DNA of 64,000 bases from Halalkalicoccus sp. CG83 (GCF_037081715.1 NZ_JAZDDH010000002.1:124001-188000), one strand, 5' to 3'. Positions 1-64,000 are shown, counted from the first letter of the stretch. A program made the numbers and translations. The notes: generated by a model not told the origin, from the sequence alone.

Positions 1-1184
<1,184 letters not shown>

Positions 1185-1300
1185 GCTCGAGGTTCGCGCT
1201 CTACGGACTTAGCCTCCGGCACCGCATACGACGGCGACGTCGGCCCGTTCCCGGCCGACGGCCGGCCCGAACCCGCCCGTCGATGGTTCGGAACGCGGCG

Positions 1301-1975
1301 CTACCCCGTCATCATCGACTCGTCCTGAACGGCCTCCCCGCCAAGCCGTCGCTCGACGAGCGCGAGCAGGCTGTCGAGACCGATCGCCAACAGCGCGCCG
1401 GGTATCGCGCCGGCCAGGATCCGGGACGTGTCGAAGAGGTCGATGCCGCTGATGACCCAGACCCCGAGGCCGCCGCCGCCGATGAAGAACGCGAGGTACG
1501 CCGTGCCGACGTTGATGACCGTGCTCGTCCGGATGCCGGCGAACACCACCGGCACCGAGAGCGGGAGCCGGATCCGCCGCAGGACGTCGGTGTCGGTCAT
1601 TCCCATTCCGCGAGCCGCCTCGACCGTACTCTCCTCGACGTTCTCCAGCCCCGTGATCGTGTTCGTGAGAATCGGCAACAGCGCGTAGACGAACAGCGCG
1701 ATCACCGCAGACCTGAACCCCAGACCGAAGACCGGAAACGCAAGCGCGATCACCGCGAGCGTCGGGATCGTCTGGGCGACGTTCCCGACCGAGAGGATCG
1801 TACTTCGGAGGCGGTCGTACCGAACCGCGACGATGCCGAGCGGGACGGCCACCAGGATCGCAGCGACCTCCGAGATCAGCACGAGTGCGAGGTGCTGGCG
1901 GAGCAGTTCGAGGAACTCGACCCAGTTCGCCGTCAGATACTCCGCCGCGCCGTACAGGTTGCCGAGGACGCTCAT
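1301..1975 (-). CDS. Osmoprotectant-type ABC transporter, second permease subunit
   Basis: A 224-residue hydrophobic protein with the binding-protein-dependent transport permease fold (about five or six membrane helices) and the EAA-type loop TVEAARGMGMTDTDVLRRIRLPLSVP. Similarity is to OpuCB/OpuCD (ProW-like) permeases of glycine betaine, carnitine or choline importers. Its start overlaps the end of the ATPase gene by 4 bp, so it is the last gene of a translationally coupled four-gene operon. Such importers supply compatible solutes; the actual ligand is inferred from family only. Confidence 0.85.
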   Translation of the reverse strand: MSVLGNLYGAAEYLTANWVEFLELLRQHLALVLISEVAAILVAVPLGIVAVRYDRLRSTILSVGNVAQTIPTLAVIALAFPVFGLGFRSAVIALFVYALLPILTNTITGLENVEESTVEAARGMGMTDTDVLRRIRLPLSVPVVFAGIRTSTVINVGTAYLAFFIGGGGLGVWVISGIDLFDTSRILAGAIPGALLAIGLDSLLALVERRLGGEAVQDESMMTG

Positions 1976-2937
1976 CGCTCGACCTGCGCGCGCTGTGTGT
2001 CCTGGATCCGTTCTCGGGTCACACGGCCGACGAGCCGGTCGTCCCCGTTCCTGACCGAGAGCGTGTCGGTGTCCTCCTGGAGCATCCGCGACAGCGCCGA
2101 TTCGAGGTTGGCGTCGGGCGACACCGCCTCGTCCGGCGTCCTCCCGTCTTGCGTCCCGTCGGCGACCGGCTCCATGACCTCCTCGACGCGGATCAGTCCG
2201 AGCCGCTTGAGGGTGCGGTCGTCGCCGATGAACTCCTCGACGAACTCGTTCGCCGGCTGGCTGAGTATCTCGTTGGGCGTCCCGTACTGGACGATCTCGC
2301 CCACGTCGAAGATGGCGATCCTGTCGCCCATCTTCAGCGCCTCGTCGATGCTGTGGGTGACGAAGAGGATCGTCGTGTTGATCTCCTCCTGGATCTCGAG
2401 GAACTCGTCCTGGAGGTCCTCGCGGGTGATCGGATCGAGCGCCCCGAACGGCTCGTCCATCAGCAGGACGTCGGGGTCAGCCGCGAGCGCGCGTGCGACG
2501 CCGACCCGCTGGCGCTGTCCGCCCGAGAGGGCGGTCGGGTACTGGTCGCGGTACTTCGCGGGCGGCAGGTCGACCAGCGCCAGCAGTTCGTCCACGCGCT
2601 CGTCGATCCGCTCGCGATCCCAGCCCTTGAGCTCCGGCACGGTGGCGACGTTCTCGCCGACGGTCATGTGGTCGAACAGCCCCACCTCCTGGATCACGTA
2701 GCCGATGTCGCGCCTGAGCTCCGTGGCGTCGAGCGTTCGGGTGTCGGTCCCGTCGTAGTAGATCGTTCCTTCGGTCGGCTCCTCGAGGCGGTTGACGAGC
2801 TTCATCGTCGTCGTCTTGCCACAGCCGGAAGGACCGACCAGCACCGTCGTGGTCCCCTCCTCGACTCGGAAGCTGACGTTCTCTACCGCCCTCGTTCCGT
2901 CGGGATACACCTTGGTGACGTTCTCGAACTCGATCAT
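1972..2937 (-). CDS. Osmoprotectant-type ABC transporter, ATP-binding subunit with CBS domain
   Basis: A 321-residue ATPase starting MIEFENVTKVYPDG at 2937; a longer frame upstream runs through the permease gene and is not used. Walker A GPSGCGKTT is at residues 35-43, followed by the signature LSGGQRQR and Walker B VLLMDEP with the ALDP loop. The C-terminal part, roughly residues 250-315, contains a single CBS-type segment (SALSRMLQEDTDTLSV, RLVGRVTRERI). OpuA/OpuC ATPases use CBS domains to sense ionic strength. It overlaps both neighbouring permease genes by 4 bp. Confidence 0.9.
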   Translation of the reverse strand: MIEFENVTKVYPDGTRAVENVSFRVEEGTTTVLVGPSGCGKTTTMKLVNRLEEPTEGTIYYDGTDTRTLDATELRRDIGYVIQEVGLFDHMTVGENVATVPELKGWDRERIDERVDELLALVDLPPAKYRDQYPTALSGGQRQRVGVARALAADPDVLLMDEPFGALDPITREDLQDEFLEIQEEINTTILFVTHSIDEALKMGDRIAIFDVGEIVQYGTPNEILSQPANEFVEEFIGDDRTLKRLGLIRVEEVMEPVADGTQDGRTPDEAVSPDANLESALSRMLQEDTDTLSVRNGDDRLVGRVTRERIQDTQRAQVER

Positions 2938-3638
2938 CCGACCACCCCCCAGAGCGCTCGTGCCGCCAGGCTCCGCTCGACCTCCTCCCCGTTGCGCAGG
3001 TAGAGGACCTGCTCGACCGCCTCGAACAGGTAGTCGGCCGCCAGTGCGAGCAGCGATACCAGCACGGTCGCCGTGACGATCATCTCGGTGTACGACTCGT
3101 AGATGCCGACGAAGATGTAGTCGCCGAGGCCGCCGGCGCCGACGTACGCGCCGACGGTAGCGACCCCGATCAGGATCACGACCGCGTTCCGCACTCCCGC
3201 GGTGATCACCGGCAGCGCGTTCGGAAACCGGATACGCCGGAGACGCTGTCGCCTCGTCATCCCCAGTCCGGTTCCCGCCTCGATCGCCCCCTCGTCCACC
3301 CTCGTCAGTCCGATGTAGGTGTTGCGGATGACGGGCAGTTGGGCGTAGAGCACGAGCGCGACGATCACCGGCGGATTGCCGATGCCGACGAACGGTATCA
3401 GCAGTCCGAACAGCGCGATGCTGGGGATCGTCATCGCGACGCCGGCGAGCCACAACACGAGCGTCGAGGTGGATCGATACAGCGTGATCGCGATCCCCAG
3501 CGATATCCCCAGCGGTAGCGCGATCAACAGCGTCTGGAACACGAGTTCGACGTGTTCTACGGTCGCGATGACGAGTTCGACCCAGTTCTCCGAGACGTAA
3601 TCGAGATACGAGATCGGCAGGGTGGGTGTCGAATACAT
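2934..3638 (-). CDS. Osmoprotectant-type ABC transporter, first permease subunit
   Basis: A 234-residue integral membrane protein with an EAA loop (AIEAGTGLGMTRRQRLRRIRFPNALP) and the overall pattern of OpuCB/ProW permeases. It is paralogous to the 1301-1975 permease, and two different permeases with one ATPase and one binding protein is the OpuC arrangement. It begins 3 bp after the binding-protein gene and overlaps the ATPase gene by 4 bp. Confidence 0.88.
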   Translation of the reverse strand: MYSTPTLPISYLDYVSENWVELVIATVEHVELVFQTLLIALPLGISLGIAITLYRSTSTLVLWLAGVAMTIPSIALFGLLIPFVGIGNPPVIVALVLYAQLPVIRNTYIGLTRVDEGAIEAGTGLGMTRRQRLRRIRFPNALPVITAGVRNAVVILIGVATVGAYVGAGGLGDYIFVGIYESYTEMIVTATVLVSLLALAADYLFEAVEQVLYLRNGEEVERSLAARALWGVVG

Positions 3639-3641
3639 GGC

Positions 3642-4586
3642 CTAGATCAGGCCGTTCTCGTCGAGGTGGTCACGCGCGACGGACTGGGCGCTCTCCTCCT
3701 CGACCGCGATCCGTACGTTCAGTTCGATCACCTGCTCCTCGGAGGTAAGCGAGTCCGAGACGGCGTTCAGCTCCTCCTCCATCTCGGGGTGCTCCTCCAG
3801 GCTCTCCCCGTCGACCAGCGGCGCCGGGTTGTACGGGAGGAAGAACTCCTCATCGTCCTCGAGGACGATCAGATCGAACTGCTCGATGTTGGGGTTGGTC
3901 GTGAAGACCATGCCGATCTCCGCCTCGCCCTGGCCGACGATCTCGTAGGTCAGATCCGCGCTGACGCTGCGCGTGTCGAGCTCGTCCACCCGGTCCTCGA
4001 ACCCGTAGTGCTCGACGAGTCCGGGCCAACCGTCGCTTCGCTCCTGGAACTCGGATCCCAGCACGACGGTGAGGTCGGTGTTGCCCTCGGTCACGTGCTC
4101 GGCGAGCCCGCTCATCGTCTCGATCCCGGTCTCCTCCACCCACTGCGGGTTCGCACCGATCCCGTACGTGTTGTTGTAGGAGGCGGGCCGGAGGTACTGG
4201 AGACCGTGTTCCTCCTCCATCTCCGCTCTGGTCCGTTCGTAGAGCTCGTCGGGGTCGGCGATGACCTCGTCGTGCTGGGGCGGGATGGTGGCCCACGCGC
4301 CGCCGGTGTAGAGGTGATAGAAGTCCACCTCGCCGTTGCTCACGGCCTCGAAACACTGGCGTGCGCCCCCGAGGCCGATCTCGTCGTTGACCTCGAGGTC
4401 CGTGTTGGCGTCGAGGACCTCGTATCCCATGTAGCCGAGCAGGCGCGCCTCGCTCCACTGCATGGACGCCACGTCGACGCTGTCTCCTCCCCTGAGCGCG
4501 TCGGCACAGCCCCCAAGCGCGATCGTCCCCGTCGCGGCCAGCGCCGCGCCCCCTCGACGGAGACTTTCCCTGCGATTGAGCTTCAT
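3642..4586 (-). CDS. Osmoprotectant-type ABC transporter, substrate-binding lipoprotein (OpuAC/ProX-like)
   Basis: A 314-residue first gene of the operon. The N-terminus has an RR-containing n-region (NRRESLRRG), an Ala/Gly-rich h-region and the lipobox LGGC, so a twin-arginine-exported lipoprotein is likely, as is usual in haloarchaea. The mature part resembles OpuAC-domain binding proteins (SMQWSEARLLGYMGYEVL, DFYHLYTGGAWATIPPQ). It would capture a quaternary amine such as glycine betaine at the outer membrane face and deliver it to the two permeases. The ligand-cage aromatics were not mapped. Confidence 0.87.
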   Translation of the reverse strand: MKLNRRESLRRGGAALAATGTIALGGCADALRGGDSVDVASMQWSEARLLGYMGYEVLDANTDLEVNDEIGLGGARQCFEAVSNGEVDFYHLYTGGAWATIPPQHDEVIADPDELYERTRAEMEEEHGLQYLRPASYNNTYGIGANPQWVEETGIETMSGLAEHVTEGNTDLTVVLGSEFQERSDGWPGLVEHYGFEDRVDELDTRSVSADLTYEIVGQGEAEIGMVFTTNPNIEQFDLIVLEDDEEFFLPYNPAPLVDGESLEEHPEMEEELNAVSDSLTSEEQVIELNVRIAVEEESAQSVARDHLDENGLI

Positions 4587-4881
4587 GAGTGCGGATAGGT
4601 CTCGAGTAACTTATTCACCCCACTTGCAACGATCTCTCTCAGTGCATAGGGGTTCGAGCGACGGCTCGGAGTCTCGTTATCGTCCCTCGACAGCGGTATG
4701 CTCCGTGCCGACGAAGGACCTGCTCCGTCCACCCTTCATCTACACCCCTCTGAACGAGCGGGTGAGCCGCGGTCGGCGAGCGGCTGCTCCGACATCGGTT
4801 CGCCGACGTTCAGGTCGTCGATCCATCGGTTCCGCCGTCCGACGGAGAATACTTTATTCGGTAGCCGCACGCGTACCCGGT
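4587..4881. other. Intergenic region between the ABC operon and the 4882 gene
   Basis: About 295 bp carrying two divergent promoters. No convincing gene was found. On the plus strand, the AT-rich string ACTTTATTCGG at about 4850-4860 sits some 27 bp before the ATG at 4882, which fits a TATA box for a leaderless transcript. Confidence 0.5.
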
Positions 4882-5118
4882 ATGGGAGAGATCGACGGCC
4901 TCGATGAGATGAAGAGCTACCTGACGCCGCGCCAGGAGACCGAGATGACGGCGACCTACCAGAACACCACGGCCATCGCGTGTCCGGTCTGCGAGGAGTC
5001 CTTCGACAACCTCGTCGTCTGCAAACGTGACGAAACGAGCCTCTCGCTCGAGAAGGTGATGAGCCTCTGTACCGTGACGAACGACGACGGCCGCCTGTTC
5101 CTGTTCACGCACGAGTAG
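4882..5118 (+). CDS. Small haloarchaeal protein with a CPVC motif
   Basis: A 78-residue protein, start ATG at 4882 chosen because a TATA-like element lies about 27 bp upstream and the upstream extension looks like non-coding sequence. It contains ACPVCEESFDNLVVC, giving C-x2-C plus a further Cys, and a C-terminus ending LFLFTHE. It resembles a family of short haloarchaeal proteins sometimes annotated as flagella-cluster-like proteins. The cysteines suggest zinc or redox use, but the function is unknown. Confidence 0.7.
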   Translation: MGEIDGLDEMKSYLTPRQETEMTATYQNTTAIACPVCEESFDNLVVCKRDETSLSLEKVMSLCTVTNDDGRLFLFTHE

Positions 5119-5184
5119 GTTCGACGACCGTCCCGAACCCGAACGCCCGCGTCCAGACCGACCGCCTCCTCCCGCTGCGGGCAG

Positions 5185-5334
5185 CTACCGCCGGTCGCTA
5201 CCCCACCGTCCGTGACTGGACGCCGCCCACCCCTCCGGCGTGGTTCGTTCGTGGTTCTCGGGACACATCGACAGGTGGCCGTACTTCGCCCTCTCCGTGA
5301 GGAACGCCTTACCGCACAGGTCACATTCGTTCAT
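5185..5334 (-). CDS. Putative 49-residue C2HC zinc-finger protein
   Basis: Translating the minus strand from the ATG at 5334 gives MNECDLCGKAFLTERAKYG followed by HLSMCPENH and a stop at 5185. Cys4, Cys7, His20 and Cys24 form a C-x2-C-x12-H-x3-C pattern typical of a single zinc finger. Haloarchaea encode many such micro-proteins. It is tail-to-tail with the 4882 gene and too short for routine gene calling. Support is the motif alone. Confidence 0.5.
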   Translation of the reverse strand: MNECDLCGKAFLTERAKYGHLSMCPENHERTTPEGWAASSHGRWGSDRR

Positions 5335-5490
5335 GGTTCACGGCTTCTCCGGATCACACCGCTATCGAGTTCGTAGAGATGACAACACTTCGTTATGACG
5401 TGCAATATACCGGTCAGCGGGGACGTAGTTCGCGTTCGATCGAACAGCCGAACGCGGACGCGTGGATTCGTTCGATCGCCGTCGTCGACG

Positions 5491-6276
5491 CTACGCCGAA
5501 TCGACGCTCAGCACGAGGTCGAACGGCTCGTCGGCGGGGGCGTCCTCGGGCGCGACGTAGCCGGCGGCGAACGCCGAGGCGACCGTCCCGCCCGCGGCGT
5601 CGACGTCCACGCCGAGGACCGCTTCCTCGCGCTCGCCGGCCGGGTAGACGCACAGCCGGTAGGAGCCCGCGGGCACCTCGGCGTAGCCCGAGTCGCCGAA
5701 CTCGACGCCCTCGAACAGCGTGTCGCCGGTCTCCGCGACGACGACGTCGACGGCGGGTGCGTCGGGCGAGGCGTGGACCGCACGGATGCGGGCGGTGTCG
5801 TCGCCGGGATCGCTGTTGTCGTCCTCGAACACCGCGAGTTCGAGGGGCTGGTTCTCGTCGGCGACCTCGCCGATGGCGGCGACGGTCAGGTCGGCCGCGG
5901 GCACGTCGAGGTCCTCCTCGAGGACTGCCTCCTCGCTACCCGCGCCGGCCGGCGCGACCTTCACGTTGTAGCTCCCTGCGGGGAGTTCGAGATACTCACT
6001 GACCGCCTTGAACGGGACGTCCTCGAGGACGGCCTCGTCGTCGACGAAGACGTCGACGTTCGGCGCGTCGGGCGAGAGGTGCGCGACGCGGACGTTTGCG
6101 ACCTCTTCCTCTCCTCCTTCCATCGATTCCTCGTCACTGCTCTCGCCGCCCTCGTTGCGCTCCTCACCGTCGTCGTGGCTGTCCGCGCTCGCGAAGCCGC
6201 CGGTGAGGGCGACGGCGGCCACGCCGCCGCCGATCTGTACGAATCGTCGCCGTGAGATACCGGTTCGTTGTGGCAT
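5491..6276 (-). CDS. Tat-exported DUF4397 protein with two repeat domains
   Basis: A 261-residue protein. The signal SRRRFVQIGGGVAAVALTGG is a clear twin-arginine peptide. After an acidic Glu/Ser linker come two DUF4397 units, each with the pattern VRVAHLSPDAPNVDVF (or IRAVHASPDAPAVDVV) and ELPAGSYNVKV (or EVPAGSYRLCV). DUF4397 is an all-beta extracellular domain of unknown function. It lies 57 bp downstream of the LOV-HTH10 regulator gene on the same strand, so it could be co-transcribed or a target. Confidence 0.85.
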   Translation of the reverse strand: MPQRTGISRRRFVQIGGGVAAVALTGGFASADSHDDGEERNEGGESSDEESMEGGEEEVANVRVAHLSPDAPNVDVFVDDEAVLEDVPFKAVSEYLELPAGSYNVKVAPAGAGSEEAVLEEDLDVPAADLTVAAIGEVADENQPLELAVFEDDNSDPGDDTARIRAVHASPDAPAVDVVVAETGDTLFEGVEFGDSGYAEVPAGSYRLCVYPAGEREEAVLGVDVDAAGGTVASAFAAGYVAPEDAPADEPFDLVLSVDSA

Positions 6277-6333
6277 TCTGTAACTCCGATCGATGGTATG
6301 GCTGCCAATCCCATCAGCGCTGGACCCGACTAG

Positions 6334-7923
6334 TCAGGTGTCTCGCTCGAAGAACTCGTCGAGGACCTTCCGCTGGGCCGCGCGGAGGTGCTGGTGGAAC
6401 GTCGAGCGCGAGATGCCCATCGAGTCGGCGAGCTCCGGGCCAGAGATCTGGCGCTGGGGCTCGAAGTAGCCGCTCACGTAGGCCTTCCGCAACGCCAGCA
6501 ACTGTTTGTCCGTGAGCCGTTCCTCGACCGAATGGCGGTACTCCGCATCGGTCCGCGGTGGCCGTTCGTGTTCGTGTCGCGCGACCAGTTCGGCGCCCGG
6601 ACAGCTTTCGGTAACCGCCTCGACGATCGAGCGCGGACGAACGCCGGCCGGCACGAGCAGCCGGAGACGTCCCTCTCCCTCGGCCGCGGTCATCGAGCGT
6701 ATCCGAACCCCCCTGTTGGCCAGTCGCGTGACGATCGATGCCCCGCCGAGTCGGAACTCGATCAACCCCGACGTCGCGTCCGCGGTCAACAGGACCGCCT
6801 CCTCGACCTCCTCGAACCGCGCCGCGAGGTCACGGACCTCCTCGGGGTCGCCGCCCGTCACCGTGAAGAACGCGAGCGAGGCGCTGTCGAGCGCCGTCCC
6901 TTCGTAGGAGAACCGACAGCCGGTTCGAGAGGAGAGCCGAACGACGAAGAGGTCCTCCTGGCCGAGCGAGAAGTCGAGTTCGACGGCGGTGTCGACCGTC
7001 AGGATCCGTCGGCTCTCGAGCGCGTCGAACGTGCTCGCGATCGCCCGGCCGATCGACGTGAGCACCACCCGTTCGTGTTCGACGAACGCGTCGTCCCGGG
7101 CGGCGTAAACGGTTAGAACGCCGTGCGTCGTCTCGCTGGCCACCAGCGGGATCGCGGCCATGGCCCGGACGCCCTCGTCCCGGATCCCGCCGTGCCAGCG
7201 TCGGTGCGACCCGATGCCGGAGACGAACTGGGCGGTCCCGGTCTCGAGCGCTCGGACGGTCGGGTCCTCGTTCCCGTCGACCGAGAGGCGTACGTCGTCG
7301 AGGTCACGGGTTCCCGCCCACGATTCGGGGACGATCCCGTCGGTCGTCGCCCGCTCCCCGATCCACGCCCCGTCGTACGCGTCGTCGTCGGCCAGCCGCT
7401 CGCATACGGCCCGTCCGACCCTCTCCCGGGTCGTCGCGTGGACGAGCGCCTGGGTGACGTCCTCCAGCAGTCCATCGATGCGGTCCAGAAGCCGCTGGAG
7501 CTTCGCGCGTTCGCGCTCGACCTCCTCGACCCGGCGTTTGATCTCGAACTCGGCCTCCTTTCTCGCCGTCACGTCCGTCTGGAAGCCGACGAAGTGCGTC
7601 ACCTCCCCGTCCTCGTGCAGCGGCGCGATGTCGACCCTGTTCCAGAACTCCGTTCCGTCCTTCCGGTAGTTGCGCAGTTCGACGGAGACCGCCTCCTCGT
7701 TCTCGATCGCCTCCCGCATCGCCGTGACCGGCTCGTCCTCGGTGTTCCTCCCCTGGAGGAACCGGCAGTTGCTGCCGAGCGTCTCCTCCTTCGGATATCC
7801 CGTCAGTCGTTCGAAGGCGTCGTTGAGGTAGATCAGCGGGTTGTCCGGCCGCCTGGCGTCGGCGATCGTGATGCCGATGGGCGCCTCGTCGATCGCCCGT
7901 TCGATCAACGGATCGTTGCTCAT
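6334..7923 (-). CDS. Bat-like regulator: LOV/PAS, GAF and HTH-10 domains
   Basis: A 529-residue protein when started at the ATG at 7923 (MSNDPLIERAIDEAP); a longer frame exists but upstream residues look non-coding. Residues 10-120 form a PAS domain with full LOV signatures: GSNCRFLQG (Cys53), RNYRKDGTEFWN (Asn85, Asn95) and GFQTDVT (Gln115). A short coiled coil leads to a GAF domain at about 150-300, then a Bat-type regulatory region and a C-terminal HTH-10 helix-turn-helix (LTDKQLLALRKAY, ELADSMGISRSTFHQHL). The architecture matches bacterioopsin-activator-type regulators; the LOV residues predict a flavin blue-light sensor. No bacteriorhodopsin or carotenoid gene lies nearby. Confidence 0.88.
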   Translation of the reverse strand: MSNDPLIERAIDEAPIGITIADARRPDNPLIYLNDAFERLTGYPKEETLGSNCRFLQGRNTEDEPVTAMREAIENEEAVSVELRNYRKDGTEFWNRVDIAPLHEDGEVTHFVGFQTDVTARKEAEFEIKRRVEEVERERAKLQRLLDRIDGLLEDVTQALVHATTRERVGRAVCERLADDDAYDGAWIGERATTDGIVPESWAGTRDLDDVRLSVDGNEDPTVRALETGTAQFVSGIGSHRRWHGGIRDEGVRAMAAIPLVASETTHGVLTVYAARDDAFVEHERVVLTSIGRAIASTFDALESRRILTVDTAVELDFSLGQEDLFVVRLSSRTGCRFSYEGTALDSASLAFFTVTGGDPEEVRDLAARFEEVEEAVLLTADATSGLIEFRLGGASIVTRLANRGVRIRSMTAAEGEGRLRLLVPAGVRPRSIVEAVTESCPGAELVARHEHERPPRTDAEYRHSVEERLTDKQLLALRKAYVSGYFEPQRQISGPELADSMGISRSTFHQHLRAAQRKVLDEFFERDT

Positions 7924-8156
7924 GGCACAGGTCGTCGAGGAACCGACAAATAGCTTGAGTCGACCTGGGAAGCCCGTCGAGCCTCGGCCGAGCGGGTCGA
8001 CGTCGGCCGTCGTGACGACGCCGGCTCCGAACGGGACGAACGGTCCCGCGCCGGGGGTTCGGTCGTCCGCCGTCGACGCGCGCCTCGCAACCGTATTTAT
8101 GATGCCGGAACGGGCAGGGACCACACTCAGGCGAATAGCGTTCCAGCCTAGAGACA

Positions 8157-8339
8157 GTGAACGACCGAACCGAGTACGTCTGTACCGAATGCGACTGGTC
8201 CGTCTGCATTCGAGAGGAGGGAGAGGGCGACGCCTCCCGACTCGCGATCGAACACTACCTCGAGTCCGGACACTCGGTCGCACGCGAGGACGAACCGGAT
8301 CCTCGTGGTCAACAACCCCTCTGGTCCACCCGACGGTAA
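8157..8339 (+). CDS. Small CxxC/H-x5-H zinc-finger-like protein
   Basis: A 60-residue protein with a GTG start at 8157. It contains VCTECDW near the N-terminus (C-x2-C) and EHYLESGHSVA downstream (H-x5-H), a plausible mononuclear zinc site. Many haloarchaea have such single-finger proteins. It is divergent from the LOV regulator with about 230 bp between them. Function unknown. Confidence 0.6.
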   Translation: MNDRTEYVCTECDWSVCIREEGEGDASRLAIEHYLESGHSVAREDEPDPRGQQPLWSTRR

Positions 8340-8588
8340 GTGTCCACCGGCCGCTACGTATCCCGCGCCGGACCGCCGCCGTCTCGCGTTCGTCCGGTAG
8401 GCGGCTCTCGCTTCGAACCCGTCGATGGAACGAGCCATCACCGGTCTCCCGGTCGAACTGTCCGCTCGATGACCTTCCGCCGGGGACCTGAGATCCCTCA
8501 GCGGGCCGATCACGCCCTTCCGCAGGGGACCCCGTTCGACCTGTCGATCCCCCGAACCCACTTCTACCGTCCGCCCCAACCGTCGGCC

Positions 8589-9077
8589 ATGAACGACGAC
8601 GGCGGGATCTCGATGTCGGTCGACGAGTTCGTCGAGTACTGCCGGACGCAGGCGGGGCTCCTCTCGGGGGAGGTCGAGACGATGAGCGAGGCAGCCGACG
8701 ACCTGCTGGCGGAGATCGACGAGGGGTTGGACGAGGTTCGAACGCGCCTCGATGGCCGGGCGACCGGCGTCGAACGGGCCGAAGCCCCGGCGGGCGGTCC
8801 GAATGCCGGAGACGTCGACGTCGCGGCGATCGAGGAGCTGGAGGCGGCTCTCGAGGAGAAACAGGCGGTCCTCGAGGCCAAACGAACCCGGATGAACGTC
8901 TTTCGAGAGCTCGCCGCCGGGTACACCGACCTCGCCGAGGAGCTCCGGTCGGACGTGAACGACGGCCGCGAGGCGATGGAGCGGGTCGTCCGCTTCGAGG
9001 CCGACCGCGACGCGCCGGCCTACTTCGATCGCCAAACGGTGTGTGAGGCTGCCTCGAGCGAACCCGACGACGGATAG
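8589..9077 (+). CDS. Acidic coiled-coil hypothetical protein
   Basis: A 162-residue protein begun at the ATG at 8589 (MNDDGGISMSVDEFVEYCR); the in-frame extension to 8340 is arginine-rich and atypical. It is strongly helical: long heptad-like stretches (VETMSEAADDLLAEIDEG, IEELEAALEEKQAVLEAK) separated by an Ala/Gly linker. There is no signal peptide or membrane segment. No family was recognised. The 250 bp before it contain no other convincing gene. Confidence 0.6.
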   Translation: MNDDGGISMSVDEFVEYCRTQAGLLSGEVETMSEAADDLLAEIDEGLDEVRTRLDGRATGVERAEAPAGGPNAGDVDVAAIEELEAALEEKQAVLEAKRTRMNVFRELAAGYTDLAEELRSDVNDGREAMERVVRFEADRDAPAYFDRQTVCEAASSEPDDG

Positions 9078-9119
9078 GGACGGTACCGGCGCTCGTGGGA
9101 GTACTCGCTCTAGAACGGT

Positions 9120-9143
9120 GCGTTCGGGCGGACTCGAACCACG
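9120..9143 (-). repeat. Partial copy of the tRNA-Val 3' end
   Basis: The stretch GCGTTCGGGCGGACTCGAAC (with three further matching bases) repeats, with about two mismatches, the 3' T-arm and acceptor part of the tRNA-Val gene at 9980-10053. It is in the same orientation on the 3' side of that gene, about 840 bp away, and the SnoaL-like gene lies between the two copies. This resembles an attachment-site duplication left by integration at a tRNA 3' end. Confidence 0.6.
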
Positions 9144-9322
9144 CCGAGACGGTCCGCCCGTCCTCCAGGCCCGAATCGCTCGTGGCGTTCGTGCGGACAG
9201 AACCACGCGGCCGGCGCCCGAACCTACCCCCGTCGGCCGTGACTTACTCGACCGAACCGTGGATCTCTTCCATGTGATCGTCAGTCGCGAACGCTCAGGG
9301 CGGTGAAACAGATCGTAGGTAA

Positions 9323-9817
9323 CTATCGATCGGCGAGACGGCCCTTCAGTTGGCCGATCATGAGTCGAACGATCTTGCGGGGCGAGTCGGGGATCGCGTC
9401 GAGCTGCTGGAGGAGGCCGAGCATGTCGTGGTTGTTGTAGACCTCGACGATCTCCCCGTCCTCGACGTGAACGAACGAGATCCCCGTGACGGCCACCGAC
9501 TTACCGGTGGCGGGGATGTCCATGAGGGCCCCTTCGTGGGTGCCGCGAGCGGTCCAGCGGACGCTCACACGGTCACCGTCGGCGATCGTCTCCTCGATCG
9601 CGAAGGAGAGGTCCGGGAACGCACTGAAATGCATGGAGAGGAACGCCTCGTACTCCTCGCGGTCGATCGGCTCGGGGCCGCTCATCCCGTAGAGCAGGCA
9701 GTCTTCGGCGTACAGTTCGGGGATCAGTTCGAGGTCGTGGCCGTCGAGAACCTCCGTGAAGGCGCGCTCGACGATCTCGTTCTCGTGGTTTCGATCGACG
9801 TAGGTGTGTGCAGGCAT
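9323..9817 (-). CDS. SnoaL-like ester-cyclase family protein (NTF2 fold)
   Basis: A 164-residue protein from the ATG at 9817 (MPAHTYVDRNHENEIVERAF); an alternative ATG lies five codons upstream. The pattern of an initial helix, YAEDCLLY, SMHFSAFPDLSFAIEE, ADGDRVSVRWTARGTHEGALM and a terminal GEIVEVYNNHDMLGLLQQL matches the SnoaL/aklanonic-ester-cyclase-like NTF2-fold family. Enzymatic activity cannot be assigned. It is enclosed between tRNA-Val and a partial copy of that tRNA's 3' end, so it may be acquired cargo. Confidence 0.75.
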   Translation of the reverse strand: MPAHTYVDRNHENEIVERAFTEVLDGHDLELIPELYAEDCLLYGMSGPEPIDREEYEAFLSMHFSAFPDLSFAIEETIADGDRVSVRWTARGTHEGALMDIPATGKSVAVTGISFVHVEDGEIVEVYNNHDMLGLLQQLDAIPDSPRKIVRLMIGQLKGRLADR

Positions 9818-9979
9818 GGTATGTACGACCATGTAGGATTCGAGGAAGGATAACCGTAGTGAGAGCAGTGCTATCTCGGGCTCACGAGGATGATCGCCAC
9901 CGCGATGGTCGCCCGCGACGACTTCCAGGAGTTCACCGCGAGCGAAGCGAGCCGGAGGCGAGCGCAGTAAAAAGCTGGA

Positions 9980-10053
9980 TGGGTTCGGGCGGATTCGAAC
10001 CACCGATCTCGGCCTTGTAAAGGCCGCGTCATAACCAACTAGACCACGAACCC
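9980..10053 (-). tRNA. tRNA-Val (TAC)
   Basis: The minus strand forms a complete 74-nt cloverleaf: acceptor GGGTTCG paired with CGAACCC, discriminator A, anticodon stem CGGCC/GGCCG around the loop TTTACAA (anticodon TAC), and T-loop GGTTCGAATCC. No intron and no encoded CCA. Confidence 0.95.
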
Positions 10054-10131
10054 GCATCCCGAGACAGTCGTTGCGGTGGAATAACCCTTCTGGATCGAAA
10101 CCGATTACTCTCGAAGGGCCCATCCGTCGGT

Positions 10132-10614
10132 ATGGCGCTCCGTCGCGGTCCGGTCGCAGTCGTCGCGCTGTTGGCGACGCTGATCCTCGCGGTGTTCGTC
10201 GTCCAGGCCGGGGGGATCGCACACTTCGTCGGCAGCGAGGACCGCGCTACGGTGACGATCACCGACGGCGACGAGGAGCTGGCGGTCGTCGACAGCGAGG
10301 TCGCCGACGGCTCCCGCGAACGCTACACGGGACTGAGCGATCACGAGTCGCTCGCCGAGGACGAGGGGATGCTGTTCGTCTTCGAGAACGAGGACGAGCG
10401 GAGCTTCGTGATGCGGGACATGGCCTTCCCCCTCGACATCCTCTTCATCGACGCCGACGGCCGGATCACGACGATCCACGAGGCGCCCACCGAGGAGGGC
10501 TCCGACCTGACGAGCTACCGCGGCGAGGCGAAGTGGGTGCTCGAGGTGAACTACGGCTACGCCGACGAACGCGGCATCGAGGAGGGCGACCGCGTCGATA
10601 TCGAGTACCGGTGA
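10132..10614 (+). CDS. DUF192 family membrane-anchored protein
   Basis: A 160-residue protein. Residues 8-30 are a signal anchor (VVALLATLILAVFVVQAGG). The exposed part has the DUF192 hallmarks: RYTGLSDHESLAEDEGMLFVFE, FVMRDMAFPLDILFID, TTIHEAP and the C-terminal AKWVLEVNYGYADERGIEEGDRV. DUF192 proteins form small beta-barrels on the cell surface; their function is unknown. It sits 47 bp before the ABC exporter gene in the same direction. Confidence 0.85.
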   Translation: MALRRGPVAVVALLATLILAVFVVQAGGIAHFVGSEDRATVTITDGDEELAVVDSEVADGSRERYTGLSDHESLAEDEGMLFVFENEDERSFVMRDMAFPLDILFIDADGRITTIHEAPTEEGSDLTSYRGEAKWVLEVNYGYADERGIEEGDRVDIEYR

Positions 10615-10661
10615 GGACCGCGTAACAACCCTTTTCCTCGTTAGCCCCCGAAGACGGTGTA

Positions 10662-12572
10662 ATGGCCGCTCACGACGACGATCCGTTCGAGACACAACGG
10701 GAGCAGGTCGACGACGCGATCCTCCGGTTGTTTCGTGAGTACGGCGTGGACCACCGCTTCGAGTACGCGGTCGGTCTCGTCGCAAGCGTCGTCGCACGGC
10801 TGCTCGATCTACTGCCGACGATCATGCTCGGGGTCGCGATCGACGCGATCCTGGTGGGGACGACCGACTTCAGCCTGTTTCTCGTCCCCGACGCCTGGCT
10901 GCCGAGCACTCCCGACGGACAGTTCGCGCTCTCGGCCGCGATCATCGCGGGCGCGTTCGTCTTCGGCACCGTCTTCCACTGGCTGCGCAACTGGGGCTGG
11001 AACGCCTCCGCACAGTACATCACCCACGACGTCCGGGTCGACACATACGAGCGGATGCAGCGGCTGGGTCTCGAGTTCTTCTCCGACAAGCAGACCGGCG
11101 AGCTGATGAGCATCCTCTCGAACGACGTCAACCAGCTCGAGCGCTTTCTCAACGACGGGCTCAACTCCGCCTCCCGACTGCTCTTGATGATGTTCGGCGT
11201 CGCGGGCGTGTTGCTCTATCTCAACTGGCAGCTCGCGCTGGTCGCGCTGTTGCCCGCGCCGCTGATCGCGGGGTTCACCTACGCGTTCATCCGGATCATC
11301 CGCCCGAAGTACAAGACGATGCGCGCGACGGTCGGCGCGCTCAACTCCCGGCTGGAGAACAACCTGGGAGGGATCCAGGTGATCAAGTCGAGCACCACCG
11401 AACGCTACGAGGACGACCGCGTCGACGACGCCTCCTACGAGTACTACGACGCCAACTGGGACGCCATCTGGACGCGGATCAAGTTCTTCCCGACGCTGCA
11501 GCTGATCTCCGGGCTGGGCTTCGTCTTCACGTTCGTCGTCGGGGGATACTGGGTGTTCGTCGGCCCGCCGGGGCCGCTCTCGGGCACGCTCACCATCGGG
11601 ACGTTCGTCGTCTTCATCACGCTCAGCCAGCAGATCATCTGGCCGATGGCGCAGTTCGGACAGATCATCAACATGTACCAGCGCGCCGACGCCTCGAGCG
11701 CCCGCATCTTCGGGCTGATGGACGAGACCGGCATGCTCGAACAGGACGTCGACGCGCCCGATCTGGTCGTCGAGGAGGGTCGCGTCGAGTACGACGACGT
11801 GACGTTCGGCTACGACGAGGAGCCGATCGTCGAGGACATCGACTTCACGGTCGAACCCGGCGACACCTGCGCGTTGGTCGGCCCCACGGGCGCCGGGAAG
11901 TCCACCGTGTTGAAGCTGCTGCTCAGGATGTACGACGTCGACGAGGGCGCGATCCGGATCGACGGCCAGGACCTCCGGGAGGTCTCGCTGCGGAGCATCC
12001 GCCGGTCGATCGGCTACGTCAGCCAGGACACCTTCCTCTTCTACGGCACCGTGAGGGAGAACATCGCCTACGGCACGTTCACGGCGAACGACGAGGAGAT
12101 CGTCGAGGCCGCCAAGGCGGCCGAGGCCCACGAGTTCATCGCCGACCTCCCCGGCGGCTACGACACCATGGTGGGAGAACGTGGCGTGAAGCTCTCGGGC
12201 GGCCAGCGCCAGCGGATCTCGATCGCCCGTGCGATCCTCAAAGATCCCGACGTGTTGATCCTCGACGAGGCGACCAGCGACGTCGACACCGAGACGGAGA
12301 TGCTGATCCAGCGCTCGCTCGACGACCTCACCGAGGACCGAACCACGTTCGCGATCGCCCACCGCCTCTCGACGATCCGCGACGCGGAGACGATTCTCGT
12401 CCTCGAGGACGGCTGGATCGTCGAACGCGGCGAACACGAGTCGCTGCTCGAGAACGGTGGACTATACGCCCACCTCTGGGGGGTGCAGGCGGGAGAGATA
12501 GACGAGCTCCCGGAGGAGTTCATCGAGCGGGCGGCCAAACGCCAGGCTCAAACCGAGGCGGACGACGACTAG
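10662..12572 (+). CDS. ABC transporter, fused membrane and ATPase (MsbA/MDR-type half-transporter)
   Basis: A 636-residue exporter-type protein. Residues about 30-330 hold six membrane helices, including the cytoplasmic stretch FFSDKQTGELMSILSNDVNQ typical of type-I exporters. The nucleotide-binding domain follows: Walker A GPTGAGKST near residue 406, signature LSGGQRQR near 511, Walker B VLILDEATSD near 530 and the switch His in IAHRLST. It would homodimerise and export a lipid or hydrophobic compound; the substrate is unknown. Its end overlaps the convergent DUF5789 gene by 4 bp. Confidence 0.92.
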   Translation: MAAHDDDPFETQREQVDDAILRLFREYGVDHRFEYAVGLVASVVARLLDLLPTIMLGVAIDAILVGTTDFSLFLVPDAWLPSTPDGQFALSAAIIAGAFVFGTVFHWLRNWGWNASAQYITHDVRVDTYERMQRLGLEFFSDKQTGELMSILSNDVNQLERFLNDGLNSASRLLLMMFGVAGVLLYLNWQLALVALLPAPLIAGFTYAFIRIIRPKYKTMRATVGALNSRLENNLGGIQVIKSSTTERYEDDRVDDASYEYYDANWDAIWTRIKFFPTLQLISGLGFVFTFVVGGYWVFVGPPGPLSGTLTIGTFVVFITLSQQIIWPMAQFGQIINMYQRADASSARIFGLMDETGMLEQDVDAPDLVVEEGRVEYDDVTFGYDEEPIVEDIDFTVEPGDTCALVGPTGAGKSTVLKLLLRMYDVDEGAIRIDGQDLREVSLRSIRRSIGYVSQDTFLFYGTVRENIAYGTFTANDEEIVEAAKAAEAHEFIADLPGGYDTMVGERGVKLSGGQRQRISIARAILKDPDVLILDEATSDVDTETEMLIQRSLDDLTEDRTTFAIAHRLSTIRDAETILVLEDGWIVERGEHESLLENGGLYAHLWGVQAGEIDELPEEFIERAAKRQAQTEADDD

Positions 12573-12916
12573 AACGACTCCTGTTCCTCGTCCTCAGCCC
12601 CTTGCGCCTCGTCCCCGCGGTCCGAGTAACCCTCGCGACCCACCGCGTCGTCGCCGACCATGTTCATGACCATCGTCTCGAGGCTGCCGGCGTCCTCGTA
12701 GGTCTGTTCGTTGTCCTCGAGCGGGGAGAGGATCTCCTTGAGGGTCGTCGTCTCGCCGGAGAGCTCGAGCTCCGCGTCGCCGTGCTGCTCTACGAGTTCG
12801 TCGTGGTCGATGGGGTAGTCGATCTCGTCCTCCATCGTCTCCTCGAACTCGCCGAACTCGACGCCCTGTTCTCTGCTCTCGTCGCCGTCCATGGTGGTCG
12901 AATCGTCGTCACTCAT
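12569..12916 (-). CDS. DUF5789-like acidic haloarchaeal protein
   Basis: A 115-residue acidic protein begun at the ATG at 12916 (MSDDDSTTMDGDES). The segments IDYPIDHDELVEQHGDAELE, LKEILSPL and the ending VGREGYSDRG match the haloarchaeal DUF5789 family, which resembles DUF2795-type small regulators. Function unknown. It converges on the ABC exporter gene. Confidence 0.7.
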   Translation of the reverse strand: MSDDDSTTMDGDESREQGVEFGEFEETMEDEIDYPIDHDELVEQHGDAELELSGETTTLKEILSPLEDNEQTYEDAGSLETMVMNMVGDDAVGREGYSDRGDEAQGAEDEEQESF

Positions 12917-13008
12917 AGCACTCGAACGTCTATGCCCGAACACAAAACGGTTCCTCCTGCGAGAACCGGGACCGTCGGAACTAACTCCCGGGTTCGCGAT
13001 TCGCCGAT

Positions 13009-13746
13009 ATGCATCTCGAGGAGGTCGCCTGGACCGACGCCGACGCCGCCGAGACCGACCTCGCGCTTCTCCCCGTGGGATCGACCGAACAGCACGGCCC
13101 CCACGCCCCCCTGGGCACCGACACCCTTACCGCCCGAGCGATAGCCGACGCCGCTGCGGAGGCGTACGACGGCGAGGTGGTCGTCGCACCGCCGGTACCG
13201 GTGGGAATCGCCGAGGAACACCGTCAGTTCACCGGGACGCTGTGGGTCTCGCCGGGGACGTTTCGCGCCTACGTTCGGGAGACGGTCGCGAGCCTCGCGC
13301 ATCACGGATGGGACCGCGTGGTCGTCGTCAACGGCCACGGCGGCAACGTCCCGGCGCTCGAGGAGATCTGTGCCCGGATCGTCCGCCACGACGCCGCCTA
13401 CGCCGTCCCGTTCACCTGGTTCGAGGGCGTCGGCGAGCACGCGGGCGACATGGGCCACGGCGGCCCCCTCGAGACGGCGCTACTCAGGTGCGTCGAGCCC
13501 GAACTCGTTCGGGAGGACCGAATCGAACAGGCCCGCGAGGGGGCCGCACCGAAGTGGGGCGAGTGGCTCAGTCGGGTGAACCTCGCGGTCGACTCGGCGG
13601 AGTTCACCGAGAACGGCGTCGTCGGCGATCCCGGAGCGGGCGACGAAGAGCGCGGCGAGGAGCTGCTCGCGCTGGCGAGCGCGGCGCTGGTCGAACTGCT
13701 CGAGGCGATCGTCGACCGGGACGTCTCCCGACCGCCACACCGCTGA
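13009..13746 (+). CDS. Creatininase/FAPy-deformylase family hydrolase
   Basis: A 245-residue protein. The N-terminal ALLPVGSTEQHGPHAPLGTD, the middle VVVVNGHGGNVPALEEI and AGDMGHGGPLETALL are the metal-binding signatures of the creatininase superfamily (Glu, His and Asp ligands). Archaeal members include ArfB, the deformylase of the riboflavin and F420 pathway, and mycofactocin MftE. Riboflavin/F420 synthesis is a sensible guess for a haloarchaeon, but no pathway neighbour confirms it. It meets the DUF5790 gene tail to tail with no gap. Confidence 0.82.
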   Translation: MHLEEVAWTDADAAETDLALLPVGSTEQHGPHAPLGTDTLTARAIADAAAEAYDGEVVVAPPVPVGIAEEHRQFTGTLWVSPGTFRAYVRETVASLAHHGWDRVVVVNGHGGNVPALEEICARIVRHDAAYAVPFTWFEGVGEHAGDMGHGGPLETALLRCVEPELVREDRIEQAREGAAPKWGEWLSRVNLAVDSAEFTENGVVGDPGAGDEERGEELLALASAALVELLEAIVDRDVSRPPHR

Positions 13747-14238
13747 TCACTCCTCGCCTTCCTCGCCTTCCTCGCCTTCTTCGCCGTTCTCGTCGTCGTC
13801 CTCGCTCTCGTTCTCCTCATCGTCCTCCGAGTTCCCGTTCTCCTCGTCGTCCTCGAACTCCTCGAGGCTTCCGCGGAGCTCGGGGACGGTGCTCGCGAGG
13901 TCGCCCACGCTGTCGCGGGCGTCCTCGATCTCACCGATGAGCTCCTCGAGTTCGTCGAGTTCCGCCTGGAGCGACTCGGGGTCCTCGAAGGCGTCGGCGC
14001 GCTCGCCGACCATGAACCACTTCTTCGCGTCGCGAAGGCGGGCCGTCGCGTCGCCGGTGTCGAGCGTCGACTTGAGACCGTTGAGCACGCCGAGGACGTT
14101 ATCGGCGTCCGTTTCCCAGATCTCGTCGGCCCCGGGAAGCTCGGCGCGGGCGGCGTCGAGGTGGGCCTCGACGTCCGATCGGATCTCGCTCGCGGCCTCG
14201 CCCAGAAGGTCATCGTCGTCGAGCGTGGACTGGCTCAT
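13747..14238 (-). CDS. DUF5790-like acidic protein with Glu/Asp-rich tail
   Basis: A 163-residue protein. The core (DDLLGEAASEIRSDVEAHLDA, NVLGVLNGLKSTLD, RLRDAKKWFMVGERADAF, DLASTVPELRGSLEEF) matches the haloarchaeal DUF5790 family. The C-terminal 45 residues are almost purely Glu, Asp, Asn and Gly, ending in four G-E-E type units, encoded by a tandem 9-bp repeat at about 13747-13785 that could vary in copy number. Function unknown. Confidence 0.75.
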   Translation of the reverse strand: MSQSTLDDDDLLGEAASEIRSDVEAHLDAARAELPGADEIWETDADNVLGVLNGLKSTLDTGDATARLRDAKKWFMVGERADAFEDPESLQAELDELEELIGEIEDARDSVGDLASTVPELRGSLEEFEDDEENGNSEDDEENESEDDDENGEEGEEGEEGEE

Positions 14239-14301
14239 GGCGTGTGGTTCGACCCGAACCGTTTTAATAGTGACCCGAGTGCGGAGCGGAAGTGAAGCCG
14301 T

Positions 14302-14643
14302 TCACCTCTCGACGCTCACGACCCGCATGCGTGGGTAGCCCTCCTCGAGCTCCATCCTCGTGTGGACGTCGCATCCCTCGTACTCCACGGTGATCTCGAC
14401 GTCCATCAGCGGCCCGTGGAGCTCGGTGTAACCGATCACGGGATCGATCGCCTCGGCCAACCGGTCCTCGCGGATCTCGACGTCGACGTCGGTACAGTGG
14501 GGCTGGTTCTCGATCGCCTCCTCCATCGCGCGTTCGAGCCCCGGCGCGCTCTCGTGGTCGACGGGCGTGCCGGTGAACTGGTGGTAGAGCGTGCCGAACT
14601 TGATGCCGGCCTCGAAACAGGCGACCTCGCTCTCGGTAGGCAT
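14302..14643 (-). CDS. mptD: Archaeal dihydroneopterin aldolase (MptD)
   Basis: A 113-residue protein begun at the ATG at 14643 (MPTESEVACFEAGIKFGTL); the upstream extension is basic and atypical. The motif CFEAGIKFGTLYHQFTGTPV and the acidic C-terminus match the archaeal MptD family (formerly DUF372). It converts dihydroneopterin derivatives to 6-hydroxymethyl-dihydropterin in folate or methanopterin-type biosynthesis. It is divergent from aIF2-beta with 89 bp between the starts. Confidence 0.82.
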   Translation of the reverse strand: MPTESEVACFEAGIKFGTLYHQFTGTPVDHESAPGLERAMEEAIENQPHCTDVDVEIREDRLAEAIDPVIGYTELHGPLMDVEITVEYEGCDVHTRMELEEGYPRMRVVSVER

Positions 14644-14732
14644 ACGCGGGGCGAGGGCGGATCGGAGGAAGGTCCTTTCGGTGGGACGAGGAATCACGAA
14701 GCCCCTATAGGCTCTCGGCCCCTCCCTCCGAT

Positions 14733-15344
14733 ATGGACTATAGCTCAAGCCTCGATAGAGCGATGGACGAGGTGCCGGACATCCAGGGAAGCAGCGAACG
14801 GCTCTCGATCCCCGACCCGCAGGCCCAGAAGGACGGTGCCTTCACCCGGCTGACCAACCTGGGGGAGATCGCGGACACGCTCAACCGCGAGGCCGAACAC
14901 CTCCATCGGTTCATCCAGCGCGAACTCGGTACCAGCGGGAAGTTCGACGACGGCCGTGGCCGGTACAACGGCAACTTCGGGAGCGAGGAGTTCGACGCTG
15001 CCGTCTCCAGCTACGTCGAGGAGTACGTCCGCTGTTCGGAGTGTGGACTGCCCGACACCCGACTCGTCCGTGAGGACCGCACCCCGATGCTCCGGTGTGA
15101 CGCCTGCGGGGCGTTCCGCCCCGTCACGAAGCGCCGCCAGACCTCCCAGACCCAGCAGCGCGACGCCGTCGAGGAGGGCCAGACCTACGAGGTGAAGATC
15201 ACGGGCACCGGACGCAAAGGCGACGGCGTGGCCGAGCGCGGCGAGTACACCATCTTCGTCCCCGGGGCGGAGGAGGGCGACGTCGTCACGATCTACATCG
15301 AGAACGTCAGCGGCAACCTCGCCTTCTCGCGGATCACGCAGTAA
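14733..15344 (+). CDS. Translation initiation factor aIF2 beta subunit with C-terminal TRAM domain
   Basis: A 203-residue protein. Residues 1-135 are aIF2-beta: an N-terminal helix, the core SGKFDDGRGRYNGNF and a zinc ribbon CSECGLPDT...CDACGAF. The last 60 residues (EEGQTYEVKITGTGRKGDG, GEYTIFVPGAEEGD) form a TRAM RNA-binding domain, a fusion common in haloarchaea and absent from the minimal factor. It helps deliver initiator Met-tRNA to the small ribosomal subunit. Confidence 0.93.
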   Translation: MDYSSSLDRAMDEVPDIQGSSERLSIPDPQAQKDGAFTRLTNLGEIADTLNREAEHLHRFIQRELGTSGKFDDGRGRYNGNFGSEEFDAAVSSYVEEYVRCSECGLPDTRLVREDRTPMLRCDACGAFRPVTKRRQTSQTQQRDAVEEGQTYEVKITGTGRKGDGVAERGEYTIFVPGAEEGDVVTIYIENVSGNLAFSRITQ

Positions 15345-15399
15345 TCGTCGTAACGGAAATCGCACGTTTCTTAGGCGCCGACGTCGACCCTCCGCGTGA

Positions 15400-16146
15400 A
15401 TGGACGCTCCCGTCTTGCTGACCGGCTCCGAGGGACGCGTCGGTCGCGCCATCCTCGAGCACCTCGACGACGCCTACGACTGGCGACTGCTCGACCGCGA
15501 ACCGCCGTCGGGCGAGCGACTAGGCGAGTCCATCGTCGCCGACATCACGGACCGGGAGCAGATCGCCCAAGCGGTCGAGGGCGTCGACGCGATCATCCAC
15601 CTCGCGGGCGATCCCCGACCCGAGGCCCCCTGGCAGAGCGTCCTCCGGAACAACATCGACGGCACCCATACCGTCCTCGAGGAGGCCGTCGAGGCGGGCG
15701 TCGAGAAGTTCGTCTTCGCCTCCTCGAACCACGCGGTTGGCTCCTACGAGACCAACGATCGGACCCCGGACATCTACCGGCCCGAGGACGACTTCCGGCT
15801 CGACGGCACGGAGCCCCCGCGGCCGGGCAACCGCTACGGCGTCTCGAAGGCGACCGGCGAGCTGCTCGGACGGTACTTCCACGACGAACACGGCATCAGC
15901 GTCGTCTGCGTACGGATCGGCAACCTCACCAAGGACCGCCCGCCTCGAGACTACGAGCGCGGCCAGGCGATGTGGCTCTCGCATCGAGACTGTGCGCACC
16001 TGTTCGATCGCTGTCTGCAGGCCGACTACGGCTACGAGATCGTCTACGGCATCTCGAACAACGACCGCCGGTACTACTCGCTCGAACGCGCCCGCGAGGT
16101 GCTCGACTACGATCCGCAGGACAACTCCGCTGAGTTCGACGAGTGA
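15400..16146 (+). CDS. azf: NAD-dependent glucose-6-phosphate dehydrogenase Azf
   Basis: A 248-residue extended short-chain dehydrogenase. It has the nucleotide motif TGSEGRVG near residue 8, FASSNHAVG, and the catalytic Y-x3-K in NRYGVSKATGE. Overall it resembles the haloarchaeal 'archaeal zwischenferment' that oxidises glucose 6-phosphate in the oxidative pentose phosphate pathway; UDP-sugar epimerase-type relatives share the fold, so substrate is assigned by family resemblance. It begins 55 bp after the aIF2-beta gene. Confidence 0.8.
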   Translation: MDAPVLLTGSEGRVGRAILEHLDDAYDWRLLDREPPSGERLGESIVADITDREQIAQAVEGVDAIIHLAGDPRPEAPWQSVLRNNIDGTHTVLEEAVEAGVEKFVFASSNHAVGSYETNDRTPDIYRPEDDFRLDGTEPPRPGNRYGVSKATGELLGRYFHDEHGISVVCVRIGNLTKDRPPRDYERGQAMWLSHRDCAHLFDRCLQADYGYEIVYGISNNDRRYYSLERAREVLDYDPQDNSAEFDE

Positions 16147-16150
16147 TCGG

Positions 16151-16465
16151 TCACTCGATCTCGGTGATCTCGAGCTGACCCGAGGGGTCCCCGACGCGCG
16201 CCTCGATCGAGGCCTGCTCCGTTCCGTCGGCCGACCGCGCCTCGATCCGGACCGGCCGGCTCTTGCGCCCCAGGTCGGCGATGAGCTCGTCGTCGGTGGT
16301 GCTTCGGATGCGCCCCTCGATCTCGTTTTTGTGGATCGAGACGGTGATCTGGTCGAACTCCGGCTGTTCGTCGGTCTCGTCTCTGACCTCGCCGAACTCG
16401 ACGTGGACCTCGATCTCGTCGCCGTCCTCGGTACTGAAGCGCATGGAGGATCGTTGGTCTCCCAT
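16151..16465 (-). CDS. Small conserved acidic hypothetical protein
   Basis: A 104-residue protein begun at the ATG at 16465 (MGDQRSSMRFSTEDGDEIEV); an internal ATG seven codons later is also possible. It is predicted to be mostly beta strand (EIEVHVEFGEV, ITVSIHKNEIEGRI, PVRIEARSADG), acidic and soluble. No named domain was recognised. It converges on azf with a 4-bp gap and lies 19 bp downstream of the DUF309 gene, so it is probably co-transcribed with that gene. Confidence 0.6.
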   Translation of the reverse strand: MGDQRSSMRFSTEDGDEIEVHVEFGEVRDETDEQPEFDQITVSIHKNEIEGRIRSTTDDELIADLGRKSRPVRIEARSADGTEQASIEARVGDPSGQLEITEIE

Positions 16466-16484
16466 CCCTATCGGTGTGGCGCCG

Positions 16485-17108
16485 TCACTCGCCGGGATCG
16501 AACAGTCCTTCGACGTCGCGCTCGCGGCTGCGCCGTCGAGCGACGCGCTCCTCGAGTCGTCTCGTGACGAGTCCGCGGTGGCGTTCCTCACGAACGAGAT
16601 CGAAGACGAGCGCGAGGAACGGCCCCCGTCCCGACTCCTCGAGTTCCTCGCGGGCGTATCCGATCGCTCGGCCGATCACCTCGTCGTCTAGCCCGAACGC
16701 CTCGGCCAGCGCACGAGCGGCGGTGAACGTGGCCTCGGCGTCGAGATCCTCGGGCGTGACGGCGACTCCGGCGTGGGTAAGCATCGGCGGCGAACCTCGT
16801 TCGATCCGCTCGGGATCCGCCGCGAGACCGGCGAGGTACCCCCGAACGGGGGCGAGAGCGATTCCGTGGTAGTCCTCGGGAAGCCCCTCGAGGTACTCGC
16901 GGGCGCTCTCCGCCAGTCCCGTCGCTCCGACCCAGTTCCGGTTTCGGGCGTGGTGAACGGCGGCGGTGAACTGGATGAGACCGTGGAGCAGACGCTCGTC
17001 GTCCGTCCCCGACTCGAGCTCGAGCCAGCGCTCCTCCCAGACGTCGTGGGCCGCGTGGTGCTCGCCGGCGTTGTAGACGGCGACCCCGGCCTGGAGCACC
17101 TTCTCCAT
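16485..17108 (-). CDS. DUF309 family protein
   Basis: A 207-residue helical protein begun at the ATG at 17108. The motif [16 protein letters not shown] followed by [23 protein letters not shown] is the signature of DUF309 (proposed metal-binding H-x3-HDxWE). An extra C-terminal region of about 100 residues is less conserved. Function unknown. It heads a short minus-strand pair with the 16151 gene. Confidence 0.8.
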
Positions 17109-17298
17109 GCCCGGGGATGGGACGACGACGGACATAACGACTCGGAACGAAACTCCCGTCCCGTTATCAATACCCGGGAGATGCAGGCGGGGGGGTTTCC
17201 CGACACATGTCCGAAAGCGTACCGGACATGATCCGAACCAGCATACAGTGGACGCGACGTACCGATCGAAAGCCGACGGCCGAGGGGGGTCTCTGAGG

Positions 17299-17448
17299 AT
17301 GGTTCTCGAACTCGCCCTCGCCTTCTTCGTCCTCGCGATCATCGCCGGTGCGCTCGGCGCCGGCGGCGTCGCGGGGATGTCGATGCAGATCGCGAAGATC
17401 CTCGTTCTGGTCTTCCTCGTACTGGCCGTCATCTCGTTGCTCTTCTAG
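17299..17448 (+). CDS. DUF1328-type small membrane protein
   Basis: A 49-residue protein made of two hydrophobic helices around a Gly/Ala-rich turn ([18 protein letters not shown] and [16 protein letters not shown]). This matches the short DUF1328/YtjA membrane proteins found across bacteria and haloarchaea. Its function is unknown; bacterial versions are often stress-induced. It stands alone before the tRNA-Arg region. Confidence 0.75.
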
Positions 17449-18034
17449 GAGGACGCGATCGCCCGGACGTTCGTCGCCCGAGGCGATCGCGCTCCCGCAG
17501 TTCTTTTGACGCTACCCTTGGAGCGACGCGAACCACCGAACCGGCCGTAATCGACGTCCGCGTCCCGAAGCCCTCGAACGCACCGATCGAGAATCGATCG
17601 TTCTCCTCGTCCTGCTTCGTCGCCGAACGGTCACAACGGACTCCCGGTTACGTCGTTCGCGCTTCGTCTCCGCCGCTCGAATCCCGACTTGGGTCCCGCC
17701 GGGGCAGTTGCTACACTTCGGTTCCGGTAGATCGAAAAGCGTCCTGACGGAGTCTCACGCGAACCGCGCGGGACCGACGGTCCCGCTGGAAACCGGCGGC
17801 TTCGCTGCCGGTGATGTGGTGAGCGTGAGGCACGTCAGGGCGCGAATGAGTGAACGAATGAGCGTCCCGACGGAGATTTGAACCCACTCACTTCGCTATG
17901 CTCGTTCGCTGCTCAAATCCCGCGTCGAGTTCTGCCGACGCAGTCGCTCGTTTCATTACGTCATCAAAACGTCCTGACGGAGTCTCGCGCGAGTGAAACG
18001 AGCGCGAGGCACGTCAGGGCGCGAACGAAGTGAG
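17449..18034. other. Gene-free stretch before tRNA-Arg
   Basis: 586 bp without a supported protein gene. The right half holds the tRNA-Arg-derived repeats; the left half (17449-17739) shows nothing recognisable beyond short direct repeats of GCGATCGC-like sequence just after the DUF1328 gene. Confidence 0.6.
17740..18034 (-). repeat. Degenerate copies of the tRNA-Arg 3' end arranged as hairpins
   Basis: On the 3' side of tRNA-Arg there are further copies of its acceptor and T-arm. Their starts (CGTCCTGA or CGTCCCGA) are at 17740, 17863 and 17970; the true gene's is at 18035. The 17863 copy also keeps GGAGATTTGAAC. Two copies are followed by an inverted version (CACGTCAGGGCG at about 17831 and 18011), so 17740-17842 and 17970-18022 can fold into long hairpins. 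Confidence 0.65.
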
Positions 18035-18107
18035 CGTCCTGACGGAGATTTGAACTCCGGTCACAGGCTCCGCAAGCCCGTAGGATGGTCCACTACCCTA
18101 CCAGGAC
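18035..18107 (-). tRNA. tRNA-Arg (GCG)
   Basis: The minus strand gives a 73-nt cloverleaf: acceptor GTCCTGG with TCAGGAC (one G-T pair), discriminator G, anticodon stem CGGGC/GCCTG around TTGCGGA (anticodon GCG), T-arm with GTTCAAATC. No intron, no encoded CCA. Confidence 0.95.
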
Positions 18108-18233
18108 TCGATTCGTGATACGGCGGTTCCGGTTATAGGGGTTACGATACGCTCGTTCGTTACCGGCCGGTAAGCGACCTCGTTCCACGGACGTTATCGA
18201 ACAGATATATATTATTTCCGTTATTTTACTGGC

Positions 18234-19499
18234 GTGACGGAACGCGAACGCTCCGGACCCGTGGACGCCGATCGACGTCTGAGCCGGCGGTCGTTCCTCG
18301 CGGTCGCGTCCGCGGGAGCGGCCGCGGCGGTCCCGTTCGTCCGCGGAGCGGGAAGAGAGGACCGTGACGGGCTAATCACCGACACCGACGGGTTCGACCC
18401 GACGCGCCACGGATTCGGGTTCCACAACTGGCGGATCCAACGGGGTCCGTACCCGGGCGTCGAGGGCTCAGATCCGGAAGGGGAGTTCGTCGAACGGTGG
18501 GACGAACCGTTCCGGCGTGCGTTCGACAGCCCGCTGACCTCGATGCCGGGTCGGCTCCGCGAGGCGCTCGCCGAACATGCCCGCGAGGGACTGCTCGAGG
18601 CTACGCGGACGAACGGCTACTGTTACGGCATGGTGTTCGCCGCCCAGCAGTACTTCGAGCGGCCGGGAACGATCCCCGGTGGGTTCGAACACGCGAGCGA
18701 GATCGAACACCCGGAGGCGCCGCTCTCGACTCCGGAGACGCCGGTGCTCGACGACGTCGTGGACTACCACACCGCTCAGTACCTCGACTTCTACGCCTGG
18801 TTCGGTCGGTACGGGCTGATGAAGCCGGACTGGATCGACTACGACGAACAGCTTCGCGAGATCACGGCGGCTCTCGACCACTACGGAACGGCGGGGGTGA
18901 CGCTGGTGAGCAGGACGGCGGTCCGCTCTCACCAGGTGCTCGCCTACGACTACGAACGACGGCCCGACGGCGTGAGCATCGCCGTCTACGACCCGAACTA
19001 CGCCGCCGCGACCTACGACGACTGGACGCCGACGATCGAGATCGACACCGCCGGCTCGACGCCGGCGGTCGAGCCGATCGGTCTCGGCGAGGGCTACTCC
19101 GACTTCGTCCACAACCAGTACGACCGCCGGATCCGCAGCGGGTACGGCGATCGGTCGCCGTCGCTCACCTCGCAACCGGGCGCGCTGGATCGCGTCCTGG
19201 GACGAACGCTGTTCGTCGAGGTCGAGGGGCCGGTTCGGACGGCCATCGTCGGCCCCCACGGGCAGCCGGTGAATCGAACCCGGGGGGATCGGACGATTTA
19301 CTACCGCTACGGCGCCGTCGAGGGGACCTACCGGATCCGGGTGATCGGCGAGACGGCCGGAGCCTATTCGATCGACGTCTACGCGGGCGGCCATCGGGAC
19401 GACCTGCTCGAGGACGCCACCCGAACGTCGATCGAGACCGGCGAGACCCATCGGTACGACCTCGCGCTCGCGCCCGAGGGCACGCTCGAGCGGATCTGA
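18234..19499 (+). CDS. Tat-exported protein with a candidate papain-like Cys-His-Asp/Asn site
   Basis: A 421-residue protein from a GTG at 18234, with AT-rich promoter-like sequence (ATATATATTATTT) about 25 bp upstream that supports this start. Residues 12-38 are a twin-arginine signal (LSRRSFLAVASAG). The motif TNGYCYGMVFAAQQYF places Cys130 at a helix start, and RSHQVLAYDY (His233) with VYDPNY (Asp253, Asn255) follows, the order of a papain-like catalytic centre. A beta-rich C-terminal region (about 310-415) resembles a carbohydrate- or peptide-binding sandwich. No family name was recognised, so peptidase activity is an inference. Confidence 0.65.
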   Translation: MTERERSGPVDADRRLSRRSFLAVASAGAAAAVPFVRGAGREDRDGLITDTDGFDPTRHGFGFHNWRIQRGPYPGVEGSDPEGEFVERWDEPFRRAFDSPLTSMPGRLREALAEHAREGLLEATRTNGYCYGMVFAAQQYFERPGTIPGGFEHASEIEHPEAPLSTPETPVLDDVVDYHTAQYLDFYAWFGRYGLMKPDWIDYDEQLREITAALDHYGTAGVTLVSRTAVRSHQVLAYDYERRPDGVSIAVYDPNYAAATYDDWTPTIEIDTAGSTPAVEPIGLGEGYSDFVHNQYDRRIRSGYGDRSPSLTSQPGALDRVLGRTLFVEVEGPVRTAIVGPHGQPVNRTRGDRTIYYRYGAVEGTYRIRVIGETAGAYSIDVYAGGHRDDLLEDATRTSIETGETHRYDLALAPEGTLERI

Positions 19500-19838
19500 T
19501 CCGGGGCGGTTACGGTCGACGTACCGGAATCCGAGGACGAACGGAAAGCTTATTTGCCGAGTGATCATCGGAGACGAAAACGGACGACGGGGCTCGGTCG
19601 GACCGGCCGATTCGCCGCCCGCATCCGGACACATCATGACTCCGAAGTATAGGGTAGTCGATCGAACGAACGAGTCCTCGGCGACCGCCTGGATCGTGGA
19701 CCGCCTCGATGCGGACCGCTCGGTCGCCGGGAGCGGCGCAGCCGTCGCTCGTGAGGATACGAGACCGGGAGCGGTCGTCGGCCCCCGTCGGCGAGTCGGT
19801 TCACGACAGCCCTGCCCCTCGGCGGTGGGTGCGGACTC
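19500..19838. other. Intergenic region before the TauE/SafE gene
   Basis: 339 bp. A TATA-like AAGCTTATTTG is at about 19546-19556. A short plus-strand frame (ATG at 19636, end 19842) overlaps the TauE/SafE GTG start by 4 bp, which is the spacing of coupled genes, but its Arg- and Pro-rich product looks like non-coding GC-rich sequence and is not called. Confidence 0.4.
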
Positions 19839-20609
19839 GTGATCTCGGTCGAGCTCGCCGTGGTGCTCGCGGTGATCGCCTTCTTCGCGGGGATCGGCAT
19901 CACCGCGATCGGTCCGGGCGGCATCTTCGTGACGGTCGCGCTGTTCACGCTGACGCCGATCAGCGCCGCCGAGGTCGCCGGCACCGCGAGCGCGACGTTC
20001 ATCGCGACCGGCCTGCTCGGCAGCGCCGTCTACCTCCAGTCCGGCGAGTTCGCCTACGGTCACGCCCGCGAGCTCGCGTTGCTCCTGAGTACGGCGAGCA
20101 TCGCGGGCGCGCTGGCCGGCTCGCAGGCGAACCTCCTGCTTCCCGACCGCGTCTTCGGCTATCTGCTCGCGGCCTTCGTCGCGGGCGTCGGCGGGCTGAT
20201 CGTCTATCGCGAGGCGGTCGGGCTCAAGCCATCGGACCGACTCGAGGCGGTTCCCGCCCGCCAGCGCCGGCTGCTGATCGGGACGATCGGGTTCGGAATC
20301 GGCGTCCTCGGAGCGATGCTCGGCGTCGGCGGCCCCGTCGTCGCGGTGCCGATCCTGGTCGTATTGGGCGTGCCGATGCTCGTGGCGGTCGCGGTCGCAC
20401 AGGTCCAGTCGGTGTTCATCTCCAGCTTCGCGACGGTCGGCTACGTCGCGGTCGACGCGGTGTCGTTCCCGCTGGTTCTCGTCGTCGGAATCCCACAGCT
20501 GATCGGGGTGGTGGTGGGGTGGCAGGTCGCCCAGCGAGTCGACCCCGAGCGGCTGCGAGTCCTCCTCGGCGTAGTGCTCGTGCTGATCTCCCCGGTGCTC
20601 GTGCTGTAG
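19839..20609 (+). CDS. TauE/SafE family anion or sulfite permease
   Basis: A 256-residue membrane protein with a GTG start at 19839. Seven or eight hydrophobic helices and two related halves, each with a Gly/Pro-rich re-entrant motif (GIGITAIGPGGIFVT and GVLGAMLGVGGPVVAVPILV), identify the TauE/SafE (DUF81) family. Members export or import sulfite, sulfoacetate or organic anions. No sulfur-metabolism gene is adjacent, so the substrate is open. Confidence 0.85.
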   Translation: MISVELAVVLAVIAFFAGIGITAIGPGGIFVTVALFTLTPISAAEVAGTASATFIATGLLGSAVYLQSGEFAYGHARELALLLSTASIAGALAGSQANLLLPDRVFGYLLAAFVAGVGGLIVYREAVGLKPSDRLEAVPARQRRLLIGTIGFGIGVLGAMLGVGGPVVAVPILVVLGVPMLVAVAVAQVQSVFISSFATVGYVAVDAVSFPLVLVVGIPQLIGVVVGWQVAQRVDPERLRVLLGVVLVLISPVLVL

Positions 20610-20686
20610 CCGCCGCGATGCGCGAGCACCCGTTGTCGTTCCGTCGTAGCCCACGTGTTTTTGCCGCGGGACGCCGTAGCACGAGC

Positions 20687-21091
20687 ATGGCGGAAACCAT
20701 TCTCGTCCCGGTGGACGATTCGGAGCGCTCGACCGAGGCCCTCGAGTTCGCCCTCGAGAACGATCCCGACGCCCGGTTCGTCGTCATCCACGTTCACGAA
20801 CCGGTCTACGGCGAGAGTCTCGCCGGACAGGAGATCGAGACGGAGCGAACCGGCGCGGACGAGCTGTTCGAGCAGGCGCGCGGGCTCGCCGAGGAACGCG
20901 GCGTCGAACTCGAGACGGTCACTGCCGAGGGGACGCCCTCGGCGGCGATCGTCGAGTACGCGGAGAACAACCCGGTCGAGAAGATCGTGATGGGTAGCCA
21001 CGGCCGCGAGGGGGCCTCGCGGGTGCTTCTGGGTAGCGTCGCCGAGAACGTCACCCGCCGGTCGCCGGTGCCGGTGACGGTGGTGCGTTGA
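20687..21091 (+). CDS. Universal stress protein (UspA family)
   Basis: A 134-residue single-domain Usp. The start TILVPVDDSERSTEALEFAL and the end IVMGSHGREGASRVLLGSVAENVTRRSPVPVTVV carry the G-x2-G-x9-G-S/T ATP-binding motif, so an ATP-binding dimer is expected. It lies 77 bp after the TauE/SafE gene. Usp proteins accompany many haloarchaeal transporters and are linked to stress adaptation. Confidence 0.92.
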   Translation: MAETILVPVDDSERSTEALEFALENDPDARFVVIHVHEPVYGESLAGQEIETERTGADELFEQARGLAEERGVELETVTAEGTPSAAIVEYAENNPVEKIVMGSHGREGASRVLLGSVAENVTRRSPVPVTVVR

Positions 21092-21202
21092 GCGAAGTGA
21101 AGCGTAGCAGGGAGTGAAGCAAACGGAACGACCGAGGTGCGCGATCGGAGTCGGGAGCGAGCGGGAAACTGCAACCGACGGGCCGGACGCCGGAGCGGTC
21201 CG

Positions 21203-21991
21203 TCACTCGGCGAGTGGATCTCGACCCGCGAGCACGACGTTCACGACCGCGCCGACGAGGACGAGCACGGCGGCGAAGTAGAGCCAGGTGAGAAACAGCA
21301 GCACCGCGCCGAGGAGGCCGTACGCCGCGTAGTCGCCCGCGTTGGCAGCGTAGATCTGGAAGACGATCTGGAGGACGAGCCAACCGACCGCTGCCACGAG
21401 TGCGCCCGGGAGCGCCTCGCGTGCCGTCATCTCGACGGGCGGCATCACGTAGTACAGCGGCAGGAAGACGCCGACGAGGCCGACGATCAGCGCGACGTAG
21501 CCGAGCACGCCGATGAAGGGGATGCCGATCCGCGTCGCCTGGCCGAGCACCACTCCGAGCCCGATCATCAGGACGGCCGCCAGACCGACCGTGAGGAGGA
21601 CGGTCAGCCCGTCCTTCACCTGCCCGAGAAGCCCCGTCTGTGGCTGCAGTCCGTAGACCTCGTCGAAGGCGAGATCCATCCCGCGGAACAGCTTGAGCCC
21701 GCTCCACGTCAGGGCGACGATGCTCGCGACGCTCGCGCCGGCGCGACCGCTCGAGGCCGTCAACGCCTGCTCGACGACGGTCGCGCCCTGGTCCGAGATC
21801 TGGCCCTGGACGGTCGAGACGATCCGCTGGGCGAACGCCTCCCCGCCCAGCAGCGAGCCGAGGGCGATCGCGAGCAACAACAGCGGGATGACGGAGACGA
21901 ACGCGTAGTAGGCGACGCTCGCCGCCAGAAACGTGACGTTCTGTTCCTTCGTGAGGTCGAGGATCGAGCGAACGGTTCCTGTAGCACCCAT
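21203..21991 (-). CDS. YihY/BrkB family membrane protein
   Basis: A 262-residue integral membrane protein with about six helices. The N-terminal FLAASVAYYAFVSVIPLLLLAIAL is the diagnostic YihY/BrkB motif, and the central GPxxEMTAREALPGALVAA-type stretch also fits. The family was once called ribonuclease BN; its transport or barrier role is unresolved. It is convergent with the UspA gene and divergent from RPA. Confidence 0.87.
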   Translation of the reverse strand: MGATGTVRSILDLTKEQNVTFLAASVAYYAFVSVIPLLLLAIALGSLLGGEAFAQRIVSTVQGQISDQGATVVEQALTASSGRAGASVASIVALTWSGLKLFRGMDLAFDEVYGLQPQTGLLGQVKDGLTVLLTVGLAAVLMIGLGVVLGQATRIGIPFIGVLGYVALIVGLVGVFLPLYYVMPPVEMTAREALPGALVAAVGWLVLQIVFQIYAANAGDYAAYGLLGAVLLFLTWLYFAAVLVLVGAVVNVVLAGRDPLAE

Positions 21992-22160
21992 GGCTCATCG
22001 TTGAGGCCGACGGAGTATAAGTGCCGACTGCCGGCAGGTGACGGACCCGGCGCTCGCGATCGACGACATCGAGTGGCCGGCGTCCACCTCGACGTTCGCC
22101 GCGGCACCGGCGGAGACGGCAATGCTTATGCGCGGACCCGCCGTGCCTTTCGATACGGTT

Positions 22161-23600
22161 ATGGGCGTGATAGAGGACGTTTATGCGGACGTAGAGGCCG
22201 ACGTATCCCTCGAGAAGTTTCGTGAGGCCGTCGAGTCGAAGGTCGAGCAGATGGGCGGGCTCGCGGACGAGGAGACCGCGGCCATGCTGATCGCCCACGA
22301 ACTGCGCGACGAGGAGGTGAACGGAGTCGCCGACATCGAGCCCGGGATGGAGGAGGTGAAGTTCCTCGCGAAGGTGATCAGCGTCGGCGAACTTCGCACC
22401 TTCGAGCGCGACGACGAGGACGAGGAGGGCTACGTCATCAACGTCGAGGCCGCCGACGAGAGCGCGACGGTCCGGCTCGCGTTCTGGGACGAGCAGGCCA
22501 GAGCGATCGACGAGGAGGGGATCGAGCCCGGCACCGTCCTTCGGGTGAAGGGCCGACCCAAGGAGGGCTTTTCGGGCCTCGAGGTGAGCGTCTCGCAGGC
22601 CGAGGAGGACCCCGACGCCGAGATCGACGTGACGATACAGGACACCTACCGGGTCGAGGACCTCTCGCTCGGCCTCTCGGACGTCGATCTGCGGGGGAAG
22701 GTGCTCGCGACCGACTCGATCCGCACCTTCGAGCGCGACGACGGTTCGGAAGGGCGGGTCGCGAACCTCACGCTCGGCGACGAGACCGGGCGGATCCGGG
22801 TGACGCTCTGGGACGAGCGCACCGAGGCCGCCGAACGCCTTTCGCCCGGTGAATCGGTCGAGGTCGTCGACGGTTACGTCCGCGAGCGCGACGGGGACCT
22901 CGAGCTCCACGTGGGCAACCGCGGCGCAGTCGAGTCGATCGACGAGGAGGTCGAGTACGTCCCGCGGACGACGCCGATCGAGGAGCTCGAGATCGAGGAC
23001 GTCGCCGACATCGGCGGCGTCGTCCGCTCGGCGGACCCCAAGCGCACCTTCGAGCGCGACGACGGCTCCGAGGGCCAGGTCAGGAACGTTCGAGTCCAGG
23101 ACGAGACCGGCGACATTCGCGTGGCGCTCTGGGGTGAGAAGGCCGACATCGACCTCGGACCCGGCGACGCAGTCCAGTTCGCCGACGTCGAGATCCAGGA
23201 CGGCTGGCAGGACGACATCGAGGCGAGCGCCGGCTGGCGTTCGACGGTGACCGTCACCGAGTCGACACCCCAGCCGGCGGACGGCGACGGCGACAGCGCG
23301 AGCCTCGCCTCGTTCGGTGCCGACGGGGACGCCGCGAGCGACGATCGGTCGGCCGGGTCGTCCGGGGACGGCGAACGATCGACGGCAGCTGGAAGCGAGG
23401 CGAACGGCGAAGCGAGCGACGCGGGCGGTGAGATCGTCGAGTTCACCGGAACGGTCGTCCAGCCGGGCAACCCGGCGAAACTCGACGACGGCGAGACGAC
23501 GATGACCGTGCTGACGGACGCCGACCTCTCGCTCGGCGAGGAGGTCACCGCCCGGGGGCCGGTCCGGGAGGGACGCCTCGACGCCGAGGAGGTCCGCTGA
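22161..23600 (+). CDS. rpa: Replication protein A (single-stranded DNA-binding, three OB folds)
   Basis: A 479-residue protein begun at the ATG at 22161 (MGVIEDVYADVEADVSLEKF), the usual haloarchaeal RPA start; the 41-codon extension upstream is not typical. After an N-terminal helical domain come three OB folds, each introduced by the same RTFERDD motif (near residues 75, 190 and 295). An acidic Ser/Gly linker then leads to a short final beta domain. It coats single-stranded DNA in replication and repair. No RPA-associated protein gene is adjacent. Confidence 0.92.
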   Translation: MGVIEDVYADVEADVSLEKFREAVESKVEQMGGLADEETAAMLIAHELRDEEVNGVADIEPGMEEVKFLAKVISVGELRTFERDDEDEEGYVINVEAADESATVRLAFWDEQARAIDEEGIEPGTVLRVKGRPKEGFSGLEVSVSQAEEDPDAEIDVTIQDTYRVEDLSLGLSDVDLRGKVLATDSIRTFERDDGSEGRVANLTLGDETGRIRVTLWDERTEAAERLSPGESVEVVDGYVRERDGDLELHVGNRGAVESIDEEVEYVPRTTPIEELEIEDVADIGGVVRSADPKRTFERDDGSEGQVRNVRVQDETGDIRVALWGEKADIDLGPGDAVQFADVEIQDGWQDDIEASAGWRSTVTVTESTPQPADGDGDSASLASFGADGDAASDDRSAGSSGDGERSTAAGSEANGEASDAGGEIVEFTGTVVQPGNPAKLDDGETTMTVLTDADLSLGEEVTARGPVREGRLDAEEVR

Positions 23601-23644
23601 GCGAACTGAGGTAGTTTTTTCACCGGACGTCGACATGGGCGAGT

Positions 23645-24952
23645 ATGTCACACCAGCCCACGAATCCCCCGAGCGCGTCGCTCGCCCACTGGTCACACCC
23701 GGACAGGGAGCCGCCGACGATCGTCGAGGGCGATGGGTGTTACGTGGTCAGCGAGACGGGCGAACGGCATCTCGACTTCCTCTCGCAGCTCTACTGCGTG
23801 AACGCCGGCCACGGAAACGAGCGGATCGCGAACGCGATGAGCGACCAGCTCGAACGGATCGCCTACGTCTCGTCGGCGAAACACAACGACACCCGAAGCG
23901 AGCTGGCCGATCGACTCGAGGCGATCGCCCCGGGCGAGCTGTCGTCGACGTTCTTCTCGGTATCGGGAAGCGAGGCCAACGAGGCGGCCGTCCAGATCGC
24001 CCGCGAACACACGGGGGCGTCGAAGGTGCTCACTCGGTACCAGTCGTACCACGGAGGGACCCAGGGTGCGGGCGGGCTGACAGGCGATCCGTCGACCCGG
24101 GGGGCGCTCGAGCCGTACGGATCGACGGCGACCGCGAAGTTCCTGCCGCCGCTTCCCGAGGCGTTCGACGGGAGCGAGGGCGAGGAGCTGGCGGAGCGGG
24201 CCGCGAACCACCTCGAGTACGTGATCCGGAACGAGGGCCCCGAGACGGTGGCGGCGGTCCTGATCGAGCCCGTCGGCGGGACCAGCGGCGCGTATCCCGC
24301 CCCGGCCGGCTACTTCGAGCGGGTCCGCGAGCTCTGTGAGGAGTACGGCGTGCTGCTGATCGCCGACGAGGTGATCACGGGCTTCGGCCGGTGTGGCGAG
24401 TGGTTCGGGATCCAGACCGAGGGCGTCGAGCCGGACCTGCTCACCTTCGCGAAGGGGGTGACGAGCGCGTACGCCCCGCTCGCCGGCGTGCTCGTCCGCG
24501 ACGACGTCGCGGCGGGCGTTCGCGAGGAGGGGTTCGACCTCGGCCAGACGTTCGGCGGCCACCCCGTCTCGTGTGCGGCGGGCGTCGCGGCGCTCGACGT
24601 CTACACCGAGGGCCTCCTCGAGAACGTCCGCGACCTCGAGGCGCGCTTCGATCGGGAGATGCGCTCGCTCGCCGAGCACGAGGCGGTCGCGAACGTCCGC
24701 GGGCGGGGCTTCCTGTGGGGTGTCGAGTTCGCGGACCCCGGAACGGGTGAGGCGTTCGTCGACCCGTGGGTCGAGCCCGACGCCGACAATCCCGTCCGTG
24801 CGGTGATCGCCGAGGCGTCCGATCGTGGAGTACTGATCGGGGCGGGTCGGCCGGCCACGCAGGTCATCTGTGCCCCGCCGCTGTGTGCGGACGCGACGAT
24901 CATCGAGGAGGGCGTCGACGCGCTCTCGGCGTCGATCAGCGCCGTCTTCTGA
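23645..24952 (+). CDS. Class III PLP-dependent aminotransferase
   Basis: A 435-residue fold-type I enzyme. Visible motifs are GSEANEAAVQIAREHTG, YHGGTQGA, the Asp in LLIADEVITGFGRCGEWFG that contacts the pyridine nitrogen, and TFAKGVTSAYAPL with the Schiff-base lysine. Class III members act on omega-amino groups (GABA, ornithine, beta-alanine, diaminobutyrate). The substrate cannot be read from sequence. It follows RPA by 44 bp; a T6 tract lies in the gap. Confidence 0.88.
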   Translation: MSHQPTNPPSASLAHWSHPDREPPTIVEGDGCYVVSETGERHLDFLSQLYCVNAGHGNERIANAMSDQLERIAYVSSAKHNDTRSELADRLEAIAPGELSSTFFSVSGSEANEAAVQIAREHTGASKVLTRYQSYHGGTQGAGGLTGDPSTRGALEPYGSTATAKFLPPLPEAFDGSEGEELAERAANHLEYVIRNEGPETVAAVLIEPVGGTSGAYPAPAGYFERVRELCEEYGVLLIADEVITGFGRCGEWFGIQTEGVEPDLLTFAKGVTSAYAPLAGVLVRDDVAAGVREEGFDLGQTFGGHPVSCAAGVAALDVYTEGLLENVRDLEARFDREMRSLAEHEAVANVRGRGFLWGVEFADPGTGEAFVDPWVEPDADNPVRAVIAEASDRGVLIGAGRPATQVICAPPLCADATIIEEGVDALSASISAVF

Positions 24953-24965
24953 TGGGACGACGAAA

Positions 24966-24977
24966 ACGCTTAAGCGT
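24966..24977. promoter_or_regulatory. 12-bp palindrome over the histone promoter
   Basis: ACGCTTAAGCGT is a perfect palindrome centred about 26 bp before the histone ATG at 24998. That is where a TATA box sits for a leaderless haloarchaeal transcript, so a dimeric regulator bound here would block or gate TBP. No binding protein is known for it. Confidence 0.4.
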
Positions 24978-24997
24978 CAGAGCGGTCCGTTTCGTGT

Positions 24998-25429
24998 ATG
25001 AGCGTCGAGTTACCGTTCGCGCCGGTGGATTCGATCATCCGGCGCAACGCCGACGGGTTGCGCGTCAGCCAGGCGGCCGCCGAGGAGCTCGCGACCCGGA
25101 TCCAGGACCGGGGCGCACGGCTCGCAGCGGGGGCCGCCGAGGAGGCGACCGCCGACGGTCGGAAGACGCTGATGGCCGCGGACTTCGGCGTGAGCGAGGC
25201 CGTCGACCCCGAAACGCTCGAGCTGCCGGTCGCGCCCGTGGATCGGATCGCACGCCTCGACATCGACGAGAGTTACCGGGTGTCGATGGACGCCCGGATC
25301 GCGCTCGCCCAGCTGCTCGAGGCGTACGCCGACGACCTCGCGGGGGCGGCCGCCACCCTCGCCCGACACGCCGACAGACGCACCGTGAAGGCAGAGGACA
25401 TCCGAACGTACATCGAGCTCGTCGAATGA
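24998..25429 (+). CDS. hstA: Fused double archaeal histone
   Basis: A 143-residue protein made of two histone folds: residues 1-68 (LPFAPVDSIIRRNADGLRVS...ADGRKTLMAADF) and 75-143 (LPVAPVDRIARLDIDESYRVS...DRRTVKAEDI). This head-to-tail doublet is the haloarchaeal form and folds like a histone dimer. It is acidic and has only two lysines. It is followed by the AcuC deacetylase gene after 19 bp, same strand. Haloarchaeal histones appear to act more as regulators than as bulk packaging proteins. Confidence 0.95.
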   Translation: MSVELPFAPVDSIIRRNADGLRVSQAAAEELATRIQDRGARLAAGAAEEATADGRKTLMAADFGVSEAVDPETLELPVAPVDRIARLDIDESYRVSMDARIALAQLLEAYADDLAGAAATLARHADRRTVKAEDIRTYIELVE

Positions 25430-25448
25430 ACCGACGGGGATCGGGAGC

Positions 25449-26456
25449 ATGAGATTCGGCTACAGCGAGACCTGCCTCGAACACGACACCGGCGAACGCC
25501 ACCCGGAGACGGCAGATCGGCTGCGGGCGATCAAGCAGGGGCTCACCCGGAAGCACGGCGTCGAGTACGTCGACGCCGACCCCGTGGACGTCGATCGGGT
25601 GGCGGCGGTCCACGACGCCGACTACGTCGAGGAGGTACGCGAGTTCTGTGCGGCCGGCGGGGGGAACTGGGACCCCGACACGGTCGCCGTCGAGGAGACG
25701 TGGGACGCCGCGCTGACCAGCGCCGGTCTCGCGGTGTGGGCCGCTGAGGCCGCGCTCGCGGGCGAACAGGGGCGCAAGACGCCGTTCTCGCTGGGTCGAC
25801 CGCCGGGCCACCACGCGACGATCGACGACGCGATGGGGTTCTGCTTCTTCAACAACGCCGCGGTCGCGGCCCAGGCGGCCCTCGACGACGAGGCGGTCGA
25901 TCGGGTGGCGATCGTCGACTGGGACGTCCACCACGGCAACGGCACCCAGGACGTCTTCGAGGACCGCGGCGACGTCTTCTACGCCTCCATCCACGAACAG
26001 GGGCTCTACCCGGGGACGGGCGAGGCCGAGGAGACCGGCTCCGGCGAGGGCGAGGGGACGATCTGTAACGTCCCGCTGCCGGCGGGAACCGACATCGGCG
26101 GCTACCTCTACGCGATCGACGAGGTGCTCGAGCCCGCGCTCGCGCGCTTCGATCCCGACCTCTTGATTGTGAGCGCGGGGTTCGACGCACACCGCCACGA
26201 CCCCATCTCGCGGATGCGCGTCTCGACCGACGGGTTCGGCCACCTCACGATCGCGCTACGGGAGATCGCCGAGGACGCCGGTGCGCCGATCGCGTTCGTC
26301 CTCGAGGGGGGCTACGGGCTGGACACGCTGTCGGAGGGGGTCGCGATGGTCCACGAGACCTTCGACGGCCACACGCCGGTCGAGCCGGAGATCGACCCGC
26401 AGGAGGGCGTCGAGGAGATCATTACCGACCTGCGGGAGTACCACGACCTCGGATAG
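25449..26456 (+). CDS. acuC: Histone-deacetylase-fold hydrolase (AcuC family)
   Basis: A 335-residue arginase/deacetylase-fold enzyme. Active-site motifs are complete: RPPGHHATIDDAMGFCFFNN (His-His dyad), VAIVDWDVHHGNGTQ (zinc Asp and His), YASIHEQGLYPGTG and VSAGFDAHRHDP, and the final EGGYGLD with the transition-state-region Tyr. It removes acyl groups from lysines, acetyl-CoA synthetase being the AcuC target in bacteria. It is 19 bp downstream of the histone gene and probably co-transcribed. Confidence 0.92.
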   Translation: MRFGYSETCLEHDTGERHPETADRLRAIKQGLTRKHGVEYVDADPVDVDRVAAVHDADYVEEVREFCAAGGGNWDPDTVAVEETWDAALTSAGLAVWAAEAALAGEQGRKTPFSLGRPPGHHATIDDAMGFCFFNNAAVAAQAALDDEAVDRVAIVDWDVHHGNGTQDVFEDRGDVFYASIHEQGLYPGTGEAEETGSGEGEGTICNVPLPAGTDIGGYLYAIDEVLEPALARFDPDLLIVSAGFDAHRHDPISRMRVSTDGFGHLTIALREIAEDAGAPIAFVLEGGYGLDTLSEGVAMVHETFDGHTPVEPEIDPQEGVEEIITDLREYHDLG

Positions 26457-27809
26457 TCAGGGGCGTGGATCGTAGTAGTACGCGAGTTCGGCTCCGAACT
26501 CCTCGAGCAGCGCCGTCACCTCCCCGCCGACGAGCAGATCGTAGTCCTCTCGCAGAGCACGTTCGACGTCGGGACCGAGCGCCACGTCGAAGAGCATGCC
26601 GCCCTCGAGCAGGCCGACCGCCGTCGTGTGTCCCCGATCACGCTCGACGACGTACCGGTCGCCATCGACGAACGGACCGTAGGCGTCGCTTCCGGCGTAC
26701 TTCTCGTAGAAGGCTGCCGCGTGCTCCCCGACGTGGACCGGCGGCCCCTCGTGGCGCTCGACGGCCGGCAGTGAGGCAACGGCGCACTCGACGAGCAGGA
26801 CGGCGTTCTCGTCGGCGAAGGCGCTCGATCGGAGGACGGAGAAGCCGCGTCGATCGAGCTCGTCGGCGATCCCCGAGAGCGACTTCTCGAGCTGGGGATA
26901 GAGCTGGTCCTCGACGACGTCGGGGGCGGAAAAGCGGAGGGCGATCGGCGTCGTCTCGCGGCGCTCGAGGTGGGAGAGCAGCGCGTCACGGTCGAGCGGC
27001 CCGGGGTCGTCGGGCTCGAAGCACTCGATCGAGGGGTCCGTGAGCAGCGCGCGGGCGTGGTGTTGGAACCGTGCGAGGTTGGTCTCCGAGAGGACGGCGG
27101 CGACGTTGCGCTCGGGGTCGGTGGGGTCGACCACGATCAGCGGATCGTCGAACGAGCGCGTCCCGTGGTCCTCGGGGTCGAGTCCGACGGGCGGGTGCCA
27201 GTCGGCGGCGGCCTCGATCAGCGGACGAAAGCCGTCGAATTCGAGCACGAGGAGTTCGGTGAGATAGCCCGAGAACCCCTCGGTACGGAGGTCGCTGCCG
27301 TAGATCCCGCATGCGACCAGGAACCCCTTGAGCACGCGGACGTCCGCGGCGAGCTCGTCGGTGATCTCGCGCTCGACGTAGCGCGTGTGAAACGGGGTGC
27401 GGTCGACCGCCGAACGGGCCTCGGTCGCGCGCTCGACGCGGTAGCAGGGGACGAGATCGACGTCGAACCCGTCGAACTCGCCGGTGACGTAGGGATGTTC
27501 CGCGAACTCGGCGCGGCCCTCGGGGAGGACCTCGTGGCCGACGGCCAGCCCGTAGGACTCGAGGTCCTCCCGAGGGAGATCGGACGGGAACCGAACGAAC
27601 AGGTCGATGTCGCGGTCGCCGGCCAGCCAGGTGTCCCGGGCGGTGCTGCCGACGCGGAGGACGTCGGTCTCGACGGGGAGGTCGGCGGTCGCCGATTTGG
27701 TCCGTTCGACGAGGTCGGCGGTCGCCCGCTGTAGCCGTTCGCGCTCGTCGGGCCCGGGCGTGACCCGGTCGCGGACGGCGGCGACGGTCTCGCGAAAAGC
27801 GTCGGTCAT
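26457..27809 (-). CDS. cca: Archaeal CCA tRNA nucleotidyltransferase
   Basis: A 450-residue class I CCA-adding enzyme. The nucleotidyltransferase signature GSTARDTWLAGDRDIDLFVRFP (with the D-x-D metal ligands) is near residue 50, followed by VDLVPCYRV and the central, body and tail domains of archaeal enzymes. It adds the CCA that none of the tRNA genes in this window encodes. It meets acuC tail to tail and lies just before the tRNA-Asn gene. Confidence 0.93.
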   Translation of the reverse strand: MTDAFRETVAAVRDRVTPGPDERERLQRATADLVERTKSATADLPVETDVLRVGSTARDTWLAGDRDIDLFVRFPSDLPREDLESYGLAVGHEVLPEGRAEFAEHPYVTGEFDGFDVDLVPCYRVERATEARSAVDRTPFHTRYVEREITDELAADVRVLKGFLVACGIYGSDLRTEGFSGYLTELLVLEFDGFRPLIEAAADWHPPVGLDPEDHGTRSFDDPLIVVDPTDPERNVAAVLSETNLARFQHHARALLTDPSIECFEPDDPGPLDRDALLSHLERRETTPIALRFSAPDVVEDQLYPQLEKSLSGIADELDRRGFSVLRSSAFADENAVLLVECAVASLPAVERHEGPPVHVGEHAAAFYEKYAGSDAYGPFVDGDRYVVERDRGHTTAVGLLEGGMLFDVALGPDVERALREDYDLLVGGEVTALLEEFGAELAYYYDPRP

Positions 27810-27902
27810 CGGCGGAGGTATTCGACGGGCCGTCGAAAGGGTATCGATGGGTGCCGGAGAAACGAAAGCCCTATGGGGGGACTGCGTTTAGGTAGCGGTG
27901 AA

Positions 27903-27975
27903 GCCGCCGTAGCTCAGTTGGTAGAGCACCTGGTTGTTACCCAGGTTGTCCCAGGTTCGAGCCCTGGCGGCGGCG
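27903..27975 (+). tRNA. tRNA-Asn (GTT)
   Basis: 73-nt cloverleaf: acceptor GCCGCCG with CGGCGGC, discriminator G, anticodon stem CCTGG/CCAGG around TTGTTAC (anticodon GTT), T-arm CCAGG-TTCGAGC-CCTGG. No intron, no CCA. Confidence 0.95.
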
Positions 27976-28381
27976 CTTCTTCCGGCGCACAATGCGACGA
28001 GCAGAGCGAGGAGTCTGTGCGCCGGGGACGCATCCGGCAGGCGAGAGCAGACGAGTCGCAGCCTGCGAGCGAACGGGGTGAGCGAAGCAGGACCGTCTCG
28101 GCGTGTTCGAGCCCTGGCGGCGGCGTAAAATCCCTTGGATTTTACGGCTAACCAGAACGCGAGGCGTTCCGGTGACGGCGTGGATTTTGCCGAAATTCAC
28201 GGGAGGCAGGACGTAGTCCTGTGACGGCGTCTTTTCCGATCCACTACCGCGGGAAGCCCCAGGCTTCGAACGTTCGGTTCCGAGGGAGATGTCGGTCCGC
28301 GACGGTGACCGGACGCGGGTTCGTCGGCGCGAGCACGCCATCCGGCAGAACTTAGTTCGGCCGTCCAGTACCCGAACTACG
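27976..28381. other. tRNA spacer with hairpins and a short direct repeat
   Basis: 406 bp without a protein gene. Besides the tRNA-Asn copy it holds hairpins at 28125-28145, about 28154-28168 (GAACGC/GCGTTC) and about 28207-28221 (CAGGAC/GTCCTG). The last two are each followed by GTGACGGCGT, at 28172 and 28221, 49 bp apart. The first part (27990-28095) is GAGCGA-rich low-complexity sequence. Confidence 0.6.
28103..28125 (+). repeat. Copy of the tRNA-Asn 3' end
   Basis: GTTCGAGCCCTGGCGGCGGC and its last G repeat the T-loop to acceptor part of tRNA-Asn exactly, about 150 bp downstream in the same orientation. A perfect 9-bp inverted repeat (GTAAAATCC, 3-base loop, GGATTTTAC at 28125-28145) abuts it. 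Confidence 0.75.
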
Positions 28382-28456
28382 GGGCCCATATCTCAGTCTG
28401 GTTAGAGAGACCGGCTCATAACCGGTTCGTCCTTGGTTCAAATCCGAGTGGGCCCA
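28382..28456 (+). tRNA. tRNA with CAT anticodon, probably Ile2, otherwise elongator Met
   Basis: 75-nt cloverleaf: acceptor GGGCCCA with TGGGCCC, discriminator A, anticodon stem ACCGG/CCGGT around CTCATAA (anticodon CAT), T-arm with GTTCAAATC. Elongator tRNA-Met genes of haloarchaea usually contain an intron; this one has none, which favours tRNA-Ile2 whose C34 is modified to agmatidine. The distinction is an inference. Confidence 0.9.
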
Positions 28457-28784
28457 TTACCTCGTCGCGAACACACCCGTGAGCGATGAGTATTGACGCT
28501 CGACGGATTTGAAGTAGAGAACCGAGCGGAGCGAGGTTCGCGTGGTTCAAATCCGAGTGGGCCCATCTCTCACGGCGAGTACCCTCACGAGCCGTGAAAT
28601 CAGTATTCAGGGGGTTTGGATCACGGAACGGGCGTCTCGCGAGCGGAGCGGCTCGAACGGCGGGCGGTAGTCCGGTTCACTCGAACGTCACGGCGATCCG
28701 AGCCCGTCCGTCGTCGCCCCGTCTTAATCCCCCTGTGCTGGCAGGGCGAGACGACTCCCCGACGAGGGCTCTGGTACCGTTACG
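28457..28784. other. Gene-free stretch after the CAT tRNA
   Basis: 328 bp. It contains the tRNA 3'-end copy at 28543-28566 and otherwise shows no gene supported by motif or typical composition. Confidence 0.5.
28543..28566 (+). repeat. Exact copy of the CAT-tRNA 3' end
   Basis: The 24 bases at 28543-28566 are identical to 28434-28457, that is the T-arm, acceptor and one further base of the CAT tRNA. The copy is 109 bp downstream in the same orientation. Confidence 0.8.
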
Positions 28785-29027
28785 ATGATCGGATCACTCA
28801 CGGTCGGTAAGAAGGCTGCCAAGTACGGATACAAAGCGTACGGCGTTCCGGGCGCGGCCATCGCCGGTGCCGGCGGCGCGATCGGTGTGGCCGTCGCGAA
28901 GAAGGGTGCCGAAGCCGTCATCGAGACCGATTCGGGGGCGACGATCGATACGATCGCCCCCGAGGAAGGAACCGAGATCGACGTCGTAGTCGAGGACGAG
29001 TTCGACGGTACTCCCGCCGACCGGTAG
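28785..29027 (+). CDS. Small Gly/Ala-rich hypothetical protein
   Basis: An 80-residue protein. The N-terminal half is basic and Gly/Ala-rich (VGKKAAKYGYKAYGVPG, AAIAGAGGAIGVAVAKKG), which could be a weak amphipathic or membrane-associated helix pair; the C-terminal half is acidic (EEGTEIDVVVEDEFDG). No family was recognised. It converges on the glycan-type operon. Confidence 0.6.
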   Translation: MIGSLTVGKKAAKYGYKAYGVPGAAIAGAGGAIGVAVAKKGAEAVIETDSGATIDTIAPEEGTEIDVVVEDEFDGTPADR

Positions 29028-29046
29028 CCTCCGTCTTCGTCTCCGT

Positions 29047-30198
29047 TTATCGCCGTTTCTCTGGCACCAGCGGGCCCAGCCCCTTGAGATCCAAACCCTG
29101 GTGAACCGGGAGCGTGTGGAGGTGGGTGGCGAGGTAGTTCTCCGTCTCGAACTCCGCGTCGTCACTGATCTCGTGCGGCAGCGGCGGCCACGGTGCGCTG
29201 ACTCCTTCGAGGGGGCCGAGGTCGTCCGGGTCGTCGACGAACACGGTGTAGTACTGCGGACAGACGCCATCGGGGAGTTGGGGAAACACCGGCTCGACGC
29301 CCTCGACGTCGCGGATCGCTCGGTCCCAGACCCGGTAGTTCGCTCGTCTGGCGGCGATCACGCGTTGGGGATCCGTCCGGTCGAACACCCGCAGTGCGAG
29401 TCGAGACATCGGTCCCTTCGCCTCCTCGTAGATCGATCGGGGATCCTCGCCACCGTCCGCCACCTTGTGATCGACCGCCGTACGCGGCCCGGGGATCCGA
29501 TCCCGCAGCCATCGGATCGCGGACAGGGCCTCCCGTGCAACGGGGTAGCCGCTGACGGATCGACCGAGCGACCGTGCACAGTAGCGGTAGTCGTCGAGAC
29601 CGTACCGACTTCGGACCTCCGAGCGCGTGAGGTCCGTCTCCGAGAGTGACTCGTTCGAGACGAACAACAGGGCGCCGTTCGGTACCGGAAGCAGTTTTCT
29701 GAGGCTCGTGATCCCGATGTCGCCGAGCGTTCCGAGCAGTCGACCCTCGCTCGTGCTCAGCGGAGCGTGGGCGTTGTCGTCGATCAGGAATGCGTCGTGT
29801 TGCTCACACAGCGTTCGCATCGTCGAGACGTCCTCGGGGGGTTGAGGATGCCCGAAGTAGTGTGTGAGCATGGCCGCGAGCGATTCCTCGTCGAGGAGTC
29901 GCTCGACGTCCTCGAGGTTCGGACGGAGCCGCCGATCACACCGGTAGTATCGGGGCTCGAGCCCGGCGTCTCGAAACGACTCGATGATCCCGTGTGGCAG
30001 ATAGGCCGGGAGGACGACGTTGGTCGTCTCGGGTCGTTCGGCCAACAGCAGATCGAGACCGTCACGCACGGCGATCTTGCCGTAGCCGTAGAACGCGTAC
30101 CGGGACGCGCCGTGCTCGGTCAGATACGAACGCATACCGTCGGTTCTCGGCCGTCTGAACACGGTACGGGCGGTGAGTCGAGGGTTTGAGCCGGGCAT
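29047..30198 (-). CDS. DegT/DnrJ/EryC1-type aminotransferase-like protein
   Basis: A 383-residue fold-type I PLP protein. The stretches NVVLPAYLPHGIIESFRDAGLEPRYY, FLIDDNAHAPLS (PLP Asp) and ITSLRKLLPVPNGALLF (lysine at the Schiff-base position) fit sugar aminotransferases of the DegT family. The usual SFxxxK motif is reduced to SLRK. It is the last gene of a four-gene operon and would make or modify an amino sugar, if active. Confidence 0.75.
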   Translation of the reverse strand: MPGSNPRLTARTVFRRPRTDGMRSYLTEHGASRYAFYGYGKIAVRDGLDLLLAERPETTNVVLPAYLPHGIIESFRDAGLEPRYYRCDRRLRPNLEDVERLLDEESLAAMLTHYFGHPQPPEDVSTMRTLCEQHDAFLIDDNAHAPLSTSEGRLLGTLGDIGITSLRKLLPVPNGALLFVSNESLSETDLTRSEVRSRYGLDDYRYCARSLGRSVSGYPVAREALSAIRWLRDRIPGPRTAVDHKVADGGEDPRSIYEEAKGPMSRLALRVFDRTDPQRVIAARRANYRVWDRAIRDVEGVEPVFPQLPDGVCPQYYTVFVDDPDDLGPLEGVSAPWPPLPHEISDDAEFETENYLATHLHTLPVHQGLDLKGLGPLVPEKRR

Positions 30199-30213
30199 GA
30201 AGGGGAGGTGGGT

Positions 30214-31239
30214 TCAGCGGGGAAACGGGACGAGACTACGCAGACCGCGAACGGTGCTCACCGCCTCCGCGCGCGGGGAGCGCCTTCGTACGCCGTGATA
30301 GGCCGCAAGATCCGGCGCGAACTTCGACTTATACCGGCAGATCCGGCGCTGGTTCGCGCCCACGAAGTCGTAGCGCTCGATCCCGCGGGACTTCGCGTCC
30401 TCCATGATGTGCCAGTCGAGCAGGTCGTTGACCGGGATGTCGACGTCGCCCTTGGTGCCGCCCTGCCAACGGTAGATCGTGTCGTCGTGCTCGATGGCGA
30501 CGATCCCGCCGGCCATCCCACCGTCGGTCGTATAGCAGGTGTACGGTTTGATCTGGTCGTCCGGAAACGTCTCGTACAGCCGAGTGACGTAATCGTCGTC
30601 GATGAAGTAGGGCGTGTCCTGGTCCTCGTGGCGCTCGCGGACGCGATCGATGATCTCCTTTGCCTCGTCGAGGCCGCCGATCTCGATCTCGTAGGCGTCC
30701 TCGTCGGTGTTGCGGACGTTCGAGCGTGCGTCGCTCGAGAGCGCCATCAGCAGGTCGTCCGTATCGGGGGTGAGGTCGGTGACGTACGTGTAGTAGGGTT
30801 CGACCTCGTAGCCCTTCTCCTTGAACGGTCGGTGATCGAGATACCGGTCCGTGTTTCGGATGTGGGTGAGGTCGGGTTCGAGGTTCGCCTCGATCCACTC
30901 GTGGCAGGTGTAGACGAACCGCCGGTTGCGCCGCTCGAGCTTGCGCTGTTTGAGCTGATGGGCGTCGAGCAGCGCCGCGCCGAGGTAGTAGACCTCGGTA
31001 TGGGAGGGCGGGGTGACGACCAGCGTGAACGGTCCCTTCCGTTCCTCGAAGACGGGGAGGATGCCGACCGCCTGTTGGCCCTTGTACGCGACGAGCGGAT
31101 GAAGCGTCGTGTCGGTGTGATCGGCGAGCAGTTCGAGTCCCGCTCGCTGATGGAACGGACCCGCCTCCTCCGAGCGGCTCACGTAGCTGTCCCACTGTTC
31201 GAGTTCGTCTCCTTCGGCACGTCGTACTGTGATGCTCAT
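30214..31239 (-). CDS. FemAB/GNAT-fold aminoacyl- or acyltransferase
   Basis: A 341-residue protein with two GNAT-like halves. The ending is typical of the FemAB-like (BioF2/peptidoglycan-bridge) group: GGIVAIEHDDTIYRWQGGTKGD, VNDLLDWHIMEDAKSRGIERYDFVGAN, CRYKSKF. In bacteria such enzymes attach amino acids to cell-wall precursors; in archaea, which lack murein, they are thought to decorate surface glycans. Its start overlaps the phosphatase gene's end by 4 bp. Confidence 0.8.
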   Translation of the reverse strand: MSITVRRAEGDELEQWDSYVSRSEEAGPFHQRAGLELLADHTDTTLHPLVAYKGQQAVGILPVFEERKGPFTLVVTPPSHTEVYYLGAALLDAHQLKQRKLERRNRRFVYTCHEWIEANLEPDLTHIRNTDRYLDHRPFKEKGYEVEPYYTYVTDLTPDTDDLLMALSSDARSNVRNTDEDAYEIEIGGLDEAKEIIDRVRERHEDQDTPYFIDDDYVTRLYETFPDDQIKPYTCYTTDGGMAGGIVAIEHDDTIYRWQGGTKGDVDIPVNDLLDWHIMEDAKSRGIERYDFVGANQRRICRYKSKFAPDLAAYHGVRRRSPRAEAVSTVRGLRSLVPFPR

Positions 31240-32849
31240 TCGTTACCCTCCAGATAACCGAGAGCCGACAGCCGGTCCTCGATCTCCTCGTCGTCGGTCT
31301 CTCGCACGCTCTCGTCCAGTTCGGGGTAGCCGTACTCCTCGGTGGCGTCGACCGCCGGGAGCACGTCGCCGTCCATCCGATCGCTTCTCGGCGCGCCGAG
31401 CGCGGCACAGATCGTCGGCGCGACGTCGAAGAGGTGTGCGTCCCCGAGGTCGGCGTCGGCGTCGACTCCCTCGCCCGAGATCGCGACGATCCCGTCGCGC
31501 TTGTGGTTCCACGGCTCGGACGGCGGACCGAACACCTCCCCCTTGAAGTCGGCCGAGAGGAACTGCTCGAACTCGTTGGGGACCATCACGACGTCGACGC
31601 TCTCGTCGGCGTGGGGCCCCCAGAAGTACTCCTCGCGCGGGCCGACGGCCTCGAACATCGCCTTCCCGTCCGGCGTCTCGACGTCGGAGAGCAGTTCGAT
31701 CAGCTCCTCGCGGACCGACTCGTACTCCGACTGCGGGACGATCCCGTCGGGTTCGCGTCCCTCGACGTTCATCCGCAGTCCGAGTTCGATCCGTGAGCGC
31801 ATGTACGCCGCCGACTCGGCGAAGTCGACCTGTTCGTTCCCCGCCCGTCGTGCGTTCGCGGGGATCACGCGCTTGACCAGCCCATCGAGGCCGGCCGCGC
31901 GGAGCGCCCTGCCGGCGCGGGCGGGCGTGATCCCGACTTGGGCGGCGGCGCCGATCGCCCTGCCCGCCAGCCCCGGCGAGGGCGCCTCGGCCTCGCCTCC
32001 CTGGCGGAGCTGGCTGTTCAACATCGGAAGCCAGGCGGGCATGCCCGACCCGCCGGTCATCGTCTCGACGTATCCCTCCTCGTCGAGGAACTCGTTGACG
32101 CGGAGTTCGTACTCGTCGTAGCGTCCCATCCCGTGATCGCTCGCGATGATCACGGTGTCGGGATCGCAGTCCTCGAGTAGCGTCCCGACCTCCTCGTCGA
32201 CCGCCCGGTAGATCTCCTCGACGTAGTCCTGGCGGTCGGGGTTCTCGTGGAAGACGCTGTCGGTCTGTTGGAACTGAACGAATCCGAACTTGGGCTCGAA
32301 CCGCTTGGCGAGATACCGGAACGCGGCCCCGCGCATCCGCACGAGGTCGACGTACTCGCCGGGCTGCTCGCGCTCCTCGTCGGGGTAGACGCGGTACTCG
32401 CCGATCTCCTCGCGGATCTCTGAGAGCAGACCCGTCGGATGACAGTCGGGGTTCTCGGGGGCCGTGTAGCCCGGCACCACTGCGCCGTCGATCTCCGGCG
32501 GCGGCGCCGTCACGGGGACGTTGACGACGACGCTGCTCATCTCCTGGTGGGTGAGCAGCTCCCAGAGAGCCGCCTCCCGGACGTGCGTCGCGTTGACGAC
32601 GTCCCAGTCGTAGCCCTCGTAGGTGAGAAAGCCGAACACGCCGTGTTTGCCCGGGTTTGCGCCCGTATACAGCGATGGCCACGCGCTCGCGGTCCAGGGC
32701 GGGATCTGGGACTCGAGGGGGCCGCTCGCCCCGTCCTCGATGATCGACTCGATGTTCGGAAGCGCGTCCTTCTCGAACAGGGGATCGAGGATCGGTGCAC
32801 AGGCGGCGTCGATCCCGATCAACAGCGTGTCTATCGACTCGTTACTCAC
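31236..32849 (-). CDS. Alkaline-phosphatase-superfamily phosphodiesterase
   Basis: A 537-residue protein of the type I phosphodiesterase/nucleotide pyrophosphatase group. The N-terminal LLIGIDAACAPILDPLFE gives the first metal Asp, PPWTASAWPSLYTGANPGKHGVFGF the Thr nucleophile region, and VIIASDHGMG the second metal site; a late DLGDAHLFDVAPTICAALG completes the fold. There is no signal peptide, so it is probably cytoplasmic. It overlaps genes on both sides by 4 bp. Confidence 0.85.
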   Translation of the reverse strand: MSNESIDTLLIGIDAACAPILDPLFEKDALPNIESIIEDGASGPLESQIPPWTASAWPSLYTGANPGKHGVFGFLTYEGYDWDVVNATHVREAALWELLTHQEMSSVVVNVPVTAPPPEIDGAVVPGYTAPENPDCHPTGLLSEIREEIGEYRVYPDEEREQPGEYVDLVRMRGAAFRYLAKRFEPKFGFVQFQQTDSVFHENPDRQDYVEEIYRAVDEEVGTLLEDCDPDTVIIASDHGMGRYDEYELRVNEFLDEEGYVETMTGGSGMPAWLPMLNSQLRQGGEAEAPSPGLAGRAIGAAAQVGITPARAGRALRAAGLDGLVKRVIPANARRAGNEQVDFAESAAYMRSRIELGLRMNVEGREPDGIVPQSEYESVREELIELLSDVETPDGKAMFEAVGPREEYFWGPHADESVDVVMVPNEFEQFLSADFKGEVFGPPSEPWNHKRDGIVAISGEGVDADADLGDAHLFDVAPTICAALGAPRSDRMDGDVLPAVDATEEYGYPELDESVRETDDEEIEDRLSALGYLEGNE

Positions 32850-34870
32850 CGCGGGCCCTCCGGCGGCGTGATTCGTTCCTGGTCGTCGATTCGGTCATCG
32901 TCGGTGTACATGGTGGCTATCTCTTCAGTTGTTGGCATCGTAAGTACGGTCAGAAGCGTATAGAGCTCCACGACGTTGTTCTCCCCGTCGAGGTGGTCTC
33001 GATAACAGTTGCGGACGTCCTCGAACTCGACGAACGGCAGTCGCTCGATCAGCTCCGCACGTGATTCGATCGCCTGCCAGTAGAAGTCGTCCCTCCGAAT
33101 CAGCTCCGCGTCGTTGATCCATGACCCGTTGCTGAGGTGTGACTGCGGCGGGCTCTCCCCCATGGCGTGTTTCCGCCAGAGGGCGTAGAACGTGCGTCCG
33201 AGGTAGTCCACCGGAAACGAGTGATCGAGACTCAGTCCCGTGTGTGCGTGCGGGATCGACGCGAGCTTCGGATCGAGGCGTTGGATGGCGGCGTTGATGA
33301 CGTTTCGTCGCAGACGATATCGGATCGGCATCCGAAGCGAGAGGTCCACGAGACGGTTGTCCAGAAACGGCGTCCGGTAGGGAAGCATGCTTCGGAGGCT
33401 GTTGCGGAAGATGATGTCGTCGTCGTTGGTCAGCGGGAAGTAGCCGCTGGTGTAGACGAGGTCGTCGATCGAGTCGTAGCGAACGCCGTGGTGAACGATC
33501 TCGTCGCCGTCGCGGTAGACGTTCTCCTCGAGCACCGTCCGGAGGTCGGTCGACAGCGGCAGGCTGTCGTCGCTCGGAGCGCTCTCGAGGAGCCAGTCGA
33601 TGAACTCCGGAAGGCTGTCGATGCTCGACTCGATCGGCAGCGTGAGGTTGCCGATCGGGTCGAGCGAACACGACGGCGAGGGGACGGCATGGCCCTTGAA
33701 CAGCGTGTCGGCGTACATCCCCGAGAGCAACACGTCGACCCGGGAGGTGATCTCCCGCTCGAACCCGCTCGCGTACCCCTGTGTGAACCAGCCGTTGAAG
33801 TTGTTGAACGCCCGGTTTCGATCGAGCGCGCTCGCCTGGTAGTTCGGGTCGCGTCTGAGGAAGACGAACTCGTTGCCCGACTCGATCGCCACCCGTTCCG
33901 CGGTGCGGGCCTCCCGGCTCATCCAGTCGGCCATGTGGAAGGCGGTCACGTTCGAACCGAGCGCTGCGAGGTTGAGACGGGAGTCGCTGCCGCCGCTGAG
34001 CAGCGCGCCGTACCGGAGGTCGTCGCGGCGCCACTCGTCGATCACCTGCTTGAATGTCCGCGTGAACTCGTCGGCGAACGCGTCGAAGGAGACCTCCTGC
34101 GGGCGGAACCGCGGCTGCCAGTAGCGTTCCGCGTCGATCGAGCCGTCCTCGAGATCGATCGTCGAGACCGTCGCCGGCTGGAGCTCCTCGATACCGGCAA
34201 GCGGTGTCTTCACGCCGAACGTCCGGCGATAGACCAGATACTCGTGGAGGTAGCCCAGATCGAACTCCGTCTCGACCTCCGGACGTCGCGCGACGTTGTC
34301 GATGTCGGTCGAGAACGCGACGCCGTCGTCCGTCCGGGTGTAGTAGACCGGGATCGACCCCAGTCGATCGGTGACGACCGATAGTTCGCCGGCCGCCTCG
34401 TCGTGAACGAGGACGACGCAGTTTCCGTTCAACCCGCCCACGAACTCCATGCCGTGGGACTCGTAGAGCTCCGCACAGTAGGCGGCGCTGTCGACGCTCT
34501 GAGGTCGGGGTCGGTGTCCGTCCGACCCGCCGATCGCCGTGTCGTCGAAGCCGTAGACCTCGCCGAGCACCCAAACGCGGACCGTCTGGTCGATGTCGAC
34601 GGGCCGGCCGTCGCCGAGCAGCGGGTGGGTGACGAGTCGAACCGACAACGCCTCGTCCGTGAAGTCCGAGACGGCGTACTGACTCGAGCGGGAGGCGGTC
34701 CTCTCGGGGAGGTCGTGCCCGACTGCTCCGTGGACCCCAGTAAGCCGCCCGTCGTCCTCGCGACGCTCCTCGTCCCCCATACCACGTCGTGCATCGGGGA
34801 ATGGGTTGAATCCTGCGGTCCGCTCACCTGACTCGAACCGCCGTCTCGCTCGCTTCATGCCGTCTTCCAT
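32846..34870 (-). CDS. Asparagine-synthase-like amidotransferase lacking the glutaminase Cys
   Basis: Up to 674 residues; starts at 34858 or 34780 are possible. The N-terminal region folds like an Ntn glutaminase (GNCVVLVHDEAAGELSVVTD, GVAFSTDID) but no Cys2 is present, since VHGAVGH replaces the CGI start. The synthetase part has the pyrophosphatase loop GALLSGGSDSRLNLAALG. It may use free ammonia or a partner, or adenylate and join other substrates, as in surface-glycan clusters. It is the first gene of the operon; AT-rich promoter sequence (TTATTTATTTTTTCT) lies just upstream. Confidence 0.78.
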   Translation of the reverse strand: MEDGMKRARRRFESGERTAGFNPFPDARRGMGDEERREDDGRLTGVHGAVGHDLPERTASRSSQYAVSDFTDEALSVRLVTHPLLGDGRPVDIDQTVRVWVLGEVYGFDDTAIGGSDGHRPRPQSVDSAAYCAELYESHGMEFVGGLNGNCVVLVHDEAAGELSVVTDRLGSIPVYYTRTDDGVAFSTDIDNVARRPEVETEFDLGYLHEYLVYRRTFGVKTPLAGIEELQPATVSTIDLEDGSIDAERYWQPRFRPQEVSFDAFADEFTRTFKQVIDEWRRDDLRYGALLSGGSDSRLNLAALGSNVTAFHMADWMSREARTAERVAIESGNEFVFLRRDPNYQASALDRNRAFNNFNGWFTQGYASGFEREITSRVDVLLSGMYADTLFKGHAVPSPSCSLDPIGNLTLPIESSIDSLPEFIDWLLESAPSDDSLPLSTDLRTVLEENVYRDGDEIVHHGVRYDSIDDLVYTSGYFPLTNDDDIIFRNSLRSMLPYRTPFLDNRLVDLSLRMPIRYRLRRNVINAAIQRLDPKLASIPHAHTGLSLDHSFPVDYLGRTFYALWRKHAMGESPPQSHLSNGSWINDAELIRRDDFYWQAIESRAELIERLPFVEFEDVRNCYRDHLDGENNVVELYTLLTVLTMPTTEEIATMYTDDDRIDDQERITPPEGPR

Positions 34871-35066
34871 GTCTCGCTATCGTCAGCCAGATTATTTATT
34901 TTTTCTGGCGTTATCACCCGAATATGATCGAAACCGGCCTTTACTTTTCGAGAAATGGGAGCCGTACGTATGAACTATTTGGACCGTCGACGTCGAGTCC
35001 GGTTGCGGAGTTCGGTGCCGGACGTTTCGAAATCCTTTTTTGACGGCTCGGCCTCGTCTCGAACGG

Positions 35067-35140
35067 GCCGCCTTAGCTCAGACTGGGAGAGCACTCGACT
35101 GAAGATCGAGCTGTCCCCGGTTCAAATCCGGGAGGCGGCA
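35067..35140 (+). tRNA. tRNA-Phe (GAA)
   Basis: 74-nt cloverleaf: acceptor GCCGCCT with AGGCGGC, discriminator A, anticodon stem CTCGA/TCGAG around CTGAAGA (anticodon GAA), T-arm CCCGG-TTCAAAT-CCGGG. No intron, no CCA. Unlike the other tRNAs in the window it has no visible 3'-end copy nearby. Confidence 0.95.
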
Positions 35141-35643
35141 TTCCGCACTGTCGTTTCTCGTTCTGTTCCCCAGCGACGTTCTCTTACTACGAGCGAACGT
35201 ACCGATCGACCGACAGATCGATCGCTCTCTCATCCGAACGCCCGGTTCGGCGTCTGGCGTCGGAGAACCCGTTCCCGCCGACCGACGGAGACACGAGGAA
35301 CTCCATCCGTACCTTGGTGCACACGTTCCCGAACGACCGATTTCGTATCCTATGATCGCCTGTGGGGTTCGAACCGGTCGTCAATCCTTCAGACGTGTCG
35401 ATTCTACCGATGCCTCCGACGCGGAACTAAATAACTAATTTCAGACATAACAGCTATATGACTTCATTCCCATACATATGTATGACGATACGAGTCCTCG
35501 AATCCCTCTCCCTGCGTCCGTATTAGCCGTATCGATATCATAAACACTCTTTATTGCCTATTTGAAGTCAGTAAATTGACTATATTTAGTATCTATATTA
35601 TTCGAATAATTTCATATTAGTGGGGCCCCTCGGACCAATTGCA
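35141..35643. other. AT-rich island upstream of the small peptide gene
   Basis: 503 bp without a gene call. The part from about 35420 is much richer in A and T than the surrounding genome and contains two perfect 14-bp palindromes, CATACATATGTATG at 35471-35484 and ATTATTCGAATAAT at 35597-35610. It looks like a regulatory or transferred segment. Confidence 0.6.
35597..35610. promoter_or_regulatory. 14-bp palindrome upstream of the small peptide gene
   Basis: ATTATTCGAATAAT is a perfect palindrome 34-47 bp before the ATG at 35644, overlapping the expected promoter region. It could be an operator. Nothing identifies the binding protein. Confidence 0.4.
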
Positions 35644-35778
35644 ATGTCGAACGACAGCATCAAAACGTACCTGGCGGATCACCCACGAATGACCGGCGTC
35701 CTCTTCACGACCCTGCTGTTGCTCTCACAGGCGGGCAACGCGGCGGCGGGCTGGGCTACGACGACGGCTGGCCCGTAG
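35644..35778 (+). CDS. 44-residue hydrophobic peptide (DUF7503-like)
   Basis: The peptide starts MSNDSIKTYLADHPRM, continues with a hydrophobic stretch (TGVLFTTLLLLSQAGNAAA, residues 17-35) and ends ATTTAGP. From memory this matches a short haloarchaeal-only family listed as DUF7503, with a conserved LxxHPRMxGVLF start and a terminal GP. One membrane helix, or a signal-like segment, is plausible. Its stop codon directly abuts the stop of the convergent CHAT protease gene with no spacer. Function unknown; a substrate or partner of the protease is a hypothesis. Confidence 0.75.
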   Translation: MSNDSIKTYLADHPRMTGVLFTTLLLLSQAGNAAAGWATTTAGP

Positions 35779-37884
35779 TCACAACGTTCCGACGTCGACG
35801 TACTGACTCCAACTCAGTTCATTGTTGATTTTGATGGGGAACTCGTCGAGTTGGAGGAAGTCGTGTAGTTCCTGTTCCGACAGTTCGAACGAACCTATGT
35901 GGCCCGAGTTGAGGTGATGGCAATCGTTGTCCGCGACTTGGGGAAATACCATGCTCCCCATCCCTTCGACATCGTTCACATATGTCTTGATCTTCACCGA
36001 GTATGAGCTCGACTCGGGGGTTATCTGACAAACCATCGGTGATCCGCTATTCGATTGTGTGATCGTCATTCCGCCGTCCCCAATGACGATGTAGTCCCCG
36101 CCCACGACGCTCGCGTCCTTGGCCACCTCGAGCGCCGCGCGCAGCGGGAACCCGGAGTTCAACAATCGGGCGAGGTCCGAACCGATCGTGACCGCGCCGG
36201 TGTTGACGACGTCGGTCAACGTAGCGATCCCGCCGATTGCCCCCCCGTCGATCAGCGCCATCCCCTGATCGTAGGACCGGCAGCCGTTCAGGAGGAAGGC
36301 GTCGACGCCGATCCGATCGAAACCCTCGGCGTCGAGTCGGCCGTCACGACAGACGAACCCGTCTGGTTCGACGTGACCGATGTAGTGGAGGAAGTCGGCG
36401 TCCGTCTCAAGGACGGTCGCGAGTTCGTCGGTCCGTAGGTCACGCCGAACGCGCACGTCGAAGGGCAGCTCCTCGCGTGAACCGTACACCGAGTCCACCA
36501 GTCCACGCTCCTCGTCCATCTCCCCGTCGTTGCACACCACGACGACCTCGATCTCTTCGGCCGACTGTTCGCGGGCGAGGCGGTTCCGGTACGCCTGCGG
36601 GATCGCCTTGCTCGCGCTCATCGGCGTCTCCTCGCCGACCCACGTCTGCTCGAGCGAGTCGGCCGTCTCGGGTTCGACGTACGCGTTCGCCGAGGATCGA
36701 GCGACCGCGTTTCCGCCGTTGCTCCGCGTCGGACTTCGAAGGAACCCCTCGACTGCGGCGGTCTCGGTCGGCGTGGCCGGCACTCGCTCGGCGGTCGGGG
36801 TCCGTATCACCGCCAGATCGTTCACCAGAAACGGGAGCATCTCCACGCTGTCGGCAGTGGGCGTGACGTGGGAGGTGAGTTTCCAGTCGGGGAACTCCGG
36901 TTCGATCGCCTCGTAGGGAATCTCCAGGTACGCCTCCAACTGCGACGCGAGCGGCCGATCGTAGAGGGTAGCGAAATCCAGATCCAGCACGTCCTCCAGC
37001 GCGCGTCGCTCGTGGAGGTCGATCGGGTAGAGGCCCTCGGTACGAATGAGACAGTCGAGGAAGAACGTCCTCTTCAGTACGCGTTCGACCTCGCGTTCGA
37101 ACGCCTCGCCCGTCCCCAGCGGGTGGACGAGACCCGAGTCGGTGACGAGTCGGGCCTCCTCACCGGGTTCGACGGTCGCACCGAGGTAGTACGCGAGCGA
37201 CGCGGCGGGATAGACGTAGCGGTACTCCGCCGGGAGCTCCAGACGGACTCCGGTCTCCGGTGGGGCGAACTCCTCGGGGATCTCGAGGTGATCGCCGCGT
37301 TCGATCGTCGGTGGATGGCCCCGCAGGGTGGGGTAGGACCGCTCGGGGCTCGTCGTTTTCAGCGCCGATCCCAGCGCGGAGACGGCGGCCATCACGTCCT
37401 TCGGATCGTCGGTCGTCGTGATCGTTCCGGCGGGTCGGTCGTGCTTCGAGCGCGCGCCTAACGTGACGCTCGTCGGCTCGGGAAACTCGATTCGCATCCC
37501 GTCGGCGTCCGCGGAGAGGGCTACGGCCGACTCCACACGTACGTAGAGTTTCAACGGCGCACAGAGTTCGAGACCGTACGTCCCGTCGGGAAACCGTTCG
37601 TCGGCGAACTGGCCCGTCTCGGCGATCATGTGGCCGTCGCCGTCGCGGACGTACACTGCGATCGCCGTCGGCAGTACGATTGCGTCCGTCTCGACGCTCA
37701 CCGCGGCGTCGACCGGGAACCGGAACCGATCGGGGCTGCTCTCGACGGGCGTGTTCGCGCCCGACAGCAGCATCGAGTAGCGACGGCGTTCGACGGCGTC
37801 CACGACCTTGAGGGTGTCATCCTCCGACTCGAAGCGGATCGCCGTCGAATCCGTCACCGCCACCCGACCGATCGAGGGATCCAT
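35779..37884 (-). CDS. CHAT-domain caspase-like protease
   Basis: A 701-residue protein. The C-terminal third is a CHAT peptidase: LHYIGHVEPDG with His504 as probable catalytic His, and DAFLLNGCRSYDQG with Cys535 as nucleophile, followed by GGIATLTDVVNTGAV. Residues 1-200 are beta-rich and may sense a partner; the middle has helical segments (YRYVYPAASLAYYLG). CHAT proteases are the caspase-clan enzymes behind several bacterial defence and cell-death systems. No signal peptide is seen. It is convergent with the 44-residue peptide gene and divergent from the 38038 gene across 153 bp. Confidence 0.82.
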   Translation of the reverse strand: MDPSIGRVAVTDSTAIRFESEDDTLKVVDAVERRRYSMLLSGANTPVESSPDRFRFPVDAAVSVETDAIVLPTAIAVYVRDGDGHMIAETGQFADERFPDGTYGLELCAPLKLYVRVESAVALSADADGMRIEFPEPTSVTLGARSKHDRPAGTITTTDDPKDVMAAVSALGSALKTTSPERSYPTLRGHPPTIERGDHLEIPEEFAPPETGVRLELPAEYRYVYPAASLAYYLGATVEPGEEARLVTDSGLVHPLGTGEAFEREVERVLKRTFFLDCLIRTEGLYPIDLHERRALEDVLDLDFATLYDRPLASQLEAYLEIPYEAIEPEFPDWKLTSHVTPTADSVEMLPFLVNDLAVIRTPTAERVPATPTETAAVEGFLRSPTRSNGGNAVARSSANAYVEPETADSLEQTWVGEETPMSASKAIPQAYRNRLAREQSAEEIEVVVVCNDGEMDEERGLVDSVYGSREELPFDVRVRRDLRTDELATVLETDADFLHYIGHVEPDGFVCRDGRLDAEGFDRIGVDAFLLNGCRSYDQGMALIDGGAIGGIATLTDVVNTGAVTIGSDLARLLNSGFPLRAALEVAKDASVVGGDYIVIGDGGMTITQSNSGSPMVCQITPESSSYSVKIKTYVNDVEGMGSMVFPQVADNDCHHLNSGHIGSFELSEQELHDFLQLDEFPIKINNELSWSQYVDVGTL

Positions 37885-38037
37885 CGTGATGTTCTAGTTA
37901 CTATCGATAGGAGACAAAAACCTATCGCTCCCGCTGTTGACACGACTCATCGTCGACCGTTGACGAACCCTCGCATGTCAGCTTTTATAGAGATCCGCAA
38001 CGTTTATGTTTTCTTCCGTTAAGGATACAACGAGAGA

Positions 38038-38757
38038 ATGCGTGACGAGGGCCGGGATTCGGCGCGATCGGCGTACGAGGAGACCACCGCACTGGTCCAG
38101 GAGCTCGACGAGCTCAAACAGCGTGGCTCCAACCTCTTGGTGGTGGGTTCGCGGATGCCTGGCGCCCACCGCGCGGCCTGCCGACAGTTTCTCGGCGAGG
38201 AGAGTACGGGGCCGCGGCGGCGGCTGTTCGCGCTGGCGAACCCCTGTACTCCGGTCACAGAGCGCACTCCGGAGACGGAACTCGAGCCGGACTCGCTTCG
38301 CGTCGTTCGGTACGCGGCCGCGAACCGAAGCACAGCGGCTGCACGACCCGCCGTCGAGCCGAGCGTCAACGAACCGAGCGTCGATGAGACGACGATCGAA
38401 CACGACGACCTCGGTGAGTTCGGCCGGGCCGTCTCGCGGAGCATCGCCGAGTTCGAGGCCGCGAGCAGCGGGCTCTCCCCGGCGGAACTGCGCCTCTGTT
38501 TCGATTCGCTCACCCCGTTGCTCTCGGAGTACGAGCCCGAGACGATGTTCCGGTTCCTCCACCTACTCACTCACCGGGTCCGTTCGGTCGACGGGATGGG
38601 CCACTATCACCTCACTACCGACCGCAACACCCGAAGCGTCGCGCTGCTCGAACCGCTGTTCGACGCCGTCATCGAGCTCTGTCTGCACGACGGGTCGCTT
38701 CACCAGCGCTGGTGTCTCCGCGATAGCGGCTTGACGACCGGCTGGCTCCAGTTCTGA
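38038..38757 (+). CDS. DUF7504-like haloarchaeal protein (possible degenerate RecA/KaiC fold)
   Basis: A 239-residue protein. The N-terminal GSNLLVVGSRMPGAHRAACRQFL sits where a P-loop would be but lacks the GKS/T, so nucleotide binding is probably lost. Later come DLGEFGRAVSRSIAEFEAASSG, ELRLCFDSLTPLLSEYEPETMFRFLHLLTHRVR, which recall the haloarchaeal family listed, from memory, as DUF7504. Function unknown. A TATA-like CGTTTATGTTTT lies about 30 bp before the ATG. It is divergent from the CHAT protease gene, which suggests coordinated control. Confidence 0.65.
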   Translation: MRDEGRDSARSAYEETTALVQELDELKQRGSNLLVVGSRMPGAHRAACRQFLGEESTGPRRRLFALANPCTPVTERTPETELEPDSLRVVRYAAANRSTAAARPAVEPSVNEPSVDETTIEHDDLGEFGRAVSRSIAEFEAASSGLSPAELRLCFDSLTPLLSEYEPETMFRFLHLLTHRVRSVDGMGHYHLTTDRNTRSVALLEPLFDAVIELCLHDGSLHQRWCLRDSGLTTGWLQF

Positions 38758-38865
38758 CGGCGCTGGCGCTCGCGGCGAACGATCCCAGTCCAGCCCGCCT
38801 GTTCTCGAGAGCACGCTGACATTACTCCGCAGCGTTGCACCGCGGTCCCGCCGCGGAGCCGCGTC

Positions 38866-39771
38866 TCAGTCGTCCGCCGGCCTCGGCGGCTCGTCGCCGC
38901 GTTCCTCCTTACGGCCGACCAGTGCCGCGAGCTCCTCGACGATCACGAGCAGTTCCGGGAGCAGTTTGACGACGAGCCAGGCGATCCCCAGCAGCGCGAG
39001 GACCGCAAGCCCCTGGGCGAGGATCCGATCGGCGACGAAGAAGGAGACTCGAAGCGGGTTCTCCAGTCCGAACAGCCACATGACGGGGCCGACGAGCGCC
39101 GGGTGGTCGAACAGCTGGTGACCGATCGAGTAGGCGATGAACACGTTGCGCACGACGTTGAGCACCCAGATGATCGAGAGCGCGGCCGCGAGCGCGATTA
39201 CGCGTCGCCGAAGCGGCGCCTGCACGGCGGCGATCAGTCCGCCGAAGATCGCCATGCTCCCGATCCCGGTACAGGCGAAGATGATCCGCGTGGAGTAGGT
39301 GCCGCCGCCGTCGAGTGCGAAGACGAACGTGTTCCTGAGCCCCTGTTCGTCGACCTCGAACGCCGGTGTCGAGCCGAGCAGCCGGAGGCCGGCGTACGTC
39401 TGGTTCGCCACCAACTCGATCAGCGTGTCGTGAAAGAACGCGATCGCCTCGAACGGCATGTAGATCAGCCCCATCACCCCGACCGCCCGCGAGAGCACGA
39501 GCAGCGAGTCGCGGCCCGCCGCGAGCCGACGGGCGACGTAGAGACAGGCCGGCACCGCCGCCACTGCGAGCACGGTCTGGACGATGCTTCGGTGCTCGAT
39601 CGAGAAGAAGGGGATCATCAGCAGCCAGAACAGTCCGAACGCCGCCCACGCGACGGCGGTGATCGTGCGCGCCGCTGACCGGTCGCGCCAATCGGCCGCG
39701 ATCCCCGTGACGAACAGCCCGACGACCACCCAGCCGAGGACGTCTGTCACCGGGGAGAGATCGGGCACCAT
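38866..39771 (-). CDS. artA: Archaeosortase A
   Basis: A 301-residue polytopic membrane protein of the exosortase/archaeosortase family. The catalytic Cys is in IFACTGIGS (Cys167), the first Arg in NVVRNVFIAY (Arg208) and a second Arg in ENPLRVSFFVADR (Arg241 or Arg249). ArtA cleaves the PGF-CTERM tail and links the protein to an archaeal lipid at the outer membrane face. Two PGF-CTERM substrates are encoded within 6 kb (40134-41060 and 41822-44113). Confidence 0.92.
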   Translation of the reverse strand: MVPDLSPVTDVLGWVVVGLFVTGIAADWRDRSAARTITAVAWAAFGLFWLLMIPFFSIEHRSIVQTVLAVAAVPACLYVARRLAAGRDSLLVLSRAVGVMGLIYMPFEAIAFFHDTLIELVANQTYAGLRLLGSTPAFEVDEQGLRNTFVFALDGGGTYSTRIIFACTGIGSMAIFGGLIAAVQAPLRRRVIALAAALSIIWVLNVVRNVFIAYSIGHQLFDHPALVGPVMWLFGLENPLRVSFFVADRILAQGLAVLALLGIAWLVVKLLPELLVIVEELAALVGRKEERGDEPPRPADD

Positions 39772-40133
39772 AGCTCCGGAAGGGGGTGGCGTTGTAATAT
39801 GTTTGTTGGGCTATCCGACGAAGATAGGCATCAGTCGTTGGAGTCGAGACGAACGAGTACCCGATCCGGTGGTTCGGAGCGTCGTCGGTAGGAGGATACC
39901 GTATGACTGACCGGTATCCGTCTACCCGGTATTAGACGGGTATTAACTATTACTTTACATATTATTTCTGTTATGTATGACGTGGAACAGCAGAAACGAC
40001 GATGGACGTCTCGATACGACCTACCTTTTGCGGCGAGGTGAGTACTTCTGTTACCGAAGAGATACCCCGGAGCGGAACGCCGACCTTGAGTTCCCCTCGG
40101 TGAACGAACGCTTCCCGGACGACGGAGGCGTCT
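39772..40133. other. Intergenic region between artA and the PGF-CTERM gene
   Basis: 362 bp, divergent promoters. An imperfect palindrome CCGTCTA/TAGACGG is at 39919-39940, followed by AT-rich sequence (ATTAACTATTACTTTACATATTATT, first 20 bases ATTAACTATTACTTTACATA) near 39942-39967 that could be promoter. No gene was recognised. Confidence 0.45.
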
Positions 40134-41060
40134 ATGCGTAAATCGGTAGAAGGTGTTCTGCCGGTCGTCGTCGGGCTCCTCGTGGTGGTGAGCGCCATCT
40201 CCGCAACCGGCGTCGTCGCGGAACCCGGCGTGTCGGAAGAAGCATACGTTCAGGCGGCCCCCGAGAAGGGTGACGCCTACTTCGAGGCGCAAGCCAGCGA
40301 CGGGAGCTGGATCAGCTACAAGAACCCGCGCGACGAGTACCGCAGTCCGTATCTCGGCGACGGATCGACGAAGATGTGCGTCGTGCTTCTCAACGAGGAG
40401 GGCGAGCCCATCGTCGGTGAAACCGTTCCGAACACGACGATCACGATCCCGACGGGGGACACGCTCAACTGGCACTCCTCGGCCGGCCCGATAACCGTGG
40501 AGTTGCCGCTGACCGAACACTACGATCGACCGCTGGACGCTGATCAGTTCGGGACGAGCGACCTCCCGCAGGGCGATGGCTATCTGGACTCTCACTGCTA
40601 CGAGTTCCACGGCAATCCGGAGGACGCCACCGTCGAGTACGGCGAGGCTGAGGTCGACGGAGAGCACGCCGACCGGCTCGAGGTCGTCGGCTACATTCAG
40701 CACGCCCACAGCGCGTGGAACTCCGACATCGATCCGATCGCCGACGCTGAGTCCTACGAGGAGGCGGGCGGCGGCTGGACCTTCCGTCCCGACGGCTCGC
40801 ACGGCCAGGTCGTCGTCGTCCTCCAGCTCGACTCGCCGGAGACGGCGTCCAACGGGAGCGACGGGGACGCATCCGGCGAAGCCGATGCCGACACGGCGGG
40901 CGCGACCGACGGAGCGGCGAACGAGTCCGACGGGAACGCCGATGACGAGGCGAACGCGGAGGCAGGTGCCGAACACGAGGTCGATGAGCAACCCGGCTTC
41001 GGCGTTCTCGTAACCGTCTTCGCGCTCTCGCTCGGCGTCCTCGCGAGAACGCGTCGCTGA
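40134..41060 (+). CDS. Secreted PGF-CTERM surface protein
   Basis: A 308-residue protein. Residues 1-28 are a Sec signal peptide (LPVVVGLLVVVSAISATGVVA). The globular part (about 30-240) contains KMCVVLLNEEGEPIVGE, ITIPTGDTLNWHSSAGPITVEL and a His-rich segment GYIQHAHSAWN; the fold was not identified. An Asp/Ala/Asn-rich acidic linker follows, then the archaeosortase tail: EQPGFG, a hydrophobic helix and the basic end ARTRR. It should be lipid-anchored by ArtA, whose gene lies 362 bp away in divergent orientation. Confidence 0.82.
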   Translation: MRKSVEGVLPVVVGLLVVVSAISATGVVAEPGVSEEAYVQAAPEKGDAYFEAQASDGSWISYKNPRDEYRSPYLGDGSTKMCVVLLNEEGEPIVGETVPNTTITIPTGDTLNWHSSAGPITVELPLTEHYDRPLDADQFGTSDLPQGDGYLDSHCYEFHGNPEDATVEYGEAEVDGEHADRLEVVGYIQHAHSAWNSDIDPIADAESYEEAGGGWTFRPDGSHGQVVVVLQLDSPETASNGSDGDASGEADADTAGATDGAANESDGNADDEANAEAGAEHEVDEQPGFGVLVTVFALSLGVLARTRR

Positions 41061-41127
41061 TCCGACGGTTCGATTCTCGTCCGCTCGTCTCGTTTCGACC
41101 TTCGGACGCGGGTTGGGAGGGAAGTCG

Positions 41128-41247
41128 GTCAGTGCGTTCGACGACGGTGAACGGTCAGAGAGCCCGAGGGTCGGAGCAAATCGGCGTCAGCGAGGGCGAA
41201 CAGAAGCGCCTCGATACGACTCATCGCCGCCCGAATCTCGCCTCCCA
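41128..41247 (-). pseudogene. Remnant of the C-terminal part of a DUF5615 PIN-like toxin
   Basis: Just after the stop of the 41248-41391 frame, the minus strand in another frame reads MMGGEIRAAMSRIEALLFA and ends within about 40 residues. The A-x-SRIEAL part resembles the C-terminus of DUF5615 PIN-like proteins, so the middle of the gene appears deleted with loss of frame. Confidence 0.45.
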
Positions 41248-41391
41248 TCATTCTGCGTACTCGACGATGGCATCGTCAGTGGTCTCCAGTCCGAACCGAT
41301 CGGCGTCGCGACTGTAGATCACGTCATGTGCAACACCACGAAACGCAGAAACGTACTCCTCGAGGACGTCGGCGTCGGCGAGGATCCGCAT
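41248..41391 (-). pseudogene. Truncated DUF5615 PIN-like toxin
   Basis: The minus strand from the ATG at 41391 encodes 47 residues, MRILADADVLEEYVSAFRG then AHDVIYSRDADRFGLETTDDAIVEYAE and a stop. This is the N-terminal half of a DUF5615 PIN-like ribonuclease toxin, with the first acidic Asp in LADADV, but the domain normally runs to about 100-120 residues. The remainder is deleted or frameshifted. Confidence 0.6.
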
Positions 41392-41392
41392 C

Positions 41393-41680
41393 GATCAGCC
41401 CGCATGGTCGCCGACCACCGCGTCCGATTCGCTCCGTTCGAGAAGCTCGCGGGTTCGCCGTTCGCTACCGTGTCGGATGGCGGCCTTCCGTTCGCGCTCG
41501 GCGGGCCCGTCACGGCGGCAGTAGTACGCGAGCGCGTGAAAGAGATCGAGCGTTGGGAGATACCGTGGGATCCTCGTCGGCGGCGACGAACCGCCGTTTC
41601 ACGTCGAGCACGGTGTTCGCGAGCGCTCGATCCGCGGATCGCCGGATCAGGTCCTCTCGTCGCGAACGGCCTCGGTCCTG
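41393..41680 (-). pseudogene. Degenerate upstream partner of the PIN-like remnant
   Basis: Immediately upstream of the PIN-like start, one minus-strand frame reads ADRALANTVLDVKRRFVAADEDP and, after a shift, another reads RYLPTLDLFHALAYYCRRDGP through ERRTRELLERSE to a stop 2-3 bp before the PIN ATG. Codon use looks like former coding sequence split by a frameshift. It is where an antitoxin or regulator would be; no family was recognised. Confidence 0.4.
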
Positions 41681-41821
41681 CGGGTCGTATCGCTACAAAC
41701 GTCTGCGTCGTACGACGGTGATCCGAGCGTTCGTTCCTCGCCGTCGCTCGACGGTCGGGTACCAAAAAAACCGCATCGCAGGGGTCCGGGCGGTCCGGAT
41801 GTTCGTAGGGGAGGGACGTGC

Positions 41822-44113
41822 TTACTGGCGTCGGAGCGCGATGCCCGCGGCGGCCAGGAGCGCGATCAGGGCGACTGCGATGCCGAAGCCGGGCTGCTCG
41901 TCAGCGGGCGAGCCGGGCTGCTCGTCATCGTTGTTGTCGTCCTTCTTCTCGTCGCTCTTCTTCTCGTCCTTCTTGTCGTCCTTCTGCTCGTCGTCCTTCT
42001 TGTCGTCCTCGTTGGCCTTCTCGTTGTAGTCGACGTCCTCCTCACCGAGGGTCAGCGTGACCTCGTCGGGGGTCTGGTCGTCGACGGTGAGCTTGCCGTT
42101 GGCCTCGACGCCGTCGTACGAGGCGTTGACCTTGTACTCGCCGTGGGCGAGTTCGAGGGTCGCCTTGCCGTCGTCGTCGGTGGTGGCGCTCTGGTCGCCG
42201 ACGGTGATCTCCGCGCCGGAGACCGCGTTGCCGTCAGCGTCCTCGACGTTCACGACCACCGAGTGGCGGTCGCCGTCAGCGGACTCGGTCAGGATCGCGT
42301 TGACCTGAGCCTGAACGTCTCTGTCGTTCTGGTCGGTCATCGTCACGGTGAACTCCTGATCGGCCTGGTGCTCGCTCAGGTCGAACTCGGCCTCAACGGA
42401 GCCGTCCTCCTGGACCTCGACCGTCTGGCTCATGAGGAACGGGTCCTCGCCGGTGGCACGAAGCTGGACTCGGACGTCCGTACCGGGTGCCGCGTTCGAC
42501 TCACCGGTGATGACGGCTTCCTCATCGTTGGGGACCAGCAGCTGATCCTCCTTGTTGAAGTCGCCGGTGACCTCGATCATCCGCTCGACGATGCTGAACT
42601 CGGCGTTCACCGAGTCAGCGTCGAAGTAGTCCGAGCCATCCTCTTCGAGAGTGAGCTCGTACTCCTCACCCGCTTCCATGTCATCCGTGTTCAGGATAAC
42701 GAAGAAGCGGTCGTTCTCGGGATCCTCGACGAGATCGTAGTCGCTCTCGGCGAGCTGGCTACCATCGTCGTACTGGTCGTTGGTCTGCTCGAGCACGAAG
42801 TTGAAGTGGTCCTCGAACTGACCGACGTCGATGGCTCCGAAGACACCCGAGGCCTCGAAGGCGAAGACGATCGTGTCTCCCTCCGCAACCTCGTTACCCT
42901 CGCTCGTCGCGTTGGTGATGTCCTCGATGGAGCTGTCACCATCGAGACCAGCGTCGCTCGGTGCGATGCCCGTCGTCACGTCGTCAATCGAGCCCTCGGT
43001 CAGGAAGAGGGCCGAGACGTCGACTTCCTCGCGGCTGTCGCCCTCACCCACGTGGAGCTGAAGGTCGAAGTCCGCGGGGAGCAGGCGCGATTCGTCCGTG
43101 TTGTCGGTGATCAGTTGCTCGTCGTTTTCGTCGACGGCGATGTTCACGGTGTCGTCGCTGTCATCAGCCGTGTCGAAGGCAGCGTCATTGTCCTCGCCAG
43201 CGAGGTACGTGTTGAAGTACACGGTGACCTCGCCGTCGCCGTCAACGTCGTTGACGTCGAGGGTGACGTTGTAGTTGTCGTCCTGCTCGATCAGCTCGAC
43301 CTGAGCCGAGTCGGTGTTCTCCATGTCGACGGTGAACTCGACGATGTCACCGGCTTCCTCGGAGTAGGTCGACTGGTCGAACTCGGCGCTGGCGCCGCTG
43401 CTCTCGTTCACTTCGATCGTGGCGGTGTCCGATGCGTCGGTGTCCGCGACGTCGAAGTTGAACTCGTACTCGCCGGGTTCGAGCTCGCTGAGGTTCGCGC
43501 TGAAGTCACCGCGATCCTCGATGACGACGTAGTCATCGTGGACCGAGACGACGTCCTCACCGAAGATCGTCTGCAGATCCTCGCCATTGAGGCCGTCAGC
43601 GCTGACTTCGGTCTGGAAGCTCGCGCGCTCGGAGTCGATGGTCAGCGTGACATCGGAGGCTGCGTCCGATCCCTCGACCACCTGCTCCTCATCGAACTCG
43701 GCGCTGAGGGTCTGGACTCGAAGGTCGAAGGTGACATTGTTCTCACCCTCACCGTCAAGAGTGTAGGAATCTGCATCGAGGTCACTGGTGTCGATCGTCA
43801 GTTCCTCGGTTGCATCGGCACCTGCCGAGATCTGGTACTCGCGGATCCAGTCGCCATCCTCGTTGAAGAGGTCGACGGTGGTGTCCGCATCTACAGTGCC
43901 ATCAGTTGTTTCGGCGAGATCGCCGTACTGTACGAGTGCCGTCTGCCCCTGATAGAGTCGGTCTCCGTCCTCAATCGATACCTCGGATTGAGGGTTGTGG
44001 GCCGCCGCCGCCGCCCCCGCGAAGGAGACGGACATGGCGAACACGGAGAGGACCATCAGGGCGGCAAGGAACACCGCACGTCCCTTGTCGCGTCGTGTGT
44101 GTGTTTGCTTCAT
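41822..44113 (-). CDS. csg: S-layer glycoprotein with PGF-CTERM tail
   Basis: A 763-residue precursor from the ATG at 44113. Residues 1-35 are the typical haloarchaeal S-layer signal (AVFLAALMVLSVFAMSVSFAG). The mature protein is acidic and built of beta domains, with several N-x-S/T sequons (for example NVTF, NLSE, NESS, NVTL). A C-terminal Ig-like segment (GAEITVGDQSATTDDDGKA) precedes a Lys/Asp/Glu-rich stretch, then EQPGFG, a helix and ALRRQ, the ArtA recognition tail. It forms the cell-wall lattice and is anchored to lipid. Confidence 0.88.
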   Translation of the reverse strand: MKQTHTRRDKGRAVFLAALMVLSVFAMSVSFAGAAAAAHNPQSEVSIEDGDRLYQGQTALVQYGDLAETTDGTVDADTTVDLFNEDGDWIREYQISAGADATEELTIDTSDLDADSYTLDGEGENNVTFDLRVQTLSAEFDEEQVVEGSDAASDVTLTIDSERASFQTEVSADGLNGEDLQTIFGEDVVSVHDDYVVIEDRGDFSANLSELEPGEYEFNFDVADTDASDTATIEVNESSGASAEFDQSTYSEEAGDIVEFTVDMENTDSAQVELIEQDDNYNVTLDVNDVDGDGEVTVYFNTYLAGEDNDAAFDTADDSDDTVNIAVDENDEQLITDNTDESRLLPADFDLQLHVGEGDSREEVDVSALFLTEGSIDDVTTGIAPSDAGLDGDSSIEDITNATSEGNEVAEGDTIVFAFEASGVFGAIDVGQFEDHFNFVLEQTNDQYDDGSQLAESDYDLVEDPENDRFFVILNTDDMEAGEEYELTLEEDGSDYFDADSVNAEFSIVERMIEVTGDFNKEDQLLVPNDEEAVITGESNAAPGTDVRVQLRATGEDPFLMSQTVEVQEDGSVEAEFDLSEHQADQEFTVTMTDQNDRDVQAQVNAILTESADGDRHSVVVNVEDADGNAVSGAEITVGDQSATTDDDGKATLELAHGEYKVNASYDGVEANGKLTVDDQTPDEVTLTLGEEDVDYNEKANEDDKKDDEQKDDKKDEKKSDEKKDDNNDDEQPGSPADEQPGFGIAVALIALLAAAGIALRRQ

Positions 44114-44594
44114 GGTTGTTTCGTGTGACGTCGCGTTCTCGCCGTGGAGGACCCGCGTAGGCACCGATACGACGATACTGGCTCCGTCTTCTGGGTAGGG
44201 GTACTCTGATCCAGACGCAGGCCTATAATAAGCTTTGTGAAAACTTACAAAATAAAACATTTCTAGCGCCCTAATCAAGGTGGCGCGGCGTGTCGGTTCC
44301 GGACGAGCACGAGGAGAAAACGGGTCTACACGCGCTGACGGCGGGATGGCTGAGACCCCTCCCGCCGCTACCCCAGGTCTTCCTGCTGACTTCTTCCCAA
44401 CGTCTCGGAATCTGTAGGGGATCTCCTCAGAATCCGTCCCTTCTCGGCTCCCCGTCGCGGCGATCGGACGAGCCACGAAGACGTCCCGCCTGCCCTGCGC
44501 TACGGGTCTCCGCCTGGAACGGCGCGGCACGGTCGCTCGGCGGGCTTCGAAGGGGTTATGTGGCGCGTCGGCCTGGGATCCACCAAGAGTACCC
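44114..44594. promoter_or_regulatory. S-layer upstream region, divergent from L10e
   Basis: 481 bp without a gene. Read from the minus strand it contains two AT-rich elements at about 44224-44262 (TTTTATTTTG and CTTATTATAG), 110-150 bp before the S-layer ATG, so the transcript probably has an untranslated leader of roughly 80-120 nt. Nothing recognisable lies between 44280 and 44560. Confidence 0.5.
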
Positions 44595-45125
44595 ATGGTC
44601 GACAAACCCGCCTCCATGTACCGGGAGATCTCCAAGCAGCCCTACACTCGACGGGAGTACATCACGGGGATCCCCGGCTCGAAGATCGCACAGCACCGCA
44701 TGGGCGACCGCGACCGCGACCCCGAGGACTGGCCCGTCCAGATCAGCCTCTCGGTCGACGAGGAGTGCCAGCTCCGAAACAGCGCGCTCGAGGCCTCGCG
44801 ACTCGCGATGAACCGCCACCTCATCAAGGAGCTCGGCGAGTTCAACTACGCCGCCCTGCTCCGGAAGTTCCCCCACCACGTCCTGCGGGAGAACAAGCAG
44901 GCGACCGGCGCCGGCGCGGACCGCGTCTCCGACGGGATGCGCCAGGCGTTCGGCAAGGTCGTCGGCACCGCGGCGCGCGTCCCGAAGGACGAGCGCATCT
45001 TCACCATCTGGTGTGAGGTCGAGGACGCCGCCGTCGCCAAGGAGGCGCTCCGTCGTGCGTACAACAAGCTCTCGCCGCCGTGTACGGTCACCGTCGAGCG
45101 CGGCGAGAAGCTCCTGATCTCGTAA
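44595..45125 (+). CDS. rpl10e: Ribosomal protein L10e (uL16)
   Basis: A 176-residue ribosomal protein. The N-terminus [20 protein letters not shown] and the core [59 protein letters not shown] identify the archaeal L10e/uL16 family, which contacts the A- and P-site tRNAs in the large subunit. It is a single gene away from the main ribosomal operons. Confidence 0.95.
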
Positions 45126-45272
45126 CCCGGCTCCGTCCGTTTTCGTCACCGTCGTTCGAGCGGCGCGTCGACCCGTCCAGCCGAGCGGCCTCGCGGGCGC
45201 GCTCACGCGATAAAAAACATAAATGAAGGTGCGAAGCGAGGGCTCTTTGCGCACCCTCCCCGAGTGACGTCC

Positions 45273-46118
45273 ATGCTGCGACTCGCGGTCGCCACCCGCG
45301 CGGAGACGTTCGAGCGACTCGAGACCTCCCTCGCCGAGCGCGGGATCGAGGTTCGTCACCTCCGAACGAAGGAGCGAACGGTGGCGCTCTCGGAGCCGCC
45401 GTGGTCGCCCGACGAGTTCGACGTCGGGCTCGTCTTCCCGCCGCGGCTGATGGAGGGCGGCCTCGCCGACGCGCTGGTCCCGATCCCCTGGATCAACGAC
45501 CGCGAGGCGGTGCTCACCTCCCGGAACAAGGCGGAGACCCTCGCGCGCCTCGCGCGAGCGGCCGTCCCCGTTCCCGAGTCGGTGCTCGTCTCGAACCCCG
45601 TCCCCCGCGAGGACCTCGTCGCGACCTTCGAGCGGTTCGACCCGCCGGTCGTGATCAAGCCCAACTCGACGACCCGTGGCGTCGGGATCGCCCGCGCCGA
45701 CGACCTGGACTCGTTTCTGGGGATCTGTGACCACCTCGGGTTGGTCCACGACTTCCGCGCGACCGGCGATAAGTCGTTTCTCGTCCAGGAGTTCATCCCC
45801 GACGCGCGCGACTACCGCGCGATGGTGCTCGACGGCGAGTACGTCGGTGCCGTCGAGCGCCGCGGCGAGGGCTGGAAACACAACGTGCACGCGGGTGCGA
45901 ACGCCGTCGGCGTCTCGCTTCCCGAGGAGCACCGTCTACTCTGCGAGCGGGTGGCCACGACCCTCGACGTCCCCCTCTTCGGCATCGACCTGCTCGTCTC
46001 CGGCGATCGGGCGGTCGTCTCCGAGACCAACGCCCGCCCTACGGTCGATGACGCGACGAAGTACGAGCCGGGGTTCGACCGGCGTCTCGCCGACCTCGTG
46101 CGCGCACATTCGGGGTAA
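45273..46118 (+). CDS. RimK-type ATP-grasp ligase
   Basis: A 281-residue protein begun at the ATG at 45273 (MLRLAVATRAETFERLE), with a GTG three codons upstream as alternative. ATP-grasp features are visible: PPVVIKPNSTTRGVGIARA (nucleotide Lys and glycine loop), FLVQEFIPDARDYRAMVLDGEYV, and the metal-binding end LFGIDLLVSGDRAVVSETNARPT. RimK-family enzymes ligate amino acids to a carboxylate, as in protein tail glutamylation, lysine/arginine biosynthesis or F420 glutamylation. The substrate is not clear from neighbours. Confidence 0.82.
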   Translation: MLRLAVATRAETFERLETSLAERGIEVRHLRTKERTVALSEPPWSPDEFDVGLVFPPRLMEGGLADALVPIPWINDREAVLTSRNKAETLARLARAAVPVPESVLVSNPVPREDLVATFERFDPPVVIKPNSTTRGVGIARADDLDSFLGICDHLGLVHDFRATGDKSFLVQEFIPDARDYRAMVLDGEYVGAVERRGEGWKHNVHAGANAVGVSLPEEHRLLCERVATTLDVPLFGIDLLVSGDRAVVSETNARPTVDDATKYEPGFDRRLADLVRAHSG

Positions 46119-46127
46119 AGGTTGATA

Positions 46128-46901
46128 ATGGCTACCCGCTCAGCACGTAGCGTGGGACACGCTCCCGAGAACGGTCCGGATCGGCTTCGCGGCCTCGACG
46201 CCGAGGCCTTCCAGTCGCTTCTCCGATCGTTCGTGACGACTCGCTGGGGCGTCGACGAGTCGGAGATCGACGTCTCGCCGCCCTCGCCGGCCCGCGGAAC
46301 CGACGTCGTCGTTCGCGGACGCGCCACGATCGTCCACGCCCGACGCTACGCCCAGGGATCGATCAGCGCGAACCAGCTTCGCGACCTCGCGCTGCTTCGC
46401 GATCGGCGGACCCTCGACACGCTCGTGGTCGTGACGACCACCGGCTTCACCGAGGACGCACTGAACCTCGCCGACGAGGCCGACATCGAGTGTATCGACG
46501 GCCGGCGACTCCACCGACTGCTCCGACGACACGACGTCACGATCCCCGAGCGTTCCGAGCCGCCGGACCTCTCGACGACGGTCGCGGAGCTCGCGGTCTA
46601 CTGGCCCGAGCAGCTCCAGGAGACCGCCCAGGAGATCGTCGCGTGTATCGACCGCTCCGGGGAGCTCGAGTACGGTCTCGACCGTGCGGACCACGGCACC
46701 GACCTCGACCTGCTCCCCCTCGGTGCGGATCATCCGACGCTCAAGCTCCGGTTCTCGACCGCCGGCCTGCTGCTTTACGCCCGCCGGCCAACGGGCTGGC
46801 GGCGGGTCGTCGCGGTCTCCGCCCACGGCGGCCACCGGCCGTCGGACCTCCTCGATCGGGTGCGCGCAGCCGCCGACGACAGCCTCGACTCGTCGGCCTG
46901 A
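46128..46901 (+). CDS. Restriction-endonuclease-like (Mrr-type) domain protein
   Basis: A 257-residue protein from the ATG at 46128. The N-terminal 120 residues (LDAEAFQSLLRSFVTTRWGV, RGTDVVVRGRATIVHARRY, DTLVVVTTTGFTEDALNLADE, ECIDGRRLHRLLRRHD) look like an Mrr/PD-(D/E)xK nuclease-like fold; the canonical catalytic E-x-K is replaced by VHARRY, so cleavage activity is doubtful. The C-terminal part is uncharacterised. It is 9 bp after the ATP-grasp gene and probably co-transcribed. Confidence 0.55.
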   Translation: MATRSARSVGHAPENGPDRLRGLDAEAFQSLLRSFVTTRWGVDESEIDVSPPSPARGTDVVVRGRATIVHARRYAQGSISANQLRDLALLRDRRTLDTLVVVTTTGFTEDALNLADEADIECIDGRRLHRLLRRHDVTIPERSEPPDLSTTVAELAVYWPEQLQETAQEIVACIDRSGELEYGLDRADHGTDLDLLPLGADHPTLKLRFSTAGLLLYARRPTGWRRVVAVSAHGGHRPSDLLDRVRAAADDSLDSSA

Positions 46902-47001
46902 AGGAGGGAGGAAACGTGGAATCGAGACGACGGTTGGGATCTACGCGGCGTCGTTGAAGCGGTCGTTCGTCGAGAGGGGCGCGTCCTCGGCGAGCCGGAC
47001 G

Positions 47002-47454
47002 TTACCGATCCCTGACGGCTAGCGCCGTGCCGTCGGCCGCCGCGGCGAGCGCGGCGAACCGCTCCTCGGCGGCCGACGCGAGTGGGTAGACGTCGTGGTA
47101 CGGGTCGGGATCGTGGTCGCCGCCCGCGGCGGTGCTCCGGATCGCGTCCGCGATCGACTCGTAGTTCTCGCCGACGACGTCCTGAACGAGCACCGGCATC
47201 CCCGCCCGGTCACAGAGTTCGCTCGCGGCCGCGCGGCCCGCGTACACCCGTTCCTCCTCGTCGTCGACGAGCACGAGCGCGAAGGGTACCTCCTCGAACT
47301 GTGCCTCCAGAAACGCCTGTGCGGGCTCGTCGCTCCAGGCGATCGCGCCGACCCCACGGACACGCCGTAGCGCCGTCGAGGCCGCCGAACAGAACGGACA
47401 CTCGCCGTCGTAGATCAGTACGCCGTGGTACGTCGGATCACGCGATTCGACCAT
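47002..47454 (-). CDS. DCC-family (DUF393) thiol-disulfide oxidoreductase
   Basis: A 150-residue thioredoxin-like protein. The motif LIYDGECPFCSAASTALRR gives the DGxCxxC signature of the DUF393/DCC family, and the strands AIAWSDEPAQAF and FALVLVDDEEERVYAGRAAA fit. It should be a cytoplasmic redox protein; substrates are unknown. It lies 34 bp upstream of the Hsp20 gene's end... that is, it is downstream-adjacent to Hsp20 on the same strand. Confidence 0.82.
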   Translation of the reverse strand: MVESRDPTYHGVLIYDGECPFCSAASTALRRVRGVGAIAWSDEPAQAFLEAQFEEVPFALVLVDDEEERVYAGRAAASELCDRAGMPVLVQDVVGENYESIADAIRSTAAGGDHDPDPYHDVYPLASAAEERFAALAAAADGTALAVRDR

Positions 47455-47488
47455 GAGGGCGGATGGAGCCGTGAAGAGTAACGCGTTC

Positions 47489-47869
47489 TCAATCGACGTC
47501 GATGGCGGCCGAGCCGTCGGCGCGCTCGAAGGTCACCTCGAGGACGCCGTTGTTGTAGGTCGCCCGCGCCGAGTGCTCGTCGACCTGGGTGGGGAGGTCG
47601 ATGCGTTCGTCGTACGCCCGCCGATCGCTGTCGGCGCTGATCGTCAGCGCGTCGCCGTCGCAGGTGAGACCGATGTGGTCCTTCTCGACGCCGGGGAGGT
47701 CGGCGATCACGCGCACCGACTCCTCGGTCTCGTAGATGTCGACGTGGGTGTCGCTCCCGAACCCCGCGTTGCCGACGTCGACGCTGCCGCCGCCCATCAT
47801 CTCGTTCATCATCCGCTCGATCTCCCGGAAGATGTCGTCGAAGGGATCGTTGCGGTCGTCGCGTCTCAT
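47489..47869 (-). CDS. Small heat-shock protein, Hsp20/alpha-crystallin family
   Basis: A 126-residue protein. An N-terminal Met-rich helix (IFREIERMMNEMMGGGS) precedes the alpha-crystallin domain (VDIYETEESVRVIADLPGVEKDHIGLTC), which ends with the ATYNNGVLEVTFERAD strand. The I-x-I tail is missing or altered (AIDVD). It binds unfolding proteins as an oligomer. It is followed on the same strand by the DCC-family gene. Confidence 0.9.
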   Translation of the reverse strand: MRRDDRNDPFDDIFREIERMMNEMMGGGSVDVGNAGFGSDTHVDIYETEESVRVIADLPGVEKDHIGLTCDGDALTISADSDRRAYDERIDLPTQVDEHSARATYNNGVLEVTFERADGSAAIDVD

Positions 47870-47911
47870 ACCCCGGATAGGTGACCCCGTGGCAAAAGGG
47901 TTTGCGGCGGA

Positions 47912-48967
47912 CTACGGCGACGGCGAGGCGACTTTCGAACGCTCGTGCGGCTCCGGCAGCCCGATCCCCAGCGTCTCGTCGGTCAGCGCCATGCTCTCCT
48001 CCTTGTCCGCGAGCCCCGTCATCGCGCGGATCGCATCGACGTTCTCGGGAATCACGTCGCTCTCCTGATGGATCGCCTGGAACATGTAGAGGTCCGACCC
48101 CTCGACGTTGATGGAGTCGCCCCAGACGCAGTTCTCCCAGAGGTCGCCACGCGGCCGGCCGTAATCCCGGGCGAACTCCCGGAGCTTTCCGGTGCCGTCG
48201 ATCGCCATCTCGCCGTCGACGACGAAGATCCGCGACTCCCGACCGAGCAGTTCGCGTACCTCCTCGGTGTCGGGCTCCTCGGCGAGTTCGATGTTGAGGC
48301 TGTGCATGTGCATCAGCGTCGCGGGCACCTTCAGCCCCATCGTGTCGATGTCCAGGTCGGGGAGGATCGTCCGCACGTCGGGGCCGTGGTGCGAGGGGAC
48401 CGTTACCGGATCGGGGAGGATGTCGTTGATCGGTCCGCGACCCGTCTGGTCGGGGTCGCCGCCGCGCCGGACGAGCGTCACGCGCACCTTCTCGACGCCG
48501 TAGGCCTCCTCCAGGGGAGCCACGAGTCGGGAGAGGCCGGTCGTGTTGCAGGAGACGACCCGGACGTAGTCGGCGTCGACCGCCCGCTCGAAGTTCGCGC
48601 GGGCGTTGAAGCTCGTCTCGACGAGGTCGTCCGACTCCTTTCCCTGCAGGATCGCGGGGGTGTCGGCGGCGCGGTACTTCGCGAGGTTCTCCGCGCCGAT
48701 CCCGCCGGGGGTCGCGTCGACGACGAGGTCGCTCTCCTCGATCAGTTCGTCGGAGGTACCGACGGGGTCGAACCCCGCCTCTCGAAAGGAGGGCAGTCGA
48801 TCCTCGAGGGCGGCGTACAGCGGATAGTCGCGGCGGACGGCACCCTCGGCACCGAAGTCGGGACTCGCCTTCGCGACGCCGCAGACCGCCATGTCCGGCT
48901 GTGCTGCGACCGCGTCGGCGACGCGCTTGCCGATGGTACCGTAGCCGTTGATTCCCACCTGTAGCAT
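47912..48967 (-). CDS. gapII: Type II (archaeal) glyceraldehyde-3-phosphate dehydrogenase
   Basis: A 351-residue archaeal GAPDH. The Rossmann start [17 protein letters not shown] and the active site [11 protein letters not shown] (catalytic Cys) are intact. This class uses NAD(P) and, in Haloferax, serves gluconeogenesis. It is divergent from the bacterial-type gapI across 213 bp, and pgk lies beyond gapI. A TrmB-like motif at 49027-49042 and AT-rich promoter sequence (GTAAATATTATT on its strand) lie upstream. Confidence 0.93.
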
Positions 48968-49026
48968 GTACTCGGTCGTGGGAGGCCGAAGGGAATAATA
49001 TTTACGCGTTAATTACATTAGAAATT

Positions 49027-49042
49027 AACTCGGCTGCGAGTA
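49027..49042. promoter_or_regulatory. Candidate TrmB-type sugar regulator site
   Basis: AACT, seven bases, then GAGTA, one mismatch from the TACT-N7/8-GAGTA motif reported for the haloarchaeal regulator TrmB, which represses glycolytic and activates gluconeogenic genes. It lies 60-75 bp upstream of the gapII start, behind its likely TATA box, which suits activation, and about 140 bp from gapI. Confidence 0.4.
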
Positions 49043-49180
49043 ACGGGCCCGGAGGAACGGCGATCGTTCGGTCCCCGCCGCGCCCACATTGCGGGCCCCG
49101 AATCGCCATCACGGCGATCCTCGTCCTCGTGACCGCGTGCTGACGTAAGATACTTGGTTCAGGGCGCCGATAATTCAATT

Positions 49181-50230
49181 ATGAGTAAAGCATTAGCGGA
49201 CGATCCGGTACGGGTGGGGCTCAACGGGTTCGGACGGATCGGACGCAACGTCCTCCGCGCGGTCATCGAGACGCCGGAGATCGAGCTGGTGGGCGTCAAC
49301 GACATCATGGACGTCGAGGACATGCACTACCTCGCGAAGTACGACACCGTCCAGGGCCGCCTCGACGGGCTCGAACTTGAGGGCGACTCGCTGGTCTACG
49401 GCGACCGGGAGATCCCGACGTTCAGCGAGAAGGACCCCGCGCAGCTGCCGTGGGACGAGCAGGACGTCGACGTCGCCTTCGAGGCGACCGGCATCTTCCG
49501 CACCTACGACGACGCCGCCCAGCACCTCGAGGCCGGCGCCGATAAGGTGATCATCTCCGCCCCGCCGAAGGGCGAGAAGCCGGTTCAGACGATCGTCTAC
49601 GGCGTCAACCACGACGAGTACGACGGCGAAGACGTGCTCTCGAACGCCTCTTGCACTACGAACAGCGTCGCGCCGGTCGTGAAGGTGCTCGACGAGGAGT
49701 TCGGCATCGAGTCGGGCCTGCTCACGACGGTCCACGCCTACACCGGCACCCAGAACCTCGTCGACGGCCCCTCGGGCAAGACCCGCCGCGGCCGGGCGGC
49801 CGCGGAGAACATCATCCCGACCTCGACGGGCGCGGCCCAGTCGACCACCGAGGTCCTGCCCCAGCTCGAGGGCAAGCTCGACGGGATGGCGATGCGCGTG
49901 CCCGTCCCGAACGGCTCGATCACCGACCTCGTCGTCGACCTCGAGGGCGACGTCGGCGTAGAGGAGGTCAACGCGGCGTTCAAGGAGGCGGCGACCGGCG
50001 ATCTCGAGGGCGTGCTCGGCTACACCGACGACGAGGTCGTCTCCCGTGACATCCTCGGACTGCCCTTCTCCTCGTACGTCGACTGCGACTCGACGCTCTC
50101 GGTCGAGGGCGGCCAGGTGAAGGTACTCACCTGGTACGACAACGAGTACGGCTTCGCGAACCGGATGCTCGATCTCGCACGGTACGTCGTCGACCAGGAG
50201 CAGGAGGAGCACGCCGAGGCGGCGGCGTAG
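49181..50230 (+). CDS. gapI: Type I (bacterial-type) glyceraldehyde-3-phosphate dehydrogenase
   Basis: A 349-residue protein from the ATG at 49181 (MSKALADDPVRVGLNGFG). It has the NAD fold GLNGFGRIGRNVLRA, the active-site SNASCTTNSVAP (catalytic Cys), HAYTGTQNLVDGP and the C-terminal WYDNEYGFANRMLD, all of the classical enzyme. In Haloferax the type I enzyme is the glycolytic one, probably acquired from bacteria. pgk follows after 47 bp in the same direction. Confidence 0.94.
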   Translation: MSKALADDPVRVGLNGFGRIGRNVLRAVIETPEIELVGVNDIMDVEDMHYLAKYDTVQGRLDGLELEGDSLVYGDREIPTFSEKDPAQLPWDEQDVDVAFEATGIFRTYDDAAQHLEAGADKVIISAPPKGEKPVQTIVYGVNHDEYDGEDVLSNASCTTNSVAPVVKVLDEEFGIESGLLTTVHAYTGTQNLVDGPSGKTRRGRAAAENIIPTSTGAAQSTTEVLPQLEGKLDGMAMRVPVPNGSITDLVVDLEGDVGVEEVNAAFKEAATGDLEGVLGYTDDEVVSRDILGLPFSSYVDCDSTLSVEGGQVKVLTWYDNEYGFANRMLDLARYVVDQEQEEHAEAAA

Positions 50231-50277
50231 ACGACCGAACGACCGGCCTTTATTATCGCGGTCGATCTCTACGAGGT

Positions 50278-51474
50278 ATGTTCAGAACGCTCGACGACCT
50301 GCCGGGCGACCGGCGCGTGCTGGTCCGTATCGACGTCAACTCCCCCGTCGAGAACGGCGATGTCCGGGACAACAAGCGCTTCTCGCGACACGCCGAGACG
50401 CTTCGGGAGCTCGCGGACGCCGGCCACCGCGTCGCCGTCCTGGCCCATCAGGGTCGCCCCGGTCGCGACACCTTCGTCGATCTCGAAGGACACGCGGAGA
50501 TCCTCTCCGAGCATCTCGACCGTGAGGTGCGCTACGTTCCGGACACCTACGGGGATCGGGCGCTGGAGGCGATCCGCGGTCTCGAGTCCGGCGAGGTCCT
50601 GCTTCTGGAGAACGTCCGCATGGTCGACGAGGAGCTCGCGGATCGCAGCCCCGAGGCACACGCCGAGAGCGCGCTGGTCGGGACGCTCGCTCCCGAGTTC
50701 GACGCCTACGTCAACGACGCCTACTCCACCGCACACCGCGCTCACGCCTCGATCGTCGGCTTTCCCCGAGTAGTGGACGCCTACGCCGGCCGGGTGATGG
50801 AGGCCGAGTACGAGGCCAACTCCGCGATCCAGAACCGGGAGTTCGACGGCGAGGTGACGATGGTGCTGGGCGGGACGAAGGCCGACGATCTGATCTACGT
50901 GATGGAGCGCGTCGAACACACGGTCGACCGGTTCCTCCTCGGAGGGATCGTCGGCGAGCTCTTTCTCCGCGCGGCGGGCCACGACGTCGGCTACGACGTC
51001 GAGGGATCCGAGCTGTTCGACGAGCAGTGGGACGAAGGGGAAGAAACGATCCGCGAGCTGTTCGAGGAGTACGGCGACCGGATCCGGCTCCCGGCGGACC
51101 TCGCCTACGAGGACGACGGCGAGCGAAGCGAGGTCGGCGTCGAGGGCGTCGAGAAGGAGACCTCGTTTCTCGATGTCGGGGGCGACACCGTCGCGGAGTA
51201 CGAGTCGTTCGTCGAGGACAGCGAGGCCGTCTTCGTGAAGGGGGCACTCGGCGTCTTCGAGGACGAGCGCTTCGCGGCGGGGACGGTGGGCGTTCTCGAG
51301 GCGATCGCGTCGACCGACGCCTTCTCGGTCGTGGGCGGCGGCGACACCGCGCGAGCGATCGACCTCTACGATCTCGACGAGGGGAACTTCTCGCACGTCT
51401 CGATCGCCGGCGGCGCGTACGTCCGTGCGCTGACGGGTGAATCGCTGCCCGCGATCGAGGCGCTAGAGCGCTAA
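50278..51474 (+). CDS. pgk: Phosphoglycerate kinase
   Basis: A 398-residue two-domain kinase. The N-terminal substrate motif VLVRIDVNSPVENG, the basic-patch region HRVAVLAHQGRPGR, the hinge MVLGGTKADDLIYVME and the C-terminal nucleotide loop FSVVGGGDTARAI with HVSIAGGAYV are intact. It interconverts 1,3-bisphosphoglycerate and 3-phosphoglycerate, the step next to GAPDH. It follows gapI, and the exchanger gene starts 5 bp after its stop. Confidence 0.95.
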   Translation: MFRTLDDLPGDRRVLVRIDVNSPVENGDVRDNKRFSRHAETLRELADAGHRVAVLAHQGRPGRDTFVDLEGHAEILSEHLDREVRYVPDTYGDRALEAIRGLESGEVLLLENVRMVDEELADRSPEAHAESALVGTLAPEFDAYVNDAYSTAHRAHASIVGFPRVVDAYAGRVMEAEYEANSAIQNREFDGEVTMVLGGTKADDLIYVMERVEHTVDRFLLGGIVGELFLRAAGHDVGYDVEGSELFDEQWDEGEETIRELFEEYGDRIRLPADLAYEDDGERSEVGVEGVEKETSFLDVGGDTVAEYESFVEDSEAVFVKGALGVFEDERFAAGTVGVLEAIASTDAFSVVGGGDTARAIDLYDLDEGNFSHVSIAGGAYVRALTGESLPAIEALER

Positions 51475-51479
51475 GCAGA

Positions 51480-52430
51480 ATGGCCACTGGTCTCGTCGTG
51501 TCGCTCGCGCTGCTCGCGGGCGCGGTGGTCGGTCTCTGGATCGGTGCCCGGGCGTTCGTCGACGGCGCCGTCTCGTTCGCGCGGTCGTTCGGCCTCTCGG
51601 AGCTCGTGATCGGACTGACGGTCGTCGCGGTCGGCACGTCGATGCCGGAGCTGGTCGTGAGCGTCGACGCCGCCCTCGCCGGGACGGGCGACATCGCCGT
51701 CGGCAACGTCGTTGGTTCGAACGTCTACAACCTCGCGTTCATCCTCGGCGTCCTCGCGCTGTTCGGGAACGTCGCGGTTCCCCGGGCGCTCGTGCGCCGC
51801 GACGGACTCGCGCTGCTCGGGGCGACCACGCTCGCCGCCCTCGCCCTCCTGGATCTCCGTCTCGGCCGGCTCGAGGCGGCGATCCTGCTGCTCGCCCTGG
51901 TGGCGTATTTCATCGCGCTCGCGCGCGCAGGATCGCCGTCGTCCTCGGTCGCGGACGCGGGAACGGTCGGGGACGAGGACGACCCGTTTCGCCTCCGCGA
52001 TCTGGTCGCGTTGGTCGGAGGGTTGGCGCTCGTCCTGGCGAGCGGCCACGCCCTCGTCGCTGCCGCGGTCGATCTCGCACGGTCGTTCGGCGTCTCGGAG
52101 TGGGCCATCGGCGCGACGATCGTCGCAGCGGGCACCTCGACCCCCGAGTTCGTCGTCTCGGCGCTCGCCCTCTCGCGGGGTCGTCTCGGCGTCTCCGTCG
52201 GCAACCTCCTCGGAAGCAACGTCTTCAACGCGCTCGGGGTTCTCGGGATCGCGGGTCTCGTCCGGCCGTTACCGATCGATCCGGCCGCGCTCCCGGACGT
52301 CGGCTGGTTGCTCGTCGTCACCGCGTTCGTGACCCTCTCGCTGTGGAGCGGCCACCGGCTCTCCCGGGTCGAGGGTGGGTTGCTCGTCGGCTCGGAGCTG
52401 TTGCGGTGGGGGCTCGACTTCCTCCGGTGA
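51480..52430 (+). CDS. Ca2+/Na+ exchanger (CaCA superfamily, YrbG type)
   Basis: A 316-residue protein with about ten helices in two inverted halves. The alpha-repeats are clear: VVAVGTSMPELVVSVDAALAG with GNVVGSNVYNLAFILG, and IVAAGTSTPEFVVSALAL with GNLLGSNVFNALGVLG. The Glu in each PE motif binds the cation. It would extrude calcium against sodium, useful in a high-salt cytoplasm. It is tightly downstream of pgk. Confidence 0.92.
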   Translation: MATGLVVSLALLAGAVVGLWIGARAFVDGAVSFARSFGLSELVIGLTVVAVGTSMPELVVSVDAALAGTGDIAVGNVVGSNVYNLAFILGVLALFGNVAVPRALVRRDGLALLGATTLAALALLDLRLGRLEAAILLLALVAYFIALARAGSPSSSVADAGTVGDEDDPFRLRDLVALVGGLALVLASGHALVAAAVDLARSFGVSEWAIGATIVAAGTSTPEFVVSALALSRGRLGVSVGNLLGSNVFNALGVLGIAGLVRPLPIDPAALPDVGWLLVVTAFVTLSLWSGHRLSRVEGGLLVGSELLRWGLDFLR

Positions 52431-52507
52431 CCCGTTCGACGGCATCGTCGGACGTCGTCGGCGACCGCGACCGAAAGGCCGGTTACGCGCGCCATCCCAG
52501 CCTGCGT

Positions 52508-53143
52508 ATGCACCACCGCATTCCGGAACGAAGCGGAGCCGCGTTCGGCGTCGACAGCGGTGAGACGTTCTCGGTGTCGACCCCCGAGGGACGACAGGTG
52601 GCGGATCTCGTCGCGTTCGTCCGCGACGATCCCGACGAACGGTTCTCGCAGTCCTACACGCGCGACCTCAACGGACGGATCAGGATCTCGACCGGCGACG
52701 CGCTCTACACCACGGCGGGCGAGGCGATCCTCGAGATCATCGACGACGACTGTGGCGTTCACGACGTCCTCTTCGGGCCGTGTACGGAGTGGATGCTCAC
52801 CGACCGACCCCATGCCGAGGGAGTCCAGAACGAGCCCGGCGGCTGTCGCGAGAACCTCGCGCTCGCGCTCGAGGCCGCGGGAGTCGACGAACGGGTGCCC
52901 GACACGATGAACGTCTTTCAGGAGTCGACGGTCACCGATCAGACGTACTTCGACGTCCGCGAGAGTCCCGCCGAGCCCGGGGACCGGGTGACGTTCGAGG
53001 CGGCGAAGGACGCGGTCGTCGCGGTCTCGGCGTGCTCGGCGAAGGGCGTCGCGAGCGGCTCGGATCTGGGCCCGATCGACCTCCGGCTCCCCGAGGGGAC
53101 GGCCGTCCACGAACGGTCGGTCCGCGAGACGGACGGGGAGTGA
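52508..53143 (+). CDS. DUF1989 family protein (urea-carboxylase-associated type)
   Basis: A 211-residue protein begun at the ATG at 52508. It shows EGRQVADLVAF, LYTTAGEAILEIIDDDCGVHDVLFGPC, GGCRENLALAL, TMNVFQEST and VAVSACSA; these are DUF1989 signatures with conserved Cys and His residues likely to bind zinc. In bacteria relatives accompany urea or guanidine carboxylases; no such enzyme is nearby, so the role here is unknown. Confidence 0.82.
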   Translation: MHHRIPERSGAAFGVDSGETFSVSTPEGRQVADLVAFVRDDPDERFSQSYTRDLNGRIRISTGDALYTTAGEAILEIIDDDCGVHDVLFGPCTEWMLTDRPHAEGVQNEPGGCRENLALALEAAGVDERVPDTMNVFQESTVTDQTYFDVRESPAEPGDRVTFEAAKDAVVAVSACSAKGVASGSDLGPIDLRLPEGTAVHERSVRETDGE

Positions 53144-53203
53144 TCCGACCGGAGGTCCGCTTCCGAAACACCCACCTTCGCGGGTTCCGAGGAACGAACG
53201 AGA

Positions 53204-53959
53204 ATGAGCACACCGGGATCGGACGGACTGTGGACGCGGAGCGATCTCGAGTCGGCCATCGAGCGCGGCGACCTGGCCGACTGGAAGGCGACGCGCTACC
53301 GGACGTTTCATCGGACCATGACCGACGACGAGGCGCCGTACCCGTGTTACTTCGCCGTCGAGGCCGAGGAGGAGGGCCTGTTCCGCTACGTCTTCCCCGG
53401 CGACCCCGACGATCCCGACGCCAGAACTCGGCTGGCCAGCGCGCTCGAGGCCTATCTGGCGGACTACGAGTCGATCGGCGAGTTCACCTCGCTGGTGGTG
53501 CTGTTCGAGCCGGCCGGCGACCAGCCACCCGAGGCCTACAAACGCCAGTTCTGGAACCTGCTCGAGTGGCTCGGGGAGAACGATCCGGAGCCGTGGCCTC
53601 GGCGGGTTCCGACCGACCCCGACCACCCCAAGTGGCGCTACTGCTTCGCGGGCGAGCCGCTGTTCCTCGTCGCCCGCGCGCCGTTCTACGAGGCCCGGCG
53701 GAGCCGCCACACCGCCCACGGGCTCGAGGTCACGATCCAGCCGACGGGCGTCTTCGAGGAGCTCTCGGGCATGTCCGACGAGGGTCAGCGCGCCCGCAGC
53801 ACCATCCGCGACCGCCTGAGCGAGTACGACGACGTCCCAAGACACCCCGACTCGGGTGACTACTCCGACCCGCGCCGGCGCGAGTGGAAGCAGTACATGC
53901 TCCCGGAGACCAACGCGGAGAGCGTCGCCCGGTGTCCGCTTCCCGAGCGCTCCCAGTGA
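53204..53959 (+). CDS. YqcI/YcgG family protein
   Basis: A 251-residue protein. Typical family segments are APYPCYFAVEAEEEGLFRYVF, EAYKRQFWNLLEWLGENDPEPWP, YCFAGEPLFLVARAPFYEARRSR and the terminal REWKQYMLPE. The family is widespread but functionally uncharacterised; some bacterial members lie in biosynthetic clusters. It sits between DUF1989 and an M29-like protein, all co-directional with gaps of about 40-60 bp. Confidence 0.82.
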   Translation: MSTPGSDGLWTRSDLESAIERGDLADWKATRYRTFHRTMTDDEAPYPCYFAVEAEEEGLFRYVFPGDPDDPDARTRLASALEAYLADYESIGEFTSLVVLFEPAGDQPPEAYKRQFWNLLEWLGENDPEPWPRRVPTDPDHPKWRYCFAGEPLFLVARAPFYEARRSRHTAHGLEVTIQPTGVFEELSGMSDEGQRARSTIRDRLSEYDDVPRHPDSGDYSDPRRREWKQYMLPETNAESVARCPLPERSQ

Positions 53960-54002
53960 CGGGACCGCTACGACTATGCCCGCGCCGACCGAGCCCTCCT
54001 CC

Positions 54003-54965
54003 ATGTCCGACCTGCGAGCCGCAGCCGAGACCGCGGTCCGCCAGTGTATGAACCTCCGTGCCGAGGAGTCGTGCGCCGTGGTCACCGACGACGAACGAGA
54101 GCGCATCGGCGAGGCGCTCTACGGGGTCGCCCGCGAGATCACGGACGACGCGGTCCTGCTCAGGTACCCACCCGGACCACAGCACGGCACGGAGCCACCG
54201 GCGCCGGTCGCCGCGGCGATGCGGGACGCGGACGTGGTGCTCGCACCCACCTCGAAGAGCCTGAGCCACACCCGCGCACGCGGCGCGGCGACCGACGCGG
54301 GAGCGCGTGCCGCCACCCTCCCCGGGATCACCGAGGAGGTGTTCACCACCGGGCTGGACGCCGACTACGAGCGCATCCACGAGGAGTGTGAGCGCCTGCT
54401 CGAGCAGGTCGCGAGCGCCGAGGAGATCCGCGTGACCTCACCGCAGGGAACCGACGTCGCCTTCCGGCCGGGCGAGCGCGAGTGGCTCTCGGATACGGGG
54501 ATCGTCCACGAGGCCGGCGACTTCTCGAACCTCCCGGCAGGAGAGGTGTTCGTCAGTCCCGAGGACGCGAACGGGACGTACGTCGTCGACGGGACGATGC
54601 ACCCCCACGGACTGCTCGAGGAGGGCCACGAGATTCGGATCGACGTCGAGGACGGCTACGTCACCGAGGTCAGCGATCCCGACGTGGCGGCCGAACTCGA
54701 GGAGGCCGCCGACGAGGCGGGCCGAGACGCCTACAACCTCGCCGAACTCGGCATCGGCACGAACGTCGCGGTGACCGAACTCGTGGGATCGGTCCTGCTT
54801 GACGAGAAGGCCGCCGGCACCGTTCACGTCGCGATCGGCGACGACGCGGGGATCGGCGGCGAGACGGACGCCCCGATCCACTCCGACGGGATCCTGCGCG
54901 AGCCGACGGTGTACGCGGACGGGGAGGTCGTAGAGCTCCCGAAGTCGAACGGGCGTCGCCCGTGA
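54003..54965 (+). CDS. Aminopeptidase-T (M29)-like protein
   Basis: A 320-residue protein begun at the ATG at 54003. The N-terminal Rossmann-like half (ESCAVVTDDERERIGEALY, VVLAPTSKSLSHTRARGAA) and the C-terminal metal-site half (PAGEVFVSPEDANGTYVVDG, LAELGIGTNVAV, AGTVHVAIGDDAGIGG) match the leucyl-aminopeptidase-T group. The conserved Glu and His metal ligands seem present. Substrates of archaeal relatives are not known; some homologues are dioxygenases. Confidence 0.8.
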   Translation: MSDLRAAAETAVRQCMNLRAEESCAVVTDDERERIGEALYGVAREITDDAVLLRYPPGPQHGTEPPAPVAAAMRDADVVLAPTSKSLSHTRARGAATDAGARAATLPGITEEVFTTGLDADYERIHEECERLLEQVASAEEIRVTSPQGTDVAFRPGEREWLSDTGIVHEAGDFSNLPAGEVFVSPEDANGTYVVDGTMHPHGLLEEGHEIRIDVEDGYVTEVSDPDVAAELEEAADEAGRDAYNLAELGIGTNVAVTELVGSVLLDEKAAGTVHVAIGDDAGIGGETDAPIHSDGILREPTVYADGEVVELPKSNGRRP

Positions 54966-55238
54966 GACGGCGCGGAAGTGGAACTTCCGCGAGTCGAGTG
55001 AGCGGCGCTAGGTGCGAACTGGGGAGGTCGTAGACCTCCAGTCGGTCGAATGGCGCGGGACGACTTCGTTCCGCGGATCGCTCGAGCAGTTCGTTGCCGG
55101 AGGACGGGCGTCGGCCGCGAGACGGCCCGGGGAGCGAACCGCCTGGCCGATCGGTGGACGGAGCGTCGCCCCGTCGAGCGCCGTTCCACCGTCCGCCGCC
55201 TCGGGGAGTTTTTACCGTCCGAGGCGTTAGAACACGCC
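54966..55238. other. Hairpin-rich intergenic region
   Basis: 273 bp with perfect inverted repeats GCGGAAGT/ACTTCCGC at 54972-54990 and GGAGGTC/GACCTCC at 55023-55039. The second repeats the sequence GGGGAGGTCGTAGA found at the 3' end of the preceding gene. They may end transcription or be small repeat insertions. A TTTTTACC element just before 55239 could be promoter. Confidence 0.5.
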
Positions 55239-55886
55239 ATGAGCGACACCGCGACGCAGGTGGCCGTCACGTGCCCCTCCTGTTCACCCGACGCCGAGAC
55301 CGTCCACGAGGTGCTGAAACCCGACGAGCCGGCGACGGTTCGCTGTACCGACTGTGGCCACACCCACAAGACCCGCATCGAGACCGAGCGGACGATCGAG
55401 GCCGACGTGATCGTCTCCCAGGAGGGCGAGTCGTTCGCCGCGACCGTCGACGTCCCCGCGGACGAACAGGTGGCCGTCGGCGAGGAGTTCGTCCTCGAGA
55501 CCGACGAGGCGATCATGCTCGTGCGGATCACGAGCATCGAGCTCGGGGGCGATCAACGCGTCGAGCGCGCCCACGGCGAGGAGCTGGGGACGCTCTGGAC
55601 CCGCGCGGTCGACAACGTCGAGGTGAACGCGACGATCCACCCCGCGGACAAACGCGACGAGAGCCGCAGCGTCAAGCTCCAGGTCCCCGGCGACCACGAG
55701 TTCGTCGTCGGCGAGCGCGAGGAACACGGCGACGAGGAGTTCACCGTGGTCGGCATCCACGTCGAGAACGACGCCGCCGGCTACGAGCGGACGAAGCTCG
55801 ACTTCGACGGCGACACCGTCCCCGCGAAGGACGTCAAGCGGCTCTACGCCGAGGACGAGAGCTCGAGCGCCTGGTCCGCCTGGTAA
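55239..55886 (+). CDS. HVO_0476-family zinc-finger protein
   Basis: A 215-residue protein begun at the ATG at 55239. The N-terminal CPSCSPDAETVHEVL and VRCTDCGHTHKTRI form a four-Cys zinc ribbon, and the rest is an acidic beta-rich domain (EGESFAATVDVPADEQVAVG, VKLQVPGDHEFVVGER). It matches the archaeal family named after HVO_0476. In Haloferax that gene also lies near gapI and pgk, so the neighbourhood is conserved. Function unknown, nucleic-acid binding likely. Confidence 0.85.
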   Translation: MSDTATQVAVTCPSCSPDAETVHEVLKPDEPATVRCTDCGHTHKTRIETERTIEADVIVSQEGESFAATVDVPADEQVAVGEEFVLETDEAIMLVRITSIELGGDQRVERAHGEELGTLWTRAVDNVEVNATIHPADKRDESRSVKLQVPGDHEFVVGEREEHGDEEFTVVGIHVENDAAGYERTKLDFDGDTVPAKDVKRLYAEDESSSAWSAW

Positions 55887-55946
55887 CGTCCGGAACCGTT
55901 CCGTCCGAACCGATCCGACCGACACGTTCGACCCACCACTCGAACC

Positions 55947-56576
55947 ATGACCGACTACGACGACGCCCGCGCCCGACTCACGGATCAGCTGACCCGTCGC
56001 GAACGGATCTCCGAGTCGACCGCCGCCGCCATCGGGGCGGTCCCGCGCCACGAGTTCGTCCCCGAATCGCGTCGAGGCGAGGCCTACGCCGACCGGCCGC
56101 TTCCCATCGGCGACGACCAGACGATCAGCGCCCCGCACATGGTGGCGATCATGATCGACCTCCTCGACGCCGAGGAGGGCGACCGAGTCCTCGAGATCGG
56201 TACCGGCTGTGGCTATCACGCCGCGGTCACGAGCGAGGTCGTCGACCCGGAGAACGTCTACAGCGTGGAGTTCGGCGAGAAGCTCGCGGAACGGGCCCGC
56301 GAGACGCTCGAACGCGTCGGTTACGGCGAGGTGAGCATCAGACAGGGTGACGGCCGCGAGGGCTGGCCCGAACACGCCCCCTACGACGCCGCCTACTTCA
56401 CCTGCGCGGTGCCGGAGATCCCCGACGCCGTCGTCGAGCAGGTCCGCCCAGGGGGGACGGTCCTCGCGCCCGTCGGCGACTGGTCGCAGAAGCTCATCGA
56501 GGCTCGCGTCGGCGAGAGGGGGATCGAGTCCCGCGAGCGTCGCGGCGCGGTCCGCTTCGTCTCGATCCGGGGGTGA
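55947..56576 (+). CDS. pcm: Protein-L-isoaspartate O-methyltransferase
   Basis: A 209-residue SAM-dependent methyltransferase. PCMT features are the N-terminal AIGAVPRHEFVPESRRGEAYADRPLPIGDDQTISAPHMVA, the SAM loop VLEIGTGCGYHAAV, and PGGTVLAPVGDW. It repairs isoaspartyl damage in proteins. A paralogue lies at 58418-59176, with an amidase gene on the other strand between them. Confidence 0.92.
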   Translation: MTDYDDARARLTDQLTRRERISESTAAAIGAVPRHEFVPESRRGEAYADRPLPIGDDQTISAPHMVAIMIDLLDAEEGDRVLEIGTGCGYHAAVTSEVVDPENVYSVEFGEKLAERARETLERVGYGEVSIRQGDGREGWPEHAPYDAAYFTCAVPEIPDAVVEQVRPGGTVLAPVGDWSQKLIEARVGERGIESRERRGAVRFVSIRG

Positions 56577-56669
56577 CGACCCCCCATCCCCGAGGGATGA
56601 GGAGCCGCCGGACCGATCCGCAGGCGATCACCGATCCCGGCCTGAACGACGAACGACGGGACGACGGCG

Positions 56670-58238
56670 CTACCGACCCGGGTAGTCGTCGTGCCACGGG
56701 TTCGTCCGTTCGTAGGCGGCGCTCGCCGCGACGATCGTCCGGTCGTCGTTGACCGGGCCGATGAGCTGTAACCCCACCGGCGTCCCCCGGTCGGTCAGTC
56801 CCACCGGCACCGACGCGGCCGGGTGGCCGGTCATGTTGTTCACCGTCGTGATCAGCCAGCCGACGATCGGGTGGACGTCGACGCCGTCGACCTCGGTCGG
56901 ACCGAGCTCCTCGTTCGGGAACGGCGGTACCGACAACGTCGGCGTGGCGAGGAGGTCGTACTCCTCGAGCGCCGATTGAATGCCGTCGTACGCCCGCGAG
57001 CGCGCGTCGATCGTCGTCTCCAGCGCGTCGTCACGGATCTCCCCCTCGTCGAGGTACTCGTAACCGGTCTCGATGATCTCGACCAGTTCGTCCGGGAAGA
57101 GCTCCCGCTCCTCGGCGAGCGGGTCGACGTCCTCCTTTTCCTTCATCTCCTCCGCGAACGTCGCGTACGACGTCGTCCAGACGATCCAGACCGCGTCGAT
57201 GAACTCCTCGTAGCTCTGGCCGAGGTCGACTTCGGTCCGCTCGACGCTCGCACCTTCCTCGGTGATCGCTTCGACCCTCCGGTCGACGACGTCTCGAACG
57301 CGGTCGTCGACGGGGTACGTGTCCAGCCCGGGGCTGTAGCCGATCGAGAGTCCCTCGACGTCGTCCTCGAGCGCGCCTCGGTAGTCCGTCGTCTCCTCGT
57401 CGTCGCCGTACATCACTGATAGCGTGAGCGCGGTGTCCGCGACCGACCGGGTCGAGACGCTCGGCTGGAAGTACGTATCGCCAGTCCCGAACTGTCCCGG
57501 TTCGTCGACCTCGGGGAACAGGCCGTAGGTCCCGGTGAACGACGCGGGAATGCGGATCGAACCCGCTCCGTCGGTCCCCGTCGCGAACGGGAGCATCCCG
57601 TCTGCGACCGCTGCGGCGCTGCCCCCGGAGGAGCCGCCCGAGTTCCGATCGAGGTCGAACGGCGTCGACGTCGGCCCGATGATCAGGTTGTCCGTCTTTC
57701 CCATGTAGCCCCCCTCGGGCGTGTTCGTCTTCCCGACGGGAATCGCGCCCGCGTCGAGGAACGCCTGCACCTCGGGATCCGTCTCCTCCGCGATTCGGTC
57801 CTCGAACGCGAGGAAGCCGTCGGTGAAGCGAACCCCTTCGAGCCGCTGGCGGTCCTTGATGGCGAACGGGATCCCGTGGAGCGGGCCGAGGTCGTCTCCC
57901 CGCTCGACCGCGCGTTCGGCCTCCTTCGCCTCCTCGCGGGCCCGATCCGGCAGCAGGGTCAGGAAGGCGTTGATCTCATCGTTTCGCTCCTCTATCCGGG
58001 TGAGGAACGTTTCGACGACCTCGACCGGCGACAGTTCGCCCGCCCGGATCCGCTCGGCGAGCACCGTCGCCGGGGTGAAACAGATCCCGTCGTATGCCTC
58101 GTTCGTACCGGCGTACGCGGGGCCGACGCCCCCGAGGCCGAACAGCGCCGCAGTACCGCCGGCGATCCCTCCCAGGTGCTCGCGCCTCGTCTGCGTGAAT
58201 CGTCCTCGATCTTCCGAATGCGTGGGTTTGTCATCCAT
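56670..58238 (-). CDS. Probable exported amidase (amidase-signature family)
   Basis: A 522-residue protein begun at the ATG at 58238 (MDDKPTHSEDRGRFTQTRRE). The Ser-Ser-Lys machinery is present: PFAIKDR (Lys), NSGGSSGGSAAAVADG and GAGSIRIPAS. An N-terminal TRREHLGGIAGGTAALFGLGG resembles a twin-arginine signal, so it is probably exported, unusual for the family. It hydrolyses amide bonds; the substrate is unknown. It is convergent with pcm. Confidence 0.85.
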   Translation of the reverse strand: MDDKPTHSEDRGRFTQTRREHLGGIAGGTAALFGLGGVGPAYAGTNEAYDGICFTPATVLAERIRAGELSPVEVVETFLTRIEERNDEINAFLTLLPDRAREEAKEAERAVERGDDLGPLHGIPFAIKDRQRLEGVRFTDGFLAFEDRIAEETDPEVQAFLDAGAIPVGKTNTPEGGYMGKTDNLIIGPTSTPFDLDRNSGGSSGGSAAAVADGMLPFATGTDGAGSIRIPASFTGTYGLFPEVDEPGQFGTGDTYFQPSVSTRSVADTALTLSVMYGDDEETTDYRGALEDDVEGLSIGYSPGLDTYPVDDRVRDVVDRRVEAITEEGASVERTEVDLGQSYEEFIDAVWIVWTTSYATFAEEMKEKEDVDPLAEERELFPDELVEIIETGYEYLDEGEIRDDALETTIDARSRAYDGIQSALEEYDLLATPTLSVPPFPNEELGPTEVDGVDVHPIVGWLITTVNNMTGHPAASVPVGLTDRGTPVGLQLIGPVNDDRTIVAASAAYERTNPWHDDYPGR

Positions 58239-58417
58239 GCCTGCAGACGTCCGAATCCCGACTTGGTAAGTGATTTCGTGTATATTGCGATGTTTTATGA
58301 ACCAAACAATAGGTGAACGAAACGGCCGCGGCCGTCGACGGATGGCGAACGACATCGCGGTTGGAACGCCGTACCAGCAAGCGCGAGGTTGATGTAGCCG
58401 CGCGACCGACGGCCGAC

Positions 58418-59176
58418 ATGGACCTCGCCGTTCTGCGCGAGGACATGGTCGACGGCCTCGAACACGAGGTCAAGTCCGTCCTCCACACGGATCGGGTCGC
58501 GCTGGCCATGCGGGACGTGCCGCGCGAGGCGTTCGTCGAGAACGAGCGCGTCGCCTACACCGACCGTGCCATCGAGGCCGACGGCACGACCGTCCTCGCC
58601 CCCAGCACCGCCGCCCGACTCCTCGAGGCACTCGACGTCCGACGGGACGACGTCGTGTTGGTCGTCGGCGCGGGCGTCGGCTACACTGCCGCCGTCCTCG
58701 CGGAGATCGTCGGCCCCGAGAACGTCCACGCCGTAGACATCGACCGTAACATGGTCCATACCGCGCGCCGCAACCTCGCCGACGCGGGCTACGGCGAGGT
58801 GTTCGTCGACTGCCGGGACGGTGCGGGCGGCCTCCCGGAGTACGCCCCGTTCGACCGAATCCTGATCGAGGCCGCCGCGGTGCGCCCACCCGCTGCACTG
58901 GTCGAACAGCTCGTCGCCGGCGGTCGGCTGGCCATGCCGATGGGGACGACCGACCAGACGCTCGTCGCACTCGAGCGCACGGAGGACGAGTACGAGATCG
59001 CCGAGCGGGTCTGCCCGGTCGCGTTCCGACCGCTGCTGGTCGAGGGCCAGCAGCCCGGGTCGGTCGAGCGGAACCGCACTGCCCGCGAGGACCGCGAGTT
59101 CGCGGAACGTCACGCCCGGAAGCGAAACGGGTGGGAACAGGAGTGGATCGACTGGGAGCACGACGGCGGGTACTAA
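58418..59176 (+). CDS. PCMT-like methyltransferase paralogue
   Basis: A 252-residue protein begun at the ATG at 58418. It has the PCMT-type N-terminus (VALAMRDVPREAFVENERVAYTDRAI), the SAM loop VLVVGAGVGYTAAVLAE, HAVDIDRNMVHTARRNL and VAGGRLAMPMG. It differs from the first PCMT at several places, including a shorter AEY/GDD region, and carries an extra basic C-terminal tail (RHARKRNGWEQEW). Whether it repairs isoaspartate or methylates something else is uncertain. Confidence 0.8.
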   Translation: MDLAVLREDMVDGLEHEVKSVLHTDRVALAMRDVPREAFVENERVAYTDRAIEADGTTVLAPSTAARLLEALDVRRDDVVLVVGAGVGYTAAVLAEIVGPENVHAVDIDRNMVHTARRNLADAGYGEVFVDCRDGAGGLPEYAPFDRILIEAAAVRPPAALVEQLVAGGRLAMPMGTTDQTLVALERTEDEYEIAERVCPVAFRPLLVEGQQPGSVERNRTAREDREFAERHARKRNGWEQEWIDWEHDGGY

Positions 59177-59200
59177 TCCCGTCCGTCACGACATCCGACC

Positions 59201-59380
59201 ATGCCATCCTCACGGGGCGACCCCCGCGTACTGTTCGTGATGAACCTCGTTCTCTCGACGCTGTTCTGCTACGTCGTCGTTCGAGGGCTCGACTTCATCG
59301 GCGCCGTCGGGTTCTCCTGGCCGCTGGTCGCCGGCACGACCGCCGTGCTCGTGATCGTCACCCACCTCGTGACGCGATGA
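59201..59380 (+). CDS. Small two-helix membrane protein
   Basis: A 59-residue protein from the ATG at 59201. Two hydrophobic segments (VLFVMNLVLSTLFCYVVV and WPLVAGTTAVLVIVTHLV) are joined by GLDFIGAVGFS. It starts 24 bp after the PCMT paralogue in the same direction and may be co-transcribed. No family name was recognised; short two-helix proteins of this kind are common in haloarchaea. Confidence 0.65.
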   Translation: MPSSRGDPRVLFVMNLVLSTLFCYVVVRGLDFIGAVGFSWPLVAGTTAVLVIVTHLVTR

Positions 59381-59662
59381 GGTGATCGATCGACGGCGCG
59401 GCGCTCGACTCTCGTCGCCGTTCACGCCTCTCACACGGGGACCCGAGCACTTCCGCTCGCCCTCCCCGGCCTCCTCGATCCGACTTGACGTTCCGTCCGC
59501 CGCGGATGATCCCGGTCTAACCATCTGATGGTAACTACTACCTTCCAGTGCCATTTTGGGGCAATACTTATCCGTGTGAGGGCCCTCCCTTCAGACGCGA
59601 AGAAGTCGTGACGGCATGTAGACCGGTGCGACCGCCGTCCGACACCCCACACCACACTAACC

Positions 59663-60652
59663 ATGATCAACGCAACCACGCCGATCCAGACGGCCTTCGA
59701 AATGCAGCGAGAATCGATCAAACAGACCCAGCAGCTCTTCGAGCAGAGCCTCGAGCTCCAGCAGAACGCCCTCGAGGCGTTCTTCCAGAACGGCATCAGC
59801 GCCCAGCGATCCGCCCAGCAGCAGGGCGCCGAGCTGCTCCAGCAGCTCGCCAACGCCCAGTACGACGCCATCGAGTCGGCCGTCGACGAGGACGAGATCC
59901 GCTCGGCGGTGGACGAGCAGTTCGAGCAGAACGCCCAGCACACCCAGCAGCTCCTGAACGCCCAGTTCGAGCAGGGCACCGAGCTGCTCCAGCAGCTGTT
60001 CAACGCGCAGTACGACGCCGTCGAGTCGGCCGTCGACGACGAGCAGTATCGCTCGGCGATGAACGGCCAGCTCTACGACTTCGAGGTCGCCCAGGAGGAG
60101 GCCTGGGACGAGTTCGAGTCCGGCTTCGTCGAGGCCTTCGAGGCGCTCACCCGCCAGCAGCAGCAGGTCGTCGCTCAGTCGGTCGACGCGTTCCTCGACG
60201 CCCAGCAGCAGACCGAGCAGCAGACGATCCAGGGCGTCCGCCAGGCCGAGCAGGCGACCCAGACCGCCCAGCAGCAGGGCCAGCAGCTCGCCGAGACCGC
60301 CCAGCAGCAGGGCGAGCAGGTCGTCCAGACGGTCCAGCAGCAGACCGAGGAGGTCGTCGAGTCGGCCGCCGAGGGCGCAGAGGAGATCGCCGAGGAGAGC
60401 GCCGACGCGGCCGAGGACGTCGCCGAAGAGAGCGCCGACGCGACCGTGGTCGCAAGCGAGTCCGACGACGACGGTCAGGAGCTCGAGTCCATCGAGGGTC
60501 TCGGCGCGACGTACGCCGACCGACTCCGCCAGTACGGCATCCAGTCGGTCGAGCACCTGGCGCAGGCCGACGGCGAGACGGTCGCCGACGCCGCCGAGAT
60601 CTCCGAGGAGCGCGCGAGCGAGTGGATCACTAGCGCGCAGTCCCAGGCCTAA
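59663..60652 (+). CDS. Gln-rich phasin-like coiled-coil protein with helix-hairpin-helix tail
   Basis: A 329-residue protein. Residues 1-140 resemble a phasin (polyester-granule coat): amphipathic helices with an internal repeat, AELLQQLANAQYDAIESAVD and TELLQQLFNAQYDAVESAVD. Residues 140-235 are extremely Gln-rich coiled coil (QQQTEQQ, QTAQQQGQQ, QQQGEQ). An acidic Ala/Glu segment follows, then a helix-hairpin-helix domain at about 275-329 (ESIEGLGATYADRLRQYGI, ERASEWITSAQ). Such a tail binds DNA or protein. Granule association is an inference. Confidence 0.72.
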   Translation: MINATTPIQTAFEMQRESIKQTQQLFEQSLELQQNALEAFFQNGISAQRSAQQQGAELLQQLANAQYDAIESAVDEDEIRSAVDEQFEQNAQHTQQLLNAQFEQGTELLQQLFNAQYDAVESAVDDEQYRSAMNGQLYDFEVAQEEAWDEFESGFVEAFEALTRQQQQVVAQSVDAFLDAQQQTEQQTIQGVRQAEQATQTAQQQGQQLAETAQQQGEQVVQTVQQQTEEVVESAAEGAEEIAEESADAAEDVAEESADATVVASESDDDGQELESIEGLGATYADRLRQYGIQSVEHLAQADGETVADAAEISEERASEWITSAQSQA

Positions 60653-60833
60653 TCCGGCCGAACGAGACTCGGATCTGCGAGCGATACGATCTTTTCATTC
60701 TCTTCGGACGAGGAGCCGTAGCCATACGTTCACCAGACGGGAGTCTGGACCGATAGAGTAGTAGCCGCTTCTCGAGACAGGCTGGCGATCATGTTCATTA
60801 ACTGGTATATGTCTCGAGAGGGTAAGGAGGCGT

Positions 60834-61259
60834 ATGCTCCCCCCCGATCGGACGGGAGGATCCGAGTCCGTCTATCACGAACTCGACCCGAAGGCGTTCC
60901 GCGAACTCGTGAACCGGCCGGACGTCTACACGCTCGACGTCCACGTCCCCGAGCAGCGGCACGTCGACGGGACGGACGCGTTCATCCCCTACGATTCGAT
61001 CCGCGATCACCGGAACCTCCTCCCCGACGAGGACACCCCGATCGCCCTCTACTGCCGCAGCGACGGCATGAGCCGCGAGGTCACCGCCGTCCTCTCCGAA
61101 CTGGGCTACGAGGAGATCCACCTCCTCCGGGGCGGTATTCAGGCCTGGAACGAACGCGACCTCCCGCTCTCGGAGCATCGCTTCGGCGGACCCGGCGTTC
61201 GGACCGATTCGCTCGAGTCGGACGGCCACACGGATCCGGACGACGAGGACGATCCGTGA
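60834..61259 (+). CDS. Rhodanese-like protein
   Basis: A 141-residue single-domain rhodanese. The active loop is CRSDGMSR (Cys in ALYCRSDG), preceded by YTLDVHVPEQRHVDGTDAFIP and followed by GYEEIHLLRGGIQAWNERDLPL. It transfers sulfane sulfur or acts on other thiol chemistry. The acidic C-terminal tail ends right at the start of the tRNA-Asp-derived repeat region. Confidence 0.88.
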   Translation: MLPPDRTGGSESVYHELDPKAFRELVNRPDVYTLDVHVPEQRHVDGTDAFIPYDSIRDHRNLLPDEDTPIALYCRSDGMSREVTAVLSELGYEEIHLLRGGIQAWNERDLPLSEHRFGGPGVRTDSLESDGHTDPDDEDDP

Positions 61260-61430
61260 TCCCCGTACAGGGTTCGAACTCGATCGGTCCGCTCACTCCG
61301 TTCGCTACGTTCCCCGTTCTCGGACTTCTCCACGATCGTTCTCGGATTTCGGCGTATTCGCGACGAAATCGCCGCTTCTGAACGTGACGTCGGAGACGCG
61401 CCCGAGGAGGACGCAAACCGGTTTCGCTAC
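61260..61430 (-). repeat. Distal degenerate copies of the tRNA-Asp-associated repeat unit
   Basis: Two degenerate units start near 61260 and at 61399 (CGCCCGAGG). The sequence between them keeps GGTC, CTCACT, CGTTCGCTAC, TCCC, TTCTCG and TTCGCGAC in the same order as the 144-bp units beside tRNA-Asp at 62799-63087. They therefore look like older copies now separated from the array by the ferritin-like gene segment. Confidence 0.5.
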
Positions 61431-61864
61431 CTGATTCACGAACGCGGAGCTACTCTCCTTCGGACTCGTTGTGGACCGTATCCATGGCCGGTATCTCGAC
61501 ATGAGGTGGCTGGAATGAGAGGGATACTCATCGTCCAAGAGCAGTAGTCCATCCCAGCGGATCCCAGAACCCTGGCCCAGGGTTTTCCGAGTCGAGTCCG
61601 ATACTGCCGTACTTCTCGTACGTAGTGTACGTAACGATGCTTCCCGGATCCGGTCCTCCTCATAGGTTACTCGAACTGCTGGCTCTTCTCCGGTGCTGGG
61701 AACGCCTACTGGTGAACGAGGGGACCGAACATGAACGTCGACGAGAAGTCCTCTCCTGACGGGACGCAAACATATTATTTCTCATACTAATGCTGGAGAG
61801 AATTTGGAATAGTTTCTTTATGGTGACGGCACTTGATACAGACGCGGGTTTACAACACAAGATC
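61431..61864. other. Gene-poor segment before the ferritin-like gene
   Basis: 434 bp, less GC-biased than its surroundings. Short frames exist on both strands but none has typical composition or a recognised motif. AT-rich promoter-like sequence (AACATATTATTTCTCATACT) is at about 61769-61788. Confidence 0.4.
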
Positions 61865-62596
61865 ATGAAGGATACAGACAACGGTTCGAACTTCGATCGG
61901 TTGACGGAGACGATGAACGACCAACTGACCAGCCGCCGCAGCTTCCTCGCTGCCTCGGCAGTGGTGGGAGCGGGCGCATTCGGCGCGATGCCAGCAAGTG
62001 CCGATGAGCACGGTGACGGTGAAATGAGTGGAGAGATGCCACCAACTGAATTCGTCACTGAAGGCGAGTTCGAGGACGACGTCGATATCCTCAACTACGC
62101 ACGTCTCCTCGAGTTCCTCGAGGCCGACTTCTACCGCCAGGCGCTCGAGAACATGAGCGAGCGAGATCTCGTCTGCTCGGATCCCATTCGAGCGTTCGGT
62201 GATCCGATTCAGGATCGAGTCTACGGCGATCTGCAGACGATTCTGGAACACGAGGAGACCCACGCTGAAGTCCTCGGCGCGACGATCGAAGAGCTCGGGG
62301 GCGAGCCGATCGACGAACCGGAGTTCGAGTTCGGTGCAGCCGTCGAAGAACCGACGGAGTTCCTCGCCACCGCAGCGCTGCTCGAGGACACCGGCGTCAG
62401 CGCGTACGCCGGCGCGGCCCCCTCGATTCAGAACGCGGATCTGATTCCGCCGGCGCTCAGCATCCACAGCGTCGAGGCGCGCCACGCGTCGTTCCTGCGC
62501 GTGCTCGGCGGTGAGATCGGCTTTCCCGCAGCGTTCGACCAGCCGCTCTCACGAGCGGAAGTCGAGGAGGCCGCCAGTCAGTTCATCGTTCAGTAA
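61865..62596 (+). CDS. Tat-exported ferritin-like-domain protein
   Basis: A 243-residue protein begun at the ATG at 61865; 61913 is an alternative. The signal TSRRSFLAASAVVGAGAFG is a twin-arginine peptide. The mature part is a four-helix bundle of the ferritin_2/DUF4439 type: LNYARLLEFLEADFYRQAL (Glu ligands), ILEHEETHAEVLGATIEELGG (E-x2-H), FLATAALLEDTGVSAYAGAA and SIHSVEARHASFLRVLGG (E-x2-H). A di-iron site is likely. It lies between copies of the tRNA-Asp 3' end, so it is candidate inserted cargo. Confidence 0.85.
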   Translation: MKDTDNGSNFDRLTETMNDQLTSRRSFLAASAVVGAGAFGAMPASADEHGDGEMSGEMPPTEFVTEGEFEDDVDILNYARLLEFLEADFYRQALENMSERDLVCSDPIRAFGDPIQDRVYGDLQTILEHEETHAEVLGATIEELGGEPIDEPEFEFGAAVEEPTEFLATAALLEDTGVSAYAGAAPSIQNADLIPPALSIHSVEARHASFLRVLGGEIGFPAAFDQPLSRAEVEEAASQFIVQ

Positions 62597-63086
62597 CACC
62601 TACACGCCTTTCCGATTTTCTAGCAAGTTCGCCGGTCGATAGAGACACTCTTCTGACCTACAGCTGGCATTCAAATGGAATTCAAACCGCTAAACCTTTC
62701 TTCGCTCAGTTTCGCAGTTAGCTCCCTGGAGTCCCTTTCCGATTCCGGTCGTATTCGCGACGGCGAAGCCGTCGCTCATGGACGTGAAATCGAAGAAGCG
62801 CCCGAGCGGGATTTGAACCCCGGTCGTTTCGCTCACTTCGTTCGCTACACTCCCTGCTTCAAATCCCTCGTCTGCGTTCCTCGAAATCGGGGTGTTCGCG
62901 ACACAGCAAAGCTGGTCGCTCACGGGTTTGATTTCGAGAGAACGCCCGAGGCGGGATTTGAACCACCACGACTTTGGTCGCTTCGCTCCCTCGTCGTGTA
63001 ATTCAAATCCCTTGGTAGCCGCTTTGTGATTCCGACCGGACTCGCGACGAGCGTACTCGTCGCTCGTGGATGTGGAATCACGAAAG
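62597..63086 (-). repeat. Tandem 144-bp units carrying the tRNA-Asp 3' end
   Basis: Copies of the tRNA-Asp 3' end (CGCCCGAG, then CGGGATTTGAAC) start at 62799 and 62943; the true gene's is at 63087, so the period is exactly 144 bp. The spacer of each unit holds an imperfect hairpin, for example GTGATTCC/GGAATCAC around GCGACGAGCG near 63027-63082. Nothing is recognised at 62597-62740. Confidence 0.75.
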
Positions 63087-63159
63087 CGCCCGAGGCGGGA
63101 TTTGAACCCGCGTCACGACCGTGACAGGGTCGTATGATGGGCCACTACACCACCCGGGC
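63087..63159 (-). tRNA. tRNA-Asp (GTC)
   Basis: The minus strand gives a 73-nt cloverleaf: acceptor GCCCGGG with CTCGGGC (one G-T pair), discriminator G, anticodon loop CTGTCAC (anticodon GTC) between CGACC and GGTCG, T-arm GCGGG-TTCAAAT-CCCGC. No intron, no CCA. Confidence 0.95.
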
Positions 63160-63349
63160 CGTCGCATTCACCGATTGCGGGCTTGCAGATATAAGGCTTT
63201 CCAAACGGATGGCGGTGTGGTGAACGCCCCCGTATCGCGCGTACGAGTCACGAGTAACAACGCTTAAATGCGACTCGCCTGTACTGGCCTGTAGTATCTC
63301 GTGACAGCCGCTTCTCCCGTTAGCCAGCCACGCGCGACAACGACCAATC

Positions 63350-63574
63350 ATGGACGCAAGTGAACACACCCTGGTACCCGACCACTCCCTCATGGACGAG
63401 GAGGAACTGCAGTCGGTGCTCGACGAGTACGACATCAAGCGCACCGACCTACCGAAAATCAAACGCTCGGATCCGGCGCTGCCCGACGAGGCCGACGTCG
63501 GCGACGTCGTGAAGATCGTCCGCGACTCGCGGACGACCGATCGAGCGGTCGTCTACCGACTGGTGATCGACTGA
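63350..63574 (+). CDS. rpoH: DNA-directed RNA polymerase subunit H (Rpb5 C-terminal homologue)
   Basis: A 74-residue archaeal Rpo5. [33 protein letters not shown] and [19 protein letters not shown] are the hallmark segments. It binds the polymerase jaw. It is the first gene of the rpoH-rpoB''-rpoB'-rpoA operon; a TATA-like CGCTTAAATG lies about 80 bp upstream. Its stop overlaps the next start. Confidence 0.97.
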
Positions 63575-64000
63575 TGGACCAAACCGACCGACGCACGATC
63601 TCCCGAGAGTACTTCTCGAAGGAACGGCTCGCGGAACACCACTTCCGCTCGTTCAACGACTTCCTGAACCGCGGCATGCAGCAGGTCGTCGACGAGAAGG
63701 AGACCATCGACACCGACATCGGCGACAAGGAGGGCGAGGAGCCGGTCTACGTCGAACTCGGCGACGTTCGCGTCGTCACCCCCCGCGTGCGGGAGGCCGA
63801 CGGCAGCGAGGAGCTGCTCTACCCCCAGGAGGCCCGCCTTCGCAACATCACCTACGCCGCCCCGGTCTTCATGGAGATGTCGATCGTCAAGGGCGGCGAG
63901 GAGGAGGAGGAACGGGTCGTCGACACGACCGAGACGAAAGTGGGGCGAATGCCGATCATGGTCGGCTCCGAGAAGTGCAACATCGCGGGCTTCTCCGACG
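63574..64000 (+). CDS. rpoB2: RNA polymerase subunit B'' (N-terminal half of beta), cut by the window edge
   Basis: The frame starts at the ATG at 63574, overlapping the rpoH stop (TGATG), and runs off the right end after about 142 residues. The start (REYFSKERLAEHHFRSFNDFL, MQQVVDEKETIDTDIG) and later ARLRNITYAAPVFMEM and GRMPIMVGSEKCNI match archaeal Rpo2N. Haloarchaea split the beta subunit into B'' and B'; B' should follow outside the window. Confidence 0.97.
   Translation, partial: MDQTDRRTISREYFSKERLAEHHFRSFNDFLNRGMQQVVDEKETIDTDIGDKEGEEPVYVELGDVRVVTPRVREADGSEELLYPQEARLRNITYAAPVFMEMSIVKGGEEEEERVVDTTETKVGRMPIMVGSEKCNIAGFSD

Follow-up and report, generated by a model that had tools for sequence, protein, structure and literature searches.

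A conserved two-gene module of Halobacteria pairs a short DUF7503 peptide with a predicted CHAT/separase-fold protease

A two-gene peptide-plus-protease module, formed by a small gene of the DUF7503 family and a convergent gene for a predicted CHAT/separase-fold cysteine protease, is conserved across the class Halobacteria. It is described here in the window, meaning the whole stretch of 64,000 nucleotides of Halalkalicoccus sp. CG83 DNA that was analysed, and in homologous loci of other Halobacteria. The last nine or so residues of the peptide appear, from their pattern of sequence change, to be the working product of the small gene. That this tail is the functional product of the module and the CHAT protease its cognate partner is a reading to which we give an even chance.

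Organization and distribution of the module

In the window, the DUF7503 gene (35644..35778, plus strand) encodes a peptide of 44 residues, MSNDSIKTYLADHPRMTGVLFTTLLLLSQAGNAAA-GWATTTAGP, and the protease gene (35779..37884, minus strand), coding for 701 residues, converges on it, with the two stop codons abutting and a spacer of 0. A 239-residue DUF7504 protein (38038..38757, plus strand) is encoded divergently from the CHAT gene. The three open reading frames and the abutting peptide and protease stops had been recognized in a sequence-only reading of the same DNA and are confirmed in the sequence.

Protease relatives were present in 132 of 145 Halobacteria genomes and DUF7503 in 335 of 391, or about 86% of the class, while the DUF7503-bearing genomes of one survey also gave a protease match in every case (120/120). 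The locus sample comprised 80 protease loci fetched across the class, four named ones and the window, and yielded 88 full-length protease genes. DUF7503 lay on the opposite strand directly past the protease stop in 81 of these 88 loci, representing about 55 genera, with a median gap of 3 nt; the gap was 25 nt or less in 60/81 and reached +253 nt in some loci. This set was chosen largely by protease position, and loci seeded on the peptide were therefore checked separately: the protease adjoined in 30/30, well beyond chance. The pairing bears out the earlier proposal of an undescribed, conserved CHAT-plus-peptide module. A contig scan with the window protease as query (P0002) returned 5 loci only. 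In the phylum sample, the protease family comprised Halobacteria and a few remote relatives, and the remote homologues outside the class (L168–L171) had no convincing convergent partner. Searches of phages and viral contigs yielded no member of the family, which is present on some haloarchaeal plasmids predicted to be non-mobilizable.

Predicted fold and subfamilies of the CHAT protease

An AlphaFold2 model of the protease, built with 82 homologues, reached a mean pLDDT of 90.3 and a pTM of 0.91. Its best Foldseek matches were separase (2.7e-8), SAVED-CHAT (2.6e-6), gingipain (3.9e-6) and the Craspase TPR-CHAT protein (7e-4), so that the predicted fold is CHAT/separase, with secondary structure predicted as beta-rich N-terminally followed by the caspase fold. 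Sequence searches retrieved no Pfam family even at E = 10, no curated CHAT family among NCBIfam and PADLOC profiles, and no PDB entry with either the protease or its 82-row profile. Neither a signal peptide nor TPR repeats were seen in the protease. Some NCBI records label relatives as ‘CHAT domain-containing’ or ‘caspase family’.

The catalytic pair lies where the sequence-only reading had placed it, and the alignment shows His504 and Cys535 to be invariant in 88/88 full-length homologues; loss of the pair in orthologues, which that reading had regarded as counting against its proposal, was seen in none. The catalytic motifs were likewise found in 12/12 loci of genus g42 and in 6/6 subfamily-1 loci examined from the window's own genus.

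The protease tree divides into two supported halves. DUF7503 partners 81 of the 93 rows of the larger half. Most CHATs of the second half (subfamily 2) have no recognisable partner, and CHAT can therefore work without one. Several subfamily-2 genes do face a strongly diverged convergent small ORF, which retains a positively charged residue, a run of hydrophobic residues and a site resembling A-x-A, and which often terminates in GP. The window's own genome carries one unpaired CHAT copy of this second kind (L160).

The DUF7503 peptide and its promoter

The window peptide belongs to Pfam DUF7503 (PF24335), scoring 82.1 bits against a curated cut-off of 27 (E 2e-23). Anchored on an invariant proline, the peptides of the class align almost without gaps as YLxxHPRM, a hydrophobic run, SQAG, an A/V-x-A/G site and a tail. 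Residues 1–35 of the window peptide (35644..35748, plus strand) hold the conserved n-region YLxxHPR, the hydrophobic segment and a Sec-like (−3, −1) site, A-x-A; residues 36–44 (35749..35775, plus strand) form the C-terminal nonapeptide tail GWATTTAGP, the counterpart of which is tandemly repeated in genus g42. An R/K before the h-region, combined with the −3/−1 signal peptidase rule, was satisfied by 76/81 peptides, and in its single-copy form the peptide looks like a Sec pre-peptide. The n-region and the F, Q and G of the hydrophobic part are conserved beyond the needs of a generic signal peptide, and this portion is for that reason probably recognised by something specific. The pN/pS of the peptide core had a median of 0.54, at a divergence too high for the ratio to be informative. 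Tails usually consist of 7–10 mostly uncharged residues and end in GP in 71/81 peptides, with about 10/81 lacking the terminal GP. They are low in complexity, and outside g42 part of their divergence could be relaxed constraint.

A 30-bp element precedes the peptide ATG by about 24 nt across the class, at a fixed distance. In the window it occupies 35590..35619 (plus strand), ends 24 nt before the ATG, matches the class-wide consensus TATCAGAAAtnTTnAGATAAATTTATTT and holds the palindrome TTATTCGAATAA. It carries 19.3 bits of information over 30 bp, compared with 10.1 in a control set, itself noisy, drawn from other upstream sequences. We scanned 2.7 million base-positions, covering the fetched loci and the window, for this motif; in these loci, which were chosen around the module and are not genome-wide, 66 of the 77 strong matches sit at DUF7503 genes. 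Two remaining matches fell at loci L137 and L138, where DUF7503 had seemed to be missing. A strict pattern run over 97 genomes gave 10 matches, eight of them coinciding in position with CHAT/DUF7503 loci and two (G084, G014) lying elsewhere; no wider regulon was seen with this pattern, which is too strict to settle the matter. Judged by its conservation, the element is a promoter of the peptide gene's own. The AT-rich island upstream of the peptide, pointed out in the sequence-only reading, is present and is explained by this class-wide promoter, which lies there; the palindromes, taken in the same reading as a sign of transfer, lie in the promoter as well.

Tail arrays and selection on the tail

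At L137 and L138, the ORF past the promoter element runs tail-to-tail with the protease gene, overlapping it by 4 nt, and encodes no hydrophobic segment. It consists instead of tandem tails, as in the example AAGNGSGISGP(MTADGNGSGISGP)x6. Their nearest neighbours on the protease tree carry one tail each, for example GNNVGISGP. All 12 genomes of genus g42 were compared, one array containing a stretch of N. Three of the 12 species keep a single hydrophobic peptide, ending in SNGGGISGP, GNSGAISGP and SNGAATSGP, and the other nine encode between 2 and about 14 tails in tandem, with no hydrophobic segment and with an intact CHAT alongside. The genus protease tree requires at least two switches between single and array forms, and the CHATs of both forms are 79–91% identical to the L137 protein.

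Within the seven arrays analysed, 58/58 full ADGNxx..SGP units are identical in amino acid sequence to the others of their own array while differing in DNA. One 13-unit array combines a synonymous divergence (pS) of 0.58 with zero nonsynonymous change, and the small number of ‘nonsynonymous’ differences scored in two arrays stems from routes connecting the two families of serine codons. Between species the unit varies (GNSGGISGP, GNGGGISGP, GNSSGISGP, GNGSGISGP, GNGGAVSGP), and the linker between tails reads [YFMS][TN]AD. Units that stay identical within arrays despite DNA differences, and vary between species, indicate that the Gly-Pro-ending tail is what selection maintains. Under relaxed constraint, the copies in one genome would be free to drift, whereas identity within genomes and change between species is the behaviour of a sequence-specific product.

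Across the sample, close relatives differed by 0.43 in the tail and by 0.07 in the core, in a bin of only 5 pairs. The tail follows its own CHAT paralogue and not the genome: 0/2000 within-genome swaps reached the observed correlation, while 27/2000 did so when the same test was applied to the peptide core. Co-inheritance of the locus may partly account for the correlation between tail and CHAT; the behaviour of the tail is consistent with specificity. A search for CHAT columns covarying with the non-GP tails produced weak candidates only (position 428), which were not used.

DUF7504 and other neighbouring genes

The third protein belongs to Pfam DUF7504 (E 1.6e-60) and has a predicted KaiC/RecA-like fold, with a Foldseek match to the KaiC C1 domain (3.7e-8). 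The Walker A motif GxxxxGK[ST] is absent from the window protein (P0003) and from the alignment rows shown; the earlier description of a DUF7504-like protein lacking GKS/T is thus upheld, the family being DUF7504 itself. In 46/88 protease loci a DUF7504 gene falls inside the fetched flanks, mostly upstream on the same strand; the divergent layout of the window occurs in only 6 of the 88. Since every genome surveyed holds 1–15 copies of DUF7504, we class it as an accessory and not as a constant third component. The three-gene neighbourhood suggested from the sequence therefore stands for the protease and the peptide, and not for DUF7504 as an obligatory component.

HalX-type regulators adjoin many copies of the module, and among the genes next to the pair we saw no dedicated exporter or importer. 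PADLOC gave no match to the three module proteins and, among ten window neighbours, one weak match, that of an Mrr-type nuclease 8 kb away (E 4e-4).

Proposed function and alternative explanations

In the explanation that we prefer, the small gene would encode a pre-peptide whose product is the C-terminal tail of about 7–10 residues, usually ending in Gly-Pro and serving as a signal or ligand. In the usual form a Sec-type signal segment would deliver the tail; one genus would have dropped this segment and amplified the tail. The cytosolic CHAT protein would act either as a receptor switched by the tail or as a protease handling the precursor, and DUF7504, KaiC-like and by its sequence ATPase-dead, would serve together with HalX-type regulators as an optional signalling accessory. 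We infer release of the tail, its contact with CHAT, the direction of control and the site at which the tail acts. The two forms conflict in topology: in the usual form the tail should be exported, but the g42 arrays, having no signal segment, should stay in the cytosol. The more far-reaching proposal of class-wide haloarchaeal peptide signalling or kin recognition, in which a species-specific Gly-Pro-ending peptide is sensed or released by its cognate CHAT, is put forward tentatively, its chances falling somewhat short of even.

Because the arrays have no signal segment, their topology leaves room for the main rival, in which the small protein is a dedicated intracellular substrate or pseudosubstrate inhibitor of CHAT, itself a processing or executioner protease. 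The tail would then be a recognition sequence, the hydrophobic segment a membrane tether and the array a soluble multivalent version. Known CHAT systems, such as Csx29/Csx30 and those with gasdermin, carry their substrate next door; a signal-less array should meet a cytosolic CHAT; and one CHAT family serves both forms in g42. The common form, however, looks like an exported pre-peptide with its tail outside, and the tail shows no obvious conserved scissile residue. On this evidence we find the substrate account possible but, on the whole, doubtful.

The sequence-only reading had suggested a membrane-active substrate or regulator of the protease and a role in cell death or defence. Proteases of the CHAT/caspase fold often act in immunity. 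A regulated cell death or antiviral function, with CHAT killing or permeabilising the cell through the hydrophobic peptide, would also suit the caspase-like activity of Haloferax volcanii, a species that carries DUF7503 and in which the activity is without a known gene (PMC3615174). Partners devoid of a transmembrane segment nevertheless stand beside intact CHATs in 9/12 g42 species, which speaks against a membrane-active peptide, and a near-universal distribution, the absence from phages and viral contigs in our searches and the lack of a strong defence match among the ten window neighbours make such a function improbable. The same dispensability of the hydrophobic segment, together with the wide gaps at some loci, renders a type-I toxin-antitoxin-like arrangement very improbable, even though a small hydrophobic peptide as toxin and a convergent, overlapping CHAT-side transcript as antisense would fit the tail-to-tail order and the overlapping or abutting 3′ ends of most loci. 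Scarcely credible, finally, is a purely regulatory gene without a product, in which Gly-Pro-stop acts as a ribosome-arrest or slow-termination signal. The Gly-Pro before the stop codon, which ends 71/81 peptides, recalls known arrest peptides, but there is no gene in cis to regulate, the GP of the arrays is internal and followed by linker in copy after copy, and the residues preceding GP differ between species.

Comparison with known systems

The protease shares its predicted fold, the H...C pair and the HYxGH and F-L-N-x-C motifs with the separase SPD, SAVED-CHAT and the Craspase TPR-CHAT protein Csx29. It differs from these CHAT/separase-clan proteases in that no SAVED, TPR or CRISPR partner was seen and its regular companion is the gene of a short peptide. 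CHAT/caspase-gasdermin modules likewise join a protease to a small adjoining gene, but the partner here is a DUF7503 protein of 40–60 aa with no gasdermin domain, and TM-less in most g42 species. Multicopy precursors of pheromones or neuropeptides, such as that of yeast alpha-factor, resemble the g42 arrays in stringing identical short peptides together in one ORF, separated by linkers, with each copy under strong selection; the array form described here differs in lacking a signal segment and in being prokaryotic.

In group III of the Rgg/SHP systems, a convergent short pre-peptide gene lies beside that of a cytosolic receptor (PMC3679016). The module resembles these and other RRNPP pairs, in which the C-terminal end of the pre-peptide is the signal, in having a pre-peptide-like gene adjacent to a cytosolic partner. 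It departs from them in that the partner is a protease and not a TPR/HTH regulator, and in being archaeal, with a conserved peptide core and multicopy arrays. TPR repeats, with or without HTH, which define RRNPP receptors, were not detected in the protease, for which no Pfam match was obtained and a beta-rich region plus caspase fold is predicted. On the features tested, the module belongs neither to RRNPP nor to gasdermin or known CHAT-effector systems.

DUF7503 and DUF7504 are already catalogued, as families of unknown function. Apparently new are the pairing of peptide and protease, the array form, the conserved promoter and a tail maintained by selection: our literature search, outside which most subscription literature lies, found no described system with this combination and no paper on DUF7503, DUF7504 or a haloarchaeal or Haloferax CHAT domain.

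Implications for haloarchaeal biology

A published account describes haloarchaeal cell-cell signalling as largely unexplored (PMC10223598), and caspase-like activity was reported in H. volcanii without a gene that would explain it (PMC3615174). The module supplies a candidate gene for each question and is present in most haloarchaea, among them, as DUF7503, the genetically tractable laboratory species H. volcanii. An experiment performed by nature, the arrays of identical copies indicate precisely which residues are of interest. If the proposal of peptide signalling or kin recognition holds, the module would amount to a peptide signal encoded in archaeal genomes, with a protein of caspase fold working as its receptor or maturase.

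Additional CHAT copies and remote homologues

Halalkalicoccus sp. CG83 encodes a second CHAT protease paralogue (locus L160, 6160-8580, + strand; C1:1532642-1534555 of the genome), which retains intact His/Cys motifs, is more distant than the window copy and has no recognisable peptide partner. A distant second paralogue was also found in the remaining well-assembled genomes of the genus. Tandem duplication of the CHAT gene was observed at L141, L143, L152 and L172, with one duplicate lacking its own peptide in each of L143 and L152. Among four remote homologues from a different family of the same phylum (L168-L171), three retain the motifs, and the catalytic Cys of L170 seems to have been lost.

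Other genes in the window

Adjoining tRNA-Phe, a cluster at 29047-34870 (-) encodes DegT-type aminotransferase, FemAB/GNAT, type I phosphodiesterase and asparagine-synthase-like proteins, resembling a surface-glycan gene set. A multi-pass membrane protein (38866-39771, -), encoded near a PGF-CTERM protein that carries DUF7827 (41822-44635, -), looks like an archaeosortase; it has no Pfam match. Further along, the gene at 46122-46898 (+) encodes an Mrr-type restriction endonuclease domain (PF04471, 2.8e-12) and weakly matches PADLOC PDC-S02.

Neighbouring genes at other CHAT loci

Three subfamily-2 CHAT genes from two genera (L161, L176, L208) are accompanied by convergent hydrophilic small ORFs that start with MGV and end with KRVS[TS]YGGP, possibly representing a third, TM-less partner type. 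At six loci (L102, L134, L139, L149, L153, L155), DUF7504 is replaced by a different uncharacterised gene pair, whose members lie upstream (5' of CHAT; WDxGVGWIAxPDExMRRASHA) and downstream (3' of CHAT; TRGLVDxLLxLA...PVFTHFY) and, for the L149 representatives, have no Pfam match. Genes encoding HalX domains, with or without a receiver domain, adjoin the peptide or the protease at L089, L090, L114, L120, L127, L128, L137, L138, L143 and L148, which suggests two-component control.
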